Below, in pieces: positions 1 to 64,000 of a stretch of 64,000 nucleotides of DNA (its first letter is position 1; each line of letters begins with the position of its first letter). This DNA is from Polaromonas sp. 39-63-25 (GTDB lineage: Bacteria > Pseudomonadota > Gammaproteobacteria > Burkholderiales > Burkholderiaceae_C). The stretch spans positions 1 through 64,000 of the forward strand of contig NZ_NCJH01000009.1 of assembly GCF_002278925.1 (NCBI RefSeq), written 5' to 3'. A program made the position numbers and the translations under genes. Under the pieces are notes generated by a model that was not told the origin of the DNA, ran no database searches, and saw only the letters and a list, made by a program, of their open reading frames with translations.

Positions 1-31
1 CCCAGACCATCGGGTCGCCTTTTCTTTGGTG

Positions 32-59
32 ACTTTCTTTTGGCGACGCAAAAGAAAGT
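32..59. repeat. Perfect 11-bp hairpin repeat at window edge
   Basis: The arms ACTTTCTTTTG (32-42) and CAAAAGAAAGT (49-59) are exact inverted repeats around a 6-nt loop (GCGACG). AT-rich hairpins of this kind recur between genes in many Burkholderiales genomes; that is recalled, not checked. The element sits downstream of the acyl-CoA dehydrogenase stop at 145. No T-run follows on the minus strand that would make it a classical terminator for that gene. There is no gene in 1-144. Confidence 0.6.
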
Positions 60-144
60 TACTTGCCGCCGGGCAACCCCCGGCTTGCTGGCAAACCACC
101 ACAACAGGGATCGGAGAAGGGTTCATCTCTTCAGCCAGCGCAGT

Positions 145-1314
145 TCAGAACGACCGCGGCAAGCCAAGTAAATGCTCCGCAACATACGAATAAATCAAAT
201 TCGTGGAAATCGGCGCCACCTGGTACAGCCGGGTCTCGCGGAACTTGCGTTCCACGTCGTATTCATTGGCAAACCCGAAACCACCATGCGTCTGCAGGCA
301 CACATTGGCCGCCTCCCACGAGGCTTTCGCGGCCAGATACTTCGCCATGTTGGCCTCTGCGCCGCAGGGCTTGCCGGCGTCGAACAGCTCACAGGCCTTG
401 AAGCGCATCAGGTTGGCGGCTTCGGTCTCGATGTAGGCGTCGGCAATCGGGAACTGCACGCCCTGGTTCTGGCCGATGGGGCGGTTGAACACCACGCGTT
501 CGCTGGCGTAGTTGCGCGCCTTGTCGACAAACCAGTAGGCGTCGCCAATACATTCGGCGGCAATCAGCGTGCGTTCGGCGTTCAGGCCGTCGAGGATGTA
601 CTTGAAACCCCTGCCTTCCTCGCCGATCAGGTTCTCCGCGGGAATTTCCAGGTTGTCGAAAAAGACTTCGTTCGTCTCGTGGTTGACCATGTTGGCAATC
701 GGCTGCACCGCCATGCCGTTCCCGATCGCGTCCTTGAGGTTGACGATGAAGATCGACATGCCTTCGGATTTTTTCTTCACCTCGGCCAGCGGTGTGGTGC
801 GGGCCAGCAGAATCATCAGGTCGGAATGCTGGATGCGCGAGATCCAGACCTTCTGGCCGTTGACGACGTACTTGTCGCCCTTCTTCACCGCGGTGGTCTT
901 GAGTTGTGTGGTGTCGGTGCCGGTGGTCGGCTCGGTCACGGCCATGGACTGCAGGCGCAGCTCGCCGCTGGCGATCCTGGGCAGGTACAGCTTTTTCTGC
1001 GCGTCCGAGCCGTGGCGCAGCAAGGTACCCATGTTGTACATCTGGCCGTGACAGGCACCGGCATTGCCGCCGGCGAAGTTGATCTCTTCCATGATGACCG
1101 AGGCTTCGGCCAGTCCCAGGCCCGAGCCGCCATATTCGGCCGGAATCAGCGCGGCCAGCCAGCCGGCTTCGGTCAGGGCATTGACAAAGGTTTCGGGGTA
1201 GCCGCGCTCGTGGTCGATTTTCTGCCAGTAGGCGGAATCAAACGATGCCAGCATGCCGCGCAGCGCTTCGCGCATGTCCTGGTAGGCGTCGGGGGTGGGG
1301 ATTTGTGTTTTCAT
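145..1314 (-). CDS. Acyl-CoA dehydrogenase family protein
   Basis: This 389-residue flavoprotein would oxidise an acyl-CoA to the 2-enoyl-CoA and pass electrons to ETF. I chose the ATG at 1314 (MKTQIPTP) over a TTG further upstream. The family signatures are present: AVTEPTTGTDTTQ near residues 125-137, VNGQKVWIS near 151-159 and a C-terminal GGFGFANEYDVERKFRE segment. The usual C-terminal catalytic Glu (the YEGT position) is replaced by YQVAP. A Glu in GLNAER (E247) sits where isovaleryl-CoA dehydrogenase carries its base. The gene follows the FAS1-like hydratase gene on the same strand, after a repeat-containing 148-bp gap. The substrate is unknown; a branched or C5 acyl-CoA would fit. Confidence 0.9.
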   Translation of the reverse strand: MKTQIPTPDAYQDMREALRGMLASFDSAYWQKIDHERGYPETFVNALTEAGWLAALIPAEYGGSGLGLAEASVIMEEINFAGGNAGACHGQMYNMGTLLRHGSDAQKKLYLPRIASGELRLQSMAVTEPTTGTDTTQLKTTAVKKGDKYVVNGQKVWISRIQHSDLMILLARTTPLAEVKKKSEGMSIFIVNLKDAIGNGMAVQPIANMVNHETNEVFFDNLEIPAENLIGEEGRGFKYILDGLNAERTLIAAECIGDAYWFVDKARNYASERVVFNRPIGQNQGVQFPIADAYIETEAANLMRFKACELFDAGKPCGAEANMAKYLAAKASWEAANVCLQTHGGFGFANEYDVERKFRETRLYQVAPISTNLIYSYVAEHLLGLPRSF

Positions 1315-1347
1315 GAGAGGTTTTTGTGGATAACTTTGCAAATGGAT

Positions 1348-1435
1348 GTCATTGCGGGCCTGACCCGCAATCCATGCTGGCGAACCTGCAGCGGTAGTCA
1401 GTGAGGCATGGATCCCGGATCAGGTCCGGGATGAC
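1348..1435. repeat. REPIN-like inverted pair of REP hairpins
   Basis: Two 30-nt units face each other. Unit one (1348-1377) is GTC, then the arms ATTGCGGG/CCCGCAAT around CCTGA, then CCATGC. Unit two (1406-1435) is the reverse orientation: GCATGG, the arms ATCCCGGA/TCCGGGAT around TCAGG, then GAC. Both have 8-bp arms, a 5-nt loop and the same flanks, which is the REP doublet (REPIN) arrangement. A single unit of the same type lies at 60829-60858. No RAYT transposase gene is in this window. Confidence 0.75.
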
Positions 1436-1462
1436 AGGCGTGCGAACGATATTTCTCCAGCC

Positions 1463-2344
1463 TCAAACCAGCGTCGCCGTGGCCTGCATGGTGAGCCAGC
1501 CTTCGTGGTCTTCGGTCCAGAGCTGCACGGTCTTGCCGTCCGCTGAGGGTGTACCGTGGATCCTGAAAGGCCACAGGTCAAACACCGGACGCACGGCACG
1601 AAACTCGAACTTCAGCAGGCGGGCGCCCGGCATGTGTTTGCGCACCAGTTCCGCCAGCAGCGTGGCAATCAGCGGGCCATGCACGATGAGGCCGGGGTAG
1701 CCCTCGACTTCCGTGACGTAGCGCCGGTCGTAGTGGATGCGGTGGCCGTTGAAGGTCAGCGCCGAATAACGGAACAGCAACACGTCGTCGGGTGTAACGG
1801 TTTCCGTCCACGCCGCCTCTTTGGCGGCCGGCTGTGGCGGCGGCACCGGATCACCAGGCTGCGGGTTGGCGCGGTAAACGATGTCGTGTTCTTCGCTGAG
1901 GGTCAGGCCCTGCGCGTTGTGGATCTCGTGGCGGACCAGCACAAACACCAGGTCACCGGTGCGCCCGGCCTTGTGGGTGACCGACTCGATGCGCGAAACC
2001 CGTTTAACCACATCGCCGACCTGCAGCATCTGCTGGTGCCAGTGCAGCCGGCCCCCGGCCCACATGCGGCGCGGCAGGGGCACGGGCGGCAGGAAGCCGC
2101 CGCGCCGGGCGTGCCCGTCGGGCCCGATCTCGGACCGGCGCGGCTGCGGCAAAAAGTACAGCCAGTGCCACAGCGGCGGCACGGCCGTGCCGGCCACCGG
2201 CGGCGGGTCCTCGCGGTCCAGCGTGGCCGACAGCCCGCGCAGCGGCGCGGCCGTGATGTCGTCCACCAGGGTTTCGGTACAGCCAACCCAGCTTTGCAGG
2301 TGGGCCAGCGTGGCGGCGTCTATCGTGCGAATGTCGGGCGTCAT
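1463..2344 (-). CDS. FAS1-like/MaoC-type dehydratase (mesaconyl-C4-CoA hydratase-like)
   Basis: This 293-residue protein resembles the double-hotdog FAS1-like dehydratases that include mesaconyl-C4-CoA/itaconyl-CoA hydratases. The N-terminal half carries the PLWHWLYFLP and GGFLPPVPLPRRMWAGGRL segments typical of this group. The C-terminal half has a MaoC-like pattern with FNGHRIHYDRRY and YPGLIVHGPL, where the Asp/His hydratase residues are expected. The start at 2344 (MTPDIRTI) was preferred over an upstream extension. It is the first gene of a minus-strand pair with the acyl-CoA dehydrogenase and is divergent from the LysR gene. It probably hydrates an unsaturated C4-C5 CoA ester; the exact substrate is an inference. 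Confidence 0.8.
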   Translation of the reverse strand: MTPDIRTIDAATLAHLQSWVGCTETLVDDITAAPLRGLSATLDREDPPPVAGTAVPPLWHWLYFLPQPRRSEIGPDGHARRGGFLPPVPLPRRMWAGGRLHWHQQMLQVGDVVKRVSRIESVTHKAGRTGDLVFVLVRHEIHNAQGLTLSEEHDIVYRANPQPGDPVPPPQPAAKEAAWTETVTPDDVLLFRYSALTFNGHRIHYDRRYVTEVEGYPGLIVHGPLIATLLAELVRKHMPGARLLKFEFRAVRPVFDLWPFRIHGTPSADGKTVQLWTEDHEGWLTMQATATLV

Positions 2345-2453
2345 GGTTTCAGATGGTCGCGCAGTGCGGCGCAGAAAGCAATCAGCCATTTCAACAGCCA
2401 GCCTTCGCTAAATCCGAAGCCTTGTATGCCCACAGGCCCCCCGTTTTTGCCAT

Positions 2454-2466
2454 TTTCCATTGGAAA
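2454..2466. promoter_or_regulatory. Candidate LysR box between divergent genes
   Basis: TTTCCA-T-TGGAAA is a perfect 6-bp inverted repeat around one base and fits the LysR-type T-N11-A pattern. It lies about 61 bp upstream of the LysR start and about 110 bp from the hydratase start. That is a usual place for an autoregulatory, co-inducer-responsive site. The assignment rests on position and symmetry only. Confidence 0.45.
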
Positions 2467-2527
2467 CAGCCCGGGACAAGGCTTCATCGAAACGGAAGGC
2501 TTGTCTGACTTGCGGTAGCATGCTGTC

Positions 2528-3427
2528 ATGCAATTCGACCTGACGGACCTGCGGCTTTTTGTGGCGACCGCCGACGAAGGCAACATGACCCGCGCCGCCG
2601 AACGCCAGCACCTCTCACTGGCGGCGGCGAGCGCGCGCATCAAGTCGCTTGAGGCCCAGTCGGGCCTGAGCCTGCTCTACCGCGAGGCACGCGGTGTGCG
2701 CCTGACCCCGCCTGGCGAGGCCTTCCTGTTCCACGCACGCGGGGTGCTGCGGCAAGCCGAGCAACTGCGCACCGACCTGCAGGAATACGGCGGCGGCTTG
2801 CGCGGTCATTTGCGGGTGTTTGCCAACACCACCGCGGTGACGGACTTTTTGCCGGAGATCCTGCCGGGCTTTCTGGCGGACAACCCGAAAATCAACATCG
2901 ACCTGCAGGAAAAACCCAATCCCGAGATTGCGCGCGGTGTGCTCGACGGCCGCGCCGACATCGGCATCGTGGCCGGCCAGGTGGACACGCTGGGGCTGGA
3001 GGCGATTCACTTCAGCACCGACCGGCTGGTGCTGGCCACGGCCAGAAACCACCGCTTTGCGCGCCGCAAGAAAATTGCCTTTGCCGAAACGCTGGACGAG
3101 GACGCTGTGGGCATGCAGTCGGGCAGCACGCTGCAGACTTTCCTGGCGCAGGTGGTCGAGCGCCTGGGCAAGCCGCAGAAACTGCGCATCCAGCTCTCGA
3201 GCTTTGACGCGATGTGCCGCATGATAGGTGCGGGCGTGGGTGTCGGCATCGTTCCGGAATCGGCCGCGCGGCGCAACCAGGAGGCCGTGGGCATCGCGCT
3301 GGTGGAACTGCTGGACCCCTGGAGCGTGCGCGAGCGCTACATCCTGGTGCGCAAGCGCGATGCGTTGCCGCGTTATGCCGAGTCGCTGATCGAGACGCTG
3401 AGCGCGCACTACCGCGACCAGGCTTGA
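2528..3427 (+). CDS. LysR-family transcriptional regulator
   Basis: This is a 299-residue protein of normal family length. An N-terminal winged HTH (roughly residues 1-60, DLRLFVATADEGNMTRAAE then LSLAAASARIKSLEA) is followed by a periplasmic-binding-like effector domain (from about 90). It is divergent from the hydratase/acyl-CoA dehydrogenase pair and tail-to-tail with the crotonase gene, which ends 10 bp after it. It most likely controls the neighbouring CoA-ester genes. The effector is unknown. Confidence 0.93.
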   Translation: MQFDLTDLRLFVATADEGNMTRAAERQHLSLAAASARIKSLEAQSGLSLLYREARGVRLTPPGEAFLFHARGVLRQAEQLRTDLQEYGGGLRGHLRVFANTTAVTDFLPEILPGFLADNPKINIDLQEKPNPEIARGVLDGRADIGIVAGQVDTLGLEAIHFSTDRLVLATARNHRFARRKKIAFAETLDEDAVGMQSGSTLQTFLAQVVERLGKPQKLRIQLSSFDAMCRMIGAGVGVGIVPESAARRNQEAVGIALVELLDPWSVRERYILVRKRDALPRYAESLIETLSAHYRDQA

Positions 3428-3436
3428 AAGCGTCTC

Positions 3437-4213
3437 CTAGGAACCTTTCCAGACCGGGCTTCTTTTCGCCACAAACGCCGACACACCCTCGCGAAAATCG
3501 TCACTGCCGTAACAGCGGCGGATCAGGTCCGCGTCGGAAGGCAACCCATGGCTGACCAGCCGGCGCAGGCCTTCCTTGCTGACCCGCTGGGTCACCGGCG
3601 CCAGGGCGGCCAGGCGTTCGCACAGACTCGCCAGCACCGCATCGATCTCGCCAGCCTCGCTGATCTGGGTGAGAAACCCGCAGGCCAGCGCCTCGTCGGC
3701 CGTCAACACCTCGGCCAGCATCAGCATGCGTTTGACGCGGGGAATGCCGAACACGGCGCTGAGCCGCGCCAGATTCGCCACCGACAGGCAGTTGCCCAGG
3801 GTTCGGGCAATCGGCACGCCAAAACGCGAACCGGGTGTGGCGATGCGGAAGTCGCAGGCCGTGGCGATCGCCAGGCCGCCGCCTATGGTCCAGCCTTCAA
3901 TGGCGGCGACCGTCGGCATGGGCAGCGACTCCAGCCGGGCAATGCATTCGTCAATCTGCTGCTCATAGGCCACGCCGTCCTCGCCGCTGTCGAAAGTGGT
4001 GAACTGCTCGATGTCGGTGCCGGCCACAAAGGCCTGGCCGCCGGCACCGCGAAAGGTCACCACGCGCACCGAGGTCTCGGCGGCCAGCTGCTCACAGATC
4101 TGGTTGAGCCGTTCGTACATGGCCCAGGTCATGGCGTTGCGCGCCGCGGGACGGTCAAACACCACCGAGGCCACACCCCCGCTGATGCTCAGGTGGACGG
4201 CGCCTTCACTCAT
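3437..4213 (-). CDS. Enoyl-CoA hydratase/isomerase (crotonase) family protein
   Basis: This 258-residue crotonase-fold protein ends a minus-strand operon. Its ATG overlaps the stop of the CaiB gene by 4 bp. The oxyanion-hole elements FVAGTDIEQF and GGGLAIATACDF are visible. The two glutamates used by classical hydratases are not. The residue after the GGG turn is Leu-Ala instead of Cys-Glu, and the later Pro-Glu is Pro-Ile (GVPIARTLG). It is therefore probably not a standard 2-enoyl-CoA hydratase; an isomerase, lyase, dehalogenase or hydrolase variant would fit better. It has no signal peptide and should be cytoplasmic. Confidence 0.85.
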   Translation of the reverse strand: MSEGAVHLSISGGVASVVFDRPAARNAMTWAMYERLNQICEQLAAETSVRVVTFRGAGGQAFVAGTDIEQFTTFDSGEDGVAYEQQIDECIARLESLPMPTVAAIEGWTIGGGLAIATACDFRIATPGSRFGVPIARTLGNCLSVANLARLSAVFGIPRVKRMLMLAEVLTADEALACGFLTQISEAGEIDAVLASLCERLAALAPVTQRVSKEGLRRLVSHGLPSDADLIRRCYGSDDFREGVSAFVAKRSPVWKGS

Positions 4214-5457
4214 GCTGCAAAAGCCCCCTGCTCGCCGAGCCGGACCTGCGCCTCGGCGTCGATGCCCAGTTCAGCCAGCACCTCGGCCGTGTGTTCGCCC
4301 AGGCGCGGCGGATGGCGGCGCACCTGCTGAGGCGTGCCGGACATCTTGACTGCGAAGCCGATGTTGGGCACCTTGCCTTCCACCGGGTGGTCGATCTCCA
4401 TGCGCATCTCGCGCGCCTTCGCATGCTCGCTGCCAAAGGCTTCGGGATAAGTCAGGATGGGGCCGGCGGGGATGCCGGCCTCCAGAAAGGTGCTGACCCA
4501 GTAATCCTTGGGCTGGAGGCGGAAGGATTTCTCCAGCTCCACTTCCAGCGCATGCCGGTTCGCCAGGCGCAACGAGATGGTGGAAAAGCGTTCGTCGGCC
4601 AGCAGTTCCTCGCGACCCATGAGCTTGCACAGCTGCAGCCACAGCTTCTGGTTGTTCGCGCCCATCACGAAGTAGCCGTCCGAGCAGGCCATCGCCTGGT
4701 AAGGCGCGGTCATCTTGTTCGAGGTGCCCAGCGGTTCGGGCTCCTTGCCCGTGCCCCAGTAGTCGCAGATGTCCCAGACCGAAAAGGCCAGCGCCGAATC
4801 GAACAGAGAGGCATCCACATGCTGGCCCTGGCCGCTGGCTTTGGCGCCGATGTAGGCCGACAGCGTGGCATACACCGCGAACAGCGCGCAGCCGATGTCG
4901 GCCACCGGCACACCGGCTTTTACCGGCGGCCCGCCGGGATAACCGGTAACGCTCATCACGCCGGACATGGCCTGCGCCATCAGATCGAACCCCGGCCGGT
5001 CGGCCCAGGGACCGGTCTGGCCGAAGCCCGAGATGCTGGTGTAGACCAGACGCGGGTTGATTTCCTTGAGCACCTCGTAACCCAGGCCCAGCTTCTTCAT
5101 TGCGCCGGGGCGGTAGTTCTCCAGCAGGATGTCGGCATCTTTCACCAGCCGCAGCAGCAAGGCCCTGCCCGCCTCCGACTTGAGGTTGAGCGCGACGCTG
5201 CGCTTGTTGCGGTTCATGTTCAGGAAGCCCAGCGAATCGGGACCCTTCATCTTGAAGCCCATGGCGCCGCGCGTCTGGTCGCCGCTGCCCGGCGGCTCGA
5301 TCTTGATGACGTCGGCCCCCATGTCCGCCAGCAGCATGCAGGCGTAGGGACCGGCCATGACCTGGCTGATATCGAGCACGCGGACGCCGGCCAGCGGCAG
5401 CGGCCGCCCGCCTGCAGCGCGTTTTCCTGGGTCTTGCGTCAAAACATCGCTCCTCAA
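4210..5457 (-). CDS. CaiB/BaiF (class III) CoA-transferase
   Basis: This 415-residue protein has the class III CoA-transferase fold: LAGVRVLDISQVMAGPYACMLLADMGADVIKIEPP near the N-terminus, then NRNKRSVALNLKS and YTSISGFGQTGPWADRPGFD. The Asp in GVPVADIGCAL fits the catalytic Asp that forms the acyl-enzyme anhydride. It would activate an imported carboxylate by transferring CoA from a donor such as succinyl-CoA. It overlaps the TRAP permease gene upstream and the crotonase gene downstream by 4 bp each, so the three are probably translationally coupled. Confidence 0.92.
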   Translation of the reverse strand: MRSDVLTQDPGKRAAGGRPLPLAGVRVLDISQVMAGPYACMLLADMGADVIKIEPPGSGDQTRGAMGFKMKGPDSLGFLNMNRNKRSVALNLKSEAGRALLLRLVKDADILLENYRPGAMKKLGLGYEVLKEINPRLVYTSISGFGQTGPWADRPGFDLMAQAMSGVMSVTGYPGGPPVKAGVPVADIGCALFAVYATLSAYIGAKASGQGQHVDASLFDSALAFSVWDICDYWGTGKEPEPLGTSNKMTAPYQAMACSDGYFVMGANNQKLWLQLCKLMGREELLADERFSTISLRLANRHALEVELEKSFRLQPKDYWVSTFLEAGIPAGPILTYPEAFGSEHAKAREMRMEIDHPVEGKVPNIGFAVKMSGTPQQVRRHPPRLGEHTAEVLAELGIDAEAQVRLGEQGAFAA

Positions 5458-6740
5458 CGGTAGAACAGCTCGACCAGGCCCAGGCCCGTCACCGGCACAT
5501 AGGTCACCAGTATCAACACGGCCACCAGCACGCCAATGAACCAGATGTTGACCTTGCTGACATCCCAGACCGAGGCCTTGGCAATCGAGCTGGCCACCAT
5601 CAGCACACTGGCGACCGGCGGCGTCTGCTGCCCGATGCCCAGGTTGATGGTGACAATCAGGCCGAAATGCACGGGATCAATGCCCACGGAGCGGACCAGG
5701 GGCATCACGATGGGAATCACCAGAATGATGGCCGCGGCTGAATGCAGGAACATGCCGAGGAACAGGAAGAGCACGTTGAGCAGCGCCAGCACCACCCACT
5801 TGTTGGAAGTGAAGTCCGACACCGCCTTGGCCAGGGCCTGTGGCGCCTGCACTTCGGTCAGGTAGGTGCCCAGCAAGGCACTGGTGGCCACCAGCAGCAT
5901 CACCACGGCGGTCTGCACGCCGCCCTCCATGACAGCCGCGCGCAGATGCTTGAGGTCCAGCTCCCGGTACACCACCAGCCCGATGAACAGTGCCGCAATC
6001 ACGGCCAGCGCCGCACCTTCGGTGGCCGTGACCACACCGCCAAAGATGCCGCCCAGGATGATGATGGGCAGTGCAAAAGCCCAGAGCGCCTCGCGCCCGG
6101 TTTTGGCGACCCGCTTGATGGAGAACGCATCTTCGCGCGGCAGGTTGTAGCGGCGCGCCAGAAAACTGGCCATGCCCATCAGGCCGGCGGCACCGATCAG
6201 GCCCGGCACGATGCCGGCGACAAACATCTGCACGACGGAGGTTTCCGCCATCACGGCGTACAGGATCATGGGGATGGACGGCGGAATGATGACGGCCAGC
6301 GTGGCCGACGACGACATCACAGCAGCGGCAAAAGGCGCGGGGTAGCCCTTCTCTTTCATGCCCGGTATCAGGATGGAGCCGAGCGCAGCAACATCGGCCA
6401 CTGCAGAACCGGAGATTTCCGCGAAAAAAAGCGAAGCGCCGATGGACACATGCGAGAGACCACCCCGCACCCAGCCGAACAGTGCCGACGCGAAGGCAAC
6501 CAGGCGCTGCGAAATGCCCGAGGCGTTCATGATGGCGCCGGCCAGAATGAAAAGGGGAATGGCCAGCAGCGGGAAATTGGTCGCCCCGTTGTACACCACC
6601 AGCGCCACATTGGGCAGCGAATCGAGGCCATGGCTTGTCAGCATGGCGATCACTGCCACGATGCCCAGCGACACGGCAATGGGAATGTTGAGCAACACCA
6701 GCGCCAGCACGGCACCGAACAGGATCAGCATGATGGTCAT
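5454..6740 (-). CDS. dctM: TRAP transporter large permease (DctM family)
   Basis: This is a 428-residue hydrophobic protein of usual DctM length with about 12 predicted membrane segments and the conserved IPLFILAGAIMNASGIS and GSAVADVAALGSILIP regions. It forms the sodium-coupled channel of a TRAP uptake system with the DctQ protein (5 bp away) and the DctP receptor. The stop overlaps the CaiB start by 4 bp, tying uptake to CoA activation of the substrate. Confidence 0.94.
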   Translation of the reverse strand: MTIMLILFGAVLALVLLNIPIAVSLGIVAVIAMLTSHGLDSLPNVALVVYNGATNFPLLAIPLFILAGAIMNASGISQRLVAFASALFGWVRGGLSHVSIGASLFFAEISGSAVADVAALGSILIPGMKEKGYPAPFAAAVMSSSATLAVIIPPSIPMILYAVMAETSVVQMFVAGIVPGLIGAAGLMGMASFLARRYNLPREDAFSIKRVAKTGREALWAFALPIIILGGIFGGVVTATEGAALAVIAALFIGLVVYRELDLKHLRAAVMEGGVQTAVVMLLVATSALLGTYLTEVQAPQALAKAVSDFTSNKWVVLALLNVLFLFLGMFLHSAAAIILVIPIVMPLVRSVGIDPVHFGLIVTINLGIGQQTPPVASVLMVASSIAKASVWDVSKVNIWFIGVLVAVLILVTYVPVTGLGLVELFYR

Positions 6741-6745
6741 GGTTT

Positions 6746-7300
6746 TTATTCCGTGCTTTGCATTTCGGAGACGGGGACGGCAGCCGGCGGATGGGCTGCA
6801 GGCCGTTCAGCGATCAGGTCGACCAGAAACATGACTTCGGCAACCAGAATCAGCGCCGAGGTGAGGGGGATGACGGACTGCACGAAATTCATCGGCACCC
6901 ACGGCAGGCTCACCAGCGCATCGCCCGCCAGGGCCGGCATGATGGTCAGACCGACCCAGCCCAGCAGCGCGAAAAACAGGATCACCAGGATCTGGCCCAA
7001 GATGCTGACCACGCGCTTGACCGCGGGTGGAAACTGGTCCACCACCTCGGGGCAGCCGATATGCGCGCGTTTGACCGAGGCCAGTGCCGACCCGTAAAAC
7101 GTGAGCCAGGCCAGCAGCACCGAGGCAACCTCGTCGTACCAGACCAGGGAGTGCCCGACCATCCGGAACACAATGCCCAGCGTGACCTCCACGGCCAGGG
7201 CAATCACGAGAAACATCACGACCCACTCGAGAAGCAGGCCATAACGGTTCCGGAAGCGATGCATCGCGCCGCCGGGAGCCAGTGCCGAAGAGTTTTGCAT
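6746..7300 (-). CDS. dctQ: TRAP transporter small permease (DctQ family)
   Basis: This 184-residue membrane protein has four apparent transmembrane helices. It carries the family pattern LVWYDEVASVLLAWLTFYGSALA near residues 55-80 and AHIGCPEVVDQFP after it. It pairs with the large permease encoded 5 bp downstream and is preceded by the receptor gene 12 bp upstream, the normal P-Q-M order. Confidence 0.93.
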   Translation of the reverse strand: MQNSSALAPGGAMHRFRNRYGLLLEWVVMFLVIALAVEVTLGIVFRMVGHSLVWYDEVASVLLAWLTFYGSALASVKRAHIGCPEVVDQFPPAVKRVVSILGQILVILFFALLGWVGLTIMPALAGDALVSLPWVPMNFVQSVIPLTSALILVAEVMFLVDLIAERPAAHPPAAVPVSEMQSTE

Positions 7301-7312
7301 CAGGAACCGCCC

Positions 7313-8311
7313 TTATTTGCCGAGTGCGACGGCTTTGTCGATCAGCGGTTTGGCGCCAGAGACATCCTTGCCAAATTCTTCATAAATCGCCTTGCTGGCG
7401 GCGATGAAGGCGTCCTTGTCGACTTCGTTGACCTGGATGCCGCTTTGCTTCAGCTTGGCGAGCAGGTCCGTGTCGTCCTTGGCAGCGGTGGCATGGACAA
7501 AAGCCTGTGTTTCGCGGGCCGTGTCTTCCAGCACCTTGCGCACATCGGCCGGCAAGGTGTTGTAGCGGCGCGAGCCGACGGTCAGGTAGGCCGGCGTATA
7601 GACATGGCCGGACAGCGAGAGGAACTTCTGCACTTCATGCAGTTTGGCCGAGTAGATCTGGGTGAACGGGTTTTCCTGCCCGTCCATCACGCCGGTCTGC
7701 AGCGCAGTGAACAGCTCCGAGAACTTCATCGGGCTGGGATTCGCACCGTAGTCCTGGAACATTTTCACCCGCCATTTGCCCTCAGGCACACGCAGCTTGA
7801 TCCCCTTGAGGTCGTCCGGTCCCTTGATGGGCTTTTTGTTGTTGGTGATGTGGCGGTAGCCGTTTTCCCAGACGGCCAGAACCTTCAGGCCCTTTTTCTC
7901 GGTTTCCGGTGCGATGCTGGGCCAGAACACGTCTTTCTCGATGCGGATCATGTGCGCCCTGTCCTTGACGATATAGGGCATTTCGAAAATGCCGAACAGG
8001 TCCACCTCGGAGGTCATCACGGTCGACGGCAGGGCCATGTCGATGGTGCCGAGCTTGAGCTTCTGGATCATCTCCTTGTCACCGCCGAGTTGGCTGGAGC
8101 CAAAGGTCACGACCTTGACCTTGCCGGCAAGTTTGGCGTTCACGCGTTTGGCGTACTCGTCGGCACTGAGCTGGAACAGCGAGCCAGGCTCGCCGACATG
8201 GCCGAGCTTGAGCTCGACCGCCTGTGCCAGCACGGCGCCATGCAGGGCCAGTGCTGCGCTTGCAACAAGCAGGGATCGGCGGGTGGCCGCAGAAAATGTG
8301 AACGCTTTCAT
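7313..8311 (-). CDS. dctP: TRAP transporter substrate-binding protein (DctP family)
   Basis: This is a 332-residue periplasmic receptor. I chose the ATG at 8311 because a clear AAGGAG ribosome site lies 6-11 bases upstream and a signal peptide follows (MKAFTFSAATRRSLLVAS..., cleavage near AVLAQA). The DctP features are present: GSSQLGGDKEMIQKLKLGTID, LKGIKLRVP with the carboxylate-binding Arg, and ALQTGVMDGQENP. The ligand should be an organic acid, given the CoA-transferase and aminotransferase neighbours; its identity is not visible. Confidence 0.94.
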   Translation of the reverse strand: MKAFTFSAATRRSLLVASAALALHGAVLAQAVELKLGHVGEPGSLFQLSADEYAKRVNAKLAGKVKVVTFGSSQLGGDKEMIQKLKLGTIDMALPSTVMTSEVDLFGIFEMPYIVKDRAHMIRIEKDVFWPSIAPETEKKGLKVLAVWENGYRHITNNKKPIKGPDDLKGIKLRVPEGKWRVKMFQDYGANPSPMKFSELFTALQTGVMDGQENPFTQIYSAKLHEVQKFLSLSGHVYTPAYLTVGSRRYNTLPADVRKVLEDTARETQAFVHATAAKDDTDLLAKLKQSGIQVNEVDKDAFIAASKAIYEEFGKDVSGAKPLIDKAVALGK

Positions 8312-8397
8312 GATGTCTCCTTTTATTGCTATGGATGTCCGTGGCTTGCAACAGACCACACGGCCGGACAGCGTGTGGCGGAAAAAAAGATGTCGGG

Positions 8398-9618
8398 TCA
8401 GGCGGCTTTCTGCAGCGGAAGGGCCACCGGGTGGCCTGCGAAGTAGTCCATCGCCGCCTGCACGCCCGAACCGGCCAGCTTGATGCCGGCGAGCTTGAGC
8501 CCCATTTCGCAGGCGCACAGGGCCGCCATCAGGGTCAGGTCATTCGAATCGCCGAGGTGGCCGATACGGAACATGCGGCCCTTGACCTTGCCCAGGCCGG
8601 TGCCCAGCGAGCAGTCAAAACGCTCGTGGATGATCCGGCGCACGGCGTCCGCGTCCACGCCTTCGGGTGTCATCACACCGGTGAGGACAGGTGAATACAC
8701 GGACGCATCGGCGCATTGGATCTGCAGACCCCAGGCCTTGACCGCGGCGCGCACGCCTTCGGCCCAGCGCAGGTGGCGCGCAAACACCACGTCCAGCCCG
8801 TGCTCGAGCAGCATGTCGCAGGCTTCGTTGAGGCCGTAGAGCAGGTTGGTGTTGGGCGTGGACGGCCAGTAGCCGGTTTTGTTCATCTCGATGATTTCGT
8901 CCCAGGCCCAGAAGGCCTTGGGCAGCCTGGCGGTCTTGCCGGCTTCCAGCGCCTTGGCGGACACCGCATTGAAGCTGATGCCGGGCGGCAGCATCAGGCC
9001 CTTCTGCGAACCGCTGATGCTGACGTCCACACCCCATTCGTCGTGCCGGTAGTCCGCCGAGGCCAGGCCGGAAATGGTGTCCACCAGCAACAGCGCCGGA
9101 TGTTTCGCAGCGTCAATGGCCTTGCGCACGGCGGCGATGTTGCTGGTCACGCCGGTGGAGGTTTCGTTGTGCACCACGCAGACGGCCTTGATGCTGTGCT
9201 GGGTGTCGGTCTTGAGCCGCTCTTCGATCAGGTCGGCGCGCACACCGTGGCGCCAGACTTCGGCGCCGGGGTCGGTCATCACCTCGGTTTTCAGGCCGAT
9301 GCGGGTGGCCAGTTTTTGCCACAGGGCGGCAAAGTGGCCGGTTTCGTACATCAGCACGTGGTCGCCAGCACTCAGCGTATTGACCAGCGCGGCTTCCCAG
9401 GCGCCGGTGCCCGAGGCCGGGTAAATGATGACGGGCTGGCTGGTCTTGAAGATTTTTTTGATGTCGGCCAGCACCTTCAGGCCCAGCGCGCCGAACTCGG
9501 GACCGCGGTGGTCGATGGTGGGCAGGCTCATGGCGCGCAAAATGCGGTCAGGCACCGGTGAAGGACCGGGGATCTGCAGAAAATGACGGCCGGTAGGGTG
9601 AAAATCGAGTGTCAGCAT
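8398..9618 (-). CDS. PLP aminotransferase, alanine/serine-glyoxylate type
   Basis: This is a fold-type I, class V aminotransferase of 406 residues from the ATG at 9618 (MLTLDFHPTGRHF). Two ATGs further upstream are possible but poorly supported. The pattern IPGPSPVPDRILRAMSLPTIDHRG and VDTISGLASADYRHDEWGVD, with PLP lysine in GSQKGLM, matches serine-glyoxylate/alanine-glyoxylate aminotransferases. It leads the minus-strand TRAP/CaiB run, 86 bp ahead of dctP. It is divergent from the GntR gene across two GntR-like operators. It likely interconverts glyoxylate or another 2-oxoacid made in the pathway. Confidence 0.88.
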   Translation of the reverse strand: MLTLDFHPTGRHFLQIPGPSPVPDRILRAMSLPTIDHRGPEFGALGLKVLADIKKIFKTSQPVIIYPASGTGAWEAALVNTLSAGDHVLMYETGHFAALWQKLATRIGLKTEVMTDPGAEVWRHGVRADLIEERLKTDTQHSIKAVCVVHNETSTGVTSNIAAVRKAIDAAKHPALLLVDTISGLASADYRHDEWGVDVSISGSQKGLMLPPGISFNAVSAKALEAGKTARLPKAFWAWDEIIEMNKTGYWPSTPNTNLLYGLNEACDMLLEHGLDVVFARHLRWAEGVRAAVKAWGLQIQCADASVYSPVLTGVMTPEGVDADAVRRIIHERFDCSLGTGLGKVKGRMFRIGHLGDSNDLTLMAALCACEMGLKLAGIKLAGSGVQAAMDYFAGHPVALPLQKAA

Positions 9619-9650
9619 GATTCGGCAGGCTTCGTGAACGTTCCCCATTT

Positions 9651-9662
9651 TTTGCATACAAA
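9651..9662. promoter_or_regulatory. Candidate GntR operator, proximal to aminotransferase
   Basis: TTTGCATACAAA (TTTG-N4-CAAA symmetry) lies 33 bp upstream of the aminotransferase ATG. An identical 12-mer occurs 63 bp away at 9714. A TTGACA hexamer on the minus strand (9675-9670) lies just upstream. FCD-type GntR proteins commonly bind short palindromes of this kind. The pairing suggests repression of both divergent units. Confidence 0.6.
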
Positions 9663-9713
9663 ATTCATTTGTCAAGGGGGTCTCTCCTATAATTCAAATT
9701 GACAGCCAACTTT

Positions 9714-9725
9714 TTTGCATACAAA
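9714..9725. promoter_or_regulatory. Candidate GntR operator, proximal to gntR
   Basis: This is the second exact copy of TTTGCATACAAA, 8 bp ahead of the regulator's ATG. A TATAAT -10-like hexamer lies upstream at 9688-9693, so the site would be in the 5' leader, a good position for autorepression. Both copies sit in the larger shared context TTTTTTGCATACAAAATT. Confidence 0.6.
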
Positions 9726-9733
9726 ATTTCACT

Positions 9734-10417
9734 ATGAGCGCCGACGTCATATCCATCCCACGTGCCGCCCTGCATGAGCAGGTGGCGCACCGCTTGCGCC
9801 AGATGCTGGTCGAAAACCGCATCCCGCCAGGAGCCAAACTCAATGAACGCGAACTCAGCGAGGTGCTCAAGGTGTCGCGCACGCCCCTGCGCGAGGCCAT
9901 CAAGATGCTGGCCGCCGAGGGCCTGGTCGAATTGCTGCCGAATCGCGGTGCGATTGCGGTCGAGCTGTCCGAAGCCGATGTACTCAACACCTTTGAGGTG
10001 ATGTCCAGCCTGGAAGCGCAGTCGGGGGAGCTGGCGGCCGAGCGCATCACCGCCGCCGAGCTGGCCGAGATCAAGGCCATGCATTACGAGATGCTGGCGG
10101 CCTACACCCGGCGTGACCTGCCCGCCTATTACCGGCTCAATGCCGCCATTCATGGCGCCATCAATGCCGCCGCCAAAAACCCGGTGCTCACCGCCACCTA
10201 CAAACAGGTCAATGCACGCTTGCAGGCACTGCGTTTCCGCTCCAACCAGGACGGTGAAAAATGGAGCGCCGCCGTGAGGGAACACGAACAGATGATTGAG
10301 GCGCTGGGCACACGCGATGCTGCTGCCATGCGTGCCGTGCTGCTGGCCCACCTGAAAAACAAGCGCGACGTGGTGGTCGAGCAGTTGCGCGCCGTACAGC
10401 AGCAGGCCAAGGCATGA
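9734..10417 (+). CDS. GntR-family regulator, FCD subfamily
   Basis: This is a 227-residue protein. A winged HTH occupies residues 10-75 (LHEQVAHRLRQMLVENRIPPGAKLNERELSEVLKVSRTPLREAIKMLAAEGLV). An alpha-helical FCD ligand domain follows, with the metal/ligand-type His and Asn residues (MHYEMLAAY, YYRLNAAIHGAI). It is 7 bp upstream of the FAD/Fe-S dehydrogenase gene and divergent from the aminotransferase/TRAP operon. Together with the two identical operators, this suggests that it controls both units in response to the imported acid. Confidence 0.93.
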   Translation: MSADVISIPRAALHEQVAHRLRQMLVENRIPPGAKLNERELSEVLKVSRTPLREAIKMLAAEGLVELLPNRGAIAVELSEADVLNTFEVMSSLEAQSGELAAERITAAELAEIKAMHYEMLAAYTRRDLPAYYRLNAAIHGAINAAAKNPVLTATYKQVNARLQALRFRSNQDGEKWSAAVREHEQMIEALGTRDAAAMRAVLLAHLKNKRDVVVEQLRAVQQQAKA

Positions 10418-10424
10418 ACGCACC

Positions 10425-13400
10425 ATGAACGCCCCTCTGCCCCTGAAAGTCACGCAGGACACGGCAGCCCACGCCTACGACAGCGTCGCCCGGATCAGCA
10501 ACGAGGTGGCCGGCCGGCTGGCCGTCCGGCTCGCCAGCGAAACCCGTGGCGAGGTGCTTTTTTCCGCCGCGGACCGCGGCCGCTACGCCACCGATGCGTC
10601 GATTTACCAGGTGATGCCGGTCGGCGTTTTTGTGCCGCGCAGCGCGCCTGACGTGAAAACCGCGCTCGACATCTGCCGCGACATGGGCGTGCCCATAGTT
10701 CCACGCGGCGGCGGCACCAGCCAGTGTGGCCAGACCGTGGGCGCCGGGCTGGTCATCGACCATGCGAAACACATACGCAACATCATCGATGTGGATGTGG
10801 ACAAGCGGACCGCCGAGGTGGAGCCCGGCATCGTGCTGGACCACCTGAACGCCGCCCTGAAAAAACACGGCCTCTGGTACCCGGTCGACGTGTCCACCAG
10901 CGCGCAGGCCACGCTGGGCGGCATGGCCGGCAACAACTCCTGCGGCAGCCGCAGCATTGCCTACGGCAACATGGTGCACAACGTGCTGAGCGCGCAGGCC
11001 TGGACCTCGGACAGCCAGTTGCTGCAGCTGGGGCCCTACGCCGCCAGCAGCGGCAAGGCACGTGAGCTGGGCAACCACGTTCGCTCGCTGGCCGAGGAGC
11101 TGCACCCGGCCATCAACCGGATGTGGCCCAAGGTCATGCGGCGCGTGGGCGGCTACAACCTGGACATCTTCGACCCGCAGAGCGAGCGACCCTACACCAG
11201 CGACGGCTCGGTCAACCTGTCGCACCTGCTGATCGGCAGCGAAGGCACGCTGGCGCTGACCAAATCACTGACACTGAAACTGGCCGAACTGCCCAGGGCC
11301 AAGGTGCTGGGCGTGGTGAACTTTCCGACCTTTTACCGCGCCATGGATGCCGCGCAGCACATCGTCAAACTCGGAAATGGCAGCCTGACGGCCGTCGAGC
11401 TGGTGGACCGCACGATGATCGACCTGTCGCTGCAGAACCCGGCCTTTGCGCCGACCATTCGCAGCGCGCTGATCGGCCAGCCCGCGGCCATTTTGCTGGT
11501 CGAGTTTTCGGGCACCAGCAAGGCCGACCTGTTGCCCCACCTCAAGCGCCTGGGCGAACTGATGGGCGATCTGCTGCTGCCCGACTCGGTGGTCGAGATG
11601 GTGGACGACGCCCCGCAGAAAAACCTGTGGGAGGTGCGCAAGGCCGGCCTGAACATCATGATGAGCCTCAAGGGCGACGGCAAGCCGGTCAGCTTCATCG
11701 AGGACTGCGCCGTGCCGCTGGAACACCTGGCCGAATACACCGACGCATTGACCGAGGTTTTCCGAAAATACGGCAGCAAGGGCACCTGGTACGCCCATGC
11801 CTCCGTCGGCACGCTGCATGTGCGGCCCATTCTCGACATGCGGCGCGAGGGTGCGCCCAAGATGCGCGCGATTGCCGAGGAAGCGTCCGAGCTGGTGCGC
11901 AAGTTCAAGGGCGCCTACAGCGGCGAACATGGCGACGGCCTGTGCCGCGGCGAGTGGATCCAGTGGCAGTTCGGCCCGCAGATCAATGCGGCATTTGCGG
12001 CCATCAAGCAGGCCATGGACCCGATCAATCTGCTGAGCCCGGGCCGCATGATCAACCCGCCGAAGATGGACGATACGCGGCTGATGCGTTTTGCCCCCGG
12101 CTACAAGGTCATCCCGATCCAGACAGCGCTTGACTGGCGCGCCTGGGACGTGCAGAACGACCCGGTCACCGAGCTGACCAGCGCACCGGGCAGCGGCGGC
12201 GACCCGGCCCAGGGCCTGGCCAAGGCCGTGGAGATGTGCAACAACAATGGCCACTGCCGCAAGTTCGACGCTGGCACCATGTGCCCCAGCTACCGCGTGA
12301 CGCGCGACGAGCAACACCTGACACGCGGCCGCGCCAACACCTTGCGCCTGGCACTGTCGGGGCAACTCGAAGGCATGAATGCCGCCGACGCCTTCACCAG
12401 CGAAGCGGTCAAGGACGCGCTGGACCTGTGTGTGGGCTGCAAGGGCTGCAAGCGCGACTGCCCGACCGGCGTGGACATGGCCAAGATGAAGGTGGAGTTT
12501 TTGCACCACTACAAGGCCAGGCATGGCTACACGCTGAAGGACAAGCTGGTCGCGCGCCTGCCCGACTACGCGCACTGGGCCAGCCGCCTGGCACCGCTGC
12601 TGAACCTGCGCGACAGGATTCCCGGCCTGGCCGCGCTCAGCGAGAAGTTCACCGGCTTTTCCGCCAAGCGCACCTTGCCCCAGTGGACAACGCACACCTT
12701 TTTCAGCACGCCATTTCTGAACGCCACGCGACAGGAGGTGTTGGCTGCGGAGAAACCAGTCGTTTTGTTCGTCGACACCTTCAACGGCACCTTTGAACCC
12801 AGCAACGCAGTTGCTGCCTTGAAAGTGCTGCAAGCCGCCGGTTACACGGCGCATGTCGCCGTCAAAAAAGCAGCAGATGGGAAACACCTGTGTTGCGGCC
12901 GGACCTACCTGGCCAGCGGCATGGTCGATGAAGCGAAGGCCAAGGCCAGGGAGCTGGTCGCCGCATTGCTGCCCTTTGCCGAGCGCGGCATCGCCATCGT
13001 CGGCCTGGAGCCGTCCTGCCTGCTGACGATGCGCGACGAGATGCTGGTGATGGGCCTGGGTGAAGCGGCTCAAACCATCAGCGACCAGGCCCTGCTGTTT
13101 GAAGAATTTCTGGCGCGCGAGGCCGCAGCCGGCAAGCTCGACCAGCTCAAAGCCAGACTGCAGCCGGTGGACCAGGCCATCCTGCTGCATGGTCATTGCC
13201 ACCAGAAGGCGTTTGGTGCGGTCAGCCCCATCATCGATGTGCTCAAGCTGATCCCCGGCGCTAAGCCCGAGCTGATCGAGTCCAGCTGCTGCGGCATGGC
13301 CGGCAGCTTCGGCTACGAGACCAGCCATTACGAGGTGTCCATGCAAATGGCCGAACTGAGCCTGCTGCCCGCCGTGCGCCAGCAGCCCGATGCCATCGTT

Positions 13401-13499
13401 GTTGCCGACGGCACCAGTTGCCGGCACCAGATCCGCGATGGCGCGCAGCGCGAAGCCATTCACGTGGCGGTGCTGATGGCGCAGCAATTGCGGGCCTGA
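10425..13499 (+). CDS. Fused FAD-linked oxidase / 4Fe-4S / CCG-domain dehydrogenase (D-lactate/glycolate oxidase type)
   Basis: This 1024-residue protein joins what GlcD and GlcF do separately. A PCMH-type FAD domain covers about residues 60-240 (IVPRGGGTSQCGQTVGAGLV), and an FAD-oxidase C domain runs to about 540. Two 4Fe-4S motifs follow near 602-617 and 668-679 (CVGCKGCKRDCP). The C-terminal CCG domain has Cys-rich signatures near 822, 925 and 953 (SSCCGMAGSFGYE). It should oxidise a D-2-hydroxyacid to the 2-oxoacid and pass electrons to the quinone pool. The neighbouring aminotransferase could use the product. Substrate identity is an inference. Confidence 0.92.
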   Translation: MNAPLPLKVTQDTAAHAYDSVARISNEVAGRLAVRLASETRGEVLFSAADRGRYATDASIYQVMPVGVFVPRSAPDVKTALDICRDMGVPIVPRGGGTSQCGQTVGAGLVIDHAKHIRNIIDVDVDKRTAEVEPGIVLDHLNAALKKHGLWYPVDVSTSAQATLGGMAGNNSCGSRSIAYGNMVHNVLSAQAWTSDSQLLQLGPYAASSGKARELGNHVRSLAEELHPAINRMWPKVMRRVGGYNLDIFDPQSERPYTSDGSVNLSHLLIGSEGTLALTKSLTLKLAELPRAKVLGVVNFPTFYRAMDAAQHIVKLGNGSLTAVELVDRTMIDLSLQNPAFAPTIRSALIGQPAAILLVEFSGTSKADLLPHLKRLGELMGDLLLPDSVVEMVDDAPQKNLWEVRKAGLNIMMSLKGDGKPVSFIEDCAVPLEHLAEYTDALTEVFRKYGSKGTWYAHASVGTLHVRPILDMRREGAPKMRAIAEEASELVRKFKGAYSGEHGDGLCRGEWIQWQFGPQINAAFAAIKQAMDPINLLSPGRMINPPKMDDTRLMRFAPGYKVIPIQTALDWRAWDVQNDPVTELTSAPGSGGDPAQGLAKAVEMCNNNGHCRKFDAGTMCPSYRVTRDEQHLTRGRANTLRLALSGQLEGMNAADAFTSEAVKDALDLCVGCKGCKRDCPTGVDMAKMKVEFLHHYKARHGYTLKDKLVARLPDYAHWASRLAPLLNLRDRIPGLAALSEKFTGFSAKRTLPQWTTHTFFSTPFLNATRQEVLAAEKPVVLFVDTFNGTFEPSNAVAALKVLQAAGYTAHVAVKKAADGKHLCCGRTYLASGMVDEAKAKARELVAALLPFAERGIAIVGLEPSCLLTMRDEMLVMGLGEAAQTISDQALLFEEFLAREAAAGKLDQLKARLQPVDQAILLHGHCHQKAFGAVSPIIDVLKLIPGAKPELIESSCCGMAGSFGYETSHYEVSMQMAELSLLPAVRQQPDAIVVADGTSCRHQIRDGAQREAIHVAVLMAQQLRA

Positions 13500-13543
13500 C
13501 GCCGGCTCCAGGGGCATGGTCCGGCCGGAGTACAGTGGCAGCG

Positions 13544-14494
13544 ATGCGCACCCCTGACATTCTGACCCTCACCATGAACCCTGCCCTGGACGTGTCGACG
13601 TCCACGGACAAGGTCACGGACACACACAAACTGCGCTGCGCTGCCGCGCAATACCATCCCGGCGGTGGCGGCATCAACGTGGCCCGCGTGTTGCAGCGCC
13701 TGGGCAGCAACTGCCTGGCGCTGTATCCGACCGGCGGCATGAACGGGCAAAGGCTGCGCCAGTTGCTGGACCAGGAGCAGGTGTCCAGCCAGTGCCTGGC
13801 CATCGCCGGCGAGACACGCGAGAGTTTTCATGTCCACGAAACGGCCAGCGGGCAGGACTTCCGTTTTGTCCTGCCCGGCCCTGCCCTGCGCGCGACCGAG
13901 TGGCAGGCCTGCCTCGATGTTGTTGGCGCTCTGGCAGCGGCGCCGTCCTGGCTGGTGGCCAGCGGCAGCCTGCCACCCGGCGTGCCGGCTGACTTCTATG
14001 CGCAGCTCACACGGCTGGCGCGCGCGCGCGGCAGCCGCGTGGTGCTGGACAGTTCGGGCCCGGCGCTCGCAGCGGCGCTGGCCGAAGGCGTGCACCTGAT
14101 CAAGCCCAGCCTGCGCGAACTGCGCGAACTCACCGGCCTGCCGCTGGAGACCGAGACGCAGCGGCTGGCCGCGGCCCGCACCATCATCACCGCCGGACAG
14201 GCGCAGATCGTGGCGCTGTCGCTCGGCGAGGAAGGCGCCTTGCTCGTCACGGCCGAGCAGGCGCTGCGGGCCAGCGCCGTGCCTGTCGAGGTGGCCAGCA
14301 CCATAGGCGCGGGCGACAGTTTTGTCGGCGGCCTGGTCTGGGCACTGAGCCGGCAGACCGATCTGGCGCAGGCTTTTCGTTACGCCATGGGGTCCGCCGC
14401 AGCCGCCCTGTTGTCGGCAGGCACCGCGCTGTGCCAGCCGGCCGATGTGGAACGCCTTGCCAGGGAAGTGATCGTCACACCGGCCGGTGCTTGA
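13544..14494 (+). CDS. pfkB: PfkB-family sugar kinase, likely 6-phosphofructokinase II
   Basis: This 316-residue ribokinase-fold enzyme starts at the ATG at 13544, giving LTLTMNPALDVST. The pattern KLRCAAAQYHPGGGGINVARV closely follows E. coli PfkB. The catalytic anion hole GAGDSFVGG lies near residue 255. It would phosphorylate fructose 6-phosphate; tagatose 6-phosphate or fructose 1-phosphate are less likely alternatives. It lies directly upstream of ppsA, so glycolytic and gluconeogenic enzymes are adjacent, separated by a palindromic repeat. Confidence 0.88.
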   Translation: MRTPDILTLTMNPALDVSTSTDKVTDTHKLRCAAAQYHPGGGGINVARVLQRLGSNCLALYPTGGMNGQRLRQLLDQEQVSSQCLAIAGETRESFHVHETASGQDFRFVLPGPALRATEWQACLDVVGALAAAPSWLVASGSLPPGVPADFYAQLTRLARARGSRVVLDSSGPALAAALAEGVHLIKPSLRELRELTGLPLETETQRLAAARTIITAGQAQIVALSLGEEGALLVTAEQALRASAVPVEVASTIGAGDSFVGGLVWALSRQTDLAQAFRYAMGSAAAALLSAGTALCQPADVERLAREVIVTPAGA

Positions 14495-14534
14495 TCTGGC
14501 GCAAGGCAGCAGCGACGGCCGGCGTCTACCGTAG

Positions 14535-14694
14535 GGAAGCGCTGAACAAGTCCCCTGCGGCGCGCGATCAGCCGGGCTCGGGCGGTCTGCGGCGTTGAAT
14601 TTCTTGCCAATAGCCAGCTATTGGCAAGAAATCCGCCTTGCATCCCATCCCGATCCGGCTGCCGCGCCTCCGCAAGGACTTATTCAGCGCTTCC
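14535..14694. mobile_element. 160-bp palindromic MITE-like element
   Basis: The terminal inverted repeats are 19 bp with one mismatch: 14535-14553 and 14676-14694, GGAAGCGCTGAAYAAGTCC read inward. The whole element folds on itself. Its centre is a perfect 16-bp stem (ATTTCTTGCCAATAGC, 14599-14614, pairing with 14617-14632) with a 2-nt loop. The flanking halves also align imperfectly. GTAG borders both ends (14531-14534 and 14695-14698) and could be a target duplication. There is no coding capacity. It resembles a non-autonomous insertion-sequence derivative; the parent IS is not here. Confidence 0.75.
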
Positions 14695-14739
14695 GTAGGC
14701 GAAAAACAGGCACAGGAGACGGCGCACGCGTCCGCAATC

Positions 14740-17214
14740 ATGACAACACCTTACATACGCTGGTTTTCGGACTTGGGCATCGCCGATGTTCCCCTGGTGG
14801 GCGGCAAGAATGCCTCGCTGGGCGAAATGGTGCGCGAGCTAGTCGCGCAGGGCGTGCGGGTGCCCAATGGTTTTGCCGTCACGGCACAGGCCTACCGTTA
14901 TGTGCTGGCGCAGTCCGGCGCCCTGCCGCGCCTGCATGAGGCCCTGGACGGCCTGGACGTGCAGGATGTCGATGACCTCGCGCGCCGTGCGCAGCGGGCG
15001 CGCGAGATCGTCCACGGCGCCGTACTGCCGGACGATCTTGTGGCGGAGATCGCCGCCGCGTATGAGCGCCTGCAGGCCGAATATGGTGAGCAGCTGACAC
15101 TGGCCGTGCGCAGCTCGGCCACCGCCGAAGACCTCCCCACCGCCAGCTTCGCCGGCCAGCACGATACTTTCCTCAACGTGGCCGGCCTGGCCAGCCTGCT
15201 CGAAGCGATCCGCCGGTGTTTTGCCAGCCTGTTCAATGACCGCGCCATCGCCTACCGCGTTGAAAACGGCATCGATCACTTCAGTGTCCTGCAATCGGTC
15301 GGTGTGATGAAGATGGTGCGCTCGGACCGCGCCTCCAGCGGCGTCATCTTTTCGATCGACACTGAAACCGGCTTTCGCGACGTTGTGTTCATCACCGGCG
15401 CCTGGGGCCTGGGCGAAAACGTGGTGCAGGGCACGGTCGACCCGGATGAGTTTTATGTGTTCAAGCCCACGCTGAAGCAGGGACACCGCGCGGTGCTCAG
15501 GCGCAAGCTCGGCGGCAAGGAAATCCGCATGGTCTACACGCAGGCCGGGGGCAGCGAGACCACGCACAACCTGCCGACGCCGCCGGAGGACCAGACGCGT
15601 TATTGCATCAGCGATGAGGAGGTGCTGGAACTGGCCGATGCCACCGTCCGCATCGAGGACCACTACAGCCGCAAGGCCGGGCATGCCATGCCGATGGACA
15701 TCGAATGGGCCAGGGACGGCATCGACGGCAAGCTCTACATCCTGCAGGCGCGGCCAGAAACCGTGGCCTCGCGCAAGATACCCGGCACGGTGGACACCTG
15801 GCGGCTGGACGCGAAGGGCAAGCTCTGCATCAGCGGCCGTGCCGTGGGCGGCGCCATCACCACCGGGCGCGCGCGCGTGATCAACGACATCAGCGAGCTC
15901 AACCAGTTCCAGCCCGGCGAGGTGCTGGTGGCGGACACCACCATGCCGGACTGGGGCACGGTGCTGAAGATCGCCTCTGCCGTCGTGACCAACCGCGGTG
16001 GACGCACCTGCCATGCGGCCATCGTGGCGCGCGAGATGGGCATTCCGGCCGTGGTCGGCTGCGGCCATGCCACCACCGCCATCCGCACCGGCGACGAGAT
16101 CACGGTGTCCTGCGCCGAAGGCAGCGAGGGCCGGGTCTACGCCGGCCTGCTGCCGTTCACCAAGCGCAGCATCAACGTGGCCGGCCTGGCGCGGCCGCAG
16201 ACACACCTGATGGTCAACATCGCCAACCCCGACACGGCCTTCCAGACCGCGCTGCTGCCCAATGACGGCGTGGGCCTGGCGCGCATGGAGTTCATCGTCG
16301 CCGAACACATACGCGCGCACCCGATGGCGCTGGTGCACCCGCAGAAAATCGACGACGCGGCAGTGCGCGAAGAGATCGCCCGCCTCACGCGTTCGTATGC
16401 CAGGCCCGCGGACTACTTCGTGCGCCAGCTGTCCGAAGGTGTAGCCACCATCGCCGCGGCCTTCTACCCCAAGCCGGTGATCGTGCGCATGTCGGACTTC
16501 AAGACCAACGAATACGCCAGCCTGCTCGGCGGGCGCTGGTTCGAGCCGGACGAGGCCAACCCCATGATCGGTTTTCGCGGCGCCTCGCGCTACGCGCACC
16601 CGGCCTATGCCGAGGGCTTTGCACTCGAGTGCGAGGCGATGAAACGCGTGCGCGACGAAATGGGCCTGGTCAACGTCAAGCTGATGATCCCGTTTTGCCG
16701 CCGTGTCGAAGAAGGCGAGCGTGTGCTGCAGGCCATGGCAACACATGGGCTGACGCGCGGTGTCAACGGCCTGGAGATCTACGTGATGTGCGAGATCCCC
16801 AACAACGTGATCCAGATCGACGCCTTTGCCCGCCTGTTCGACGGCTTCTCCATCGGCTCCAACGACCTGACGCAGCTGGTGCTGGGCGTGGACCGCGACT
16901 CGGACATCGTGGCCTTCGACTTCGACGAACGCGACCCCGGCGTCAAGGAGATGATCCGCCAGACCATTGAAGGCGCGCACCGCAACCAGCGCCACGTCGG
17001 CATCTGTGGCCAGGCGCCCTCGGACTATCCCGAGATCGCGCAATACCTGGTGGAACTCGGCATCGACGCCATGAGTGTCACGCCCGATACGTTGCTGAAA
17101 ATCACGGTTGACGTGCTGGCCGTGGAAGCGCGGCTGGGGCGTGCACCGCGCAGCGCGGCGCAGCCCTCTTCCACACCAACCGCCCTATCCACTGCAGCCA
17201 GGAGCCTGTCATGA
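14740..17214 (+). CDS. ppsA: Phosphoenolpyruvate synthase
   Basis: The protein has 824 residues from the ATG at 14740 (MTTPYIRWFSDLG), a little longer than E. coli PpsA. It has an N-terminal ATP-grasp/pyruvate-binding domain (GGKNASLGEMVREL, RSSATAEDLPTASFAGQHDT). A swivelling phosphohistidine domain follows, with catalytic His in GGRTCHAAIVAREMGIPAVVG. The C-terminal PEP-utilising barrel ends with GICGQAPSDYPE, which carries the active-site Cys. It converts pyruvate and ATP to PEP, AMP and phosphate. An upstream in-frame extension into the palindromic element was rejected. The stop overlaps the CBS gene start by 4 bp. Confidence 0.96.
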   Translation: MTTPYIRWFSDLGIADVPLVGGKNASLGEMVRELVAQGVRVPNGFAVTAQAYRYVLAQSGALPRLHEALDGLDVQDVDDLARRAQRAREIVHGAVLPDDLVAEIAAAYERLQAEYGEQLTLAVRSSATAEDLPTASFAGQHDTFLNVAGLASLLEAIRRCFASLFNDRAIAYRVENGIDHFSVLQSVGVMKMVRSDRASSGVIFSIDTETGFRDVVFITGAWGLGENVVQGTVDPDEFYVFKPTLKQGHRAVLRRKLGGKEIRMVYTQAGGSETTHNLPTPPEDQTRYCISDEEVLELADATVRIEDHYSRKAGHAMPMDIEWARDGIDGKLYILQARPETVASRKIPGTVDTWRLDAKGKLCISGRAVGGAITTGRARVINDISELNQFQPGEVLVADTTMPDWGTVLKIASAVVTNRGGRTCHAAIVAREMGIPAVVGCGHATTAIRTGDEITVSCAEGSEGRVYAGLLPFTKRSINVAGLARPQTHLMVNIANPDTAFQTALLPNDGVGLARMEFIVAEHIRAHPMALVHPQKIDDAAVREEIARLTRSYARPADYFVRQLSEGVATIAAAFYPKPVIVRMSDFKTNEYASLLGGRWFEPDEANPMIGFRGASRYAHPAYAEGFALECEAMKRVRDEMGLVNVKLMIPFCRRVEEGERVLQAMATHGLTRGVNGLEIYVMCEIPNNVIQIDAFARLFDGFSIGSNDLTQLVLGVDRDSDIVAFDFDERDPGVKEMIRQTIEGAHRNQRHVGICGQAPSDYPEIAQYLVELGIDAMSVTPDTLLKITVDVLAVEARLGRAPRSAAQPSSTPTALSTAARSLS

Positions 17215-17588
17215 GCCAGACCATTTCGTCATTGATGCACCACGAGGTGACCCAGGTCGGTCCCGACGACACGCTGCAGGCCGTCGAGGCGAAACTGGTC
17301 GCCAAGGGCCTGTCGTGGGTGCCGGTGGTCGACGCCAGCGGCGTGGTGATGGGCGTAATCAGCAGCGCCGACCTGATGCGCGCGCACGCCGAGGGAAAAA
17401 CCGCCCCCAAGGTCAGCGCGTGGCAACTGTGCACCTACAAGCCGGTCACCGTGCGCCCGGATGCCCCGCTCGGCGAGGTGGCCAGGCTGATGACAGAGGG
17501 CCACATCCACCACGTGGTGGTGGCCGAGGGCAATGACATCCGGGGTGTCGTGTCGTCGCTCGACTTCGTGCGGACTTTTGTGGTTTAG
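17211..17588 (+). CDS. Two-CBS-domain protein
   Basis: This 125-residue protein is made almost entirely of two CBS motifs (about residues 8-60 and 72-125), a pair that usually binds adenine nucleotides. The ATG overlaps the ppsA stop (ATGA), so the two are probably co-translated. A role as an energy-charge sensor linked to PEP synthase is a reasonable inference. The last 26 codons have a near-identical copy about 3.1 kb away at 20594-20675. Confidence 0.88.
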   Translation: MSQTISSLMHHEVTQVGPDDTLQAVEAKLVAKGLSWVPVVDASGVVMGVISSADLMRAHAEGKTAPKVSAWQLCTYKPVTVRPDAPLGEVARLMTEGHIHHVVVAEGNDIRGVVSSLDFVRTFVV

Positions 17589-17590
17589 GG

Positions 17591-19510
17591 TCATGGTCGC
17601 TGGGCTGCGGATTCTGCCGGCAAAGTAAAGAAGAAGCAGGCCCCTATTCCGGGGGAGGATTCAGCCCATATCCGGCCACCGTGCCGCCCGATGACGCGGT
17701 GCACCGTGGCCAGCCCGATGCCGGTTCCGGGAAACTCCGAGACCCCGTGCAGGCGCTGGAAGGGCTCGAAAAGCTTGTCCATATAAGCCATATCGAATCC
17801 GGCACCATTGTCGCGAACAAAAAACACCGGCTCTCCTGCGGCGTCGCTGGTCTGACCGACCCTGATCTCGGCCTGCGCCCGTTGCCCGCTGAACTTCCAC
17901 GCGTTGCCCAACAAATTTTCCATCACCCCCCGGAGCAGGCGCTCATCACCATGGGCCATCAGGCCACTTTCAATGTGAAGCGTCACCTGTCGCTCGGGCT
18001 CGAACGCCTGCCGGGCGTCCAAGCTATTTCGCGCCAGCATCGAAAGGTCGACCGGTTCGCTGCGAAGCTGCACGCGCGACATCTGCGAGAGCGACAGCAG
18101 GCCTTCAATCAACTCCCCCATCTGCATGGCGCCGGCCTGAATGCGCGACAGGTAGTGCTGAGCCTTCTCATCTGCATGCTTGCCAAGCTGTTTCGCCAAT
18201 AAATGGCTAAAGCCGTGAATGGTGTTGAGCGGCGAGCGCAAATCGTGCGAAACCGTATAGGAGAATGTTTCAAGCTCCTGGTTTGACAGGCGCAGCTTGT
18301 TTTCAGCCGCCTTGATTTCGGTGATGTCCTGCAGTGCACCCACGAGCCGTACCACCTTGCCGTCCTGCAACAGCGCGCGACCCTGTGTACGGACCCAGAT
18401 TCGCCGCCCTCTTGCCGTCACCATGGGAAGATCGAGATCCCAAGGGGCTCCCTCTTCAAGCGCCGCCATGAAGGCAGTCCTGATCACGGGCTGTGCCTCC
18501 GGCGTGTAAAAGCCTGCCAATTTTTCCAGCGCCAGGTCTGTCGGTGCATCCATCTCGCAGATGCGGTAAATCTCTTCAGACCAATAAGGCTCCATGGTCT
18601 GCGCGTCCACTTCCCACCCGCCCACCATGGCCAACGCGCCGGTGCGCTTCAACAGCTCGGCGCTGCGGGCCCTGGCCAGCTCTGCGAGCTTGTGGCCCGT
18701 GATCTCCTGGATCACCCCTGTTCGGCGCTTGCGCTGCGCGCTCTCGCCATCGGCCTGGCCCAGCAGATGAATCCAGCGCACCTCACCCACAGACGGGACA
18801 ACCCGGAACTCGATGTCCATGGCCAAGCCGGCCTGAACGGCCGCGTTGCACGCTGCGTCGAAAACAGCACGGTCAGCCGGATGAATCAGTCGGAGAAAAC
18901 CGTCATAGCTGCTGTCGAAAACGCTGCGGTCGACACCGAGCACGTCGTAGGATTCGTCGCACCACCACATCAGGCCGGTCGAGCGGTCGGCCTGGTAATA
19001 GCCAATGCGGCCGATGTGCTGCGCCTTCAGCAGCCTGCGCTGGCTCTCCTGCAAGCGCGCGTGGCTTTCGGCCTGTTCGCGCGCCAGCCGCTCCATTTCG
19101 GAGATATCGCGCACGATCGCCGTAAAAAGCTTGCCCTCAGAAGTGTCGAAATGGGAGATGGAAACCTCCAGGGGAAATTCCTCCCCGCTCGCTCGCAGCC
19201 CATAGACGACACTGCGCCCCCCCATGCGGCGGGACGTCACGCCCGTGATACCAAAGCGTTTGATCTTCTCGGCGTGGTTTGGGCGAAAACGTCCTGGAAC
19301 CAGTTTCTCGAGGGGTTGCAGCAGGATAGCGTGCCGCGGCCAGCCGAATATTTCCTCGGCCGCACGGTTGTACAAAACAATCCTTTGCTGCTCATCGACC
19401 GTGACGATGGCGTCCATGGCCGAGTTCAGCACGCCCGCCAGCAGTACGGCCGCGTTGGCCGGATCACCGCCCCAGGAGTCAGGGATGTCGATGGGTAATT
19501 TCATGCTCAT
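17591..19510 (-). CDS. Multi-PAS sensor histidine kinase
   Basis: This is a 639-residue protein with no transmembrane segment, so it is likely a soluble kinase. It has three PAS-type modules (about residues 20-145, 170-285 and 295-405), an HisKA domain with phospho-acceptor His at about residue 422 (VSHDLRSPLN) and an HATPase domain (ENLLGNAWKFS, DNGAGFDM, GTGIGLATV). I chose the ATG at 19510 because it overlaps the FNR-like gene's stop by 4 bp (ATGA). There is no response regulator beside it. It faces the CBS gene tail-to-tail with only 2 bp between. Confidence 0.9.
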   Translation of the reverse strand: MSMKLPIDIPDSWGGDPANAAVLLAGVLNSAMDAIVTVDEQQRIVLYNRAAEEIFGWPRHAILLQPLEKLVPGRFRPNHAEKIKRFGITGVTSRRMGGRSVVYGLRASGEEFPLEVSISHFDTSEGKLFTAIVRDISEMERLAREQAESHARLQESQRRLLKAQHIGRIGYYQADRSTGLMWWCDESYDVLGVDRSVFDSSYDGFLRLIHPADRAVFDAACNAAVQAGLAMDIEFRVVPSVGEVRWIHLLGQADGESAQRKRRTGVIQEITGHKLAELARARSAELLKRTGALAMVGGWEVDAQTMEPYWSEEIYRICEMDAPTDLALEKLAGFYTPEAQPVIRTAFMAALEEGAPWDLDLPMVTARGRRIWVRTQGRALLQDGKVVRLVGALQDITEIKAAENKLRLSNQELETFSYTVSHDLRSPLNTIHGFSHLLAKQLGKHADEKAQHYLSRIQAGAMQMGELIEGLLSLSQMSRVQLRSEPVDLSMLARNSLDARQAFEPERQVTLHIESGLMAHGDERLLRGVMENLLGNAWKFSGQRAQAEIRVGQTSDAAGEPVFFVRDNGAGFDMAYMDKLFEPFQRLHGVSEFPGTGIGLATVHRVIGRHGGRIWAESSPGIGACFFFTLPAESAAQRP

Positions 19511-20265
19511 GGTTGCAGGAATAACCATTGCGACAAGGGTTTGGGCCGGATCTCGCAGACCCGGCTTCCGCGCCGCGCGATAAAGCCCTGGTCTTCGAGC
19601 AAGGCCAGCGCACGCGCCACCGATTCGCGGGTCGTGCCCAGCAGCTGCGCCAGCGCAACGTTCGACGGCAGGGTCACTGTCGCACTGTGATGAACCTCCG
19701 TCAGCAAGAGCAGGCTATGAGCGACCCGTCCTGCTATATGGGGACGGCTGGTGGCCTGCGTCCATCCGGCGATCGTTCCAAAAGCCACGCTGCAGGCTCG
19801 GCCGACCTGATCCCAGATCTTCTGGGCACTGCGCGCCAGACAGGCCAGCGCCTCCGTTGATATTTCACAATACCGACCGCTGCTCAGGGCAACGCTTCCC
19901 TGTTGGTTCGGTTGCCCGAAGTAACTGCAAAAACCAACGACTGCGCCGCGTCCCAAAATGGCGACTGGATCGATATGTCCATCGGAGCCCCTGCGGCCCA
20001 GACACACGCTCCCGACCTTGACGACCCTCAGGTGATGCACATGCTCGCCTTCCCGCGCTAATATGTCGCCCTTCCTGAAGCTGTGTTCTTCGATCAGTAC
20101 TCCTCCGCCATCGACTGAATTTTTGAGGGACAGACCGCGCGCGATGCAAAACTCATACGAGGCACAGTTGCCGCATTTTCCGGGCAGTAATGGGCGGGCA
20201 TCAAAATCTGCAACGAACGTCTTGACAGTCCCGCCAAGCGAAGCATTGCAGCCGCTGAGCTTCAT
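19507..20265 (-). CDS. FNR-like Crp-family regulator with Fe-S cysteines
   Basis: This is a 252-residue protein. The N-terminal cysteines C31, C34 and C40 keep the exact C-X2-C-X5-C spacing of FNR. A fourth, C133 (SGRYCEIS), aligns with FNR Cys122, so an oxygen-labile 4Fe-4S cluster is likely. A cyclic-nucleotide-type beta-roll and a C-terminal HTH (NVALAQLLGTTRESVARAL, near residues 195-220) follow. The ATG at 20265 was preferred; a GTG at 20304 is possible. It is the first gene of a coupled pair with the PAS kinase, which suggests a redox- or oxygen-related switch. Confidence 0.88.
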   Translation of the reverse strand: MKLSGCNASLGGTVKTFVADFDARPLLPGKCGNCASYEFCIARGLSLKNSVDGGGVLIEEHSFRKGDILAREGEHVHHLRVVKVGSVCLGRRGSDGHIDPVAILGRGAVVGFCSYFGQPNQQGSVALSSGRYCEISTEALACLARSAQKIWDQVGRACSVAFGTIAGWTQATSRPHIAGRVAHSLLLLTEVHHSATVTLPSNVALAQLLGTTRESVARALALLEDQGFIARRGSRVCEIRPKPLSQWLFLQP

Positions 20266-20576
20266 AAGATTTGTATCCCATTTTCCCCGACAAAAAATTA
20301 CCACATTTTGTTACAAATTAACACTTTCAGTCTAACCAATTCCATGTGCGCTTTATCGGCTCATTGCCGGCGTAACTGCGCGTTTCGTCACTAAATGGGT
20401 ATTTACTGACCTAACTCAGATCCTCACTGCCATGGCGGGGCCGGCATGGCACGAAGGCTGGGCTCCAGGCGCGAACGCGGGCTGGACTGAACTGGGGGAA
20501 ATTCAATGCATGACAAGTCACGCCCACCAGGTCTGGCGCATGGACAACCGCCGCGGGGACATACCGGGCCGCGCGA

Positions 20577-20675
20577 ATGGTCAACTTCAGCCACCACCAC
20601 GTGGTGGTGGCCGAGGGCAATGACATCCGGGGTGTCGTGTCGTCACTCGATTTCGTGCGCACCTTCGTGACCTGA
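20577..20675 (+). pseudogene. 3' relic of a CBS-domain gene
   Basis: The 51 bp at 20594-20644 are identical to 17507-17557, the end of the intact CBS gene. The following 31 bp match less well but keep the frame, ending VSSLDFVRTFV-stop. The relic reads from an ATG at 20577 as 32 residues, far too short for a CBS pair. Upstream sequence from 20266 to 20576 is not recognisably CBS and contains no gene I can support. The AT-rich stretch 20280-20400 probably holds the FNR-like gene's promoter. The second copy implies a duplicated ancestor or a recombination join. Confidence 0.75.
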
Positions 20676-20800
20676 CGGCCTGACGGCCGCATCGCCGCTT
20701 GCGGCCGCCCCCGGAACCGCGCCCGGTCCCAGCCCGCGGCTGGCACCGTTGTTGCGTCAGAATACCCACCTTTGTTTTTACCTTCGAACCGGAGTCTTCC

Positions 20801-21784
20801 ATGGTCAGTTCAACAAGCCGGCGTGTCCTGTACACGCTGCGCAATACCGTCGCCGTCGGCGCCCTTCTGCTCGCGGGTATCGCGCAGGCTCAAACCGGCA
20901 CCATCCGGCTGCTGGTCGGTTTTCCGGCCGGCGGCGGCACCGACGTGATTGCCCGCACGCTGGCCGACAAGCTCAAGGACCAGCTCGGCAGCAACGTCAT
21001 TGTCGAGAACCGCGCGGGTGCGGGCGGACAGATTGCGGCCCAGGCCCTGAAGGCGGCACCGGCGGACGGCACGACTTTTTTCCTCTCGCACGACCACACC
21101 ATTTCCATCCTGCCGCTGGTGACCAGAAACCCCGGCTTTGACCCGGCGAAGGATTTTGTCGCGGTGGCCGGATTCGCCACGTTTGTGAATGCCTTCGCCG
21201 TGTCGGGCGGCACCCCCGCCGCCTCCATGAACGAATACGTGGCCTGGGTGCGCACGCAGGGCGGCAAGGGCAACGTGGGTGTGCCCGCACCCGCCTCGGT
21301 GCCCGAGTTCCTGGTCAAACTGGTCGGCCAGAAGTATGCGCTGGACCTGCAGGCCGCGCCTTACCGGGGCAGCGCCCCCATGATGGCCGACATGCTGGGC
21401 AACCAGATTGGTGCCGGCGTCGGCTCGGTGCCCGATTTCATCGAGAACCACAAGGCCGGCAAGATCCGCGTGGTGGCCGTGCTCGGAGGCAAGCGCCAGG
21501 CTGCCCTGCCCGACGTGCCGACCTTTGCCGAGCTGGGCCTGGCCGGCTTTGAAGACGTGCCCTACTACGGCATCTTCGCGCCGGCCGGCACACCCCGGGC
21601 CACCATCGACCGCTTTGCGGCAGCCGTGACCAAGGTCATCGCCATGCCCGACGTGCGCGACAGGCTCACAGCCATGGGCCTGAGCGTGGGTTACATGCCG
21701 CCGCAGCAACTCGCAACGCGTGAACACGCTTACACGCAGACCTGGACACGCATCATCAAGGCCAGCGGATTTCAGGCGCAGTAG
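20801..21784 (+). CDS. Bug-family (TctC-like) periplasmic solute receptor
   Basis: This 327-residue protein starts at the ATG at 20801, which is preceded by GGAG at 20791. A signal peptide ends near IAQAQTG. The family pattern is clear: IRLLVGFPAGGGTDVIARTLADKL, VIVENRAGAGGQIAAQALK and later VPTFAELGL. Such receptors bind carboxylates and are greatly expanded in Burkholderiales, usually without a nearby transporter, as here. It may serve uptake or sensing; a link to the two-component genes just downstream is possible but unproven. Confidence 0.92.
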   Translation: MVSSTSRRVLYTLRNTVAVGALLLAGIAQAQTGTIRLLVGFPAGGGTDVIARTLADKLKDQLGSNVIVENRAGAGGQIAAQALKAAPADGTTFFLSHDHTISILPLVTRNPGFDPAKDFVAVAGFATFVNAFAVSGGTPAASMNEYVAWVRTQGGKGNVGVPAPASVPEFLVKLVGQKYALDLQAAPYRGSAPMMADMLGNQIGAGVGSVPDFIENHKAGKIRVVAVLGGKRQAALPDVPTFAELGLAGFEDVPYYGIFAPAGTPRATIDRFAAAVTKVIAMPDVRDRLTAMGLSVGYMPPQQLATREHAYTQTWTRIIKASGFQAQ

Positions 21785-21882
21785 GGCGGGCGGCCCCCGG
21801 CCCTCATCCTTGCTGCGCCGGCAGCCATTGAATCCATCACATCCCGGCATCCCGCCGGTGCGCCGGTCTTGCCAGGCCGGGC

Positions 21883-21900
21883 GTCACTAGTTTTAGTGAC
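21883..21900. promoter_or_regulatory. Palindrome GTCACTA-N4-TAGTGAC upstream of response regulator
   Basis: The site has perfect 7-bp arms around GTTT. It ends 72 bp before the response-regulator ATG. A sister site with 8-bp arms and the same GTCAC/GTGAC core and 4-bp spacer lies at 24667-24686, ahead of the LuxR-type HTH gene. This makes it a likely operator for one or both HTH proteins. Confidence 0.55.
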
Positions 21901-21972
21901 ACGCGCCGGACCATCCTGGCGCAAAATGGCAGCCTTCCGCCCTGCGCCCCATCCCTGCCCCCCCATCCACGC

Positions 21973-22662
21973 ATGCCCTCTGACGCCAGCACACCGCTTA
22001 TTCACGTGGCCCTCGTGGAAGACGATGTGCACTTCCAGGGCGCCATCCTCACCGCGATCAATGCTGCGCCCGACATGACGGTGGTCAGCGTGTCCAGTAC
22101 CCGTTCCGAAGGACTGCTGGCGCTGGAAACCGCAGCCGCCGACGTGCTGCTGGTGGACCTGGGCCTGCCGGACGGCTCGGGCATCGACGTGATCCAGGCG
22201 GCGCACCGCCAGTGGCCGCTTTGCGCCGTGATGGTCTGCACCACCTTTGGCGACGAGGCCCATGTGCTGCAATCCATCGAGGCCGGCGCCTCGGGCTACC
22301 TGCTCAAGGACAGCGCACCGGACAACATGCTGGCCGAGATCCGAAGCCTGCACGGCGGCGGCAGCCCGATCAGCCCGCTGATTGCGCGGCAGATCCTGAC
22401 GCGTTTTCGCCAGGCCTCTGTCCCGGCGCCGGCCGCACCGCCTGCGCCGACCGGCAACGCCCAGGTGCAGCTGTCCAGCCGCGAAAAGGAAGTGCTGGAA
22501 CTGATCACCAAGGGGTTTACCGCCGAGGAAATTGCCCGGCTCATGCAGGTCTCGGTGCACACCGTGCAGACCTATGTGCGACGCGTGTACGGCAAGCTCA
22601 AGGTCACCTCCAAGGCGGAAGCGATCTACGAGGCCAGGCAGCAGGGCATCCTGGCCGCCTGA
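21973..22662 (+). CDS. NarL/FixJ-type response regulator
   Basis: This is a 229-residue protein. The receiver domain (1-125) has phospho-acceptor D62 in VDLGLPDGSG and the LLKDSAPDN segment. A Pro/Ala linker leads to a LuxR-type HTH (VQLSSREKEVLELITKGFTAEEIARLMQVSVHTVQTYVRRVYGKL). It is followed 53 bp later by a membrane histidine kinase of the matching HisKA_3 class and is its probable partner. A palindromic site lies upstream of the gene. Confidence 0.94.
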   Translation: MPSDASTPLIHVALVEDDVHFQGAILTAINAAPDMTVVSVSSTRSEGLLALETAAADVLLVDLGLPDGSGIDVIQAAHRQWPLCAVMVCTTFGDEAHVLQSIEAGASGYLLKDSAPDNMLAEIRSLHGGGSPISPLIARQILTRFRQASVPAPAAPPAPTGNAQVQLSSREKEVLELITKGFTAEEIARLMQVSVHTVQTYVRRVYGKLKVTSKAEAIYEARQQGILAA

Positions 22663-22715
22663 GTGCCGGCCTGGCGGTTCAGGTTTCGCCCGGCAGGGCT
22701 GCTATAACTGCCCCC

Positions 22716-24641
22716 ATGCTTTTTTTTACCGTTCTCCGTGCTGCCGCGGGCCTGCTGCTTGGCTTCTTCCTGGCCGCATCCGCCTGCACCGCCGCCGGTG
22801 CGAAGGAAGCCGGCCCGGAAAGCACCCTGCATATCACCGAAGCGCAGTGGCAGGCCCTGGACACCCCCGGGTTCACGGTGCCACCGCCCACGCTCGACAG
22901 CGCCGCCCTGCCCGGTGCCTGGCAGCCGGTTGAACTTCCCCATGCCCTGCCGGTGGCCCTGCTGCGCCAGGCCGCCTCGGCCATTGCTCCGGCCGGCACC
23001 GCGCGCATCACCTGGTACCGCGTGAGTGTGCCCGCGCTGGCCGCCGGCGCCGGCCCCATGGCGCTCTACGGTGCACGCGTCAAGACCAACGGCACCGTCG
23101 CGGTGTATGCCGACGGACAGCTGGTGCACCGGGCACAGCTTCAGGGCCCGCTGTGGGACAGCACGCGCACCCCGCTTTGGGTCCTTCTTGAAGGCGAAGG
23201 CTCCGGCAAGCCACCGCGCGAGATCCTGGTCCGGCTGGAACACACACGCGCCACCCAAGTCGCGCTGTCGTCGCTGTGGCTGGGCCCGGCCGAGGCCCTG
23301 AGCGGGCGCCACCACTTGCGCAAGTGGCTGCAGCTGGATCTGCCGGCGCTGTTCAGCGCCGCCTTCCTGGCGATCGGTGTGTTTGCTTTTTTTGTCTGGC
23401 TGCGGCGCAGGCAGGCGACCGGCTACCTGCTCTTTTTTGTCCTGGCGGTGACCTCCTTCGCGCGGAGCCTGCATTTTTATGTGGACCTTCCCGTGGCCAA
23501 CGACTGGTTTGCCTGGCTGACGGTCAACTCCCTGTTGTGGTTGATCACGGTGGTGCACTTTTCGCTGGGCCAGTTGCATGGCCGGCCGCTGATCTGGCTG
23601 ACCCGCGCCCTGGTGGTGTCGACCAGCCTGATCGGGCTGCTGACGCTGCCCGCGCTGGCCACCCTGCCGAACACGCCCAAGGTCACGCCGCTGATTTATG
23701 CGTTTGCGATGCTGATGAGCACCACTGTCGCGGTCGCGGGAGGCATCAAGAGCTGGCGCAGCTCTGCCGAGGGACGGCTGGTGGCCGTCGGCATCGGCGT
23801 GTGCACTGCGCTGGGCGCGGTGGACTGGCTGCTGCAAAACAACTTCATCAGCCCGGAAGGCTGGTACCTGAGCGCCTACACCAACGCGATCACCTTCAGC
23901 GTCTTCGGGTACCTGATGAACCGCCGCTACGTGGGCGCGATTGCCGACGTGGAGAAAAACAACGCCCAACTGGAGCAGCGCCTGCAGGCGCGCGAGACGG
24001 AGCTGGCGGCCAGCTACGAGCGCCTGCGCGAGGCCGAGCAACGCCAGACGCTGAGCCAGGAGCGCCAGCGCCTGACGCAGGACATGCACGACGGCCTGGG
24101 TTCCTCCCTGGTCAGCGCGCTGCGTGTGGTGGAAGGCGGGCGGGTCAGCGAGGCGGAAGTGGCGGAAGTGCTCAAGGGCTGCATCGACGACCTCAAACTC
24201 ACCATCGACTCGATGGAGCCGGTCGAGGCCGACTTGCTGCTGCTACTGGCAACGCTGCGCTTTCGCCTGGGTCCGCGGCTGGCCAGCGCGGGCATCACGC
24301 TGCGCTGGGAGGTGGTGGACGTGCCGCCGCTGGACTGGCTGGACCCGCGCAACGCGCTGCACATCCTGCGTATCCTGCAGGAGGCTTTTGCCAACATCCT
24401 CAAACACACGCAAGCCAGCGAGATCCGTGTCGCCACCGGTTCCGGCAACGGTGGCGTGACAGTCACGATCACCGACAACGGCCCGGGGTTTTCGCTGGAA
24501 AGCGGCTTGAAAAAAGGCGGCATGGGCCTGCACAACCAGTTGCGCCGGGCCCGATCCATCGGTGCCGAACTGCGCTGGGACGGCCAGGGACCGGGCACGC
24601 GCCTGAACTTGTGGCTGCCCGAAAAACGCAGGCCAGCCTGA
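22716..24641 (+). CDS. Membrane sensor histidine kinase, 7TMR-DISM/HisKA_3 type
   Basis: This 641-residue protein starts at the ATG at 22716, which gives a signal peptide (MLFFTVLRAAAGLLLGFFLAAS). A periplasmic domain to about residue 205 resembles the 7TMR-DISM extracellular module. About seven transmembrane helices follow (210-415), then a coiled coil with ENNAQLEQRLQARE-like repeats. A HisKA_3 box has H458 in QDMHDGLGSSL. The HATPase ends with ITDNGPGFS and GMGLHNQLRRA. It would phosphorylate the NarL-type regulator just upstream. The signal may be a carbohydrate or carboxylate ligand; none is visible. Confidence 0.9.
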   Translation: MLFFTVLRAAAGLLLGFFLAASACTAAGAKEAGPESTLHITEAQWQALDTPGFTVPPPTLDSAALPGAWQPVELPHALPVALLRQAASAIAPAGTARITWYRVSVPALAAGAGPMALYGARVKTNGTVAVYADGQLVHRAQLQGPLWDSTRTPLWVLLEGEGSGKPPREILVRLEHTRATQVALSSLWLGPAEALSGRHHLRKWLQLDLPALFSAAFLAIGVFAFFVWLRRRQATGYLLFFVLAVTSFARSLHFYVDLPVANDWFAWLTVNSLLWLITVVHFSLGQLHGRPLIWLTRALVVSTSLIGLLTLPALATLPNTPKVTPLIYAFAMLMSTTVAVAGGIKSWRSSAEGRLVAVGIGVCTALGAVDWLLQNNFISPEGWYLSAYTNAITFSVFGYLMNRRYVGAIADVEKNNAQLEQRLQARETELAASYERLREAEQRQTLSQERQRLTQDMHDGLGSSLVSALRVVEGGRVSEAEVAEVLKGCIDDLKLTIDSMEPVEADLLLLLATLRFRLGPRLASAGITLRWEVVDVPPLDWLDPRNALHILRILQEAFANILKHTQASEIRVATGSGNGGVTVTITDNGPGFSLESGLKKGGMGLHNQLRRARSIGAELRWDGQGPGTRLNLWLPEKRRPA

Positions 24642-24666
24642 GCGCCGCCCGTTTGCCTTGTCTGTC

Positions 24667-24686
24667 TGTCACCAATTCTGGTGACA
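24667..24686. promoter_or_regulatory. Palindrome TGTCACCA-N4-TGGTGACA upstream of LuxR-type gene
   Basis: The site has perfect 8-bp arms around ATTC. It starts 26 bp after the kinase stop and ends 64 bp before the HTH gene. It shares the GTCACYA-N4-TRGTGAC core with 21883-21900. The similar distance to the next start (64 and 72 bp) argues for a shared operator and not for chance hairpins. There is no T-run, so it is not a terminator. Confidence 0.55.
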
Positions 24687-24750
24687 ACATTTCCGGCCCG
24701 GGGCGCCTGCGGCACTTGCCGCGCCGCGTCGCTGCCGATTTAATTCAGGC

Positions 24751-25044
24751 ATGTCCTCTTTGCAAACGCTCGCCTCCGATGAACAGCCCCCGTGCCAGGC
24801 AGACAGCCCGGCCGCCGCGCCGGCCGCGGGCACTGACCACATGCTCGCCGCGCCCCTGACGGCGCGCCAATGCCAGGTGCTGGCCCTCCTGTGTGAAGGC
24901 CTGTCCGACAAGCTGATCGCGCGCCAGCTGAACCTGTCCCACCATACCGTGCGCGGGCATGTCCAGATCCTGTACGGCCTGCTCCGGGTGTCCACACGCA
25001 TGCAGGCCATGCTGGCAGCGCGCCGGCATGGCTTGTTCGGCTGA
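24751..25044 (+). CDS. Stand-alone LuxR-type HTH protein
   Basis: This 97-residue protein has a disordered Ala/Pro-rich N-terminus (1-32) and a LuxR/GerE HTH at 35-92 (LTARQCQVLALLCEGLSDKLIARQLNLSHHTVRGHVQIL). There is no receiver domain. It is downstream of the kinase behind its own candidate operator. It could be an accessory regulator that competes or heterodimerises with the full-length NarL-type protein. The 3' end abuts a copy of the ~60-bp interspersed repeat. Confidence 0.82.
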   Translation: MSSLQTLASDEQPPCQADSPAAAPAAGTDHMLAAPLTARQCQVLALLCEGLSDKLIARQLNLSHHTVRGHVQILYGLLRVSTRMQAMLAARRHGLFG

Positions 25045-25049
25045 TCGCC

Positions 25050-25108
25050 GCTATACATTTCATAGCTGGCTGCGCCCGCCCCTGCTGGGCTACAGGCATT
25101 TTTTATTG
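25050..25108 (+). repeat. Interspersed repeat family R, copy 1
   Basis: This is a ~59-bp unit with the family blocks GCTAY, ATAGCTG, TGCGC, GGGCTACAGGC and a closing T-run (TTTTTTATTG). It begins 5 bp after the LuxR-type gene's stop and runs in the same direction. Other copies: 31660-31717, 36197-36255, 43158-43215, 51064-51122, 53296-53355, 54333-54398 and 62629-62686. A partial match may lie near 34034-34060. Confidence 0.75.
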
Positions 25109-25128
25109 AAATTTTTTGAGCAGCCGAC

Positions 25129-27444
25129 TCACGCGGCGCGCTGCGGCGGCAAACGCGCTTGCTGGTAGCCGACCTTCCACCAGCCCGGAAACAGCTCGCG
25201 CACCTGCGCCTGCGCATAACGGTCGTCAATCAGGTAAACCACGCCGCTGTCGGACTCGGTGCGGATCACGCGGCCCGCGGCCTGCACCACCTTCTGCAGG
25301 CCGGGGTAGAGGTAGGTGTAGTCGTAACCCTTGCCGAAACTGGCCTCCATGCGCTGGCGGATCTGCTCCGTCACGGGGTTGATCTGCGGCAGCCCCAGCG
25401 TGGCAATGAAGGCGCCGATCAGGCGTTTGCCCGGCAGGTCGATGCCCTCGGCAAACGCGCCGCCGAGCACGGCAAACCCGATGCCATGCGTCTCGGTCGT
25501 GAAGCGTTCGAGAAAGCCGCGCTTGGCGCTTTCCTCCATGCCGCGCGACTGCTCCCAGACCGGAATGGCCGGGTAACGCGCCTTGAACAACTCGGCCAGT
25601 TGCTGCAGGTAGTCGAAGCTGCTGACAAAACTCAGGTAGTTGCCGGGCGCCGCCGCGTATTGCCGGGCCATCAGGTCGACCATGGGTGACAGCGAATGCC
25701 CGCGATGCTGGAAACGCGTGGACACGTCGTCCACCACCTGCACCGACAACTGCTCGGCCCGGAACGGCGAGGCCACATCAATCCAGGCCGTGTCCCCGGG
25801 CAGGCCCAGCATGTCGCTGTAGTAGTGCGCCGGGCTCAGGGTGGCCGAGAACAGCGCCGCCGAACGTGCCGCCGCAAACCTCTGCGACAGAAAACCCGCC
25901 GGCACGACGTTGCGCAGGCACAAGACGGCACCGCCCCCACTGCCCGCAGCGTCGGTGATGTCGAACAGCGAATGGGTATCGAGCAGCTCGGCCATGCGCG
26001 AGAAATGCAGCACCTCGAAGAAAAAGTCCTGCAGCCTGCCGTCTATGCCGGCCGGATGGTCGGCCAGGTGGTCCAGGATGGCGCTGGCCGTCTGCTGCAG
26101 CGCGCCGCGAAAGGCCTGCGGCACCTCGTCGTACACCTGGTAGGCCTCGGCCTGGTCCTGGTGCAGCTCGTACCAGCTGCGCTGCAGGCGGTCCAGCACA
26201 CGTTTGATGGCCACCGGCGCACCCTGCCGCGCCAACGCGAGGCGTGCCGGGTCCAGCTCGGCCGAATACATCTTGCGCGCGCGCTCGACCAGGTTGTGCG
26301 CCTCGTCGACCAGCACGCTGACGCGCCACTGGTTGGCCAGCGTCTGCGCGTACAGCATGGCGTTGATGTCGAAGTAGTAGTTGTAGTCGCCGATGACCAC
26401 ATCGCTCCAGTGCAGCAGGTCCTGGCCGAGGTAATACGGGCAGACCCCGTGCGCCAGCGCCACCTCGCGCAGTGCGCCCTTGTCGAGCGGGCCGACCACA
26501 GCCACGGCAGCACGCCGCGCGGCCGGCAGGCGGTCGTAAAAGCCCTTGGCCAGCGGGCAGGCGTCGCCGTGGCAGGCCTTGTCCGGGTGTTCGCAGGCCT
26601 TGCCCTTGGCCACCAGTTCCAGCACACGCAGCGGCAGCGCCGGCGCGCTGCGCTGGATGCGGGCCACGGCGTCCAGCGCCAGCTGGCGGCCCGGCGTCTT
26701 GGCCGCAAGGAAAAACACCTTGTCGAGCTGCTGCGTCGGACAGGCCTTGAGCAGCGGAAACAGCGTGCCCACGGTTTTGCCGATGCCGGTGGGCGCCTGC
26801 GCCATCAGGCAGCGCCCGCTGCTGGCCGACTTGTAGACCGCTTCGGCCAAATCGCGCTGGCCGGGGCGAAAACTCTCGTGCGGAAAAACCAGGGTCTGCA
26901 GCGCTTCGTTGCGCGCGGCGCGGTGGGCCATCTCCTGGCGGGCCCAGTCGAGAAAATGGTCGCACTGTTCTTCAAAAAAAACTTCCAGCTCGGCGGCGCT
27001 GAAGGCTTCGGTCAGCAGGGTTTCATCCTGCGTGGCGATGTTGAAATACACCAGCGCCAGCTTGACCTGGGCCAAGCCTTCCTTCTGGCAGAGCAGGTGA
27101 CCGTAGACCTTGAGCTGCGCCCAGTGCAGATGCCGGTGGTTGGCGCGCATGGCCTCCAGATCGCCGCGGAAGGTCTTGACCTCTTCGAGCTGGCCGAGTT
27201 CGGGGTCGTAGCCGTCAGCGCGGCCGCGCACCAGCAAGTCTTTGTAGACGCCGCTCAGGCTGACTTCGGTCTGGTAATGCGCCGGCCGGCGCATCGCCAC
27301 CATGCGGTGGCCCGCCATGCCTTCGAGGGCCGACGGCGAGGGCGTGAAGCGCACATCGAGGTCGCCGAGTTTGGCCGTGAATTCACACAGCGCACGCACG
27401 GCGACAACATAGCGCTTGTCGTCCTGGTTGCCGGGAGTGCTCAT
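25129..27444 (-). CDS. Rad3/XPD-type Fe-S DNA helicase with N-terminal PD-(D/E)XK nuclease domain
   Basis: This 771-residue protein starts at the ATG at 27444. Residues 60-115 carry a Cas4/RecB-like nuclease motif set: D77 (GRADG), E88-V-K90 and Q110-x3-Y114. The helicase part has Walker A APTGIGKT (217-224) and DEAH (380-383). Cysteines C284, C291, C296 and C335 sit between motifs Ia and II as in XPD/DinG proteins and should bind a 4Fe-4S cluster. It probably unwinds and trims DNA ends or flaps in repair. It stands alone between the LuxR gene and the hydrolase gene. Confidence 0.9.
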   Translation of the reverse strand: MSTPGNQDDKRYVVAVRALCEFTAKLGDLDVRFTPSPSALEGMAGHRMVAMRRPAHYQTEVSLSGVYKDLLVRGRADGYDPELGQLEEVKTFRGDLEAMRANHRHLHWAQLKVYGHLLCQKEGLAQVKLALVYFNIATQDETLLTEAFSAAELEVFFEEQCDHFLDWARQEMAHRAARNEALQTLVFPHESFRPGQRDLAEAVYKSASSGRCLMAQAPTGIGKTVGTLFPLLKACPTQQLDKVFFLAAKTPGRQLALDAVARIQRSAPALPLRVLELVAKGKACEHPDKACHGDACPLAKGFYDRLPAARRAAVAVVGPLDKGALREVALAHGVCPYYLGQDLLHWSDVVIGDYNYYFDINAMLYAQTLANQWRVSVLVDEAHNLVERARKMYSAELDPARLALARQGAPVAIKRVLDRLQRSWYELHQDQAEAYQVYDEVPQAFRGALQQTASAILDHLADHPAGIDGRLQDFFFEVLHFSRMAELLDTHSLFDITDAAGSGGGAVLCLRNVVPAGFLSQRFAAARSAALFSATLSPAHYYSDMLGLPGDTAWIDVASPFRAEQLSVQVVDDVSTRFQHRGHSLSPMVDLMARQYAAAPGNYLSFVSSFDYLQQLAELFKARYPAIPVWEQSRGMEESAKRGFLERFTTETHGIGFAVLGGAFAEGIDLPGKRLIGAFIATLGLPQINPVTEQIRQRMEASFGKGYDYTYLYPGLQKVVQAAGRVIRTESDSGVVYLIDDRYAQAQVRELFPGWWKVGYQQARLPPQRAA

Positions 27445-27553
27445 GGGGAAAAGGCGTGGTGAATGCCGGGCTGTATAAATAACCAGCATTGTAGCCAGAC
27501 CAGGCTGTTTCAAGGCCCACTGCAATCCCCGCCCTCAAGCCGCGCCAACGTTT

Positions 27554-28399
27554 CTAGTTCGCTTTCAAGAAGTCGAGCGTGCGTCGCATGGCGTCGGCGG
27601 TGACTGAGCTGCTTCTCACATAACCGCGCCTCGCGTTGCTTTTGTCCCAGGCATGCGTGGCGTCGGGATAGACGTGCCAGGAAACAGGTTTGCCCGCTGC
27701 CTTCATTTCATCCAGTCTGGGGAAGCAGTCTTTGATCGGCGTTTCGCTGTCACCCGCCGCCATGAGCAGCAGCACCGGCTTGTCGGTATCGGTCCGCAAT
27801 AGATTCCAGGCGGGATGGAACGCGCTGGGCTTGAAAGTGCAGGCGCCGTACCAGCCCACGGAAGCATTGAAGCGGTGTTTCACCTGAAGCATGGAAGCCA
27901 CCTCGGGGCTGCCGGCAACGGCGGCGGCAAAACTCCCGAGGGAAAATCCCACCAGGTAAACCCTGGACGGGTCAACCTCAGGCATGCCTTTGAGATGCGC
28001 CAATGCGTCGAAGGTGTCCTTGTAGACCCGCGTGGCATTCACGCCCGCTGGCTTGCAGAAAGTGAAATGGTTTCTTGAGGTGTAAGAGTCCAGCACCAGG
28101 ACGATATAACCAGCGTCAAGAATTTCCTTGGCGCGTTCATAGATATGGGGTTCAATCCCGCCGCAGGTATGCGCAACGACAACCGCAGGAAACGTACCGG
28201 GCCCCGCAGGCTTGAAAATGTTGTTTCCGGTAGCGCTGGGGACGCTCCATTCAGTGGCCGCTGCGGGAAACACCAGATTGGGATAATCGGCCACCTTGGT
28301 TCTGAACCATTCGGCAGGCTGCGCAAATGCGGAAACGGGGAGTGCCCCTGCGATGGCGACCGCCATAAAACAGGCAAAACCCGCAACTTTTTCAAACAT
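27554..28399 (-). CDS. Secreted dienelactone hydrolase family protein
   Basis: This 281-residue alpha/beta hydrolase starts at the ATG at 28399, which is preceded by a GGGAGG ribosome site. A signal peptide ends near VSAFAQP. The nucleophile elbow is VGFSLGSFAAA. Downstream elements include LLMAAGDSETP (Asp region) and DATHAWDK with the likely catalytic His. The intact signal peptide points to a periplasmic location, unusual for classical cytoplasmic dienelactone hydrolases. The substrate cannot be read from the sequence. Confidence 0.85.
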   Translation of the reverse strand: MFEKVAGFACFMAVAIAGALPVSAFAQPAEWFRTKVADYPNLVFPAAATEWSVPSATGNNIFKPAGPGTFPAVVVAHTCGGIEPHIYERAKEILDAGYIVLVLDSYTSRNHFTFCKPAGVNATRVYKDTFDALAHLKGMPEVDPSRVYLVGFSLGSFAAAVAGSPEVASMLQVKHRFNASVGWYGACTFKPSAFHPAWNLLRTDTDKPVLLLMAAGDSETPIKDCFPRLDEMKAAGKPVSWHVYPDATHAWDKSNARRGYVRSSSVTADAMRRTLDFLKAN

Positions 28400-28526
28400 A
28401 AATTCCCTCCCCGAAAAAAGGACGATAACAAATGTCGCCTTGGTTGCAAAGCTCGGGAAAAAGCCTTTCGCCAGAGGCAGTGCGCCAGGAAGACAACCCT
28501 TTGCCCCGCAGGCGCACCTTCGGGAA

Positions 28527-28952
28527 CTACTTCCCGTTCCAGAACTTCTGCATCTCGACAAACAAAAAGGACGCCGTCCAGGTGATCAGCACCAGCCCGG
28601 TCAAGGACTCGATGCCCGTCAGGAAGCGCAGGTCACCGGTGGGCTGGATGTCGCCGAAACCCAGCGTGGTGAAGGTCGTGAAGGAAAAATACACGCAGTC
28701 CATCAGGCTGCCATTGAAGTTTCCCGTCAGGCCGCCCCATGTCTCGGCGTGATGAATGAAATAGTAGGCGAAGGCAAACACCCAGACCTCCACCGCGTGG
28801 GCCAGCAGCGCACCGCCGACGCCCAGCAGGATGCGCAGGCGATGCCGGATCTTCACCCGGGCGAGCAGCAAGGTCAGCCGCAGCAGGCATTCGTAGTGAA
28901 TGATCACGGCGATGGACACGACGGCAATATTGGCCAGGACCACAGTGAGCAC
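28527..28952 (-). CDS. Two-TM ion channel protein (TLGFGD filter)
   Basis: This 141-residue membrane protein has a pore loop with FTTFTTLGFGDIQP, matching the potassium-channel filter T-x-G-[YF]-G-D. Hydrophobic helices lie at about 3-30, 42-70 and 105-135. The start is a GTG at 28952 with AAGGG just upstream. No cytoplasmic gating domain is present. It is probably a small potassium or cation channel of the Ion_trans_2 family. Confidence 0.85.
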   Translation of the reverse strand: MLTVVLANIAVVSIAVIIHYECLLRLTLLLARVKIRHRLRILLGVGGALLAHAVEVWVFAFAYYFIHHAETWGGLTGNFNGSLMDCVYFSFTTFTTLGFGDIQPTGDLRFLTGIESLTGLVLITWTASFLFVEMQKFWNGK

Positions 28953-29062
28953 GGTTACCCTTCAAACGCTTGTTGGGAAAAAGCGGGCGCCATCACCCCG
29001 CCGAAAAGTGGGGGAAGGCGGTGCACCGCAGCTGGTCCAACTATAAGCCGCGCAGCGGCCTG

Positions 29063-30619
29063 TCAGGCGGCGCGCCCGGGCGCGATCAGCGCGTCCAGCA
29101 CCCCCGCGTCGAAATTCCGCCCGATGTAGTCGGCCAGCCCCTCAAACACCGACTCCAGCGTCGGCGTGCTGGCCCCGAACAGCGCTTGCAACACGGCCGG
29201 GTCTTCAAACAGTCCGTGCAGGTAGACGCCCAGTACATGGCCGCTGCCGTTTTGCCAGGCCAGCCCAGCGGGCAGCACGGCGTGCGCCACATCGCCAGCC
29301 GCGGCCATGGCGCTGTGCGGCGCGGTCTGTCCGTGATGGATTTCGTAGCCCTGCACCTCCACACCCGACAAGGCCGCCCAGGGCCCGGCAACCGACGCAA
29401 AACGCGCCCGCCGGTGCTGCACGGTCTTGTCGGCTTCGAACAGCGTGACCACCGGCAGCAGTCCCAGGCCGGGTCCGTTGCCGTCGATGCCGTGCGGATC
29501 GATCAGCGCTTCGCCCAGCATCTGCAGTCCGCCGCAAATGCCGAGCACCGCCCCGCCGCGCCCGGCGTGCGCGGCAATCGCACTGTCCAGCCCCCGATCG
29601 CGCAGCCAGGCCAGGTCGCCACTCGTGTGTTTGGAGCCGGGCAGGATGATCCAGTCGGAGGCCGCAAGACCCGCCAGCTCGCCCGGACTGCGCACCCACT
29701 TCAGGCGGATGCCCGGCACATTCTTGAGCGGCTGGAATTCGTCGAGGTTGCTGATGCGCGGGTAGGCAATCACCGCCACCGTTCGGGTCACGTGGCCGGT
29801 GGCCTGGCTTCTGTCGTCGAAGACACCGTCTTCCTCGGGCAGGCCGTGTTGCCACCACATCGGCAAGGTCGCCACCGTGGGCACGCCGGTCAGGTCCTGC
29901 AGCATCTGCGGGCCGGGGGCGAGCAGGCTGGCGTCGCCGCGGAACTTGTTGAGCACGAACCCCCTGATCAGCCGGCGCTCCGCTTCGTCGAGCATGGCCC
30001 AGGTGCCGTAGAGGTGCGCAAAGGCGCCGCCGCGGTCGATGTCGGTGACCAGCAGGCAGGCCGCATTGGCGTGTTGCGCGACCCGCATGTTGACGATGTC
30101 GCTGTCCTTGAGGTTGATCTCGGCCGGCGAACCCGCGCCTTCAATCACGACGACGTCGTTTTCTTCCAGCAGCTCGTCGAGGGCCTGCGCGATGACCGGC
30201 CAGACCGAGGCGCTGCGGCCGCGCCAGGCCATGCGCGACAGTTCGGCGTTGACCTGGCCCATCAGGATCACCTGGCTGTGCGTGTCTTTTTCGGGCTTGA
30301 GCAGCAGCGGGTTCATGCGGACTTCAGGGACCGCTTTTGCCGCCAGCGCTTGAAAATATTGCGCGCTGCCGATCTCGCCACCGGCAGACCAATTTTCCGC
30401 CGGGGCGCCCCAAGGAAAATTAGCCCCCTCGGGGGGCAGCGACGACACGCCAGTGCGGAGCGTGGGGGCCACTACCCTGGCGTTGTTGCTCATGTTCTGC
30501 GCCTTGAAGGGCGCGACCTTCAGGCCCTGCCTGGCGTAGTAGCGGCACAGCGCGGTGGTCAGCCAGCTTTTGCCGGCACCGCTGGTGGTACCCAGAACCA
30601 TCACGCTTCTGGCCGTCAT
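29063..30619 (-). CDS. cobQ: Cobyric acid synthase with repeat-derived insertion
   Basis: This is a 518-residue glutamine-dependent amidotransferase that amidates adenosylcobyrinate a,c-diamide at four side chains. The ATG at 30619 overlaps the cobC stop by 4 bp. The P-loop region is VLGTTSGAGKSWLTTALCR, and the C-terminal class I glutaminase has catalytic Cys in GICGGLQMLG. After NMSNNARVVA, homologues continue straight into GGEIGSAQ. Here 28 extra residues (about 51-78, containing SLPPEGANFPWGAP) are encoded by a GC-rich interspersed repeat. It is the last gene of the cobalamin operon. Confidence 0.95.
   Translation of the reverse strand: MTARSVMVLGTTSGAGKSWLTTALCRYYARQGLKVAPFKAQNMSNNARVVAPTLRTGVSSLPPEGANFPWGAPAENWSAGGEIGSAQYFQALAAKAVPEVRMNPLLLKPEKDTHSQVILMGQVNAELSRMAWRGRSASVWPVIAQALDELLEENDVVVIEGAGSPAEINLKDSDIVNMRVAQHANAACLLVTDIDRGGAFAHLYGTWAMLDEAERRLIRGFVLNKFRGDASLLAPGPQMLQDLTGVPTVATLPMWWQHGLPEEDGVFDDRSQATGHVTRTVAVIAYPRISNLDEFQPLKNVPGIRLKWVRSPGELAGLAASDWIILPGSKHTSGDLAWLRDRGLDSAIAAHAGRGGAVLGICGGLQMLGEALIDPHGIDGNGPGLGLLPVVTLFEADKTVQHRRARFASVAGPWAALSGVEVQGYEIHHGQTAPHSAMAAAGDVAHAVLPAGLAWQNGSGHVLGVYLHGLFEDPAVLQALFGASTPTLESVFEGLADYIGRNFDAGVLDALIAPGRAA
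30383..30466 (-). repeat. Interspersed repeat family Q, copy 1, in frame inside cobQ
   Basis: Read on the minus strand it has the blocks CCCCCACGCT, CTGCCCCCCGAGGGGGC and TTTTCCTTGGGGCG. The same blocks occur at 50588-50657 inside the AraC-type gene, and the first two at 48271-48362 between genes. Here the insert is exactly 84 nt (28 codons). It is bordered by GCC on both sides and leaves the cobQ frame intact. Confidence 0.85.
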
Positions 30620-31632
30620 GTTGCTTTCCTGATGATGTGTTGCCACGCATTGTGCAATGCGTCCTGTGCCGCCGGCGCCAACACGCCCATGCGTACCTGC
30701 CCCGGCAAACCGAAGGACGTGGTGTCGCGCAGCTTGATGCCCTGCCCCCGCAGTTCGGCCAGCAGCTGCTGCAGAGGCATGCCGTGCGGTAGCAGCGGCC
30801 GCGCGCAGAAAAAATTCGCGGCGCTGGGCAGACAAGTCCATCCCATGACTTCGCACAGCGCGATCTGCCGGGCTTTCCATTCGCGCAACGTGGCCAGGCT
30901 GGCGGCCAGCCAGGCTTGCACCTCGGGCGTGGTCCAGGCCTGCAGCATGGCCACGCCATGCGCACCGACCGGCCATGACGGCGCCAGCTGGTCGAGTTGC
31001 ACCAAAACATCGCCGGCATGGGGTGGCGCGATCACATAGGCGGCACGCACGCCGGTCAGGCCCAGCGCCTTGTTCGGTGTCCAGAGTTGCCAGAAATTTT
31101 GCAGTGCCGCGTCGGACAGCGCCAGGGTGCCTTCAAGCCGCAGCGGTTCGTAGGCGCGGTCCAGCACACACAATGCCGACGGATCGGCCAGTTGATCAAG
31201 GGCTGGATGCGCCGCACCCAGCGGGCTGGAGGGGTCGCAGGCCCAGCGCAGTTGCGCGTGTTGCGCATGCGCGGCCACCGACAGCTTCCACGCCTGCGCA
31301 GCCTGCGCGTAGTCGCCATAACTGTGTGGCGGCAACCAGACCGCCTTGGCGCCGCGCTGCACCGCCAGCGCGGTGATGCGAAAGATGAACTCGCTGGCGC
31401 TGGCCGCCAGCAGCACACGCTGCACGTCAACCCCGTGGAAGGCAGCGAGCTGCCGGCGCAAGGCGACGTATCCGGCATCGGGGTAGCGGCTCGCGTCGGC
31501 CTGCTGCACCGCCGCCAGCGCCGCTGGGCACGGGCCGCAGGCGTGGCTGTTGGTCGAAAAATCAAACAGCGGCACACCGGCAGCGTCGGGGCCGCCGTGC
31601 ACCCGCGTGAAAACCGGCGCGACGTGACTCAT
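30616..31632 (-). CDS. cobC: Threonine-phosphate decarboxylase-like PLP enzyme
   Basis: This is a 338-residue class I/II aminotransferase-fold protein starting at the ATG at 31632, which overlaps the cobD stop (ATGA). The features are FDFSTNSHACGPCPAAL near the N-terminus, VLDRAYEPLRL, PLP lysine in TPNKALGLTGVRAAY and the GLPGQVRMGVL end. In B12 synthesis this family makes (R)-1-amino-2-propanol phosphate from threonine phosphate, feeding CobD. The context between cobD and cobQ fits that role. Confidence 0.9.
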   Translation of the reverse strand: MSHVAPVFTRVHGGPDAAGVPLFDFSTNSHACGPCPAALAAVQQADASRYPDAGYVALRRQLAAFHGVDVQRVLLAASASEFIFRITALAVQRGAKAVWLPPHSYGDYAQAAQAWKLSVAAHAQHAQLRWACDPSSPLGAAHPALDQLADPSALCVLDRAYEPLRLEGTLALSDAALQNFWQLWTPNKALGLTGVRAAYVIAPPHAGDVLVQLDQLAPSWPVGAHGVAMLQAWTTPEVQAWLAASLATLREWKARQIALCEVMGWTCLPSAANFFCARPLLPHGMPLQQLLAELRGQGIKLRDTTSFGLPGQVRMGVLAPAAQDALHNAWQHIIRKAT

Positions 31633-32684
31633 GGGGTCAGCGTCCATGCCACTCCGATCGCTATCAGAAAGATAGCTGTCTTCGCAGACAGCAAAAGGGC
31701 AAACACCGTTTTTGATGCGTAACGCTGGGCCAGGGCGGTGTCTTCGGGCAGCGGTGGCCGCCCCGCCGCGTTGAGTATGTAGATGCCGGGTTTGCGCAGG
31801 CTGACCCCGAGGGCCAGAGCCATGGCCGCCATCGGCCAGCCGCTGTTGGGCGAAGGCGTCTTCGCAGCTTCCCGGCGCAACGCACCGGTCGGCAGGCCAC
31901 GCGCCACCCCGGCCAGCAGCCAGGCCGTCAGGCGCGCCGGCAGCCAGGACAAGACGTCGTCGGCACGCGCCGCCCACTTGCCGGCCCACTCCCAGTGCCG
32001 GCCGCGATGTATGCCGCGGTAACCCCACATCGCATCGGCGGTGTTGGCGAAACGGTAGATGGCGGCGCCGGGCAGGCCGAACAGCACAAACCAGAAAATC
32101 GGCGCCACCACCGAGTCGTTGAGGTTTTCGGCGAGTGACTCGATCGCGCTTTCCCGCACCTCGCTTTCGCTGAGCAGCGCGGTGTCGCGGCTGACCAGCC
32201 AGGACAGGCGCTCGCGCCCGGCCGCCAGCGATTGCTGCAGCGCGGCCTCGACCGCGCCGACCTCGTCGTGCAGCATGCGCCAGGACAGCAGGGTCTTGAG
32301 CACCCAGCCCATCAGTACCACCACCAGCAACGCGGCTAGCGCTGTTTCCGGACCGGGCGCTGCGACGAGGCGGGCGAGCTGCGCGAGGGCCAGCGCCTGC
32401 AGCCCCCAGGCCAGTGCGCCCACCACCCCCACGCCCAGCCACCAGGCCAGGGCACCGGACACAAAGGCCGGCGCTGGCGGCAAGGAAGAAACGACAGGTC
32501 CGCAAGCCTCGAGGTAACGCCCCATCGCCACCACCGGGTGCCAGGCGGCGCGCGGCTCGCCCCAGCGCGCGTCAATCCACAGGGCCAGCAGCAATACCAG
32601 CACGAAGGCCAGCACCCATGCCACGCAGGCTGCCAGCGCGGCCAGGCTCTGCACCGCCTGAAAACTGTCCCAGGCCAGCAGCAT
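31629..32684 (-). CDS. cobD: Adenosylcobinamide-phosphate synthase
   Basis: This 351-residue integral membrane protein of the CobD/CbiB family attaches aminopropanol (phosphate) to adenosylcobyric acid. Diagnostic segments are WHPVVAMGRYLEA, ESLAENLNDSVVAPIFW and YRFANTADAMWGYR. The start lies 2 bp from cobO, and the stop overlaps cobC. Residues from about 323 to 342 (FALLLSAKTAIFLIAI) are encoded by a copy of the R-family repeat lying antisense to the gene. Confidence 0.94.
   Translation of the reverse strand: MLLAWDSFQAVQSLAALAACVAWVLAFVLVLLLALWIDARWGEPRAAWHPVVAMGRYLEACGPVVSSLPPAPAFVSGALAWWLGVGVVGALAWGLQALALAQLARLVAAPGPETALAALLVVVLMGWVLKTLLSWRMLHDEVGAVEAALQQSLAAGRERLSWLVSRDTALLSESEVRESAIESLAENLNDSVVAPIFWFVLFGLPGAAIYRFANTADAMWGYRGIHRGRHWEWAGKWAARADDVLSWLPARLTAWLLAGVARGLPTGALRREAAKTPSPNSGWPMAAMALALGVSLRKPGIYILNAAGRPPLPEDTALAQRYASKTVFALLLSAKTAIFLIAIGVAWTLTP
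31660..31717 (+). repeat. Interspersed repeat family R, copy 2 (inside cobD, antisense)
   Basis: The blocks are GCTATCAGAAAGATAGCTG, TTCGCAGA, GGGCAAACACC and TTTTTGATG. It lies within the last 30 codons of cobD on the opposite strand. In the gene's direction it reads as a hydrophobic segment, so the membrane protein tolerates it. Confidence 0.65.
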
Positions 32685-32686
32685 CT

Positions 32687-33268
32687 TCAGTCTTCGATGC
32701 CGCGCTGCGCTGGTATGCCAGCGTTGAAGGCGTGTTTGACCTTGCTCATCTCGGTCACGGTGTCGGCCAGTTCGATGATTTCGGGCGGGCAGCGCCGGCC
32801 AGTGATGACCACATGCACGTCTTTCGGCCTGTCCTTCAGGGTCTGCAGCACATCGGCCAGCGGCATCCAGCCGTAGATCAGCGGGTAGGTCAGCTCGTCG
32901 AGCACCACCATGAAGTTGTCGCCGCTCAAAATGGCCGCTTTGGCTTTTTCCCAGCCGGTGCGCGCCAGCTGGGCCGAATGCTCCAGGTCCTGGCTTTTCC
33001 AGCTGAAGCCGTCACCCAGGCCTTCGATCGGAATGCCCAGTTGCTCGAACATGCGGTGCTCGCCGAAACGTGCGCTCGGCACTTTCATGAACTGGAAAAT
33101 CTTCACGGACTTGCCATGCACATGGTGGCGGCCATGCGCGCGCAGCGCCAGGCCAAATGCGGCCGTGCTTTTGCCTTTGCCGTCGCCGGTGTTGACGATC
33201 AGCAGGCCGCGGCGTTCGCCCTCGGGCTTGTCGTAAGGCTTGTCGGTCGGGGGTGTTTCGATGTGCAT
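32687..33268 (-). CDS. cobO: Cob(I)yrinic acid a,c-diamide adenosyltransferase
   Basis: This is a 193-residue CobA/CobO/BtuR-type protein starting at the ATG at 33268. The P-loop is [19 protein letters not shown]. Further signatures are [25 protein letters not shown] and [22 protein letters not shown]. It adds the 5'-deoxyadenosyl group to cobalt, using ATP, and serves both synthesis and salvage. It sits between the B12 ABC ATPase gene (17 bp) and cobD (2 bp). Confidence 0.95.
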
Positions 33269-33285
33269 GGACGGTCTTCTCTTGG

Positions 33286-34080
33286 TTATATCTTCGGCAC
33301 GGCCAGCCACTGGCCGGCCAGCTGGTGCACGGCGATGCGCTGGTCAAACACCGCTTCGAGCGCGCGATGCGTGGCCGCGTCGCCGCAGGCGCCCTGGTGA
33401 ACGATGCGGCCCTGGTCCATCAGCACCAGCTCATCGGCCTGCAGTGCAAACGAGATTTCATGCAGCACGCTGATGACGGTTTTGCCGTCGGCCACCAGCG
33501 CACGCACCATCAGCAGCCAGTCGGTCTGGTGCGGCGGGTCGAGGTTGGCCAGCGGCTCGTCCATCAGCAGCACCTGCGCCTCCACCGCCAGCGCACGCGC
33601 GAGCAACACGCGCTGGCGCTCGCCGCCCGAGAGCTGGCCGAGGGCGCGTGCGCGCCAGTCCCAGGCCTGCGTGGCACGCAGGGCGCGTTCGACGGCGGCA
33701 TGGTCGGCGGCGCTGGGCGGCGCCAGCCAGGCCTGGTGCGGCAGGCGGCCCAGCATGGCCACGTCGTAAGCCGTCAGGTCGTCGGCCGAACTTTCGTTCT
33801 GGCCCAGCCAGGACAGCTGCTGCGCACGCTGGCGACCCCGCAGGCGGGCCAGCGGCTGGCCCAGCAAGGCGACTTCGCCATGGTGCGGCAGCAGGCCGGC
33901 CAGCACCTTGAGCAGGGTGGACTTGCCGGCGCCGTTGGGGCCGACGATGCTGGTCCAGCGCGCGGCCGGCAGCGCCAACGAGATGTCGTGCAGGACCTCG
34001 ACATGTCCGAGGCTGGCCCTGATGGCGCGGGCGTTTATAGCTACTGAATCCATAGCAACTGAAGAGCTGTTTGGCATCAC
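33286..34080 (-). CDS. btuD: B12/siderophore-type ABC transporter ATPase
   Basis: This is a 264-residue ATPase with Walker [11 protein letters not shown]-loop GQNESS, signature LSGGERQR, Walker [13 protein letters not shown] and the H-loop VLHEISFA. Its start overlaps the permease stop (ATGA). With the adjacent permease and receptor it forms a BtuCDF-like importer in a riboswitch-controlled operon, so cobalamin or cobinamide is the likely cargo. Confidence 0.92.
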
Positions 34081-35096
34081 AGCCCCGCCCCCCGTCCGGT
34101 GTGCCGGTGCATCAGCCAGAGCAGGTAGCCGCCGCCCAGCACCGCCGTCAGCACGCCCACCGGCAGTTCCTGCGGCGCCACCAGCCAGCGCGCCAGGATG
34201 TCGGCGGCCGTCAGCAGCACCGCGCCCATCAAGGCAGCCAGCACAATCAGCCGGCCGTGGGTGGTCTTTACGACGGAGCGCACCAGGTGCGGTGCGGCCA
34301 GGCCGACAAAGGCGATCAGCCCGGTCTGTGCCACGGCGGTGCCGGTGGCGAGCGCCAGCACCGCCACCAGCGCCACCCGCATCTGCGGCAGGCGCAGGCC
34401 CAGGCTTTGCGCGGTGGCTTCGCCCAGCGCCAGGCCATCGAGCACATGGCTCATCATCCAGGCGGCCAGCACGCTGAAGGCGAGCACCGCCGCCATCACG
34501 GCGCAGGCGGTCCAGCCGACAAAACCGGTGCTGCCCAGCATGAAGGACTGCATGGCCTGCATGATCTCGGGCGTGAGCAGCAAAATCAGCGAGGTGAAGG
34601 CGCCCAGCACCACGCCGACAATCACGCCGGCCAGCAGCAGGCGCAGCGTGTGCTGCACACCCTTGGCCAGCAGCAGGGTCAGCAGCACGGCCAGCACGGC
34701 GCCGACAAAGGCCGCGCCGGTGAGCCCGATGCGCGCGAGCCAGTGCATGGCCAGGGGCGACACGCCGAACAGCGCCATCGCACTGGCCACGCCCAGCGAC
34801 GCACCCGAGGCGCTGCCCAGCAGGTAGGGGTCGGCCAGCGGGTTGCGAAACAGGCCTTGCGCCACCGCGCCGGCCAGGCCCAGCAAGGCCCCGGCCAGCC
34901 AGGCCCCCACCGTTCGCGGCAGCCGGATCTCGCGCACGATCTGCAGGGCCTGTGCGTCATGCCACATGCTGCGCACACTCTCGACGCCGGTGCTGCCCAC
35001 ACTGACACCCAACAGCAGCAGGGCCGCGCTGGCCAGCAGCAGGCCGATGGCCAGCCACAGGGCCTGGCGGTGCTGGTTGGGAAAACCCGGGCTCAT
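34077..35096 (-). CDS. btuC: B12-type ABC transporter permease (FecCD family)
   Basis: This 339-residue protein has about ten transmembrane helices. It carries family motifs VREIRLPRTVGAWLAGALLGLAGAVAQGLFRNPLADPYLLG near residues 50-95 and GLIAFVGLAAPHLVR near 255. Both ends overlap neighbouring genes by 4 bp. The cobalamin context supports BtuC; ferric-siderophore permeases share the same motifs. Confidence 0.92.
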   Translation of the reverse strand: MSPGFPNQHRQALWLAIGLLLASAALLLLGVSVGSTGVESVRSMWHDAQALQIVREIRLPRTVGAWLAGALLGLAGAVAQGLFRNPLADPYLLGSASGASLGVASAMALFGVSPLAMHWLARIGLTGAAFVGAVLAVLLTLLLAKGVQHTLRLLLAGVIVGVVLGAFTSLILLLTPEIMQAMQSFMLGSTGFVGWTACAVMAAVLAFSVLAAWMMSHVLDGLALGEATAQSLGLRLPQMRVALVAVLALATGTAVAQTGLIAFVGLAAPHLVRSVVKTTHGRLIVLAALMGAVLLTAADILARWLVAPQELPVGVLTAVLGGGYLLWLMHRHTGRGAGL

Positions 35097-36010
35097 GGTG
35101 CGTCCGGCGCCTTGTCCTCGAGGCAGCGGGCCATCAGGCGGGCCGCCTCGGCCATGCGCGGGCCCGGACGCACGACCACGTCGGACTCGTCCACACCAAA
35201 CGAGCAGATGCGCCGCTCCTTCACGGCCTTGATGCTGCCCCAGCCGGGATAAGACGCCATGCCCTGCATGCTGCGGTTGCCGGCCATGATGACGTCGGGG
35301 TTGGCACGCACGACGAACTCGGGGTTGAGCCGCGGGAAGGGGCCCAGCGACGCCGGCACCACGTTTTTGACACCGAGGCGGGTGAGCGTTTCGCCGATGA
35401 AGGAGGACTCGCCGGCGGCATACGGCCCGCGGTTGACTTCAAAATACACCCGCGCGCGTTTGGCCCGGGGCGACAGCGACTGCGCCGCCGCCTCGACGCT
35501 GGCGTCGATGGTGCGCCACAACCGTCCAGCACCGGCGGCCTCGGGAATGTCGAGCAGGACACCAATTTTCCCGAGCACGCGGCGGACGTCGGCATGGCTC
35601 TTGGGCTCCAGCGCAACCACCTTGATGCCCAGCGACTCCAGGCGCTGGCTGGCGCGTGACGACGTGGCCAGCAGCACCACGTCGGGCTTGAGCGCCACGA
35701 TGCCTTCGATGTTGGGGTCCAGCCCGCCGCCCAGCACCGGCAGGCTGCGCACGCTGGCGGGGTAATTCGAATACCGGTCCACGCCGACCAGGCGCTGGCA
35801 TTGCTCCATCGCGCAGACACTTTCAGTCAGCGAAGGCAGCAGGCTGACAATGCGCTGCGGGCTTTGCGCAAAACTCACGCTGACACCGCGATCGTCGATC
35901 AGTTGCAGGGCGTGGGCTGGCGCCACGGCCAGAAAAGTCAGCAAAAGCAGCAGCGCCGCCCTCACCCCAACCCTCTCCCAGAGGGCGGGGGAGCAAGAAG
36001 AAATGTTCAT
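35093..36010 (-). CDS. btuF: Periplasmic cobalamin-binding protein (BtuF-like)
   Basis: This is a 305-residue helical-backbone receptor. Signature regions are PQRIVSLLPSLTESVCAMEQCQRLVGVDRYSNYP, LKPDVVLLATSSRASQRLESLGI and ANPDVIMAGNRSMQGM. The signal peptide (MNISSCSPALWERVGVRAALLLLLTFLAVAPAHA) has an odd start. The residues SPALWERVGVR come from a copy of a palindromic repeat that also occurs twice near 59500. It overlaps cobU upstream and the permease gene downstream by 4 bp each. Confidence 0.92.
   Translation of the reverse strand: MNISSCSPALWERVGVRAALLLLLTFLAVAPAHALQLIDDRGVSVSFAQSPQRIVSLLPSLTESVCAMEQCQRLVGVDRYSNYPASVRSLPVLGGGLDPNIEGIVALKPDVVLLATSSRASQRLESLGIKVVALEPKSHADVRRVLGKIGVLLDIPEAAGAGRLWRTIDASVEAAAQSLSPRAKRARVYFEVNRGPYAAGESSFIGETLTRLGVKNVVPASLGPFPRLNPEFVVRANPDVIMAGNRSMQGMASYPGWGSIKAVKERRICSFGVDESDVVVRPGPRMAEAARLMARCLEDKAPDAP
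35959..35993 (-). repeat. Palindromic repeat family P, copy 1 (in btuF signal sequence)
   Basis: The blocks are CCCTCACCCCAACCCTCTCC, CAGAGGG and CGGGGGAG. The CCCTC...GAGGG arms are self-complementary. On the minus strand it encodes SPALWERVGVR of the btuF signal peptide n-region. Related copies lie at 59454-59489 and 59534-59566. Confidence 0.75.
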
Positions 36011-36594
36011 GGCGGGCCTTTCAAAACCAGCGGCAAACCGGCGGCCATCAGGGTGACTCGCTCACAGGCCTGCGCCACCTCCTGGTTGAGCCGGCCCAGC
36101 GCATCGACAAAGGCGCGAGTCTCGCGCCCGAGCGGAATCACGCCCAATCCGATCTCGTTGCCGACCAGCACCAGCGGCCCGGGGCAAGTTTCGATTGCTT
36201 CCAAAAACATAGCTGCCTGCGCCCGTGGGTATTGAGCTGGAGTCGTATTTTTATCTAAGACTTCGACAGGCATGAGCCAGTTGGTGAGCCACAGCGTCAG
36301 GCAGTCCACCACCACCAGCGTCTGGGCGTTGCCGTGCACTGTGATCGCCTGCGCAAGCTGCAGCGGTTCCTCGACCGTGGACATGCCGGGCACCCGCTCA
36401 GCCCTGTCCTGCTGGTGGCGCGCGATGCGTTGACGCATCTCGTCGTCCCAGGGCTGGCCGGTGGCGATCAGCACCGCACGATGCGCGGGTGACTGCGCGA
36501 GCCAGCCCTGCGCCAGCCTTTCGGCGCGGCGCGACTTGCCGCTGCGCTGGCCGCCGAGGATCAGTTCACTGCGAGCCAGGGACAGCTTATTCAT
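36007..36594 (-). CDS. cobU: Adenosylcobinamide kinase / guanylyltransferase
   Basis: This is a 195-residue CobU/CobP protein. The P-loop is LILGGQRSGKSRRAE, with further motifs IATGQPWDDEMRQRIARHQ, VVDCLTLWLTNWL and VLVGNEIGLGVIP. It phosphorylates adenosylcobinamide and transfers GMP to it. It overlaps the upstream B12-binding protein gene by 8 bp and btuF by 4 bp. A family R repeat (36197-36255) encodes the variable segment with LDKNTTPAQYPRAQAAMFLE, which sits between conserved motifs. Confidence 0.94.
   Translation of the reverse strand: MNKLSLARSELILGGQRSGKSRRAERLAQGWLAQSPAHRAVLIATGQPWDDEMRQRIARHQQDRAERVPGMSTVEEPLQLAQAITVHGNAQTLVVVDCLTLWLTNWLMPVEVLDKNTTPAQYPRAQAAMFLEAIETCPGPLVLVGNEIGLGVIPLGRETRAFVDALGRLNQEVAQACERVTLMAAGLPLVLKGPP
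36197..36255 (+). repeat. Interspersed repeat family R, copy 3 (inside cobU, antisense)
   Basis: The blocks are GCTTCC, ACATAGCTGCCTGCGC, TTGAGCTGGAG and TATTTTTATC. It is antisense to cobU. The cobU frame stays open through it, and the conserved kinase motifs on both sides are intact. Confidence 0.7.
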
Positions 36595-37387
36595 GGGCCA
36601 GGCTCCAGTCCAGAACGATGCGGTGCAACTGCGCCACCCCGTCGGTCAGCGCGGCCGGCCCGGGCTGCAGGATGTCGGCCGACTTGATCTCGAACAGCTG
36701 GCCGTTTTTGACGGCGTTGACGTTTTCCCAACCAGGCCGGGCCGCGACTTTTTCGGGCCGGAACTTCTTGCCGCACCAGGAGCCGATGATGATGTCGGGG
36801 TTGCGCGCGACAATCTGCGCGCCGTCGGCAATGATGCGGTCCTTGCCCATGGCCATGCGGGCCAGTTCGGGAAAACAGTCGTCACCACCGGCCACGCCCA
36901 GCAGCTCGGAAACCCAGGCGATGGCGCTGATGTGCGGCTCGTCCCACTCCTCAAAAAACACGCGGGGCCGCCGCTTCAGGCCGGCCGCAGCCCGGGCAAT
37001 GGCGGCCAGCCTGTCCTGCATCACCTGCATCAGCTGCAGGCCGCGATCGCCCTGCCCGACCATCGCCGCCACCTGGTACATCATGGAGAAAATTTCCGCG
37101 ATGCTGCGCTGGTTGAACACCGTGACCTGCACGCCCTTGCGGATCAGCTCGGCCGCAATGTCGGCCTGCAGGTCCGAGAAGCCGAACACGCAGTCGGGCT
37201 TGAGCTCCAGAATCTTGTCGATTTTGGCGCTGGTGAAAGCGCTGACACGGGGCTTCTCGGCACGTGCCCGCGGCGGCCGCACCGTGTAGCCGGAGATACC
37301 GACGATGCGGCGCTCTTCCCCGAGCAGGTACAACCACTCGGTGGTTTCCTCGGTCATGCAGACAATGCGCTGCGGGCCGTAGTTCAT
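36587..37387 (-). CDS. Second cobalamin-binding protein, no signal peptide
   Basis: This is a 266-residue BtuF-fold protein (PQRIVCMTEETTEWLYLLGEERRIVGISGYTVRP, ELKPDCVFGFSDLQADIAAEL, ARNPDIIIGSWCGKKFRPE). It starts at the ATG at 37387, which overlaps the cobB stop by 4 bp. The sequence begins directly with the mature fold, so it should be cytoplasmic. The preceding in-frame stretch belongs to cobB's alternate frame and is not a signal. It may handle corrinoid inside the cell or be a receptor that lost its export signal. Confidence 0.85.
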   Translation of the reverse strand: MNYGPQRIVCMTEETTEWLYLLGEERRIVGISGYTVRPPRARAEKPRVSAFTSAKIDKILELKPDCVFGFSDLQADIAAELIRKGVQVTVFNQRSIAEIFSMMYQVAAMVGQGDRGLQLMQVMQDRLAAIARAAAGLKRRPRVFFEEWDEPHISAIAWVSELLGVAGGDDCFPELARMAMGKDRIIADGAQIVARNPDIIIGSWCGKKFRPEKVAARPGWENVNAVKNGQLFEIKSADILQPGPAALTDGVAQLHRIVLDWSLAHE

Positions 37388-38718
37388 GGCTGCGGCCCCG
37401 ATGAAAAAAGCCGGGCTGTCGCTTCCGGGCTGGACGCGAACCAGGCGTGAAAATAACTGGCGCGGACCGAACCCGAGACATACAGGGCCTCGCCCTCGCC
37501 GCGCAGCTGGCGCCCCGGCGCCGCTTCGGTGCGGGCGGCGGGCTGCAGCGGTGTGGTGCAGGTCGAGTAGTGGAAGGTGTGACCGCGCAGGGTTCCACCG
37601 TCCACGCCAAGCTGCTGCGGACCCAGCGCGGCCAGGCGTTTTTGCATGCTGACGCTGCCGGGCAACACACCCCACATCGGATGGCGCTGGCCATCGACGG
37701 TGTGCAGTTCCTCAAACAGCGCCATCATGCCGCCGCACTCCGCCCAGACCGGCTTGCCGGCACGCACATGGTCGGCCAGGCTGTCCTTCATGGCGCGGTT
37801 GGCCGCCAGGGTCTGCGCATGCAGCTCGGGGTAGCCGCCGGGCAGCCAGAGCGCGTCGCAGTCCGGCAGGGCCGCATCGGCCAGCGGCGAAAAAAACACC
37901 AGCCGCGCGCCCAGCGCGCGCAGGCAATCGAGATTGGCCGCGTAAATGAAGCAGAACGCCGCATCACGCGCCACGGCCACCGTGCGGCCCTCCAGTGCAC
38001 CGGCCGGAAACCCGGGCAGATCCGGCGTCTTGAACGGAACCGCCCAGGCCTGCAGGTCGTCCCCGCTCATCTGCCCCAGCGGGGTGGCGGCCAGCGCATC
38101 GGCCGCGGCGTCCAGCCGCTGCATGGCGTCGCCGAGTTCATCGGACATCACCAGGCCCAGGTGCCGCTCGGGCAGCGTCATGACACTGCTGCGCATGAGG
38201 GCGCCCAGCCAGTGCTCCGGCTCACGCAGGCTGTCCTCGAGCATCAGCGCATGGCTGTCGGAGGCTACCCGGTTGGCGAGCACGCCGGCAAACCGCAGGC
38301 CGTCCCGGTAATGCTGCAGACCCCAGGCCAGCGCGCCAAACGTGCCGGCCATGGACCCGGCGTCGATGACGGCCAGCACCGGCAGGCCGAAACGCTGCGC
38401 CAGGTCGGCCGCGCTCGGCTGCCCGTCGAACAAGCCCATCACGCCTTCGACAATGATGAGGTCGGCCTCCTGCGCAGCGGCCTGCAGGCGCCGGGCGCAG
38501 TCGTCCTCGCCGGTCATCCACAAGTCGAGCTGATGCACCGGCGCGCCACTGGCCAGGGCCAGCCAGTAGGGGTCCAGAAAATCCGGCCCGCACTTGAAGA
38601 CCCGCACACGCCATCCCTGGCGCGTGTGCAGACGCGCCAGCGCGCAGGCGACCGTGGTCTTGCCCTGGCCGGAAGCCGGCGCGGCGATGAGGACAGCAGG
38701 ACAGGAAGGTGCAGACAT
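37384..38718 (-). CDS. cobB: Cobyrinate a,c-diamide synthase
   Basis: This is a 444-residue CobB/CbiA-type glutamine amidotransferase starting at the ATG at 38718. The N-terminal P-loop is IAAPASGQGKTTVACALARLH, followed by VFKCGPDFLDPYWL. The C-terminal class I glutaminase has its Cys in VWAECGGMMAL. It amidates the a and c side chains of cobyrinate. It follows btuB by 17 bp and overlaps the next gene. No corrin-ring-forming genes are in the window. Confidence 0.95.
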   Translation of the reverse strand: MSAPSCPAVLIAAPASGQGKTTVACALARLHTRQGWRVRVFKCGPDFLDPYWLALASGAPVHQLDLWMTGEDDCARRLQAAAQEADLIIVEGVMGLFDGQPSAADLAQRFGLPVLAVIDAGSMAGTFGALAWGLQHYRDGLRFAGVLANRVASDSHALMLEDSLREPEHWLGALMRSSVMTLPERHLGLVMSDELGDAMQRLDAAADALAATPLGQMSGDDLQAWAVPFKTPDLPGFPAGALEGRTVAVARDAAFCFIYAANLDCLRALGARLVFFSPLADAALPDCDALWLPGGYPELHAQTLAANRAMKDSLADHVRAGKPVWAECGGMMALFEELHTVDGQRHPMWGVLPGSVSMQKRLAALGPQQLGVDGGTLRGHTFHYSTCTTPLQPAARTEAAPGRQLRGEGEALYVSGSVRASYFHAWFASSPEATARLFSSGPQP

Positions 38719-38735
38719 GGTGTTTTCCAGCCGGC

Positions 38736-40568
38736 TTACTGCGGCGCCCACTTCAGGCCGACATAGAGGCTGCGCCCCGCCGTCGCATAAGTGTTGGCAA
38801 GCTGGTAGGTCTTGTCGGCCAGATTGTCCACCCGCGCGAGGAAGGTCCAGTCCTTCGCCACCGACGTGCTGGCATGGAGGTTGATCAGGCCGTAACCCGC
38901 GAGCACCACGGTATTGCTGGCACTGTCATTGCGGCGTCCCGAAAGCTGGGCCTCGGCGCCTGCTGTCCATGAAGCGATGTGGGTGTCGGCCCCCAGGCTG
39001 GCGTGATGCCGGGCGCGGCGCGCGAGCTGCCTGCCGGTCGAAAGATCGCGGGGGTTCTGTACATCGAGCGAGGCATGCAGGTTGACCTCGCCGAGTTTGT
39101 GGGTGCCCGAGAAAGTCACCCCGGCATATTCGGCGCGGGCCGTGTTGGAATAGCAGCCCAGACCGGACGCGCAGCGCCCCGGGGTGGAGAAGGTGATGAG
39201 GTCATTGACCCTGTTGCGGTACACCACCACGCCGAAGCTGCTGGCGCCTTCGGCATAACGCAGACCCAGCTCCAGGTTGCGGCTGCTTTCGGGTTGCAGG
39301 CTGGACACGCCATAGACGCTGAAACGCTGGTAAAGCGTGGGTGCCCTGAAAGCGGTGCCGGCCGACGCGGTGGCCCGCCACTGAGGCGTGAAGGCAAAGC
39401 CCCAGGCAGCGCTGCCGGTGTTGTGATCGCCGAACTCGCTGTCCTGGTCGTTGCGCAGGTTCAGCTGCAGCGTGTGCCGGTCGCTGCGGTAACCATAACC
39501 CAGGGCCAGTGCATCCTGCGAACGGCTGCGGTTGATGGGCGCATTTTCCAGATGATCGACTTTTCGCTCGAGCGCGGCGGTCAGCAAATGACTGCCCAGA
39601 CGAAGCTCGTTCTGGAACAGGTAGCCGTTCAGCTGCGTGGTGGTCAGGTAGGGCGACGGCGTGGTTTCGTAGCGGTCGCGTGAGTCGGTCACGCTCAGCT
39701 TCGTGCTGTAGGCCTGCGTCCATTGCGCCTGCCAGTTCAGCCCCAGCGCCTGCAGGCTGTGCAGGTTGCGCTCGTCGACGAACCTTGTGGCACTGTCGTA
39801 TTGCGAGTTCATGTCGCTTGCCAGCGCCGTGACCTCCAGCCGGTGGGCGGGATCGACTTGCAAGCCGATGCGGGCGTTGGCCGACCTGCTCTCGTAGCCG
39901 TCCCGGTCGGGATTCTGGCCCGCTATCGGGCGCGAGTTGAAACCCTTGCTGCTTTCGTCGGACAGGCCCAGCGAATAATCGAATGTGCCACTGCTGCCGC
40001 TGATGCTGGCATCGGCTTTTTGCGTGCCGTGGGACCCAAAGCCGATGCCGACCGCCGGCGCCGGCGGCCCCTCGCCCCTGCGGGTGAACAGCTGGATCAC
40101 GCCACCCAGCGCATCGGAACCGTAGACAGCACCGGCCGGGCCGCGCAGGACCTCAATGCGATCGATCTGGCTCAGCGGAATGGTCTCCCAGGCCGCGCCG
40201 CCGGTGGCCTGCGAATCGATCCGGACGCCGTCGATATACACCGCGGTAAAACGTGACTCGGCGCCGCGCAGGAACACGCTGGTGGTGCTACCGGGGCCAC
40301 CGTTGCGCGCCATCTCGATGCCGGGCACACGCGCCAGCACATCGGCCAGGCCGGCAGCTCCGCTGCGTTCTATGGCGGCGCGGTCAAGCACGGTGACATC
40401 GGCCACCAGATCGGAAAGGGGCTGCGCCGTGCGTGTCGCGGTAACCACGGTCTCCCGCAGTTGCGGGGATGAAGCGGTTTGGGAAAAAGCAGGCCATGCG
40501 GCAGCGACCACCAGCGAAAGCGCGGCGGAGCGTGCATGTAATACACAGGTTTTCATGGGGAGAAACAT
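38736..40568 (-). CDS. btuB: TonB-dependent cobalamin receptor
   Basis: This outer-membrane beta-barrel of about 610 residues begins with a signal peptide (cleavage near AFSQTAS). A plug domain follows: TVVTATRTAQPLSDLVADVTVLDRAAIE, PGSTTSVFLRGAESRFTAVYIDGVRI and RIEVLRGPAGAVYGSDALGGVIQLFTRR. The barrel ends with the aromatic C-terminus YVGLKWAPQ. The start could be the ATG at 40568 or at 40556. A cobalamin riboswitch precedes it, which strongly supports B12 as the ligand. It heads the 11-gene operon. Confidence 0.93.
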   Translation of the reverse strand: MFLPMKTCVLHARSAALSLVVAAAWPAFSQTASSPQLRETVVTATRTAQPLSDLVADVTVLDRAAIERSGAAGLADVLARVPGIEMARNGGPGSTTSVFLRGAESRFTAVYIDGVRIDSQATGGAAWETIPLSQIDRIEVLRGPAGAVYGSDALGGVIQLFTRRGEGPPAPAVGIGFGSHGTQKADASISGSSGTFDYSLGLSDESSKGFNSRPIAGQNPDRDGYESRSANARIGLQVDPAHRLEVTALASDMNSQYDSATRFVDERNLHSLQALGLNWQAQWTQAYSTKLSVTDSRDRYETTPSPYLTTTQLNGYLFQNELRLGSHLLTAALERKVDHLENAPINRSRSQDALALGYGYRSDRHTLQLNLRNDQDSEFGDHNTGSAAWGFAFTPQWRATASAGTAFRAPTLYQRFSVYGVSSLQPESSRNLELGLRYAEGASSFGVVVYRNRVNDLITFSTPGRCASGLGCYSNTARAEYAGVTFSGTHKLGEVNLHASLDVQNPRDLSTGRQLARRARHHASLGADTHIASWTAGAEAQLSGRRNDSASNTVVLAGYGLINLHASTSVAKDWTFLARVDNLADKTYQLANTYATAGRSLYVGLKWAPQ

Positions 40569-40583
40569 TCAACAAAAGGCCCT

Positions 40584-40815
40584 CACCGGCTTCCCCGCCA
40601 GTGCATGAGCGTTAAAAACGCCCGGTCCAATGAAAGACGCGCGCGTTCACCTTGTTGGCCGGTATCCGGGCTGACGGAACTGCTCTCATCGCCTTCCCAA
40701 GCGCGTGTTCAGAACGCTCAGTGGCTGATGATGAAAGCTGAATGTGCTCCGAGTCTGAATCTGGGGAGCGACATTCGTCCGTTTACCGTTGCGGGGGCAG
40801 CGCAGGTTAAAAATC
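40584..40815 (-). promoter_or_regulatory. Cobalamin riboswitch with downstream hairpin
   Basis: Read on the minus strand, the aptamer contains GCGCTGCCCCCGCAACGG (40804-40787), CAGCCACTG in the middle, GGGAAGGC (40698-40691) and the B12 box GTCAGCCCGGATACCGGCC (40675-40657). These are the standard conserved blocks in the right order. Further down, CACTGGC/GCCGGTG (40603-40597 with 40590-40584) form a 7-bp hairpin close to the btuB start, a likely expression platform. B12 binding would shut off btuB and the downstream cob genes. This explains most of the gap 40569-40964. Confidence 0.95.
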
Positions 40816-40964
40816 CAGTCGCAATCGGCCCGGGCTGACCCGGTGCGGATGGCCTTGATTCCCTCCTGCTTCCCGTTGAACTGCAGCGTGTGAACCACAC
40901 CGCGAGCACCAACAGACAAGATTCTACGCGCCAAAACCGTGCAAACCCTACAATTGGCGCTGCC

Positions 40965-41225
40965 ATGTCGAACCCCACCCACATCGACCAGATTGCCGAA
41001 CGCGTCGAGCGGCTCCTCTTGCGCTACGAGGAGTTGCAGCGCACCAATGCACTGCTCGCCGAGCAGGTGCATGAACTCACGCAGGAACGCGATTCGCTGC
41101 GCTCGCGCCTGAGCGCAGCCCGCGCCCGGGTCGATGCCCTGCTCGAACGCCTGCCGGATTCGTCGGCGCCGATGTCGGCAGCCGGTCCGGCCCATGGCAG
41201 GACACCCGTGGGATCGGATTCATGA
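40965..41225 (+). CDS. Small coiled-coil protein upstream of zapA
   Basis: This 86-residue protein starts at the ATG at 40965 and is dominated by a predicted coiled coil (residues 8-62, with ERVERLLLRYEELQRTNALL and HELTQERDSLRSRLSAAR). It matches the small ZapB-like proteins commonly encoded just before zapA in beta- and gammaproteobacteria. Its stop overlaps the zapA start by 4 bp. A role at the division septum is inferred from position and fold. Confidence 0.8.
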   Translation: MSNPTHIDQIAERVERLLLRYEELQRTNALLAEQVHELTQERDSLRSRLSAARARVDALLERLPDSSAPMSAAGPAHGRTPVGSDS

Positions 41226-41587
41226 AGCAGCTTGACGTACAGATCATGGGCCAGAGCTACCTGCTCGGCTGCCCCGAGGGCGGCGAGGCCAGGCTGCTCG
41301 ACGCGGTCGAAAAGGTCGACGCGGCCATGTGCAAGATCCGCGACGCCGGAAAAATCAAGGCGCGTGACCGCATCGCCGTGCTGGCCGCGCTGAACCTGGC
41401 TTTCGAGTTGTCGGAGATGGAGGCCAATGCACTGAAGGCGGCGCACAGCATCCCGGCGCCGGCCGCTGCCCCGGCCAGGTCCCACGGCGCGGGCGTGTCG
41501 GCGGCCGAAGCCGCGTCGCAGCCGCAACTGGCGGCCTTGCTGCAACGCCTGGACAACGCGCTGGGCGTGGACGGCCGCCTGCTGTAA
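41222..41587 (+). CDS. zapA: Cell division protein ZapA
   Basis: This is a 121-residue protein with the ZapA core (KQLDVQIMGQSYLLGCPEGGEARLLDAVEKVDAAMCKIRD, RDRIAVLAALNLAFEL) and a C-terminal helical tail. It binds FtsZ and promotes Z-ring bundling. The start overlaps the upstream coiled-coil gene (ATGA), and the 6S RNA gene follows, the widely conserved zapA-ssrS order. Confidence 0.93.
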   Translation: MKQLDVQIMGQSYLLGCPEGGEARLLDAVEKVDAAMCKIRDAGKIKARDRIAVLAALNLAFELSEMEANALKAAHSIPAPAAAPARSHGAGVSAAEAASQPQLAALLQRLDNALGVDGRLL

Positions 41588-41637
41588 AGCGGCCTATCGG
41601 GCCAGCGCGGCGCCCGCCAAACGCCTACAATCAAACC

Positions 41638-41808
41638 GTCTGCGGTACACACCGGGCTTTATATTTCCTTGTACCAATGCTCTTAGAGCACGGGCTTGGT
41701 AAATTGTCAGGCAGGCGTGATCGTCTCGCGTTAGACGAACCCGAAACCTGACTGCCCTCGCCCACCTGAACCCTGGTTCAGGATGACGGCCCGGTGGTAT
41801 TCGCAGAC
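41638..41808 (+). ncRNA. ssrS: 6S RNA
   Basis: This ~171-nt RNA lies directly after zapA. The two ends pair: GTCTGCG (41638-41644) with CGCAGAC (41802-41808), and CACCGGGC with GCCCGGTG just inside. The 3' side has the typical block CCTGAACCCTGGTTCAGGAT. A TACAAT -10 element at 41626-41631 is placed correctly for a start near 41638. 6S RNA mimics an open promoter and sequesters sigma-70 RNA polymerase in stationary phase. It accounts for most of the 305-bp gap before the TSUP gene. Confidence 0.93.
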
Positions 41809-41892
41809 ACCTCTTTTCACCCGTCACCACCACCCCCGCCGCCATTCCCGTCCAACCCGCTTGCTCCGGCAAGCAGCCTGCCCTTACGCCGC

Positions 41893-42711
41893 ATGACCTT
41901 CGAACCCCTGCTCATTCTTGAACTTGCCCTGCTGGGCGTCGGCACCGGCTTTCTCGCGGGCCTGCTGGGCATAGGCGGCGGCATGCTGATGGTGCCTTTC
42001 ATCACCATCATCATGGCGCAGCGCGGTGTGGCGCCGGACCTGGCCGTCAAGATGGCGATTGCCACCTCGATGGCCACCATCATCTTCACCTCCATCTCCA
42101 GCGTGCGTGCCCACCACAAGCGCGGCGCGGTGCGCTGGGACATCGTCCGGCGCCTGGCTCCCGGCATCGTGGTCGGTAGCATCATCGGCAGCCTGGGCGT
42201 GTTTGCCTTGCTCAAGGGCTCTTACCTGGCGATCTTCTTCGGCCTCTTCGTGAGCTTCTCGGCCACCCAGATGTTTCTGGACAAGAAGCCCAAGCCCACG
42301 CGCCAGATGCCGGGCACGGCCGGCCAGTTTGCGGCCGGCGGCGGCATCGGTTTCCTCTCTGGGCTGGTGGGTGCGGGCGGCGGCTTCATCAGCGTGCCTT
42401 TCATGACCTGGTGCAACGTCGCCATCCACAACGCGGTGGCCACCTCGGCCGCGCTGGGCTTTCCGATTGCCGTGGCCAATGTGCTCGGTTATGTGATCAG
42501 CGGGCAGTCGGTGCAGGGCCTGCCGCCCGCTTCCTTCGGCTACATCTGGCTGCCGGCGCTGGTGGTCATTGCAGCCTGCAGTTTTTTCGTCGCACCGCTG
42601 GGCGCCAAGATTGCACACAAGCTGCCGGTGAGCAAGCTCAAGCGCGTTTTTGCCAGCATCCTCTATGTACTGGCGGCCTACATGCTCTGGAAGGGCCTGA
42701 CGAGCCTGTAG
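41893..42711 (+). CDS. TSUP family transporter (TauE/SafE)
   Basis: This is a 272-residue membrane protein with about eight helices and a two-fold internal repeat: GTGFLAGLLGIGGGMLMVPF in the first half and GIGFLSGLVGAGGGFISVPF in the second. The start at 41893 removes a proline-rich stretch. The family exports or imports organosulfonates, sulfite or other small anions. Nothing in the neighbourhood fixes the substrate. Confidence 0.9.
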   Translation: MTFEPLLILELALLGVGTGFLAGLLGIGGGMLMVPFITIIMAQRGVAPDLAVKMAIATSMATIIFTSISSVRAHHKRGAVRWDIVRRLAPGIVVGSIIGSLGVFALLKGSYLAIFFGLFVSFSATQMFLDKKPKPTRQMPGTAGQFAAGGGIGFLSGLVGAGGGFISVPFMTWCNVAIHNAVATSAALGFPIAVANVLGYVISGQSVQGLPPASFGYIWLPALVVIAACSFFVAPLGAKIAHKLPVSKLKRVFASILYVLAAYMLWKGLTSL

Positions 42712-42732
42712 CGCCCGCCGCCGGTCATGGAC

Positions 42733-43077
42733 TCAGCCATGCGCCCGGCGTGAATCGGCCGGCGCCTCGTCCCTCTCCCTGAGCCCGTAGTCGCGGATCA
42801 CCTCGGCGATCCGCAGGCGGTAGTCTTTGAACATCGTGGACCGGCCGGCAGCCTGCGCGGCGCGATGCGCCTCCAGGTTGCGCCAGGCCTGCAGGCAGGA
42901 CTCGTCGCGCCAGAACTGCAGCGACAGCAGCTTGTCGGGCTCGCTCAGGCTCTGGAAACGTTCGATCGAGATGAACCCGTCCATCTTCAGCAACTCGGCC
43001 TTGAGCTCGGCGGCCCAGTTCAGGTAACCCTCGCGGTGCGCCGGGTCGGGCCAGACTTCAAAAATAACCGACACCAT
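42733..43077 (-). CDS. Antibiotic-biosynthesis-monooxygenase (ABM) domain protein
   Basis: This 114-residue ferredoxin-like protein (VSVIFEVWPDPAHREGYLNWAAELK, FISIERFQSLSEPDKLLSLQFWRDE) has an AAGGAG ribosome site upstream. ABM proteins act as small cofactor-free monooxygenases or heme-degrading enzymes. It is 12 bp downstream of the P450 gene and probably co-transcribed with it, so both may act on one substrate. Confidence 0.86.
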   Translation of the reverse strand: MVSVIFEVWPDPAHREGYLNWAAELKAELLKMDGFISIERFQSLSEPDKLLSLQFWRDESCLQAWRNLEAHRAAQAAGRSTMFKDYRLRIAEVIRDYGLRERDEAPADSRRAHG

Positions 43078-43089
43078 TTAATTTCTCCT

Positions 43090-44202
43090 TCATTGCTCGA
43101 AAACAGGAATGCGCGCATTGGGCAGTGGCCGGAACCCGCTGCAGCGCCCGAAATACTGATCAAACAGGCCTGCAGCCCTCATCCATAAAGCGCAGGCAGC
43201 TACCATTTCAATAGCAATCGCAGCGCCGGGGCAGGCATGGGGTCCGGCACCGAAGCCCATGCTCCCGCCTCCTTCACGGTGTACATCAAAACAGTCGGGC
43301 TGCGTGTTGAAGGTGTCGTCGCGGTTGGCGCTGGCCAGCACCAGCAGCAGGGCCTGGCCCGCCGCTATCGGCTGGCCCAGCAGTGTCAGCGCTTCGGCCG
43401 CGAAGCGCCGGGTGTTCTGGATGGGAGCGGCCCAACGCTCGACCTCGCGCACCAGGGCGCGCATGGCATCCCGTGACGCGTCGGCGGCCGCCGCCTGCCG
43501 CGGGTCCTGCGCGAGCTGCAGCGCGACATGGCCGAGCAGGCCGCTGCCCGCATCGAGGGCCTGCTGCATGAAGGCGATGCGGTTGGCGGCCTGCACCGCA
43601 GACAGGCCCAGCGCCCTGCCCTGGTCCATCAGGGCCGCAGCCGCCGCGTCGGCCAGCGCCACGGCCTGCGCGTCGGCGCCGGGCGCGATGCCTTGCGCGA
43701 ACTGCGCGGCCCAGCGGCAGGTGGCCTCGCGTTCGCCGGCAGGCACATCGAGCAGCCGCGCCATGGTCTGCACCGGCAACGCGGCGATGAACGCATTGGC
43801 GGGCAGGCGCGGCCGCAGGTCGCGCGCCGCGTCTTCGGCGGCGCACGCCACGTCAGCCATCGTCCAGCGCCGCGCAACCCGTTCCACATCGGGTTTGTGG
43901 ACCGCATGGAAGGCGCCGTCCGTCATGCGCACCAGCTGCGCGAAAACCTCACCGGCGGCCCGGCCCTGCAGCGCCGGCGGCACCGGCTCGGCCGGCGGTC
44001 GCACATGCAGCGCCGGATGCGCCAGAGCCGCGCTGACGGCGGCATGGCTGCTGGCCACCCAGAGGCCGAGGCGCGTGTCGAAAAACAGCGGACATTCCTC
44101 GCGCAGGCTGCGGTAGAAGGGATAGGGATCGGGGTGGGTCACCGCCTCAACGGCATCACGGGGGAAAGCGGCATCACGGGGAACATCATGGGAAAAAAGC
44201 AT
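43090..44202 (-). CDS. Cytochrome P450 with repeat-derived C-terminal helix
   Basis: This is a 370-residue bacterial P450, on the short side. The heme loop FGAGPHACPG carries ligand C324, and the K-helix ExxR is E253-V-E-R256. The I-helix (ALDAGSGLLG, about 215-224) lacks the usual acid-alcohol pair, so oxygen activation may be atypical. Residues 330-348, right after the heme Cys, are encoded by a copy of the R-family repeat that keeps the frame. The gene is divergent from the ArsR-type regulator and followed by the ABM gene. Confidence 0.9.
   Translation of the reverse strand: MLFSHDVPRDAAFPRDAVEAVTHPDPYPFYRSLREECPLFFDTRLGLWVASSHAAVSAALAHPALHVRPPAEPVPPALQGRAAGEVFAQLVRMTDGAFHAVHKPDVERVARRWTMADVACAAEDAARDLRPRLPANAFIAALPVQTMARLLDVPAGEREATCRWAAQFAQGIAPGADAQAVALADAAAAALMDQGRALGLSAVQAANRIAFMQQALDAGSGLLGHVALQLAQDPRQAAAADASRDAMRALVREVERWAAPIQNTRRFAAEALTLLGQPIAAGQALLLVLASANRDDTFNTQPDCFDVHREGGGSMGFGAGPHACPGAAIAIEMVAACALWMRAAGLFDQYFGRCSGFRPLPNARIPVFEQ
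43158..43215 (-). repeat. Interspersed repeat family R, copy 4 (inside P450, sense)
   Basis: Minus-strand blocks are GCTATTGAAATGGTAGCTGC, CTGCGCTTTAT, GAGGGCTGCAGGCC and TGTTTGATC. It is one of the best matches to the family. It lies in the sense direction of the P450 gene and encodes AIEMVAACALWMRAAGLFDQ without interrupting it. Confidence 0.8.
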
Positions 44203-44239
44203 GGTCCCAGTGTCCCCAGCGGCGCCGTCCTTGTCCAGC

Positions 44240-44253
44240 GCCAACAGTTTGGC
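44240..44253. promoter_or_regulatory. Candidate operator between P450 and ArsR-type gene
   Basis: GCCAA-CAGT-TTGGC is a 5-bp-arm inverted repeat in the 63-bp divergent promoter region, 12 bp from the regulator's ATG. Position and symmetry fit an autorepressor site. The arms are short, so support is modest. Confidence 0.35.
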
Positions 44254-44265
44254 TAACATCGAACC

Positions 44266-44958
44266 ATGCCCGTGGAGCCCGACATCACCCGCATCGCCGC
44301 CACCATCGGCGACGCCAGCCGCATCCGCATGCTGGTGTTGCTGATGGAAGGCCGCGCGCTGACGGCCAAGGAGCTCGCGCTGGGCGCGGACATCGCGCCG
44401 GGCACCGCCACCACCCATCTGCAGCGCCTGCTCGACGACGGCCTGCTGGCCGCCACCGCGCAGGGCCGCCACAAGTATTTCCGCTTTGCCTCCGCCGAGG
44501 CGGCGCAGCTGGTCGAGTCACTGATGCGTGTGGCGCCAAAACGCAAAAGCGTACAGTCTCCGGCGCTGCTTGAGCCGATACGCCATGCACGTTTCTGCTA
44601 CGACCACCTCGCCGGCAGCCTGGGCACCGGCCTGCTGGCCATGCTGCTGCGCAGGCGCTGGCTGGCGGGCGACACCGGTGATGCCCGACAGCTGCTGGTG
44701 ACGGCAGCGGGCGAAAAAGCCCTGCAGGCCCTGGGTCTGGACCTGTCCGAACTGCGCAGCAGGCGCCGGCAGTTCGCCTGCACCTGCCTGGACTGGTCGG
44801 AACGCCGGGATCACCTGGGTGGCGCGCTCGGCGCGGCGCTGGCCAGCCATTTCACGCAGCAGGGCTGGATCACGCGCAAGAAACACTCGCGTGTGGTGCA
44901 GGTCACGACCGAAGGCGCGGCATGCTTCAGCCGCCTGGGCCTGAAACTGCCCGGCTGA
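44266..44958 (+). CDS. ArsR-family HTH regulator with C-terminal extension
   Basis: This is a 230-residue protein. A winged HTH at residues 5-90 (GDASRIRMLVLLMEGRALTAKELALGADIAPGTATTHLQRLLDDGLL) is followed by about 130 residues with a Cys pair (FACTCLDWSERRDHLGGALG). Regulators of this long ArsR group often accompany P450/ABM-type genes, as here. The divergent layout suggests that it represses the P450-ABM pair. The effector is unknown. Confidence 0.9.
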   Translation: MPVEPDITRIAATIGDASRIRMLVLLMEGRALTAKELALGADIAPGTATTHLQRLLDDGLLAATAQGRHKYFRFASAEAAQLVESLMRVAPKRKSVQSPALLEPIRHARFCYDHLAGSLGTGLLAMLLRRRWLAGDTGDARQLLVTAAGEKALQALGLDLSELRSRRRQFACTCLDWSERRDHLGGALGAALASHFTQQGWITRKKHSRVVQVTTEGAACFSRLGLKLPG

Positions 44959-44970
44959 ACATCCGGTTGA

Positions 44971-45510
44971 TCAGGCCTGCAGCGGCGCCGGCATCACGAC
45001 GATGCCGTCCTCGTCGGCATACAGCCAGTCGCCGGGGTACACCCACACGCCCTGGATCTGCACCGCCACACCGCGCTGGCCCTCGTTGCGTTTTTCCGTG
45101 GGCAGCGGCATGGCGGCAAGTGCGCGTATGCCGACCTGGCACTGCGCAAGCTCGGCGATGTCGCGCACGCAGCCGTCGATCACCACCCCGGCCCAGCCGT
45201 TTTTTGCAGCCGCTGCACCGAGGTTGCCGCCCAGCAGGGCGCGGCGCAGCGAGGCGCCGCCATCGACCACCAGCACGGCGGGCACGCGACCCGCGGGTGT
45301 TTCCACGAGGCCACTGCCATCGACCGCAGCCTTGACCAGCGAATTGTCTTCAAAACACTTGAGGGTGACGACCGGCCCGCAGAAGCGGGAAACACCGCCA
45401 AAAGGCCGGAACACCGGGGGCAGGACGCGAAATCGCCCCGAGCTGTCGTTTTTATGAGCGTCGCACAAATCGCAGGTGGCAAAGCGTGCAGTGGTCGAGG
45501 GGCTGGTCAT
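44971..45510 (-). CDS. rraA: RraA-family protein
   Basis: This 179-residue protein starts at the ATG at 45510 with a GAAAGGA ribosome site. The pattern [38 protein letters not shown] and [10 protein letters not shown] closely follows E. coli RraA, a trimeric inhibitor of RNase E. The same fold includes HMG/CHA aldolases, which need Asp and Arg residues of the GG-x3-R...D type. Both are present here, so aldolase activity cannot be ruled out. It converges on the ArsR-type gene. Confidence 0.85.
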
Positions 45511-45911
45511 GGGCGGTGTCCTTTCAGGGTGCGGGTGCCGGCGAGATGCAGAAGGAAAACTGCAGCAAGCATACCGTGCAGCCGGGCACCTCGTGGCGCA
45601 AATGCTGTGTGCTGGCGCGGTGTTAAGCCAGCTTCCTCCGGTGCTGGGTGAGCACGTGCCGCTGTCTGCAGCGCAGCCTTTGCCACCTGCCTGGCCGCCT
45701 CTGGGATCCACCGTAGCGCGCCCTTGCGTACTCGCTGCATTGCCCCGGGTGCAGCGTTTTCGATCCTGTCGAAGTAAATCTGCAACATCCAGACCCAAAA
45801 AAATTGCGTTTTCCCTATGAAACCGCTGTTTTCTCCAGTAGCATCCCCCTTGCCAGTGAAGAGTAGTTATCTGCATTGGTGATTTATCAACTTCTAGAAG
45901 GAAAATCAATC
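45511..45911. other. 401-bp intergenic region
   Basis: No gene is supported here. The part from 45780 to 45911 is distinctly AT-rich compared with its surroundings and should contain the promoter and leader of the SWIB/histone-like gene, with GAAGGA as its ribosome site. Short open frames in 45511-45780 have no homology I recognise. Confidence 0.5.
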
Positions 45912-46364
45912 ATGGCAACTGCAAAAAAAGCACCGGCAAAAAAAGCAGCCGCAAAGAAGGCTGCACCGGCAAAGAAAGTAGCTGCGAAGAAAGCAGCTCC
46001 AGCGAAAAAAGCCCCTGCGAAGAAAGCACCGGCTAAAAAAGTAGTGGCGAAAAAAGCTCCTGCAAAAAAAGTAGTGGCAAAAAAAGCACCTGCGAAAAAA
46101 GCGCCCGCCAAAAAGCGTACGCCCAATGCAGCGTTCATGAAGCCACTGACACTGAGCCCCGCGCTGTCGGCCGTGGTTGGCGCTGCTGCGCTGCCCCGCA
46201 CCGAGATCGTGCGCAAGCTCTGGGTCTACATCAAGGCCAAGGGTCTGCAGGACAAGATCAACAAGCGCATGGTCAACGCCGACGAAAAATTGCGTGCCGT
46301 TTTCGGCAAGGCGCAAGTGTCGATGTTCGAGATGGCTGGCCTGATCGGCAAGCACGTCAAGTAA
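45912..46364 (+). CDS. SWIB-domain protein with lysine/alanine-rich histone H1-like tail
   Basis: This is a 150-residue protein from the ATG at 45912. Residues 3-72 are low-complexity KKAPAKKAAAKK-type repeats like those of bacterial histone H1-like proteins and should bind DNA non-specifically. Residues 75-150 are a SWIB/MDM2 domain (FMKPLTLSPALSAVVG, PRTEIVRKLWVYIKAKGLQD). The pairing is typical of Burkholderiales nucleoid-associated proteins. The AT-rich upstream region and strong terminator suggest a well-expressed single gene. Confidence 0.9.
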   Translation: MATAKKAPAKKAAAKKAAPAKKVAAKKAAPAKKAPAKKAPAKKVVAKKAPAKKVVAKKAPAKKAPAKKRTPNAAFMKPLTLSPALSAVVGAAALPRTEIVRKLWVYIKAKGLQDKINKRMVNADEKLRAVFGKAQVSMFEMAGLIGKHVK

Positions 46365-46413
46365 CTCGACGCCAAGGGCTTGCCCCGCGTTCGCGCGGGA
46401 CAGGACCCCGTAG

Positions 46414-46443
46414 AAAGGGCCACGCAAGTGGCCCTTTTTTTTT
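46414..46443 (+). terminator. Rho-independent terminator
   Basis: GGGCCAC (46417-46423), a GCAA loop and GTGGCCC (46428-46434) form a perfect stem flanked by AAA and a run of nine T. It lies 50 bp after the SWIB gene stop and is the clearest intrinsic terminator in the window. Confidence 0.95.
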
Positions 46444-46498
46444 ACGCTCGATTCAGAATCAAAACGAGGCGCAGCCCTTATGGGACCTGCGCATCCAG

Positions 46499-48202
46499 CT
46501 ACTTTTTTTGTAGCGCCGCACTGGTGATGTTGCTCAAGGTACCGCGCGTGCTGATGACCTCGGGGTCCAGCATGATCTCGATCAGCGCCCCTTGTGTGCC
46601 CTGCAGCGCCTGGCGCAGCGCGGCTTCGAACTCGTCGGTGCGCGTGATGCGTGTCGCGCTGTAGCCGTAGGCGCGCGCCAGTGCGCAGAAATCGGGGTTC
46701 TGCAGATGCGAGCCGCTCACATGCTGCGGGTACTCGCGCTCCTGGTGCATGCGGATGGTGCCGTACATGCCGTTGTTGAGCAGCACGATGATGCTTTTGG
46801 CGCCATGCTGCACCGCCGTTGCGAGCTCCTGGCCGTTCATCAGAAAGTCGCCGTCGCCGGCAATCGTGAAAGCCGTGCGACCCGAAACGATGTTGGCCGC
46901 GATGCCGGCCGGCACGCCGTACCCCATGGCACCGACGGTCGGTGCGAGCTGCGTTTTCAGGCCCTTGACCAGACCGTGGTGCGGGAAGAAGCGGTGCACC
47001 CAGCTTGCAAAGTTGCCGGCGCCGTTGGTCAGCACGGCATCTTCCGGCAGCAGTTTCTTCAGCGTGGCAACGATGGCCGGCATGTCGATGCTGCCGGGCA
47101 GCACCACGCCGCCGTTGGCCGGGTCCACGTTGGCGAGGTAATCCGCGTTGGCGGACTCGGCCCAGGCCTGCCAGGGCACCGACACGGGCGCGGTCAGCAC
47201 CTCCAGCGAACGCGCCGCCGCATTCATGGTGGCGTTGATCGCGAGGTCGGCCTGGAAGACGCGGTTGAGTTCCTCGGCGCTGGCATGGATGTGCACCAGC
47301 TTCTGCTTCGGCCGCGGCGCTTCGATCAGCGTATAGCCACCGGTGGTCATCTCGCCCAGGCGCGGGCCGATGGCCAGGATCAGGTCGGCCTGTTTGATGC
47401 GCGCGGCGAGTTTGGGGTTCAGGCCGATGCCGACATCACCCGCATACAGCGGGTGGTGGTTGTCGAAGGTGTCCTGAAAACGGAAGGCATTGCCGACCGG
47501 CAGCGACCAGTTCTCGGCAAAACGCTGCAGGGCCTGCGCAGCCTGCGGCGTCCAGCCACCGCCGCCGGCAATCACCAGCGGGCGCTGCGATTGCAGCAGC
47601 AGTTCGCGCAGCTTGCGCAGCGAGCCGGGGTCGCTCCAGGCTTCGACCGCCTCGACGCGCGGCAGCGGCTCGGCGTCCACCATGTGGGTCAGCATGTCTT
47701 CGGGCAGCACCAGCACCACCGGGCCGGGCCGCCCGTTCATCGCGGTCGCAAACGCACGCGCCACATACTCGGGAATGCGCCGCGCATCGTCGATGCGCTC
47801 CACGCGTTTGGCCATGCCTTTGGTGGACGGTCCGAAGAAGCTGCTGTAGTCGAGCTCCTGGAAAGCTTCGCGGTCGCGCGTGTCGCTGGCCACGTCGCCG
47901 ACAAACAGGATCATCGGCGTGGAATCCTGGAAGGCGGTGTGCACCCCGATGGAGGCGTTGGTGGCGCCGGGACCGCGCGTCACGAAGCAGATGCCGGGAC
48001 GCCCCGTCAGCTTGCCGTGGGCTTCGGCCATGAAGGCGGCGCCGCCCTCCTGCCGGTTGGTGATGAAGCTGATCTGCCCGCGGCAGGCATGAAAGCCGTC
48101 GAGCACCGCGAGGTAACTTTCACCCGGCACGCCGAAAGCATGGGTGACGCCCTGGGCCACAAGGCATTGAACAAGAAGATGGCCGGCAAGTTGTTGTGTC
48201 AT
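46499..48202 (-). CDS. Thiamine-pyrophosphate-dependent enzyme (acetolactate synthase-like)
   Basis: This is a 567-residue protein in the three-domain TPP-enzyme layout. The N-terminal PYR domain has catalytic Glu in FGVPGESYLAVLD. A central domain and a C-terminal PP domain (GDGDFLMNGQELATAVQHG, LLNNGMYG) follow. It resembles large acetolactate-synthase subunits but has no partner small subunit nearby, so catabolic acetolactate synthase, oxalyl-CoA decarboxylase-like or other 2-oxoacid decarboxylase roles are open. It has no signal peptide and should be cytoplasmic. Confidence 0.88.
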   Translation of the reverse strand: MTQQLAGHLLVQCLVAQGVTHAFGVPGESYLAVLDGFHACRGQISFITNRQEGGAAFMAEAHGKLTGRPGICFVTRGPGATNASIGVHTAFQDSTPMILFVGDVASDTRDREAFQELDYSSFFGPSTKGMAKRVERIDDARRIPEYVARAFATAMNGRPGPVVLVLPEDMLTHMVDAEPLPRVEAVEAWSDPGSLRKLRELLLQSQRPLVIAGGGGWTPQAAQALQRFAENWSLPVGNAFRFQDTFDNHHPLYAGDVGIGLNPKLAARIKQADLILAIGPRLGEMTTGGYTLIEAPRPKQKLVHIHASAEELNRVFQADLAINATMNAAARSLEVLTAPVSVPWQAWAESANADYLANVDPANGGVVLPGSIDMPAIVATLKKLLPEDAVLTNGAGNFASWVHRFFPHHGLVKGLKTQLAPTVGAMGYGVPAGIAANIVSGRTAFTIAGDGDFLMNGQELATAVQHGAKSIIVLLNNGMYGTIRMHQEREYPQHVSGSHLQNPDFCALARAYGYSATRITRTDEFEAALRQALQGTQGALIEIMLDPEVISTRGTLSNITSAALQKK

Positions 48203-48270
48203 GCCCTAATTGTGCCGCCGGAATACACGCCGGCCCACCGCGGCAACGTGGAAAGCTCTCTCCATACCAG

Positions 48271-48362
48271 CCGGGGCCGCGGGACTGGCTTTGCCAGACC
48301 GCAGGCGCAGCGGCCCCCTCGGGGGGCAGGAAGCTACACGAAGTGAGCGACCGTGGGGGCCA
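48271..48362 (-). repeat. Interspersed repeat family Q, copy 2 (intergenic)
   Basis: Minus-strand blocks are TGGCCCCCACGGTCGCT, CTGCCCCCCGAGGGGGC and a GC-rich tail ending GCGGCCCCGG. It shares the first two blocks with the copies inside cobQ and the AraC-type gene but has a different tail. It fills most of the space between the TPP enzyme and the small hypothetical gene. Confidence 0.75.
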
Positions 48363-48363
48363 A

Positions 48364-48672
48364 TTACTCCGGCGTCTTGTTGTCGCCGTCGGCGCCGCCG
48401 GCCTCCAGCGCCTGGCGGGCCAGCTCTTCCTCGCTCAGCGGCGGCGCCTCCTCCAGAGCCCGCAGTTCCTCGAGAAACTCCGGCGAGGGCTGCTCGTGCT
48501 CGAGCAACACTTCTTCCAGCTTCTGCCGGCCGGTCTCCACATGCACGGAGGGTGAATGCAGCTCGGTCGGGGGCACCGGGAATTTTTCGCCCAGCGTGAA
48601 TTTCAGCGCCTCGGCCTTCTCATCAACCCAGTGTGTGAAGTCACCGTCTTTGGGGGTGTCCGAATTCGTCAT
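48364..48672 (-). CDS. Small acidic hypothetical protein
   Basis: This is a 102-residue protein starting at the ATG at 48672 behind a clear AAGGAG. It is strongly acidic, with a helical Glu-rich C-terminal half (RQKLEEVLLEHEQ, SPEFLEELRALEEAPPLSEEEL). I do not recognise a domain. It has no signal or membrane segment. The good ribosome site and intact frame support a real gene; function unknown. Confidence 0.7.
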   Translation of the reverse strand: MTNSDTPKDGDFTHWVDEKAEALKFTLGEKFPVPPTELHSPSVHVETGRQKLEEVLLEHEQPSPEFLEELRALEEAPPLSEEELARQALEAGGADGDNKTPE

Positions 48673-48788
48673 GACCATCTCCTTGCATGTCGGCACCAGC
48701 GCGGATGGCCGGTCCCTGCTCCATTATGGAGGTACGCTTGGCGCAGCGCTGTCAGCCAATCACCTCATCACCCGTGAATCTTGCTTCT

Positions 48789-48813
48789 CCTTCGACAAGC
48801 TCTGGGCAAACGG
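48789..48813 (+). repeat. Interspersed repeat family T, copy 1
   Basis: CCTTCGACAAGCTC followed by TGGGCAAACGG matches a second copy on the minus strand at 60911-60935 (CCTTCGACAGGCTC, GGCCCCAACGG). Short repeats like this are common between genes in many proteobacteria. It lies between the acidic protein gene and the MFS gene stop. Confidence 0.55.
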
Positions 48814-48854
48814 TCGTAAGTTGCCAGTCATGATTTAAGGAAGCCTCCAGAGCT

Positions 48855-50087
48855 TCAGGCGGCCACCAGCGCCGTACGCCTGACCCGCCGCACATTGAAA
48901 GCGCTGGCAATCAGCACACCCTGCATCAGCGCCAGGCCCAGCAACACGCCGCGGAACTGCCCGTGGTCCATCATCACGCCGAAGATCAGCGGCGAGACAG
49001 CCTGCCCGATGTCCAGGCCCGCGTAGACCACGCCGTAGACGCGGCCCGAGGCGTTGTCAGGCGTCGAACGTTTGACCAGCAGGTCGCGCGACGGCCCGGC
49101 GATCCCCGAGGCAAACCCCATGGCGCCAAACAGCACCGGCACCACCCATGCCGGATAACTGCCCAGGGCCAGCAGCAGCGCCACCACCGCGGCCAGCCCG
49201 AAGCCGGCGCCCACGATGCGCTCGCAGCGCGCCGGGTCGGACGCGAGGAAACCGCCCAGCACCATGCCACCCGCGCTGCACACCATGTAAATCGTCAGGC
49301 ACATGGCCACCAGGCCCAGCGGCACATTGTGAAGTTGCCGTGCGGCTTCGGGCGCGAAGGCCTGCACCACGCTGAGCACAATCGCGTACCAGAAGAAAAA
49401 GGCGAAACACATCCACACCGCCGGGATCTTCAGAAAGCCCAGCGAGCTGTCGGCCGCTGGCGCGCCCTTGACGGGCGGGGCTATCCGGATCGTCAGCTTG
49501 TCACGGTGCAGCACCAGCACGGCCAGCACGGCAAAAGCCAGCACACCGGCGGCTGCCAGCGCCACCCGCCACGAATACGCAAACGTCAGCGTCACCACCA
49601 GCGCCGGCGCCAGCGCCCAGCCCAGGCTGCCGGTGATGCCGTGCACGCTGTAGGCATGGCCCAGGCGCGGCGCGCTGACCTTGCGGTTGAGCAGCGTGTA
49701 GTCCACCGGGTGAAACACGCCGTTGCCGACACCGGCCAGCACCGCGAAGCCGGCCATCATCCAGTAGCTGGTGCTGACCGAATAACCGAAGGCCGCAATG
49801 CCCAGCAGGCTCAGGCCCGCAAACAGAATCGGCCGCGGGCCGAAGCGGTCCACCCAGAACCCGGACAGCGCCTGCACCGCGCACGAGACGACAAAAAAGA
49901 TCGTCATCAGGAACCCGAGTTCGGCATAACTGACGCTGAACTCGTCCTTGAGCCAGGGAAACAGCGGCGCCAGCAGCAGCTGGCTGAAATGGCTGATCAG
50001 GTGCGCCAGCCCCACCAGGCCAATGACGCTGGCATCGCTGCGCAAGGGAACAATGCCGGAGCCCGGGAGGGTGCTTGATGTATTCAT
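48855..50087 (-). CDS. MFS transporter
   Basis: This is a 410-residue, 12-helix major facilitator. It carries GFWVDRFGPRPILFAGL between helices 2 and 3 and a start region HLISHFSQLLLAPLFPWLKDEF like fosmidomycin-resistance (Fsr) and related exporters. The ATG at 50087 was chosen over a longer frame. It is divergent from the AraC-type gene, which probably regulates it. The substrate is unknown. Confidence 0.9.
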   Translation of the reverse strand: MNTSSTLPGSGIVPLRSDASVIGLVGLAHLISHFSQLLLAPLFPWLKDEFSVSYAELGFLMTIFFVVSCAVQALSGFWVDRFGPRPILFAGLSLLGIAAFGYSVSTSYWMMAGFAVLAGVGNGVFHPVDYTLLNRKVSAPRLGHAYSVHGITGSLGWALAPALVVTLTFAYSWRVALAAAGVLAFAVLAVLVLHRDKLTIRIAPPVKGAPAADSSLGFLKIPAVWMCFAFFFWYAIVLSVVQAFAPEAARQLHNVPLGLVAMCLTIYMVCSAGGMVLGGFLASDPARCERIVGAGFGLAAVVALLLALGSYPAWVVPVLFGAMGFASGIAGPSRDLLVKRSTPDNASGRVYGVVYAGLDIGQAVSPLIFGVMMDHGQFRGVLLGLALMQGVLIASAFNVRRVRRTALVAA

Positions 50088-50114
50088 GGCGCCATCGTAG
50101 TATCGGCGCTGGCT

Positions 50115-50155
50115 TCTGAAATGCGACAAAAAGCCATCATTCAGCGAATTTCAGA
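50115..50155. promoter_or_regulatory. Inverted repeat between MFS and AraC-type genes
   Basis: TCTGAAAT (50115-50122) and ATTTCAGA (50148-50155) are perfect 8-bp inverted arms separated by 25 bp, in the 95-bp divergent promoter region. The spacing could suit an AraC-type protein contacting two half sites. Support is positional only. Confidence 0.35.
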
Positions 50156-50182
50156 CAAAACACGCCAACCAACATTCAGCCC

Positions 50183-51082
50183 ATGGCCCGCAAGCCGCGT
50201 CTTCATTTCATGCCGGTCGGCGACACCGACCCCTTCACGCCCAGCCGCGAGCGCCCGGTGCGCGTGCGGGCGCGCTCCATGCCGGTGGACTCGCACTTCG
50301 AGCCGCATGCCCATGCCTGGGCGCAGCTGGCCTACTGCGCCAGCGGCATCGTGCAGGTCACGGCCGGGCAGAGCCGCCACAAGGCCGATGAAGTCGCCTA
50401 CATCGTGCCGCCCTCGCGCGCGGTGTGGATTGCGCCGGGCGCGCGGCACCACATCACCGTGCTCGAAGCGGCGGAATTCCGCACGCTGTACATCGACGCC
50501 AGCGCCACGCCGGAGGGCTGGCACGGCTGCCGCGTGATCGTTGTCTCTGCCTTGCTGCGTGAAACCATCCGTGCTCTCGATGCCATCGGCCCCCACGCTT
50601 CGCTGCCCCCCGAGGGGGCGCATTTTTCCTTGGGGCGGCCCGGCGGAAAAACCGGCCCCCTGAACCCGCAGCGTGAGCAATTGCTGACCCGCCTGGTACT
50701 GGACGAGCTTCTCCACGCCGACACCCAGGTGCTGGGTGTGCCCCTGCCGAATGCGCAAACCGGCGACAAGCGCCTGCGCGCGCTGTGCGAGGCGGTGCTG
50801 CGCGCACCGTCCGAACGCGCCACGCTGGCCGAGTGGGCCGGGAACATAGGCGCCAGCGAACGCACGGTGGCGCGGCTGTTTCGCGATGAGCTGGGCCTGA
50901 GTTACCAGCAGTGGCGCCAGCAGGCCGTGCTGGCCCACGCCCTGCCCCTGCTGGCGCGCGGCCAGTCCGTCAGCCAGGTGGCCGCCGCCAGCGGCTATGC
51001 CAGCGACAGCGCGTTTTCTGCCATGTTCAAGGCGGCCATGGGCCAGTCACCGAGTCATTTTCAGAACAAAAACAGCCTCTAG
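50183..51082 (+). CDS. AraC-family regulator with repeat-derived insertion
   Basis: This is a 299-residue protein. An N-terminal cupin domain covers about 1-115 (MPVDSHFEPHAHAWAQLAYCASGIVQV, DEVAYIVPPSRAVWIAPGARHHI). A C-terminal AraC HTH follows (about 215-299, TLAEWAGNIGASERTVARLFRDELGLSYQQWRQQ). Residues 136-158 (HASLPPEGAHFSLGRPGG) are encoded by a Q-family repeat inserted in frame between the domains. The last residues and stop lie in an R-family repeat. It is divergent from the MFS gene and probably controls it. Confidence 0.9.
   Translation: MARKPRLHFMPVGDTDPFTPSRERPVRVRARSMPVDSHFEPHAHAWAQLAYCASGIVQVTAGQSRHKADEVAYIVPPSRAVWIAPGARHHITVLEAAEFRTLYIDASATPEGWHGCRVIVVSALLRETIRALDAIGPHASLPPEGAHFSLGRPGGKTGPLNPQREQLLTRLVLDELLHADTQVLGVPLPNAQTGDKRLRALCEAVLRAPSERATLAEWAGNIGASERTVARLFRDELGLSYQQWRQQAVLAHALPLLARGQSVSQVAAASGYASDSAFSAMFKAAMGQSPSHFQNKNSL
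50588..50657 (+). repeat. Interspersed repeat family Q, copy 3, in frame inside AraC-type gene
   Basis: The blocks are GGCCCCCACGCT, CTGCCCCCCGAGGGGGC and TTTTCCTTGGGGCGGCCCGG. It is read in the same frame as the cobQ copy through LPPEGA. The open reading frame is kept. It is placed in the linker between the cupin and DNA-binding domains. Confidence 0.85.
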
Positions 51083-51122
51083 CTCAATAAAGTCGGGCGT
51101 AATAAGCTATAAATTCAATAGC
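51064..51122 (-). repeat. Interspersed repeat family R, copy 5 (end of AraC-type gene)
   Basis: Minus-strand blocks are GCTATTGAATTTATAGCT, TTACGCC, GAGCTAGAGGC and TTTTTGTTC. It is antisense to the AraC-type gene and supplies its last residues (NKNSL) and the TAG stop. Confidence 0.75.
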
Positions 51123-51254
51123 AAACTGACCCTGAGCCGGCCGCGTGCCATGCCCTTGACATGCATCAAGTCAGTGCCGCAGCCAAGGCGTAGCCTGAGC
51201 CTTTTCCCCGCCAACACAACACACAGCACCCCACAACACAAGAGGCAGGACACC

Positions 51255-51935
51255 ATGGATTTGCTCGACTGGGCACGCGGCCCCCTGCTCGCGGTCGCGA
51301 TTGCCGTTTTTGGGGTTGGCGTGGCATGGCGGCTTTTTTCGCTGTGGCGCCTGCCAGCGCCCGCAAGCCGCCCGGCACCGGCGCGCCAGGCCTTCGGCAC
51401 CACCGACGCCCTCAAGGCCAGCCTTTTTCGCATGGCGCCACACCGCGGCTTTCATCCCAGCGCCACGCTGGTGACGATCAACCCCTATGTCTTTCACATC
51501 GGCCTGGCCCTGGTCTTCTTCGGTTATGCGCCGCACATTGCCTTCATCCGCCGCCTGACCGGCCTGGGCTGGCCGGCCCTGCCCGACATGGTGATGTACG
51601 TCGCCGCGGCGGCCACCATCGTGTCTCTGTTGCTGGCATTGCTGTTCCGGCTCACCGATCCGGTGCTCAAAAAAATATCCCGTGCCGACGACATGCTGAC
51701 CTGGGCGCTGACCATGCTGCCCCTGATGACCGGCATGGCCGTTGTGGGTGAGCCCTCATCGGCGCTGCTGGCCCACGCCAGCCCGCTGTACCGCGGCCCG
51801 CTGGCCGTGCACTTGCTGAGCCTGGAGCTGCTGCTGGTGTGGTTTCCCTTCGGCAAACTGATGCACGCCTTTCTGGTGCTGCCCAACCGCATGCAGCTGG
51901 CCCGCTTTCTCGGACGCCGTGGAGTACGCACATGA
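51255..51935 (+). CDS. NarI-like membrane cytochrome subunit
   Basis: This is a 226-residue protein starting at the ATG at 51255, with AGGCAGGA upstream. About five transmembrane helices are predicted. Histidines in the membrane region (YVFHIGLALVFFGYAPHIAF, LAVHLLSLELLLVWFPFGKLMHAF) are likely heme b ligands, as in NarI or DsrM. The stop overlaps the next gene by 4 bp, and together they should move electrons between quinones and a cytoplasmic Fe-S protein. Confidence 0.85.
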   Translation: MDLLDWARGPLLAVAIAVFGVGVAWRLFSLWRLPAPASRPAPARQAFGTTDALKASLFRMAPHRGFHPSATLVTINPYVFHIGLALVFFGYAPHIAFIRRLTGLGWPALPDMVMYVAAAATIVSLLLALLFRLTDPVLKKISRADDMLTWALTMLPLMTGMAVVGEPSSALLAHASPLYRGPLAVHLLSLELLLVWFPFGKLMHAFLVLPNRMQLARFLGRRGVRT

Positions 51936-53275
51936 TCGACATGGCCGTTTTCAAACAATTCCAGGAGGCGATCCGCCACCTGGGCGAGATGGCGCAGCCG
52001 GAACCCCTCACCGACGCCGCCCGGCTGTCACGGGCCAAGGCCGTTATGCACCGCAAGACCGACCGCGCGCTGGCCATGGACCTGGAGTCCTGCGTCAACT
52101 GCGGTTACTGCTCCGAGGCCTGCCACTTCTACCAGAGCACCCAGGACCCGAAGTACACGCCGACCCGCAAGCTCGACCTGCTGCGGCGCGTGCACATGCG
52201 CGAGACCTCGGCGTTTGCGCCCCTGCACCGCCTGTTCAAGCCCGACATCACGGTCGCCGACCTGCAGGAGTGGCAGGAGCTGGTGTACGACTCGTGCACC
52301 GAATGCGGCCGCTGCAGCATGGTCTGCCCCATGGGCATCAACATCGCGCGCGGCGTCAACGTCATGCGCGAAGCGCTGTCCGAAGCCGGCCTGGTGCCGC
52401 TGGAACTGATGGCGGTGGCGCAGGAGCAGGCCGGGCGCGGCACGGTGTTCGGCGTCGGCCCCGCCGAGTTGCTCAAGACAGTAGAGGCCCTGCGTGCGCA
52501 AGGCATCGCCATTCCCCTGGACGAACCCGCCGCCGATGTGATGCTGGTCACCACGGTCATCGACGTGCTGCTGTACCAGGACGCGCTGGCGGCCACGGCG
52601 CGCATTCTCAACCACCTGGGCCTGCGCTGGACGCTGCGCAGCGCCGGATTCGAAGCGGCCAACTTCGGCCTGCTGTCGGGCAACGAAGCCCTGCAGAAGG
52701 CCGCCAGCCAGCGCCTGATCGACGAGGCACTGGCCATAGGCGCGCACACCATCATCCTGCCCGAGTGCGGCCACGCCTACCCGGCCCTGCGCTGGGAAGC
52801 CCGGCTGCCCGGCGGCGAGCCGCTGCCCTTCGAGGTGCTGGCCGCCTCGGAATTCGTCGGCCGTGAAATCGCGAGCGGACGACTGGAGGTGCGCTCAGGC
52901 GACACCCGGCAGGTCGTCACCTACCACGACGCCTGCAAACTGGCACGGCACGGCGGCGTGATCGACGAGCCGCGCGCGGCGATAGCGGCCCTGGGGGTCG
53001 AATTCCGGGAGACCTCCCCCACGGCAGAACTCAACTGGTGCTGCGGCGGCGGTGCCGGCACCTTCCTGATCAACCGTGCCGAGCCGCTGCGGCACAAGGC
53101 CTGGGAGATCAAGCGCCAGCAGATCGACGCCACCGGCGCCGACGCAGTGGTGGTGTCCTGCGCGAGCTGCCGCCTCAACTTCATGGCCGGTGCGGAAACC
53201 GACCAGTGGTCCACACGCATCGTCAGCCTGGTCGAACTGGTGGCCGACCACCTGCCCGGGGCTCACGCGCGCTGA
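51932..53275 (+). CDS. HdrD/DsrK-like Fe-S protein
   Basis: This is a 447-residue protein. Two 4Fe-4S motifs lie near residues 53-64 (CVNCGYCSEACH) and 119-130 (CTECGRCSMVCP). Two CCG-type domains follow (CGHAYPALRW; YHDACKLARHGG then NWCCGGGAGTFL and SCASCRLNFM). CCG domains bind the special 4Fe-4S cluster of heterodisulfide reductases. The gene is coupled to the NarI-like gene, giving a DsrMK/HdrED-like two-protein module. The physiological substrate is unknown. Confidence 0.88.
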   Translation: MIDMAVFKQFQEAIRHLGEMAQPEPLTDAARLSRAKAVMHRKTDRALAMDLESCVNCGYCSEACHFYQSTQDPKYTPTRKLDLLRRVHMRETSAFAPLHRLFKPDITVADLQEWQELVYDSCTECGRCSMVCPMGINIARGVNVMREALSEAGLVPLELMAVAQEQAGRGTVFGVGPAELLKTVEALRAQGIAIPLDEPAADVMLVTTVIDVLLYQDALAATARILNHLGLRWTLRSAGFEAANFGLLSGNEALQKAASQRLIDEALAIGAHTIILPECGHAYPALRWEARLPGGEPLPFEVLAASEFVGREIASGRLEVRSGDTRQVVTYHDACKLARHGGVIDEPRAAIAALGVEFRETSPTAELNWCCGGGAGTFLINRAEPLRHKAWEIKRQQIDATGADAVVVSCASCRLNFMAGAETDQWSTRIVSLVELVADHLPGAHAR

Positions 53276-53295
53276 GCGGCCAGCGGGCCATTGGG

Positions 53296-53355
53296 GAACA
53301 AAGCAGGCTTTCGCCCAACACCGGCGGGCGTTGGCTGCTATCAAAACAGGATCGC
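53296..53355 (-). repeat. Interspersed repeat family R, copy 6
   Basis: Minus-strand blocks are TTTTGATAGCAGCC, AACGCCC, TTGGGCGAAAGCC and TGCTTTGTTC. It is a more diverged copy lying between the HdrD-like gene and the CAP gene, opposite to both. Confidence 0.55.
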
Positions 53356-53414
53356 ACCAGCGCTGAAGCCCCCCTGCAGCGCACCGGGCAACGGTAAACC
53401 GCTACCATGGGCGA

Positions 53415-54299
53415 ATGAACTCTGCCCGCACCCTGGTGAAAACACGTGAAACATGGCGTAAGGCCGCAAGGGGTCTGGCGCTAGTCCTGCTGGCCGCCAC
53501 CGGGCAGGCGCATGCAGACAGCGCCAGTCAACCGGGCCTGCTGCGCGACATCAACGCGGTGCGACAGCAAGGCTGCGAAGGGCAGCCCGGCAAGGCAGCC
53601 CCCTTGCGCGAGAACGCAGCCCTGTCGGCCGCCGCCACCCGCCTGTCCAGCGGTGACAGGCTGGACGAAGCACTGAAAACCGCCGGTTACCGCGCGGTGA
53701 GCGGGGCGCAGATCATCCTGCGCGGCGCGGGCGCCACCCTGCTGACGCGGGCCAGCCTGGGCACGTCATGCAGCGTGCTCACCCAGGCCGATTTGACCGA
53801 GGCCGGCTTTCACCAGTATGCCGCCCAGACCTGGATCGTTGTGGCCGCGCCCTTCTCACCCCCCGACGCTGCGCAGGCCGCTGACGTGGAGTCGCGTGTA
53901 CTGGCCCTGGTCAACGAAGCCCGCGCCAAGCCACGCCGCTGCGGCACCGAGTCTTTCGCCGCGGCGCGCCCGGTGCATCTCAGCCCCAGACTGCAGGCCG
54001 TCGCCGCCGCCCACGCCGCCGACATGGCCCACCACAACTACTTCGACCACGCCGGCCGCGATGGCAACCATGTGGAAGAACGCGCCAGCAGCGGCGGCTA
54101 CCGCTGGCGCCACATCGGCGAAAACATCGCCGCCGGCCACACCCAGGCCGAAGCCGCCATGCAGGACTGGCTGGGCAGCCCCGAGCACTGCGCCAACGTG
54201 ATGTCGCCGGCCTACACCGAGATGGGCAGCGCCTTTGCGGTGAACAACAGCAGCAGCGCGGGCATCTACTGGGTGAAGGTGTTCGGGACCACGAAGTAA
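53415..54299 (+). CDS. CAP/SCP-domain secreted protein, tandem CAP-like halves
   Basis: This is a 294-residue protein with a signal peptide ending near GQAHADS. The C-terminal half (about 155-294) is a clear CAP domain: VLALVNEARAKPRRCG, AAAHAADMAHHNYFDH, HIGENIAAGHTQAEAAMQDWLGSPEHCANVMSPAYTEMG. Residues 42-150 look like a decayed CAP unit (LLRDINAVRQQGCEG, LSAAATRLSSGDRLDEALKTAGY) without the His/Glu residues. It is probably exported; function unknown. Confidence 0.86.
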   Translation: MNSARTLVKTRETWRKAARGLALVLLAATGQAHADSASQPGLLRDINAVRQQGCEGQPGKAAPLRENAALSAAATRLSSGDRLDEALKTAGYRAVSGAQIILRGAGATLLTRASLGTSCSVLTQADLTEAGFHQYAAQTWIVVAAPFSPPDAAQAADVESRVLALVNEARAKPRRCGTESFAAARPVHLSPRLQAVAAAHAADMAHHNYFDHAGRDGNHVEERASSGGYRWRHIGENIAAGHTQAEAAMQDWLGSPEHCANVMSPAYTEMGSAFAVNNSSSAGIYWVKVFGTTK

Positions 54300-54332
54300 G
54301 GCGCGGCTTGCCACGGGCGGCGGCCCTTCGGT

Positions 54333-54398
54333 GATATGCAAAAATCGTCCTGAGCCCTTATCCGGCAAGCGCCGGCAGCGATCAAAAGAAGAGCTGAT
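54333..54398 (-). repeat. Interspersed repeat family R, copy 7
   Basis: Minus-strand blocks are ATCAGCTCTTCTTTTGATCG, CTGCCGGCGCTTG, ATAAGGGCTCAGG and ATTTTTGCATATC. It starts 2 bp after the DUF2784 gene stop and runs in the gene's direction, the same placement as copy 1. Confidence 0.75.
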
Positions 54399-54399
54399 A

Positions 54400-54816
54400 C
54401 TACTTGTGTCGGCGGCTTTCCGGTGGAAAGCGAACCCACGCCGCCACCACCAGCAGACCGAACAGCGAGTAGCCGACGGCAAACACCCACCACGGTGCTT
54501 CGTAATACAGGACGCGCTGCAACCAGTGTTCGATAAAACCGCCGCCATAGCCGGTCACACCGGCCATACCGGTCCGCTCACGCAGCCACATCTCCAGCGT
54601 GGTCAGCGGGCACAACATGCCCAGCCAGGTTTCGGCCACCACGACCACGATCGCCATCAGGTGCGCCAGCCGGAACCAGAGGGTATTGACCCAGCGCCAG
54701 CCCCGCAGGTTGCCGGCCAGCACCAGCACCAGGCCACCCACCACAAAGGCCACGACGGCGACATGCAGCGTGAGCACGATGTCGGCGAGCAAGGCGTAGG
54801 AAATCCCGGTGCGCAT
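54400..54816 (-). CDS. DUF2784 membrane protein
   Basis: This 138-residue protein starts at the ATG at 54816 and has four hydrophobic segments. The family pattern is DIVLTLHVAVVAFVVGGLVLVL, FRLAHLMAIVVVVAETWLGMLCPLTTLEMWLR and a final helix with WWVFAVGYSLFGLLVVAAW. No function is assigned to the family. It lies 16 bp downstream of the thioesterase gene on the same strand. Confidence 0.85.
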   Translation of the reverse strand: MRTGISYALLADIVLTLHVAVVAFVVGGLVLVLAGNLRGWRWVNTLWFRLAHLMAIVVVVAETWLGMLCPLTTLEMWLRERTGMAGVTGYGGGFIEHWLQRVLYYEAPWWVFAVGYSLFGLLVVAAWVRFPPESRRHK

Positions 54817-54832
54817 GGGGCAACTCAACAGC

Positions 54833-55288
54833 TCAGGCCGGCTGATCCATCCCCAGCGCCACAAACTCGCCTTCGAGGCGCCCCGCCACCTCGCCCGCAA
54901 AATGCAGCAGCGACACCACCGTGATGCGCGCCTTGCCCTTGCGCCGGAACATGCGCAGGAACTGCTGCCAGGCCTCAGCGTCCGGCGCTGTAGCCGTCGC
55001 GGTGAAAGTGCCCGCTATCGGTTGCTCGTAGGACATGGTGTTGCGCTGGATCACCAGCCGGCTGGCCAGGCCCTCGGCGCTCATTCGCGTGTGCAGCAGC
55101 GACCACGCGGCCAGGATGGCGACGGCCGACGCACTGCCGCCGAACACGGTGTCGCGGTGGTTGATGTTGGGCGCCAGCGGCGCGCTGAGCACCACCGCTT
55201 CCGGTGCGGCCTGCACCACGCTGACCTGCATGGCCCGGGACAGCGGGATGTGCGCATGCAGATAGGTTTCAAGTTCGGCGGGGGACAT
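54833..55288 (-). CDS. YiiD_C-type putative thioesterase (hotdog fold)
   Basis: This 151-residue protein has the hotdog core pattern APLAPNINHRDTVFGGSASAVAILAAWSLLH and TMSYEQPIAGTFTATA of the YiiD C-terminal thioesterase group. The acyl-CoA substrate is unknown. The frameshifted tail of modC runs through its 5' part in another frame. The hotdog protein clearly uses this frame. Confidence 0.85.
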   Translation of the reverse strand: MSPAELETYLHAHIPLSRAMQVSVVQAAPEAVVLSAPLAPNINHRDTVFGGSASAVAILAAWSLLHTRMSAEGLASRLVIQRNTMSYEQPIAGTFTATATAPDAEAWQQFLRMFRRKGKARITVVSLLHFAGEVAGRLEGEFVALGMDQPA

Positions 55289-56451
55289 GGCGTCCTTTCA
55301 GGTGTCTGCCAGAAGCGAAGCGTAGCAGTCCGGGGCCAGCCTCGCCCCGTGATTTCGCTTACCCGGCGTTGCGCACCGGCATCACATGCACCAGCGCCAT
55401 GTCGAGGCGCACACAGGTACGCTGTCCGGGTGCCAGGGGCGCCGCTTGCGGCCCGGACAAGGTGAGCCGCAGCGACGCGCCGGGGGCCGGCTCCAGCAGC
55501 AGCGTCACCAGGGTGATTTCCCCCAGATGGCGCAGCTCCCCAGCTCACGGCCTGGCCCGGCGCCAGGCGGCCCTTGTCGCGCACCCGCAGCACGGTGCTA
55601 CGCCCTTCATCCGTAGCGCCGCCCGGCATGCCGTCGGTCCAGCGCAGCAGGCCCCAGCCCCCCTCGCCCGATGTTTGGCCCGATGTTTCGTCCGGCCCCA
55701 GCCACACGCCATGAAAGCGGTTCTGGATACCCACCAGGTCGGCCACCCGGGCGTTGCGCGGCGCGCGGTGGATGCTGGCCGGCGCGCCCTGCTGCAGCAC
55801 GCGCCCGGCGTCAATCACCACCAGCTGGTCGCACAGCAGGCGCGCCTCGTTGAGATCGTGCGTGACCAGCACGATGGGAATGTCCAGCTCGCGCCGCAGT
55901 TCGGCCAGCAAGGCATACAGGCCGTGGCGGCTCATCTGGTCAACCGCGGAAAAAGGTTCGTCCAGCAGCAGCAGCGCCGGCTCGCGCGCCAGCGCCCGCG
56001 CCACCGCCACACGCTGCTGCTCGCCGCCCGACAGGTGCGTGGGCCGGCGCGCCTGCTGGCCGGGCGTCAGGCGCACATGGTCGAGCCAGCGCCGCGCACG
56101 CTCGCGGCGCTGTTCGCGCGGCAGGTGCATCAGCGCCAGCGCCACGTTGTCCAGGGCGCTCAGGTGCGGCATCAGCGCGTAGTTCTGGAACACCAGGCCG
56201 ACATGGCGTTTTTGCGGCGGCACAAACACGCCGCTGGCCGTGTCGCACCAGACCTGCTCACCCACCAGCACACGCCCGTGCGCCGGACGCATGAGCCCGG
56301 CCATGATGCGCAGCATCGATGTTTTTCCGGCACCCGACGGCCCCACCAGGGCCAGCATCTCGCCCGGCGCGCAGCGAAACTGCGCCGACAGGGCCATGGG
56401 CTGGGCCTGCTCCACCTCGACCACCAGCGCCCTGCTTGCCGGTGCACTCAT
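55081..56451 (-). CDS. modC: Molybdate ABC transporter ATPase, frameshifted C-terminus
   Basis: Residues 1-230 are an intact ATPase: Walker A VGPSGAGKTS, Q-loop FQNYALMPH, signature LSGGEQQR, Walker B LLLLDEPFSAVD and H-loop VTHDLNEA. The TOBE/Mop-like C-terminal domain follows from about 260. Near residue 304 the sequence leaves its frame. Removing one G from a GGGG run (55538-55541) restores GEITLVTLLLEP and a natural end at 55359 (DMALVHVMPVRNAG, about 363 residues). As given, the frame runs on meaninglessly to 55081. It overlaps modB by 4 bp. The ATPase part should work; TOBE-mediated binding may not. Confidence 0.85.
   Translation of the reverse strand: MSAPASRALVVEVEQAQPMALSAQFRCAPGEMLALVGPSGAGKTSMLRIMAGLMRPAHGRVLVGEQVWCDTASGVFVPPQKRHVGLVFQNYALMPHLSALDNVALALMHLPREQRRERARRWLDHVRLTPGQQARRPTHLSGGEQQRVAVARALAREPALLLLDEPFSAVDQMSRHGLYALLAELRRELDIPIVLVTHDLNEARLLCDQLVVIDAGRVLQQGAPASIHRAPRNARVADLVGIQNRFHGVWLGPDETSGQTSGEGGWGLLRWTDGMPGGATDEGRSTVLRVRDKGRLAPGQAVSWGAAPSGGNHPGDAAAGAGPRRVAAAHLVRAASGAPGTRTAYLCAPRHGAGACDAGAQRRVSEITGRGWPRTATLRFWQTPERTPCPPPNLKPICMRTSRCPGPCRSAWCRPHRKRWCSARRWRPTSTTATPCSAAVRRPSPSWPRGRCCTRE
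55538..55541 (-). other. Frameshift site in modC
   Basis: A four-base C run (G run on the coding strand) follows the codons for AVSW. Reading it as three bases gives a coherent TOBE-domain continuation; reading four gives unrelated sequence. This is either a real mutation or a sequencing error. Confidence 0.75.
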
Positions 56452-57113
56452 GGACGACGCACCAGCCGGGCCGACGCAACAAAGGAAAAACCGACCGCCA
56501 GCAACGACAGCAGCAGCAAGGCCAGCGACATCTGGTTGGCAGCCGCCAGGTTGAAACCCTGCACCTGGTCGTAGATGGCAATGGCAATGGTGCGGGTTTC
56601 ACCCGGAATGCTGCCGCCCACCATCAGCACCACGCCGAACTCGCCCAGCGTGTGCACAAAGGTCAGCACCATGGCCGACAACACGCCGGGCCAGACCAGC
56701 GGCAGTTCCACCAGGCGAAAGGTCTGCCAGCCACCCAGTCCGCTGACGGCGGCGGCTTCGGCCAGGTTGCGGGGCACGGCCTCGAAGGCGCGCTGCACCG
56801 GCTGCACCATGAAGGGAATGTTGAACACGAGCGAGGCGATCAGCAGGCCCAGGAAGTTGAAGGTCAGCTCGACGCCGAACCACTGCCGCGCCCACTGCCC
56901 GATGGGCGAGCCGCCGCCCAGCGACACCAGCAGGTAATAACCGAGCACGGTGGGCGGCAGCACCAGCGGCAAGACCACCACGGCCTCGACCCAGGCCTTG
57001 CCGCGAAAGCCGGTGTAGGCCAGCCAGCGCCCGGTCAGCACACCGACGGGCAGCAGGATCACCAGTGTGACGGCGGCCAGCTTGAGCGAGAGAAAAAGCG
57101 CGGACCAGTCCAT
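56448..57113 (-). CDS. modB: Molybdate ABC transporter permease
   Basis: This is a 221-residue permease with five to six helices. It has the NarI-length ModB pattern (LSLKLAAVTLVILLPVGVLTGRWLAY, VVLPLVLPPTVLGYYLL) and the ATPase-coupling loop EAAAVSGLGGWQTFRLVELPLVWPG. It is 6 bp from modA and overlaps modC by 4 bp. Confidence 0.94.
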   Translation of the reverse strand: MDWSALFLSLKLAAVTLVILLPVGVLTGRWLAYTGFRGKAWVEAVVVLPLVLPPTVLGYYLLVSLGGGSPIGQWARQWFGVELTFNFLGLLIASLVFNIPFMVQPVQRAFEAVPRNLAEAAAVSGLGGWQTFRLVELPLVWPGVLSAMVLTFVHTLGEFGVVLMVGGSIPGETRTIAIAIYDQVQGFNLAAANQMSLALLLLSLLAVGFSFVASARLVRRP

Positions 57114-57119
57114 GGCGGC

Positions 57120-57896
57120 TTAGGGCATCACGAAGCCGTAGCGGCCCATCACCGCCTGCGCGGCCGGCGTGCCGATGAAGTCGTAAAACGCCTGGGCAGC
57201 CGGCTCGGCATTTTTCAGCAGCACCATGCGCTGGCGCAGCGGCTGGTGCCAGCTGTCGGGAATCAGCGCAAACGTGCCCAGCCTGCCCACGCTGGGCGCC
57301 AGCGCCAGCGACTGCGCGATGATGCCGCCCTGGGCGCCCCCCGAGGTGGCAAACTGCGCGGCCTGGGAGATGTTTTCACCGAGCACCAGCCGCGGCTGCA
57401 GCTGGCTCCACAGGCCGGCATGTTGCAGCGCCTCCCTGGCCCGGGCGCCATAAGGGGCGTGATCGGGGTTGGCGATGGCGAACTTCTGCAGCCGCCCGTC
57501 CTTCAGCGCCGCCGCCAGGTCCTTCAGTTCGCTGTCGGCTTTCAGGACCGAACCATGCGGCACCAGGATGCCGATGCGGCCCAGCGCATACAGCCTGCCG
57601 CGGTCGCGCGTCCTGCCGGCGTCCGCCAGTTTGAACACAAAGTCCTCGTCGGCCGAGAGAAACATCTGGAATGGCGCGCCCTGCAGGAGCTGCGAATAGA
57701 AGTTGCCCGACGAGCCGAACACCAGGCGGATCTTCTTCCCTTTTTCCTTCTCGAACAAAGCGGCCACTTCCTCCAGCGCGAACTTCAGGTCCGACGCCGC
57801 AACCACCACCGGCTGCGCCTGCGCGCGGCCCGGCAGGCCGCCCAGGCCCATGGCGGCACAAAGCCACAGGGTCGTGATGAACGCTTTCAACAACAT
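57120..57896 (-). CDS. modA: Periplasmic molybdate-binding protein
   Basis: This is a 258-residue receptor with a signal peptide ending near GRAQAQP. The ModA pattern is clear: VVVAASDLKFALEEVAALFEKEKG, VFGSSGNFYSQLLQGAPFQMFLSAD and GENISQAAQFATSGGAQGG. Tungstate or other oxyanions are possible ligands. It is 63 bp downstream of the aldehyde dehydrogenase gene on the same strand, so read-through is possible. No ModE box was evident in that short gap. Confidence 0.94.
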   Translation of the reverse strand: MLLKAFITTLWLCAAMGLGGLPGRAQAQPVVVAASDLKFALEEVAALFEKEKGKKIRLVFGSSGNFYSQLLQGAPFQMFLSADEDFVFKLADAGRTRDRGRLYALGRIGILVPHGSVLKADSELKDLAAALKDGRLQKFAIANPDHAPYGARAREALQHAGLWSQLQPRLVLGENISQAAQFATSGGAQGGIIAQSLALAPSVGRLGTFALIPDSWHQPLRQRMVLLKNAEPAAQAFYDFIGTPAAQAVMGRYGFVMP

Positions 57897-57959
57897 CGTT
57901 TCATTATCCCTTCCCTGCCTGCCGGAAAAGACCGCTGCGGGAACGACCGTCTGACTGCC

Positions 57960-59396
57960 TTACAACCAGCGTTTGAGCAGCCCCATGATCTGGTCGAACC
58001 GTTTGCCATACGGCGGGTAAAACAGGTCGCCGCGCGCCCACTTCGACGACACCAACACCGGTTTTTGCTGCGTGAAACGCAGGAAGCCGGTTTCACCGTG
58101 GTAGGCGCCCCAGCCGCTGTCGCCAACGCCGCCAAAGGGCAGGTTGTCGTGGGCAATGTGCATCAGTGTGTCGTTGACCGTCACGCCGCCGCTCACGGTG
58201 CGCGCCAGCACCGCGTCACGCGAGGCGGTGTCGGTGCCGAACCAGTAAAGGGCCAGCGGACGCGGCCGGTCGTTGATGTAGCCGATGGCTTCGTCCAGCG
58301 TGGCATACGGCAGCACCGGCAGCACCGGGCCGAAAATTTCCTCGTCCATCAGCTTCATGGCCGGTGTGGTGCCGAACACCAGCACCGGCGCCATCTGCCT
58401 GGCAGTGGCGGGCGCAGCGCCACCCGGGTTCACCACCTGCAGCCGCGCGCCCTCGCCTTCGGCCTGGGCCAGCAACGCCTGCAGGCGCTCGTGGTGGCGC
58501 GGGCTGATGATGGCTGCGTAGTCGGGGTTGCCGGCAATGGTGGGAAACAGCCTGGCCACGGCGCGAGCAAAGGCTTCGCCAAACGCGGCCTCCCTGCCCT
58601 GCGGCACCAGCACGTAGTCGGGCGCAATGCAGGTCTGGCCGGCGTTGAGCAACTTGCCGTGCGCGATCTTCAGGGCCACGCTGTCGAGGTCGCTGGACGC
58701 GTCGACGATACACGGCGACTTGCCGCCCAGCTCCAGCGTGGTGGGGGTCAGGTTGGCGGCGGCGGCCTCGGCCACCTTGCGCCCGGTGGCGGTGGAGCCG
58801 GTGAACACCAGGTGGTCAAAAGGCAGGTGGGTGAAGGCCGCCGCCAGCGCGGCGTCGCCCTCGACCACGCAGAACTCGTCGGCCGCAAACGCCTGGCCGA
58901 TCAGCTCGCCCACTAGCGCCGAGGTGCGCGGCGTCAGCTCGCTCGGCTTGAGCATGACGCGGTTGCCCGCCGCCAGGGCCGTGATGGCCGGCGCCAGCGC
59001 CAGCTGCACCGGGTAGTTCCAGGGCGAGATCACCCCGACCACGCCCAGCGGCTGGCGCTGCAGATAGGCGCTCGAGGGCTGCAGGTAGATCGGCGTGGAC
59101 ACCTTCACCGGCCGGACCCACTTCGGCAGATGTTTCAGCGTGTGCGACAGCAAGGTGCGCAGCACAAACATATCGGCAATTTCGGTCAGCTGCGGCGAAC
59201 GCACGCCAAAATCGGCCTGCACGGCCAGCGCCAGCGCCGGGCCGTGTTCATCGAGCAGGCGGCGCATGCGCTGCAGCCTGTCCCGGCGCAGGGCCAGCGG
59301 CACGTCCACCTGGGCGCGGCTGGCGCGGTGCTGGGCATCAAACAGGGAACGAAGGGAAAGTTCGGTGACTGCGGCGGGGGTGGTGGTGGCGTTCAT
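57960..59396 (-). CDS. Coniferyl-aldehyde-dehydrogenase-like aldehyde dehydrogenase
   Basis: This is a 478-residue ALDH starting at the ATG at 59396. Motifs are VISPWNYPVQLALAPAITALAAGNRVMLKPSELTP, FTGSTATGRKV, catalytic Glu in LELGGKSPCIV and catalytic Cys in NAGQTCIAPDYVL. The short N-terminus and the PFGGVGDSGWGAYHGETGF ending match the class 3-like CalB group, which oxidises aromatic or aliphatic aldehydes. It is divergent from the amidase across a pair of palindromic repeats. Confidence 0.92.
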   Translation of the reverse strand: MNATTTPAAVTELSLRSLFDAQHRASRAQVDVPLALRRDRLQRMRRLLDEHGPALALAVQADFGVRSPQLTEIADMFVLRTLLSHTLKHLPKWVRPVKVSTPIYLQPSSAYLQRQPLGVVGVISPWNYPVQLALAPAITALAAGNRVMLKPSELTPRTSALVGELIGQAFAADEFCVVEGDAALAAAFTHLPFDHLVFTGSTATGRKVAEAAAANLTPTTLELGGKSPCIVDASSDLDSVALKIAHGKLLNAGQTCIAPDYVLVPQGREAAFGEAFARAVARLFPTIAGNPDYAAIISPRHHERLQALLAQAEGEGARLQVVNPGGAAPATARQMAPVLVFGTTPAMKLMDEEIFGPVLPVLPYATLDEAIGYINDRPRPLALYWFGTDTASRDAVLARTVSGGVTVNDTLMHIAHDNLPFGGVGDSGWGAYHGETGFLRFTQQKPVLVSSKWARGDLFYPPYGKRFDQIMGLLKRWL

Positions 59397-59453
59397 CCGG
59401 CGATGATAGGCCGCAATAGGCTTTCCGGGGCTGCCATGCAGCGCGCTTTTCCT

Positions 59454-59566
59454 GCCCCCTCGCCCTCCGGGAGAGGGTTGGGGTGAGGGCCAGCAAGCCA
59501 CAACCCACGATACCTCCCTGCACAGACCGCCATCCCTCACCCCCGCCCTCTCCCAGAGGGAGAGGG
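59454..59566. repeat. Palindromic repeat family P, copies 2 and 3 in inverted orientation
   Basis: Copy 2 (59454-59489, minus orientation) and copy 3 (59534-59566, plus orientation) share CCCTCACCC, CCTCTCCC and GGGAGAGGG-type blocks with 35959-35993. They face each other across 44 bp. They occupy the place where the amidase gene's promoter and first codons should be. Confidence 0.75.
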
Positions 59567-59568
59567 AA

Positions 59569-60825
59569 ATTGCAGCCGCCGGCGATGAAGGCCCGCGCAT
59601 TTTCACCCGGCTGTACCTTGAGCCCGCCCGCACGGCCGCGCTGGTCGCCGACCGGCGCGCCGCCAGCGGCCAGCCGCTGGGCCCGCTGGACGGCCGCATC
59701 GTCTCGATCAAGGACCTGTTCGACGTGGCCGGCGAAGCCACCACCGCCGGCTCGGCCCTGCTGCGCGATGCCGCGCCTGCTGCCAAAGATGCCGTGGTGG
59801 TCAGCCGTCTGCGCGCGGCCGGGGCCGTCATCATCGGCAAAACCAACATGACCGAGTTCGCTTTCTCGGGCGTCGGCATCAACCCGCATTACGGCACGCC
59901 CGGCAACGCGCTGGACATCAGCCGCATCCCGGGCGGCTCGTCCTCGGGCGCGGGCGTGTCGGTGGCGCGCGGCATGGCCGAGATCGCCATCGGCTCGGAC
60001 ACCGGCGGCTCGGTGCGCATTCCATCGGCGCTCAACAGCCTGGTGGGCTTCAAGCCAACCCAGGCGCGGGTCACGCGCGAAGGCGCTTTTCCGCTGTCCT
60101 TCACCCTGGACACCCTGGGACCGCTGTGCCGCAGCGTGGCAGACGCCGCCGCCACCGACAGCGTGCTGGCCGGCATCGCGAATGAAGCCCTGCCGCAGCG
60201 CGATGTACGCGGCTTGCGCCTGGGCGTGCCGCGCGGTCTGTTGTTCAGCCAGGCGCAGGACGAGGTGCTGGCCGCGGTGGAGCAGGCCCTGGCGCAGCTC
60301 GCGGGCGCCGGTGCCCGGGTCCGCGATCAAGCGCTTGACGATTTGCTGGGTGAACCCTTTCGCCTGCAGGAGCGCGGCACCCTGGTGGCCGCCGAAGCGG
60401 CGTGGATTCACCGCGACTGGGTGGATAGCCGGCCCGAAGCGTACGACCCCATCGTGCTGGGCCGCATCCGCCGCGGCCAGACACTGGATGCGGCGACCTA
60501 CGTCGGTATCCAGCAGGCCCGTGCCGCGCTGCTGCCGGCGCTCGATGCGCGTTTGACAGATCTCGATGCGCTGGTGCTGCCCACCGTGCCACTGCTGGCG
60601 CCACGCATCGCCGAGGTACAGGCCGAAGACGCGTTTTTGCGCACCAATACCCTGCTGCTGCGCAACCCCTCGGTCTTCAACTTCCTTGACCTGCCGGCGT
60701 TGACCTTGCCGCTGCCGCGCGGCGGCGGGCTGGCGGTCGGGCTCATGCTGGTGGGCAAGCGTGGCCAGGACCGGGAACTGCTGGCGCTGGGCGCGGCGGT
60801 TGAAGCGCTACTCCACCCTGCCTGA
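59569..60825 (+). CDS. Amidase-signature protein with disrupted 5' end
   Basis: The amidase core is intact: catalytic Lys in GRIVSIKDLFDVAG, cis-Ser/Ser in GGSSSGAGVSVARG and GSDTGGSVRIPSALNSLVGFKPT. The frame is open from 59410 but has no ATG, GTG or TTG until a GTG at 59725, which lies after the catalytic Lys. Codons before 59569 translate the repeat (SLTPALSQRERE). The normal first 20-30 residues seem to be replaced by repeats. It may use a rare start such as ATT (59569) or CTG, or be a recent pseudogene. Confidence 0.75.
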   Translation: MAAAGDEGPRIFTRLYLEPARTAALVADRRAASGQPLGPLDGRIVSIKDLFDVAGEATTAGSALLRDAAPAAKDAVVVSRLRAAGAVIIGKTNMTEFAFSGVGINPHYGTPGNALDISRIPGGSSSGAGVSVARGMAEIAIGSDTGGSVRIPSALNSLVGFKPTQARVTREGAFPLSFTLDTLGPLCRSVADAAATDSVLAGIANEALPQRDVRGLRLGVPRGLLFSQAQDEVLAAVEQALAQLAGAGARVRDQALDDLLGEPFRLQERGTLVAAEAAWIHRDWVDSRPEAYDPIVLGRIRRGQTLDAATYVGIQQARAALLPALDARLTDLDALVLPTVPLLAPRIAEVQAEDAFLRTNTLLLRNPSVFNFLDLPALTLPLPRGGGLAVGLMLVGKRGQDRELLALGAAVEALLHPA

Positions 60826-60828
60826 CTT

Positions 60829-60858
60829 GTCATTGCGGCCTTGAGCCGCAATCCATGC
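60829..60858. repeat. Single REP unit related to 1348-1435
   Basis: GTC, then the arms ATTGCGGC/GCCGCAAT around CTTGA, then CCATGC. It has the same flanks, arm length and loop size as the doublet near the window start. It lies 3 bp after the amidase stop. Confidence 0.75.
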
Positions 60859-60910
60859 AGGCACACAGCGGTGTTCGTATTCTCTTGACGGTTTCGTCAT
60901 TCATGACACG

Positions 60911-60935
60911 CCCCGTTGGGGCCGAGCCTGTCGAA
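60911..60935 (-). repeat. Interspersed repeat family T, copy 2
   Basis: On the minus strand CCTTCGACAGGCTC is followed by GGCCCCAACGG, matching 48789-48813 apart from a few changes. It lies between the amidase and hutG stops. Confidence 0.55.
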
Positions 60936-60958
60936 GGGGCGCGACTCAAGACACCGTC

Positions 60959-61759
60959 TCAGCGGCCATATAGCCTGCAGGCAGCGGCCAGGCTGTCCGT
61001 CACCATGCTCTTGAGCACGGGTTGTATCCTTTGCGCCAACACCTCGTCGTAGGCAAACGGCGTCACTTCCTGCATGTACAGGCTCTGGCATTTCTCGAGC
61101 TGGACCGCGTGCACATGCCCGGCCGGCCGGCCGTACTGCCGCGTGATGTAGCCGCCCTTGAAACGGCCGTTGGCGATGCTGCTCACCCCCGCGACCCCGG
61201 CGCATGCAGCGGCCGCGGCGGCGGTGATGGAGGCATCCGCCGCCGCGCCATTCGCCGTGCCGATGTTGAGGTCCGGCAGGCGGCCCTCGAACAGCCAGGG
61301 GATTTCGGAGCGGATGCTGTGCGCATCCCACAGCAGCACAAAACCGTGCGCCGCCTTCAGGCGGGCCAGCTCCTGAGCCAGCGCCGCGTGATAGGGCTGC
61401 CAATACGTTTCGCGTCGGCGCAGGCGCTCGGCCGGGTCGGGTGCCCGGCCCTCCCTGTAAAGAACATCACCGTTAAAAAAATGCGTCGGGCACAGCTCGG
61501 TGTTGGAGGCACCGGGGTACATGGGCGCATCGTCGGGCGGCCGGTTCAGGTCAATCACATAACGCGAATACCGCGGCGTGATCACGCTGGCGCCCAGCGC
61601 CGGCAGAAAATCGTACAGCCGCTGCAAATGCCAGTCGGTGTCCTCCAGGCCCAGTGCGCGTTCGGCGTAGTCGCCTTGCAGCTCCGGCGGAATGTCGGTA
61701 CCGGTGTGCGGCATGCTGACCAGCAGGGGGGCCTTGCCGAGTTGCAGGGTAAAACTCAT
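60959..61759 (-). CDS. hutG: N-formylglutamate deformylase
   Basis: This is a 266-residue FGase-family protein. Motifs are LVSMPHTGTDIPPEL near the N-terminus, VIDLNRPPDDAPMYPG, LLWDAHSIRSEIPWLFEGRLPDLNIGTANG and GGYITRQYG. It hydrolyses N-formylglutamate to glutamate and formate, the last step of the five-step histidine pathway. hutD lies 76 bp upstream on the same strand. The hutH, hutU and hutI genes are not in this window. Confidence 0.93.
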   Translation of the reverse strand: MSFTLQLGKAPLLVSMPHTGTDIPPELQGDYAERALGLEDTDWHLQRLYDFLPALGASVITPRYSRYVIDLNRPPDDAPMYPGASNTELCPTHFFNGDVLYREGRAPDPAERLRRRETYWQPYHAALAQELARLKAAHGFVLLWDAHSIRSEIPWLFEGRLPDLNIGTANGAAADASITAAAAAACAGVAGVSSIANGRFKGGYITRQYGRPAGHVHAVQLEKCQSLYMQEVTPFAYDEVLAQRIQPVLKSMVTDSLAAACRLYGR

Positions 61760-61835
61760 GCCAGCTCACCTCTGAAAACCGTTGGAAGGCGCGGATTGGC
61801 GCCGAAGGCATGGGCCGGTTGCGCGGGCTGCACCG

Positions 61836-62396
61836 TCATCGCGCCATTTCCATCCAGAGCGCGGTCATGGCCTCAATGCGCACCGAAGCCCCATCGGCGA
61901 GCGCACGCCAGGCCAGGGTGTGCGGCGGCACCGTCGTGAACTTCCTGTTGACCTGCACGGTCACCGGCTCGTCCCAGGCATACACGGCGACCCGTGTGCC
62001 GGGTTTGACCTCCACGTCCAGCGCCCCCAGCACACGGACCAGGCGCGCGCTGCCACGCCCCTTCCTGACCATCAGGCTGAAGTCTTCGGTGGGACCGTCA
62101 ATCAGTTCGCAGTTACAGGCCAGGGCGCCGTCAAAACACAGCGGCTCGCCTTGCGGCGTCAACTCGCGGGTTTGCCCGTCCAGCGTGAGCCGCACGCCGG
62201 CGCCGCCCAGTACCGCGAACCATCGCTGCACACCGTCATAACGCGAAAACGGTCCGTTTTTTTCGATCTCGGCCACCGAGATGCGCCAGTCCCAGTCCCC
62301 GGCGGTCGGCCAGGCCAGCAGCTCGCGCGTGATGCCGCCGCCATTGCGCCAGGCCGTGGGCGCCACCTCTTCCAGGGGGATGATTTGCCAGCTCAT
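61836..62396 (-). CDS. hutD: HutD family protein
   Basis: This 186-residue cupin-like protein starts at the ATG at 62396 behind a GGAGG ribosome site. The family pattern WRNGGGITRELLAWP, DWDWRISVAEIEKNGPFSRYDGVQRWFAVLGGAGVRL is clear. HutD is linked to histidine utilisation and may limit or sense the pathway; its biochemistry is not settled. It lies upstream of hutG. The 274-bp stretch 62397-62670 before it holds no gene, only the R-family repeat near its far end. Confidence 0.9.
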   Translation of the reverse strand: MSWQIIPLEEVAPTAWRNGGGITRELLAWPTAGDWDWRISVAEIEKNGPFSRYDGVQRWFAVLGGAGVRLTLDGQTRELTPQGEPLCFDGALACNCELIDGPTEDFSLMVRKGRGSARLVRVLGALDVEVKPGTRVAVYAWDEPVTVQVNRKFTTVPPHTLAWRALADGASVRIEAMTALWMEMAR

Positions 62397-62628
62397 GGGG
62401 AGACCTCCGCTTGAAGGGTGCGCGTTGGGAATGGGTGGCCATTCATGCGTCAAATTGTCCTGCAAAGCCGTCACGCGTGCCAGAACAAATCATCCGGACC
62501 AGGCCGGTGCAGGCCTTTGGGGGCCACCGCCACAAGCGCCCGCGTGGGTGCGCATGGCCACCGGAAAAATCTGCGTCGAGGCACCGCCTGTCACCGGCCG
62601 CAGACCGGGGGCGCCTGGTTCATTTCAA

Positions 62629-62686
62629 GAAGAAAAACGGCTCCAGCCTTTTGACTGTTTGCGCCAGCAGCTATCCATTTCGTAGC
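62629..62686 (-). repeat. Interspersed repeat family R, copy 8 (end of thioesterase gene)
   Basis: Minus-strand blocks are GCTACGAAATGGATAGCTGC, TGGCGCAAA, AAGGCTGGAGCC and GTTTTTCTTC. It is in the gene's direction and contains the thioesterase stop codon (TAG within GGATAGC). GGCTGGAGCC followed by GTTTTT could act as a weak terminator. Confidence 0.8.
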
Positions 62687-63150
62687 GAAAATGGGTCGCG
62701 GTCCTTGCCGTCGCCGATCAGCGGGCCCTGCTTGAAAATGCCGCTGATGCGCAGGGCCGGCTCACCGTCGGCCGTCACCAAGCCCTGTATGAATATCATG
62801 TTGCGCGTGCTGCGCAGGATGTCGGCCTGGCCCTGCACCCAGGCGCCCAGCATGGCCGGCGCCAGGTAATCGATCTGCAGGCTGATGGTCGGCAGAAAGC
62901 GCCTGTCGCTGTCGCTCTGGTACATCGCCGCGCAGGGCAGCAGCATGTCCGCAAACGATGCCAGCATGCCGCCGTGGCACATCTGCAGCGGGTTGCTGTG
63001 CCGTTCCTCGACACGAAAACCCAGCAGCAGGCGCTGACCGTCCAGCCGCGCATAGAACGGGCCGTTGACCTCGATAAAGGGGCCGCCCACACGCACAGGA
63101 ACAAAACCATCGGGGATGGCGGATGAAGAGGAAGGAGTGACTTCAGGCAT
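62671..63150 (-). CDS. PaaI-like hotdog thioesterase
   Basis: This is a 159-residue hotdog protein with the HGGMLASFADMLLPCAA motif near residues 60-75 and LQIDYLAPAMLGAWVQGQA after it. It would hydrolyse an acyl-CoA; the substrate is unknown. The last residues and stop codon are provided by an R-family repeat. Confidence 0.87.
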   Translation of the reverse strand: MPEVTPSSSSAIPDGFVPVRVGGPFIEVNGPFYARLDGQRLLLGFRVEERHSNPLQMCHGGMLASFADMLLPCAAMYQSDSDRRFLPTISLQIDYLAPAMLGAWVQGQADILRSTRNMIFIQGLVTADGEPALRISGIFKQGPLIGDGKDRDPFSLRNG

Positions 63151-63307
63151 TCCTCATGCTAACCGGCGCGCGGCTTGCGGCCCGTCCGCTCGGTGACTGC
63201 GGGGTGATGGTCGGCCTGCGGCCTCGCCGCCGCGCGCAATACGCGTGTCGCGGGCTTGGGCTACAGTGGCCCTTCGACCAACATCCCCCAGACAGCACCA
63301 CCCCGCC

Positions 63308-64000
63308 ATGAACGATCTCTCTGCCTTCCCCGTCACCCGTAAATGGCCTGCGCAGCACCCCGAGCGCATCCAGCTTTATTCACTGCCCACGCCCAACGGC
63401 GTCAAGGTGTCCATCATGCTGGAGGAAACCGGCCTGCCTTACGAGCCGCACCTGGTCAGCTTCGAGACCAACGACCAGATGTCGCCGGAATTCATCTCGC
63501 TGAGCCCCAACAACAAGATCCCGGCCATCCTCGACCCGAACGGCCCGGGCGGCCAACCGCTGGGCCTGTTCGAGTCCGGCGCCATCCTGATCTACCTGGC
63601 CGAGAAGACCGGCAAATTCATGCCAACCGACCCTGCCGGCCGTTATGAAACCATCCAGTGGCTGATGTTCCAGATGGGCGGCATCGGCCCGATGTTCGGC
63701 CAGCTCGGTTTCTTCCACAAGTTCGCCGGCAAGGACTACGACGACAAACGCCCGCGCGACCGCTATGTGGCGGAGGCAAAACGGCTGCTCGGTGTGCTGG
63801 ACAAGCGCCTCGAAGGCCGCGCCTGGATCATGGGCGACGACTACACCATCGCCGACATCGCCACCTTCGGCTGGGTGCGCAACCTGATCGGGTTCTACGA
63901 GGCCGGCGAGCTGATCGGCATCACCGACTTTCCGAACGTGCTGCGTGTGCTGGAAACGTTTGTGGCGCGGCCGGCGGTTGTCAAAGGCCTGGGCATACCG
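63308..64000 (+). CDS. Glutathione S-transferase (YghU/YfcG-like), partial
   Basis: The frame starts at 63308 and stays open to the window end (231 codons without a stop), so the 3' end is missing. The N-terminal thioredoxin fold shows RIQLYSLPTPNGVKVSIMLEETGLPYEPHLVSF and SPNNKIPAILDP with FESGAILIYLAEKTG (glutathione-binding). The C-terminal helical domain has WIMGDDYTIADIATFGWV. It resembles the Nu-class enzymes that reduce disulfides or peroxides. It is divergent from the thioesterase gene. Confidence 0.92.
   Translation, partial: MNDLSAFPVTRKWPAQHPERIQLYSLPTPNGVKVSIMLEETGLPYEPHLVSFETNDQMSPEFISLSPNNKIPAILDPNGPGGQPLGLFESGAILIYLAEKTGKFMPTDPAGRYETIQWLMFQMGGIGPMFGQLGFFHKFAGKDYDDKRPRDRYVAEAKRLLGVLDKRLEGRAWIMGDDYTIADIATFGWVRNLIGFYEAGELIGITDFPNVLRVLETFVARPAVVKGLGIP

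Follow-up and report, generated by a model that had tools for sequence, protein, structure and literature searches.

The Beta-proteobacterial Repeat Element (BRE) is described, in the accessible text of PMC3110155, as an element of approximately 90 bp (75-91 bp at full length) with a mean G+C content of 69%, which occurs in Bordetella and the Comamonadaceae, is commonest in Polaromonas sp. JS666, and forms tandem copies that are mainly intergenic, some lying 'entirely within coding sequences'. Two other systems are precedents for repeats that invade proteins. The Rickettsia palindromic elements, of 105-146 bp, have entered numerous conserved proteins of unrelated kinds without breaking the frame (accessible text of PMC2229807 and PMC10969869). 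Intragenic REPs, which bear GTAG/CGTC tags and measure 20-40 bp, lie inside ORFs and have been judged partly by shorter homologues, with insertion at about the same site in recB of two Xanthomonas species (accessible text of PMC3733652).

The repeat considered here lies in cobQ of a Polaromonas genome, within a window of 64,000 nucleotides that represents the whole stretch of DNA analysed. It was described by a covariance model, R1, of 81 positions, built from 10 copies of this genome and 22 of its relatives, 32 in all. As far as the accessible text of PMC3110155 describes BRE, the two share length and high G+C content (0.70 for the cobQ copy), host range, with R1 present in 10 of 12 named genomes tested and no match in Derxia or Tepidimonas alkaliphilus, and habitat, copies being in tandem (three at locus L226), mostly outside genes and in some cases wholly coding. 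A Bordetella MAG yielded 19 matches, and the 14 copies read there were 70-82 nt long, some slightly under the published BRE length, with a mean G+C content of 0.72 (range 0.634-0.800). A motif search for a neighbouring lexA gene, a weak test of identity with BRE, found none in these 14 loci. The likeness is one of length, G+C content, hosts and habitat as described, the BRE sequence itself standing in a figure and the supplement of that paper. Matched on description, the repeat probably belongs to this already named family. The earlier note knew of no described equivalent in the Comamonadaceae, a statement that gives way to BRE on the fit of the ~90-bp descriptions rather than of the sequences, and its label 'Q-family' has no counterpart that was found in print. 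The accessible BRE text names no host protein and describes neither a reading frame nor a comparison with empty sites.

With the Rickettsia palindromic elements, as the accessible accounts describe them, the repeat shares in-frame insertion into several unrelated conserved proteins, with empty homologues in the three hosts compared (cobQ, thrC and the carboxylase), but it lies mostly outside genes, often just past stop codons, and the likeness is by description and not by sequence; the parallel drawn in the earlier note holds as an analogy and fails as membership. From the REPs of the accessible text it differs in its length of ~80 bp, its start GCCCCCAC and its lack of a GTAG or CGTC tag. Mobilisation by a RAYT was considered and rejected in this genome, where Y1_Tnp has a single match and the region of this sole Y1 transposase (L082, ~2.5 kb on each side) is without an R1 copy. 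As to MITE features, the inverted repeats observed in the element are its internal hairpins and the GCC border of the cobQ insert is its own start. Since all 32 aligned copies begin [GA]CCCCCACG, the left GCC belongs to the element, and the GCC on both sides is no sign of a target duplication. Term searches of PMC12306157, PMC2817692 and PMC5217627 brought up nothing on the present repeat, and among the top-ranked matches listed in searches of open-access literature there was no account of in-frame protein invasion in the Comamonadaceae. Recurrent parallel invasion, proof from empty sites and a bias of peptide frame were not found in print in these searches.

The cobQ insert and its hairpins

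The host gene cobQ (cobyric acid synthase) occupies 29066-30619 on the reverse strand as an uninterrupted reading frame of 518 codons plus stop, with CbiA and GATase_3 domains. The earlier note had proposed that a mobile repeat added 28 in-frame codons to it, and this is borne out by the genome-wide repeat (at least 128 R1 matches) and the open cobQ frame. Within the borders given there, the 84 bp at 30383-30466 (reverse strand) encode PTLRTGVSSLPPEGANFPWGAPAENWSA, flanked in CobQ by NARVVA and GGEIGSAQ and missing from 43 of 96 readable homologues. The natural repeat unit is about 30386-30469 (reverse strand), a type A copy with three hairpins that starts GCCCCCACGCT at 30469; its 5' edge was placed from the alignment of 32 copies, its 3' edge is diffuse, and the R1 match extends from 30469 to 30389 (92.1 bits). 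The repeat consensus is GCCCCCACGCT..CACT.CGTGT..TCGCTGCCCCCCGAGGGGGCTAATTTTCCTTGGGGCGGCCCGGCGGAAAATTG, some 80 bp with three hairpins, and ends at about GGAAAATTG. No Rfam covariance model matched window positions 30250-30600, up to an E value of 1. A third copy in the window, at 48286-48360 on the reverse strand (R1, 45.9 bits), is not classed as lying within a gene. A cobalamin riboswitch (RF00174, 64.8 bits) lies at 40640-40928, on the same strand as cobQ and ~10 kb upstream of it.

Hairpin 2, at 30423-30437 (reverse strand), corresponds to consensus helix 2 and consists of a GCCCCCCGAGGGGGC hairpin followed by TAATTTTCC; it is translated in cobQ and is terminator-like by a consensus scan, a call that says nothing on function. 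Hairpin 3, at 30391-30421 (reverse strand), has the arms AATTTTCC and GGAAAATT, which vary among copies yet tend to remain complementary. In its helix, both partners had changed in 50 cells, where shuffles averaged 16.6 and none of 500 reached that number, and 8 pairs were changed on both sides against 5.5 (reached by 7 of 500 shuffles), while sliding the partners by up to 3 columns left at most 14 double-change cells. Arm pairing was 6.22 of 8 against 4.41 of 8 shuffled for 40 of the 58 in-gene copies, after exclusion of copies that were type B, long or otherwise unfit, or duplicate, and 6.50 against 5.05 pairs for 14 type A copies of this genome. The cobQ copy alone folds little better than shuffles (z -1.30 as DNA, -1.18 as RNA), and the case for structure therefore rests on covariation.

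Copies across the genome and in other proteins

The cobQ insert DNA gave at least 41 BLAST matches in its own genome (40 of 123 candidates scored), and R1 gave at least 128 at E ≤ 1e-3 (150 of 3697 first-look candidates scored). A BLAST match to the repeat was present in 36 of 37 genomes of the same genus and in 1 of 24 from other families. By a pattern rule, 118 of the 128 own-genome copies comprised 21 of type A (the cobQ type), 91 of type B and 6 that were unclear.

More than half of these copies (62 of 118) lie no further than 30 nt past the stop codon of a predicted gene on the same strand. Of the 118 copies, 86 have a predicted gene end that points at them, with its stop within 250 nt on either side or both; among 600 random window positions, 103 do. 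On the copy's own strand there were 64 (median distance 4 nt), and in the opposite sense 38, only 2 of them within 30 nt. Post-stop copies in gene orientation resemble terminators or 3'-UTR elements. A census by a coding model of hexamers, with the ORFs of the window as its training set, covered the same number of copies (118 of 128) and classed 78 in no gene, 35 at an edge, 4 in frame (cobQ, PutA, AraC-like and ABC ATPase) and 1 as frame-broken (L187), whereas 1500 random 81-nt window segments gave 824 in frame, 77 frame-broken, 471 at an edge, 124 in none and 4 with a stop. Copies are therefore depleted from genes (4 of 118 against 824 of 1500 in frame) by a census that is conservative, having classed the Pfam-supported L055, L059, L060, L065, L070 and L077 as 'edge' and left uncounted the two tandem copies of a FemAB-like ORF. 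Plasmids and phages were rejected as carriers, only 4 of 72,556 plasmid records matching, at 60-80% identity, and no phage.

Candidate ORFs spanning the repeat numbered 60, of which 45 were scanned with Pfam. Matches flanked or spanned the repeat in 18, representing 16 kinds of protein; 21 were free of domains, many being on the wrong strand, and 6 (L061, L063, L186, L189, L191, L197) had a domain that did not place the repeat inside the protein and stand outside the host count. Threonine synthase and biotin carboxylase were hosts in two genomes each. The 14 further host proteins are, in this genome besides cobQ, PutA, an AraC-family regulator, a FemAB-like protein and an ABC ATPase, and elsewhere PhzC-PhzF, an APH-family kinase, IlvD/Edd, an EF-Tu-like GTPase, UvrA, a formyltransferase, an RlmI-like methyltransferase (our own reading of the name), a DEAD helicase, hydantoinase B and phosphoglucose isomerase. 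The AraC-family regulator carries a shortened, in-frame copy (66 nt) at 50589-50654 on the forward strand of the window (R1, 64 bits), between its ligand-binding and HTH domains (Pfam on L198). Two tandem copies are in frame in the ORF with the FemAB-like domain (own genome, C25:54123-54297; L206, L253), and three head-to-tail copies lie in a 558-codon open frame in which no Pfam domain was found (L054).

Four of the six frames of the repeat consensus are open. The hosts cobQ, thrC and the carboxylase together hold 58 copies, of which the 34 in the same orientation as the gene all begin in the APTL frame, and the 24 opposite ones, read towards that same edge of the repeat, all finish in the SVG frame or a variant (SVE, TVG, SAG). 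The middle of opposite copies reads mostly APSGGS or near, with L004, L109 and L150 shifted to PPRGAG. When each protein and orientation was counted once and judged by the central part of the repeat, which gave 18 combinations, 8 of 8 in the same orientation read LPP.G and 7 of 10 in the opposite orientation read APSGGS or near, the exceptions being PutA and the ABC ATPase, which read otherwise, and cobQ, which is mixed. If the two open frames of each orientation were equally likely, at least 15 of 18 would have a probability of ~0.004, by a criterion chosen post hoc. A strict claim that all copies use two frames was rejected on recount. The seldom-used frames are arginine-rich.

Filled and empty sites in relatives

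The position of the insert in the window's cobQ (site 1) was scanned in 104 cobQ loci, of which 3 were without the anchor and 5 unreadable. The 96 readable loci comprised 43 with the exact short form (30 nt), 37 with native loops of 42-69 nt, 14 with the R1 repeat and 2 with a different repeat that has no R1 match (L168, L169). Since 37 of 96 loci have native loops of 42-69 nt, the loop evidently varies in length even without a repeat. Of the 21 cobQ genes from the same genus, 15 are exactly empty, 5 filled and 1 variant. Homologues lacking exactly 28 residues, to which the earlier note had looked for support, are thus found both across the readable loci and within the genus; the residues are not universal under purifying selection, and the repeat has further copies. 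Insert orientation at site 1 goes both ways, with differing hairpin arms.

R1 was also run over 99 loci, namely 98 from the cobQ searches plus the transposase region, with cobQ loci L025-L028 and L171-L176 left out. Of 34 matches, 2 were elsewhere and 32 in cobQ, divided between site 1 (15 copies in 14 loci) and a second, interdomain site (17 copies in 16 loci). This site 2, at about residues 264-275, corresponds to approximately 29795-29830 (reverse strand, from residue numbers) and is empty in the window. Several site-2 copies coincide with loss of a native DDRS segment. On a quick cobQ tree of 102 rows with insert columns removed, parsimony, which is blind to gain versus loss, gave 14 changes for the 14 filled rows at site 1, at least 8 of them forced by well-supported branches, and 10 changes for the 15 filled rows at site 2, at least 4 forced. 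The nearest cobQ to this genome by tree path, that of G004, has no insert at site 1 and carries one at site 2. Another relative, G032, has the same insert and the same 3' tail as the window's cobQ, and the two genomes therefore probably share one insertion event. The tree leaves open the branching order of this genome (G000), G004 and G032, and does not settle that of the trio L001, L002 and the empty L017.

Empty homologues were compared for three hosts, cobQ, thrC and the carboxylase. Threonine synthase matched in 56 of 61 genomes of the same genus, and 16 rows read through the site, 8 with R1, 3 with another repeat and 5 with neither; the remaining rows listed are fragments or broken at the site. 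The other repeat, of the PLPPGEGRGEG type, has no R1 match there (L289, L296, L299). Biotin carboxylase matched in 61 of 61 genomes, with R1 in 16 of the best 30 loci. These counts are not prevalences, because insert-bearing queries rank filled genes first. In this genome itself the rows for thrC and for the carboxylase are both broken at the site. The trees of the two proteins gave 6 changes each, with at least 4 forced for thrC (8 of 30 rows filled) and at least 3 for the carboxylase (16 of 30).

Origin and fate of the insert

Taken together, these data make it very likely that what entered cobQ is one copy of a small BRE-type mobile element, probably non-autonomous, in a permissive loop. 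Copies of the element usually lie just past a stop codon, oriented like the gene, and its movement would need an enzyme supplied in trans. Occasional copies enter a gene, in the cases seen at permissive loops or interdomain linkers and with the frame kept, and are mostly translated into a peptide rich in Pro, Gly, Ser and Ala. On this reading, the loop of CobQ that joins predicted beta-strands 47-50 and 81-84 has gained 28 residues from such an insertion. An AlphaFold2 model (30 rows, mean pLDDT 83.5) places residues 55-78 between these strands at pLDDT below 50, and the block holding site 2, between the CbiA and GATase_3 domains, has a mean of 53, low values that may partly stem from the thin alignment there, in which few of the 30 rows bear the insert. 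The 28 residues are probably, on this model, a disordered loop, and a CobQ that carries them presumably still works. A search of solved structures by CobQ sequence returned the amidotransferase domain only, and the top Foldseek matches, CTP synthases and amidotransferases, did not inform on the loop.

That the insert is useful, as a mobile terminator with hairpins that translating ribosomes hold open in the cobQ mRNA, so that the operon is attenuated when translation falters, appears unlikely. The terminator-like hairpin at 30437-30423 (19 such sites in 12.1 kb against 8.5 expected), the complementary hairpin-3 arms of in-gene copies (40 of 58 used) and the habit of typical copies of lying directly past stops would fit this reading. 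So would the slow change of the insert: between G000 and G032 only 2 of 84 nt differ (dN 0.017, dS 0.045), against 147 of 1443 nt in the rest of cobQ (dN 0.039, dS 0.368), with 1 and 95 synonymous codon changes respectively. About 8.6 differences would be expected in the insert, and no more than 2 would arise with a Poisson probability of about 0.009, which counts against a freely drifting passenger and points either to constraint at the DNA or RNA level or to conversion of the insert by copies elsewhere. Conversion may explain the low divergence, however, and the element is patchy among cobQ genes, stands in the opposite orientation in 24 of 58 in-gene copies, and in cobQ has an ordinary RNA folding energy (z -1.18). 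A decaying gene or an assembly error is highly implausible as the source of the insert. One internal stop is present in each of three insert-bearing relatives (L003, L018, L097), as it is in four insert-free loci (L117, L146, L166, L172), but the window's cobQ is open throughout, retains all residues invariant over 30 homologues, evolves at a core dN/dS of about 0.11 and shares its insert with G032.

Recurrence at fixed positions might reflect DNA targets recognised by the mobilising enzyme. One gene, cobQ, has two sites in repeated use, and the 5' junction TTTGATATG[GA]CCCCCACG is alike at site 2 in seven loci (L017, L019, L023, L107, L127, L132, L138), a likeness that common descent may also explain. 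Recognition of this kind is nevertheless doubtful, given that site 1 holds both orientations and that a repeat unmatched by R1 stands at the thrC site in three loci and at cobQ site 1 in two. The presence of a different repeat at two of the same sites leads us to prefer survival in permissive loops, rather than site-specific targeting, as the maker of the hot spots. A single old insertion per site, inherited and then lost many times, is quite unlikely, even though parsimony does not separate gain from loss and the site-2 rows do cluster, needing 10 changes where shuffled labels need 14.3 and none of 500 shuffles came so low; at site 1 the rows are unclustered (14 changes against a shuffled mean of 13.4), the copies have opposite orientations and different arms, and the clean empty form persists in 43 loci.

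To the preferred reading of a mobile element in a permissive loop, a wider proposal can be added only tentatively: that the element is a mobile terminator translatable on either strand, at home just past stop codons, which in genes would mostly be read as an innocuous Pro/Gly/Ser/Ala linker while ribosomes hold its hairpins open. If true, a mobile-terminator element would again and again supply conserved enzymes with new loops, family-wide. Rickettsia offers the best-known cases of small repeats invading proteins; Polaromonas and other Comamonadaceae now show such invasion in conserved enzymes, where many filled and empty genes at fixed sites make testable whether the inserts are neutral, why certain frames survive better than others and whether such repeats supply new protein loops.
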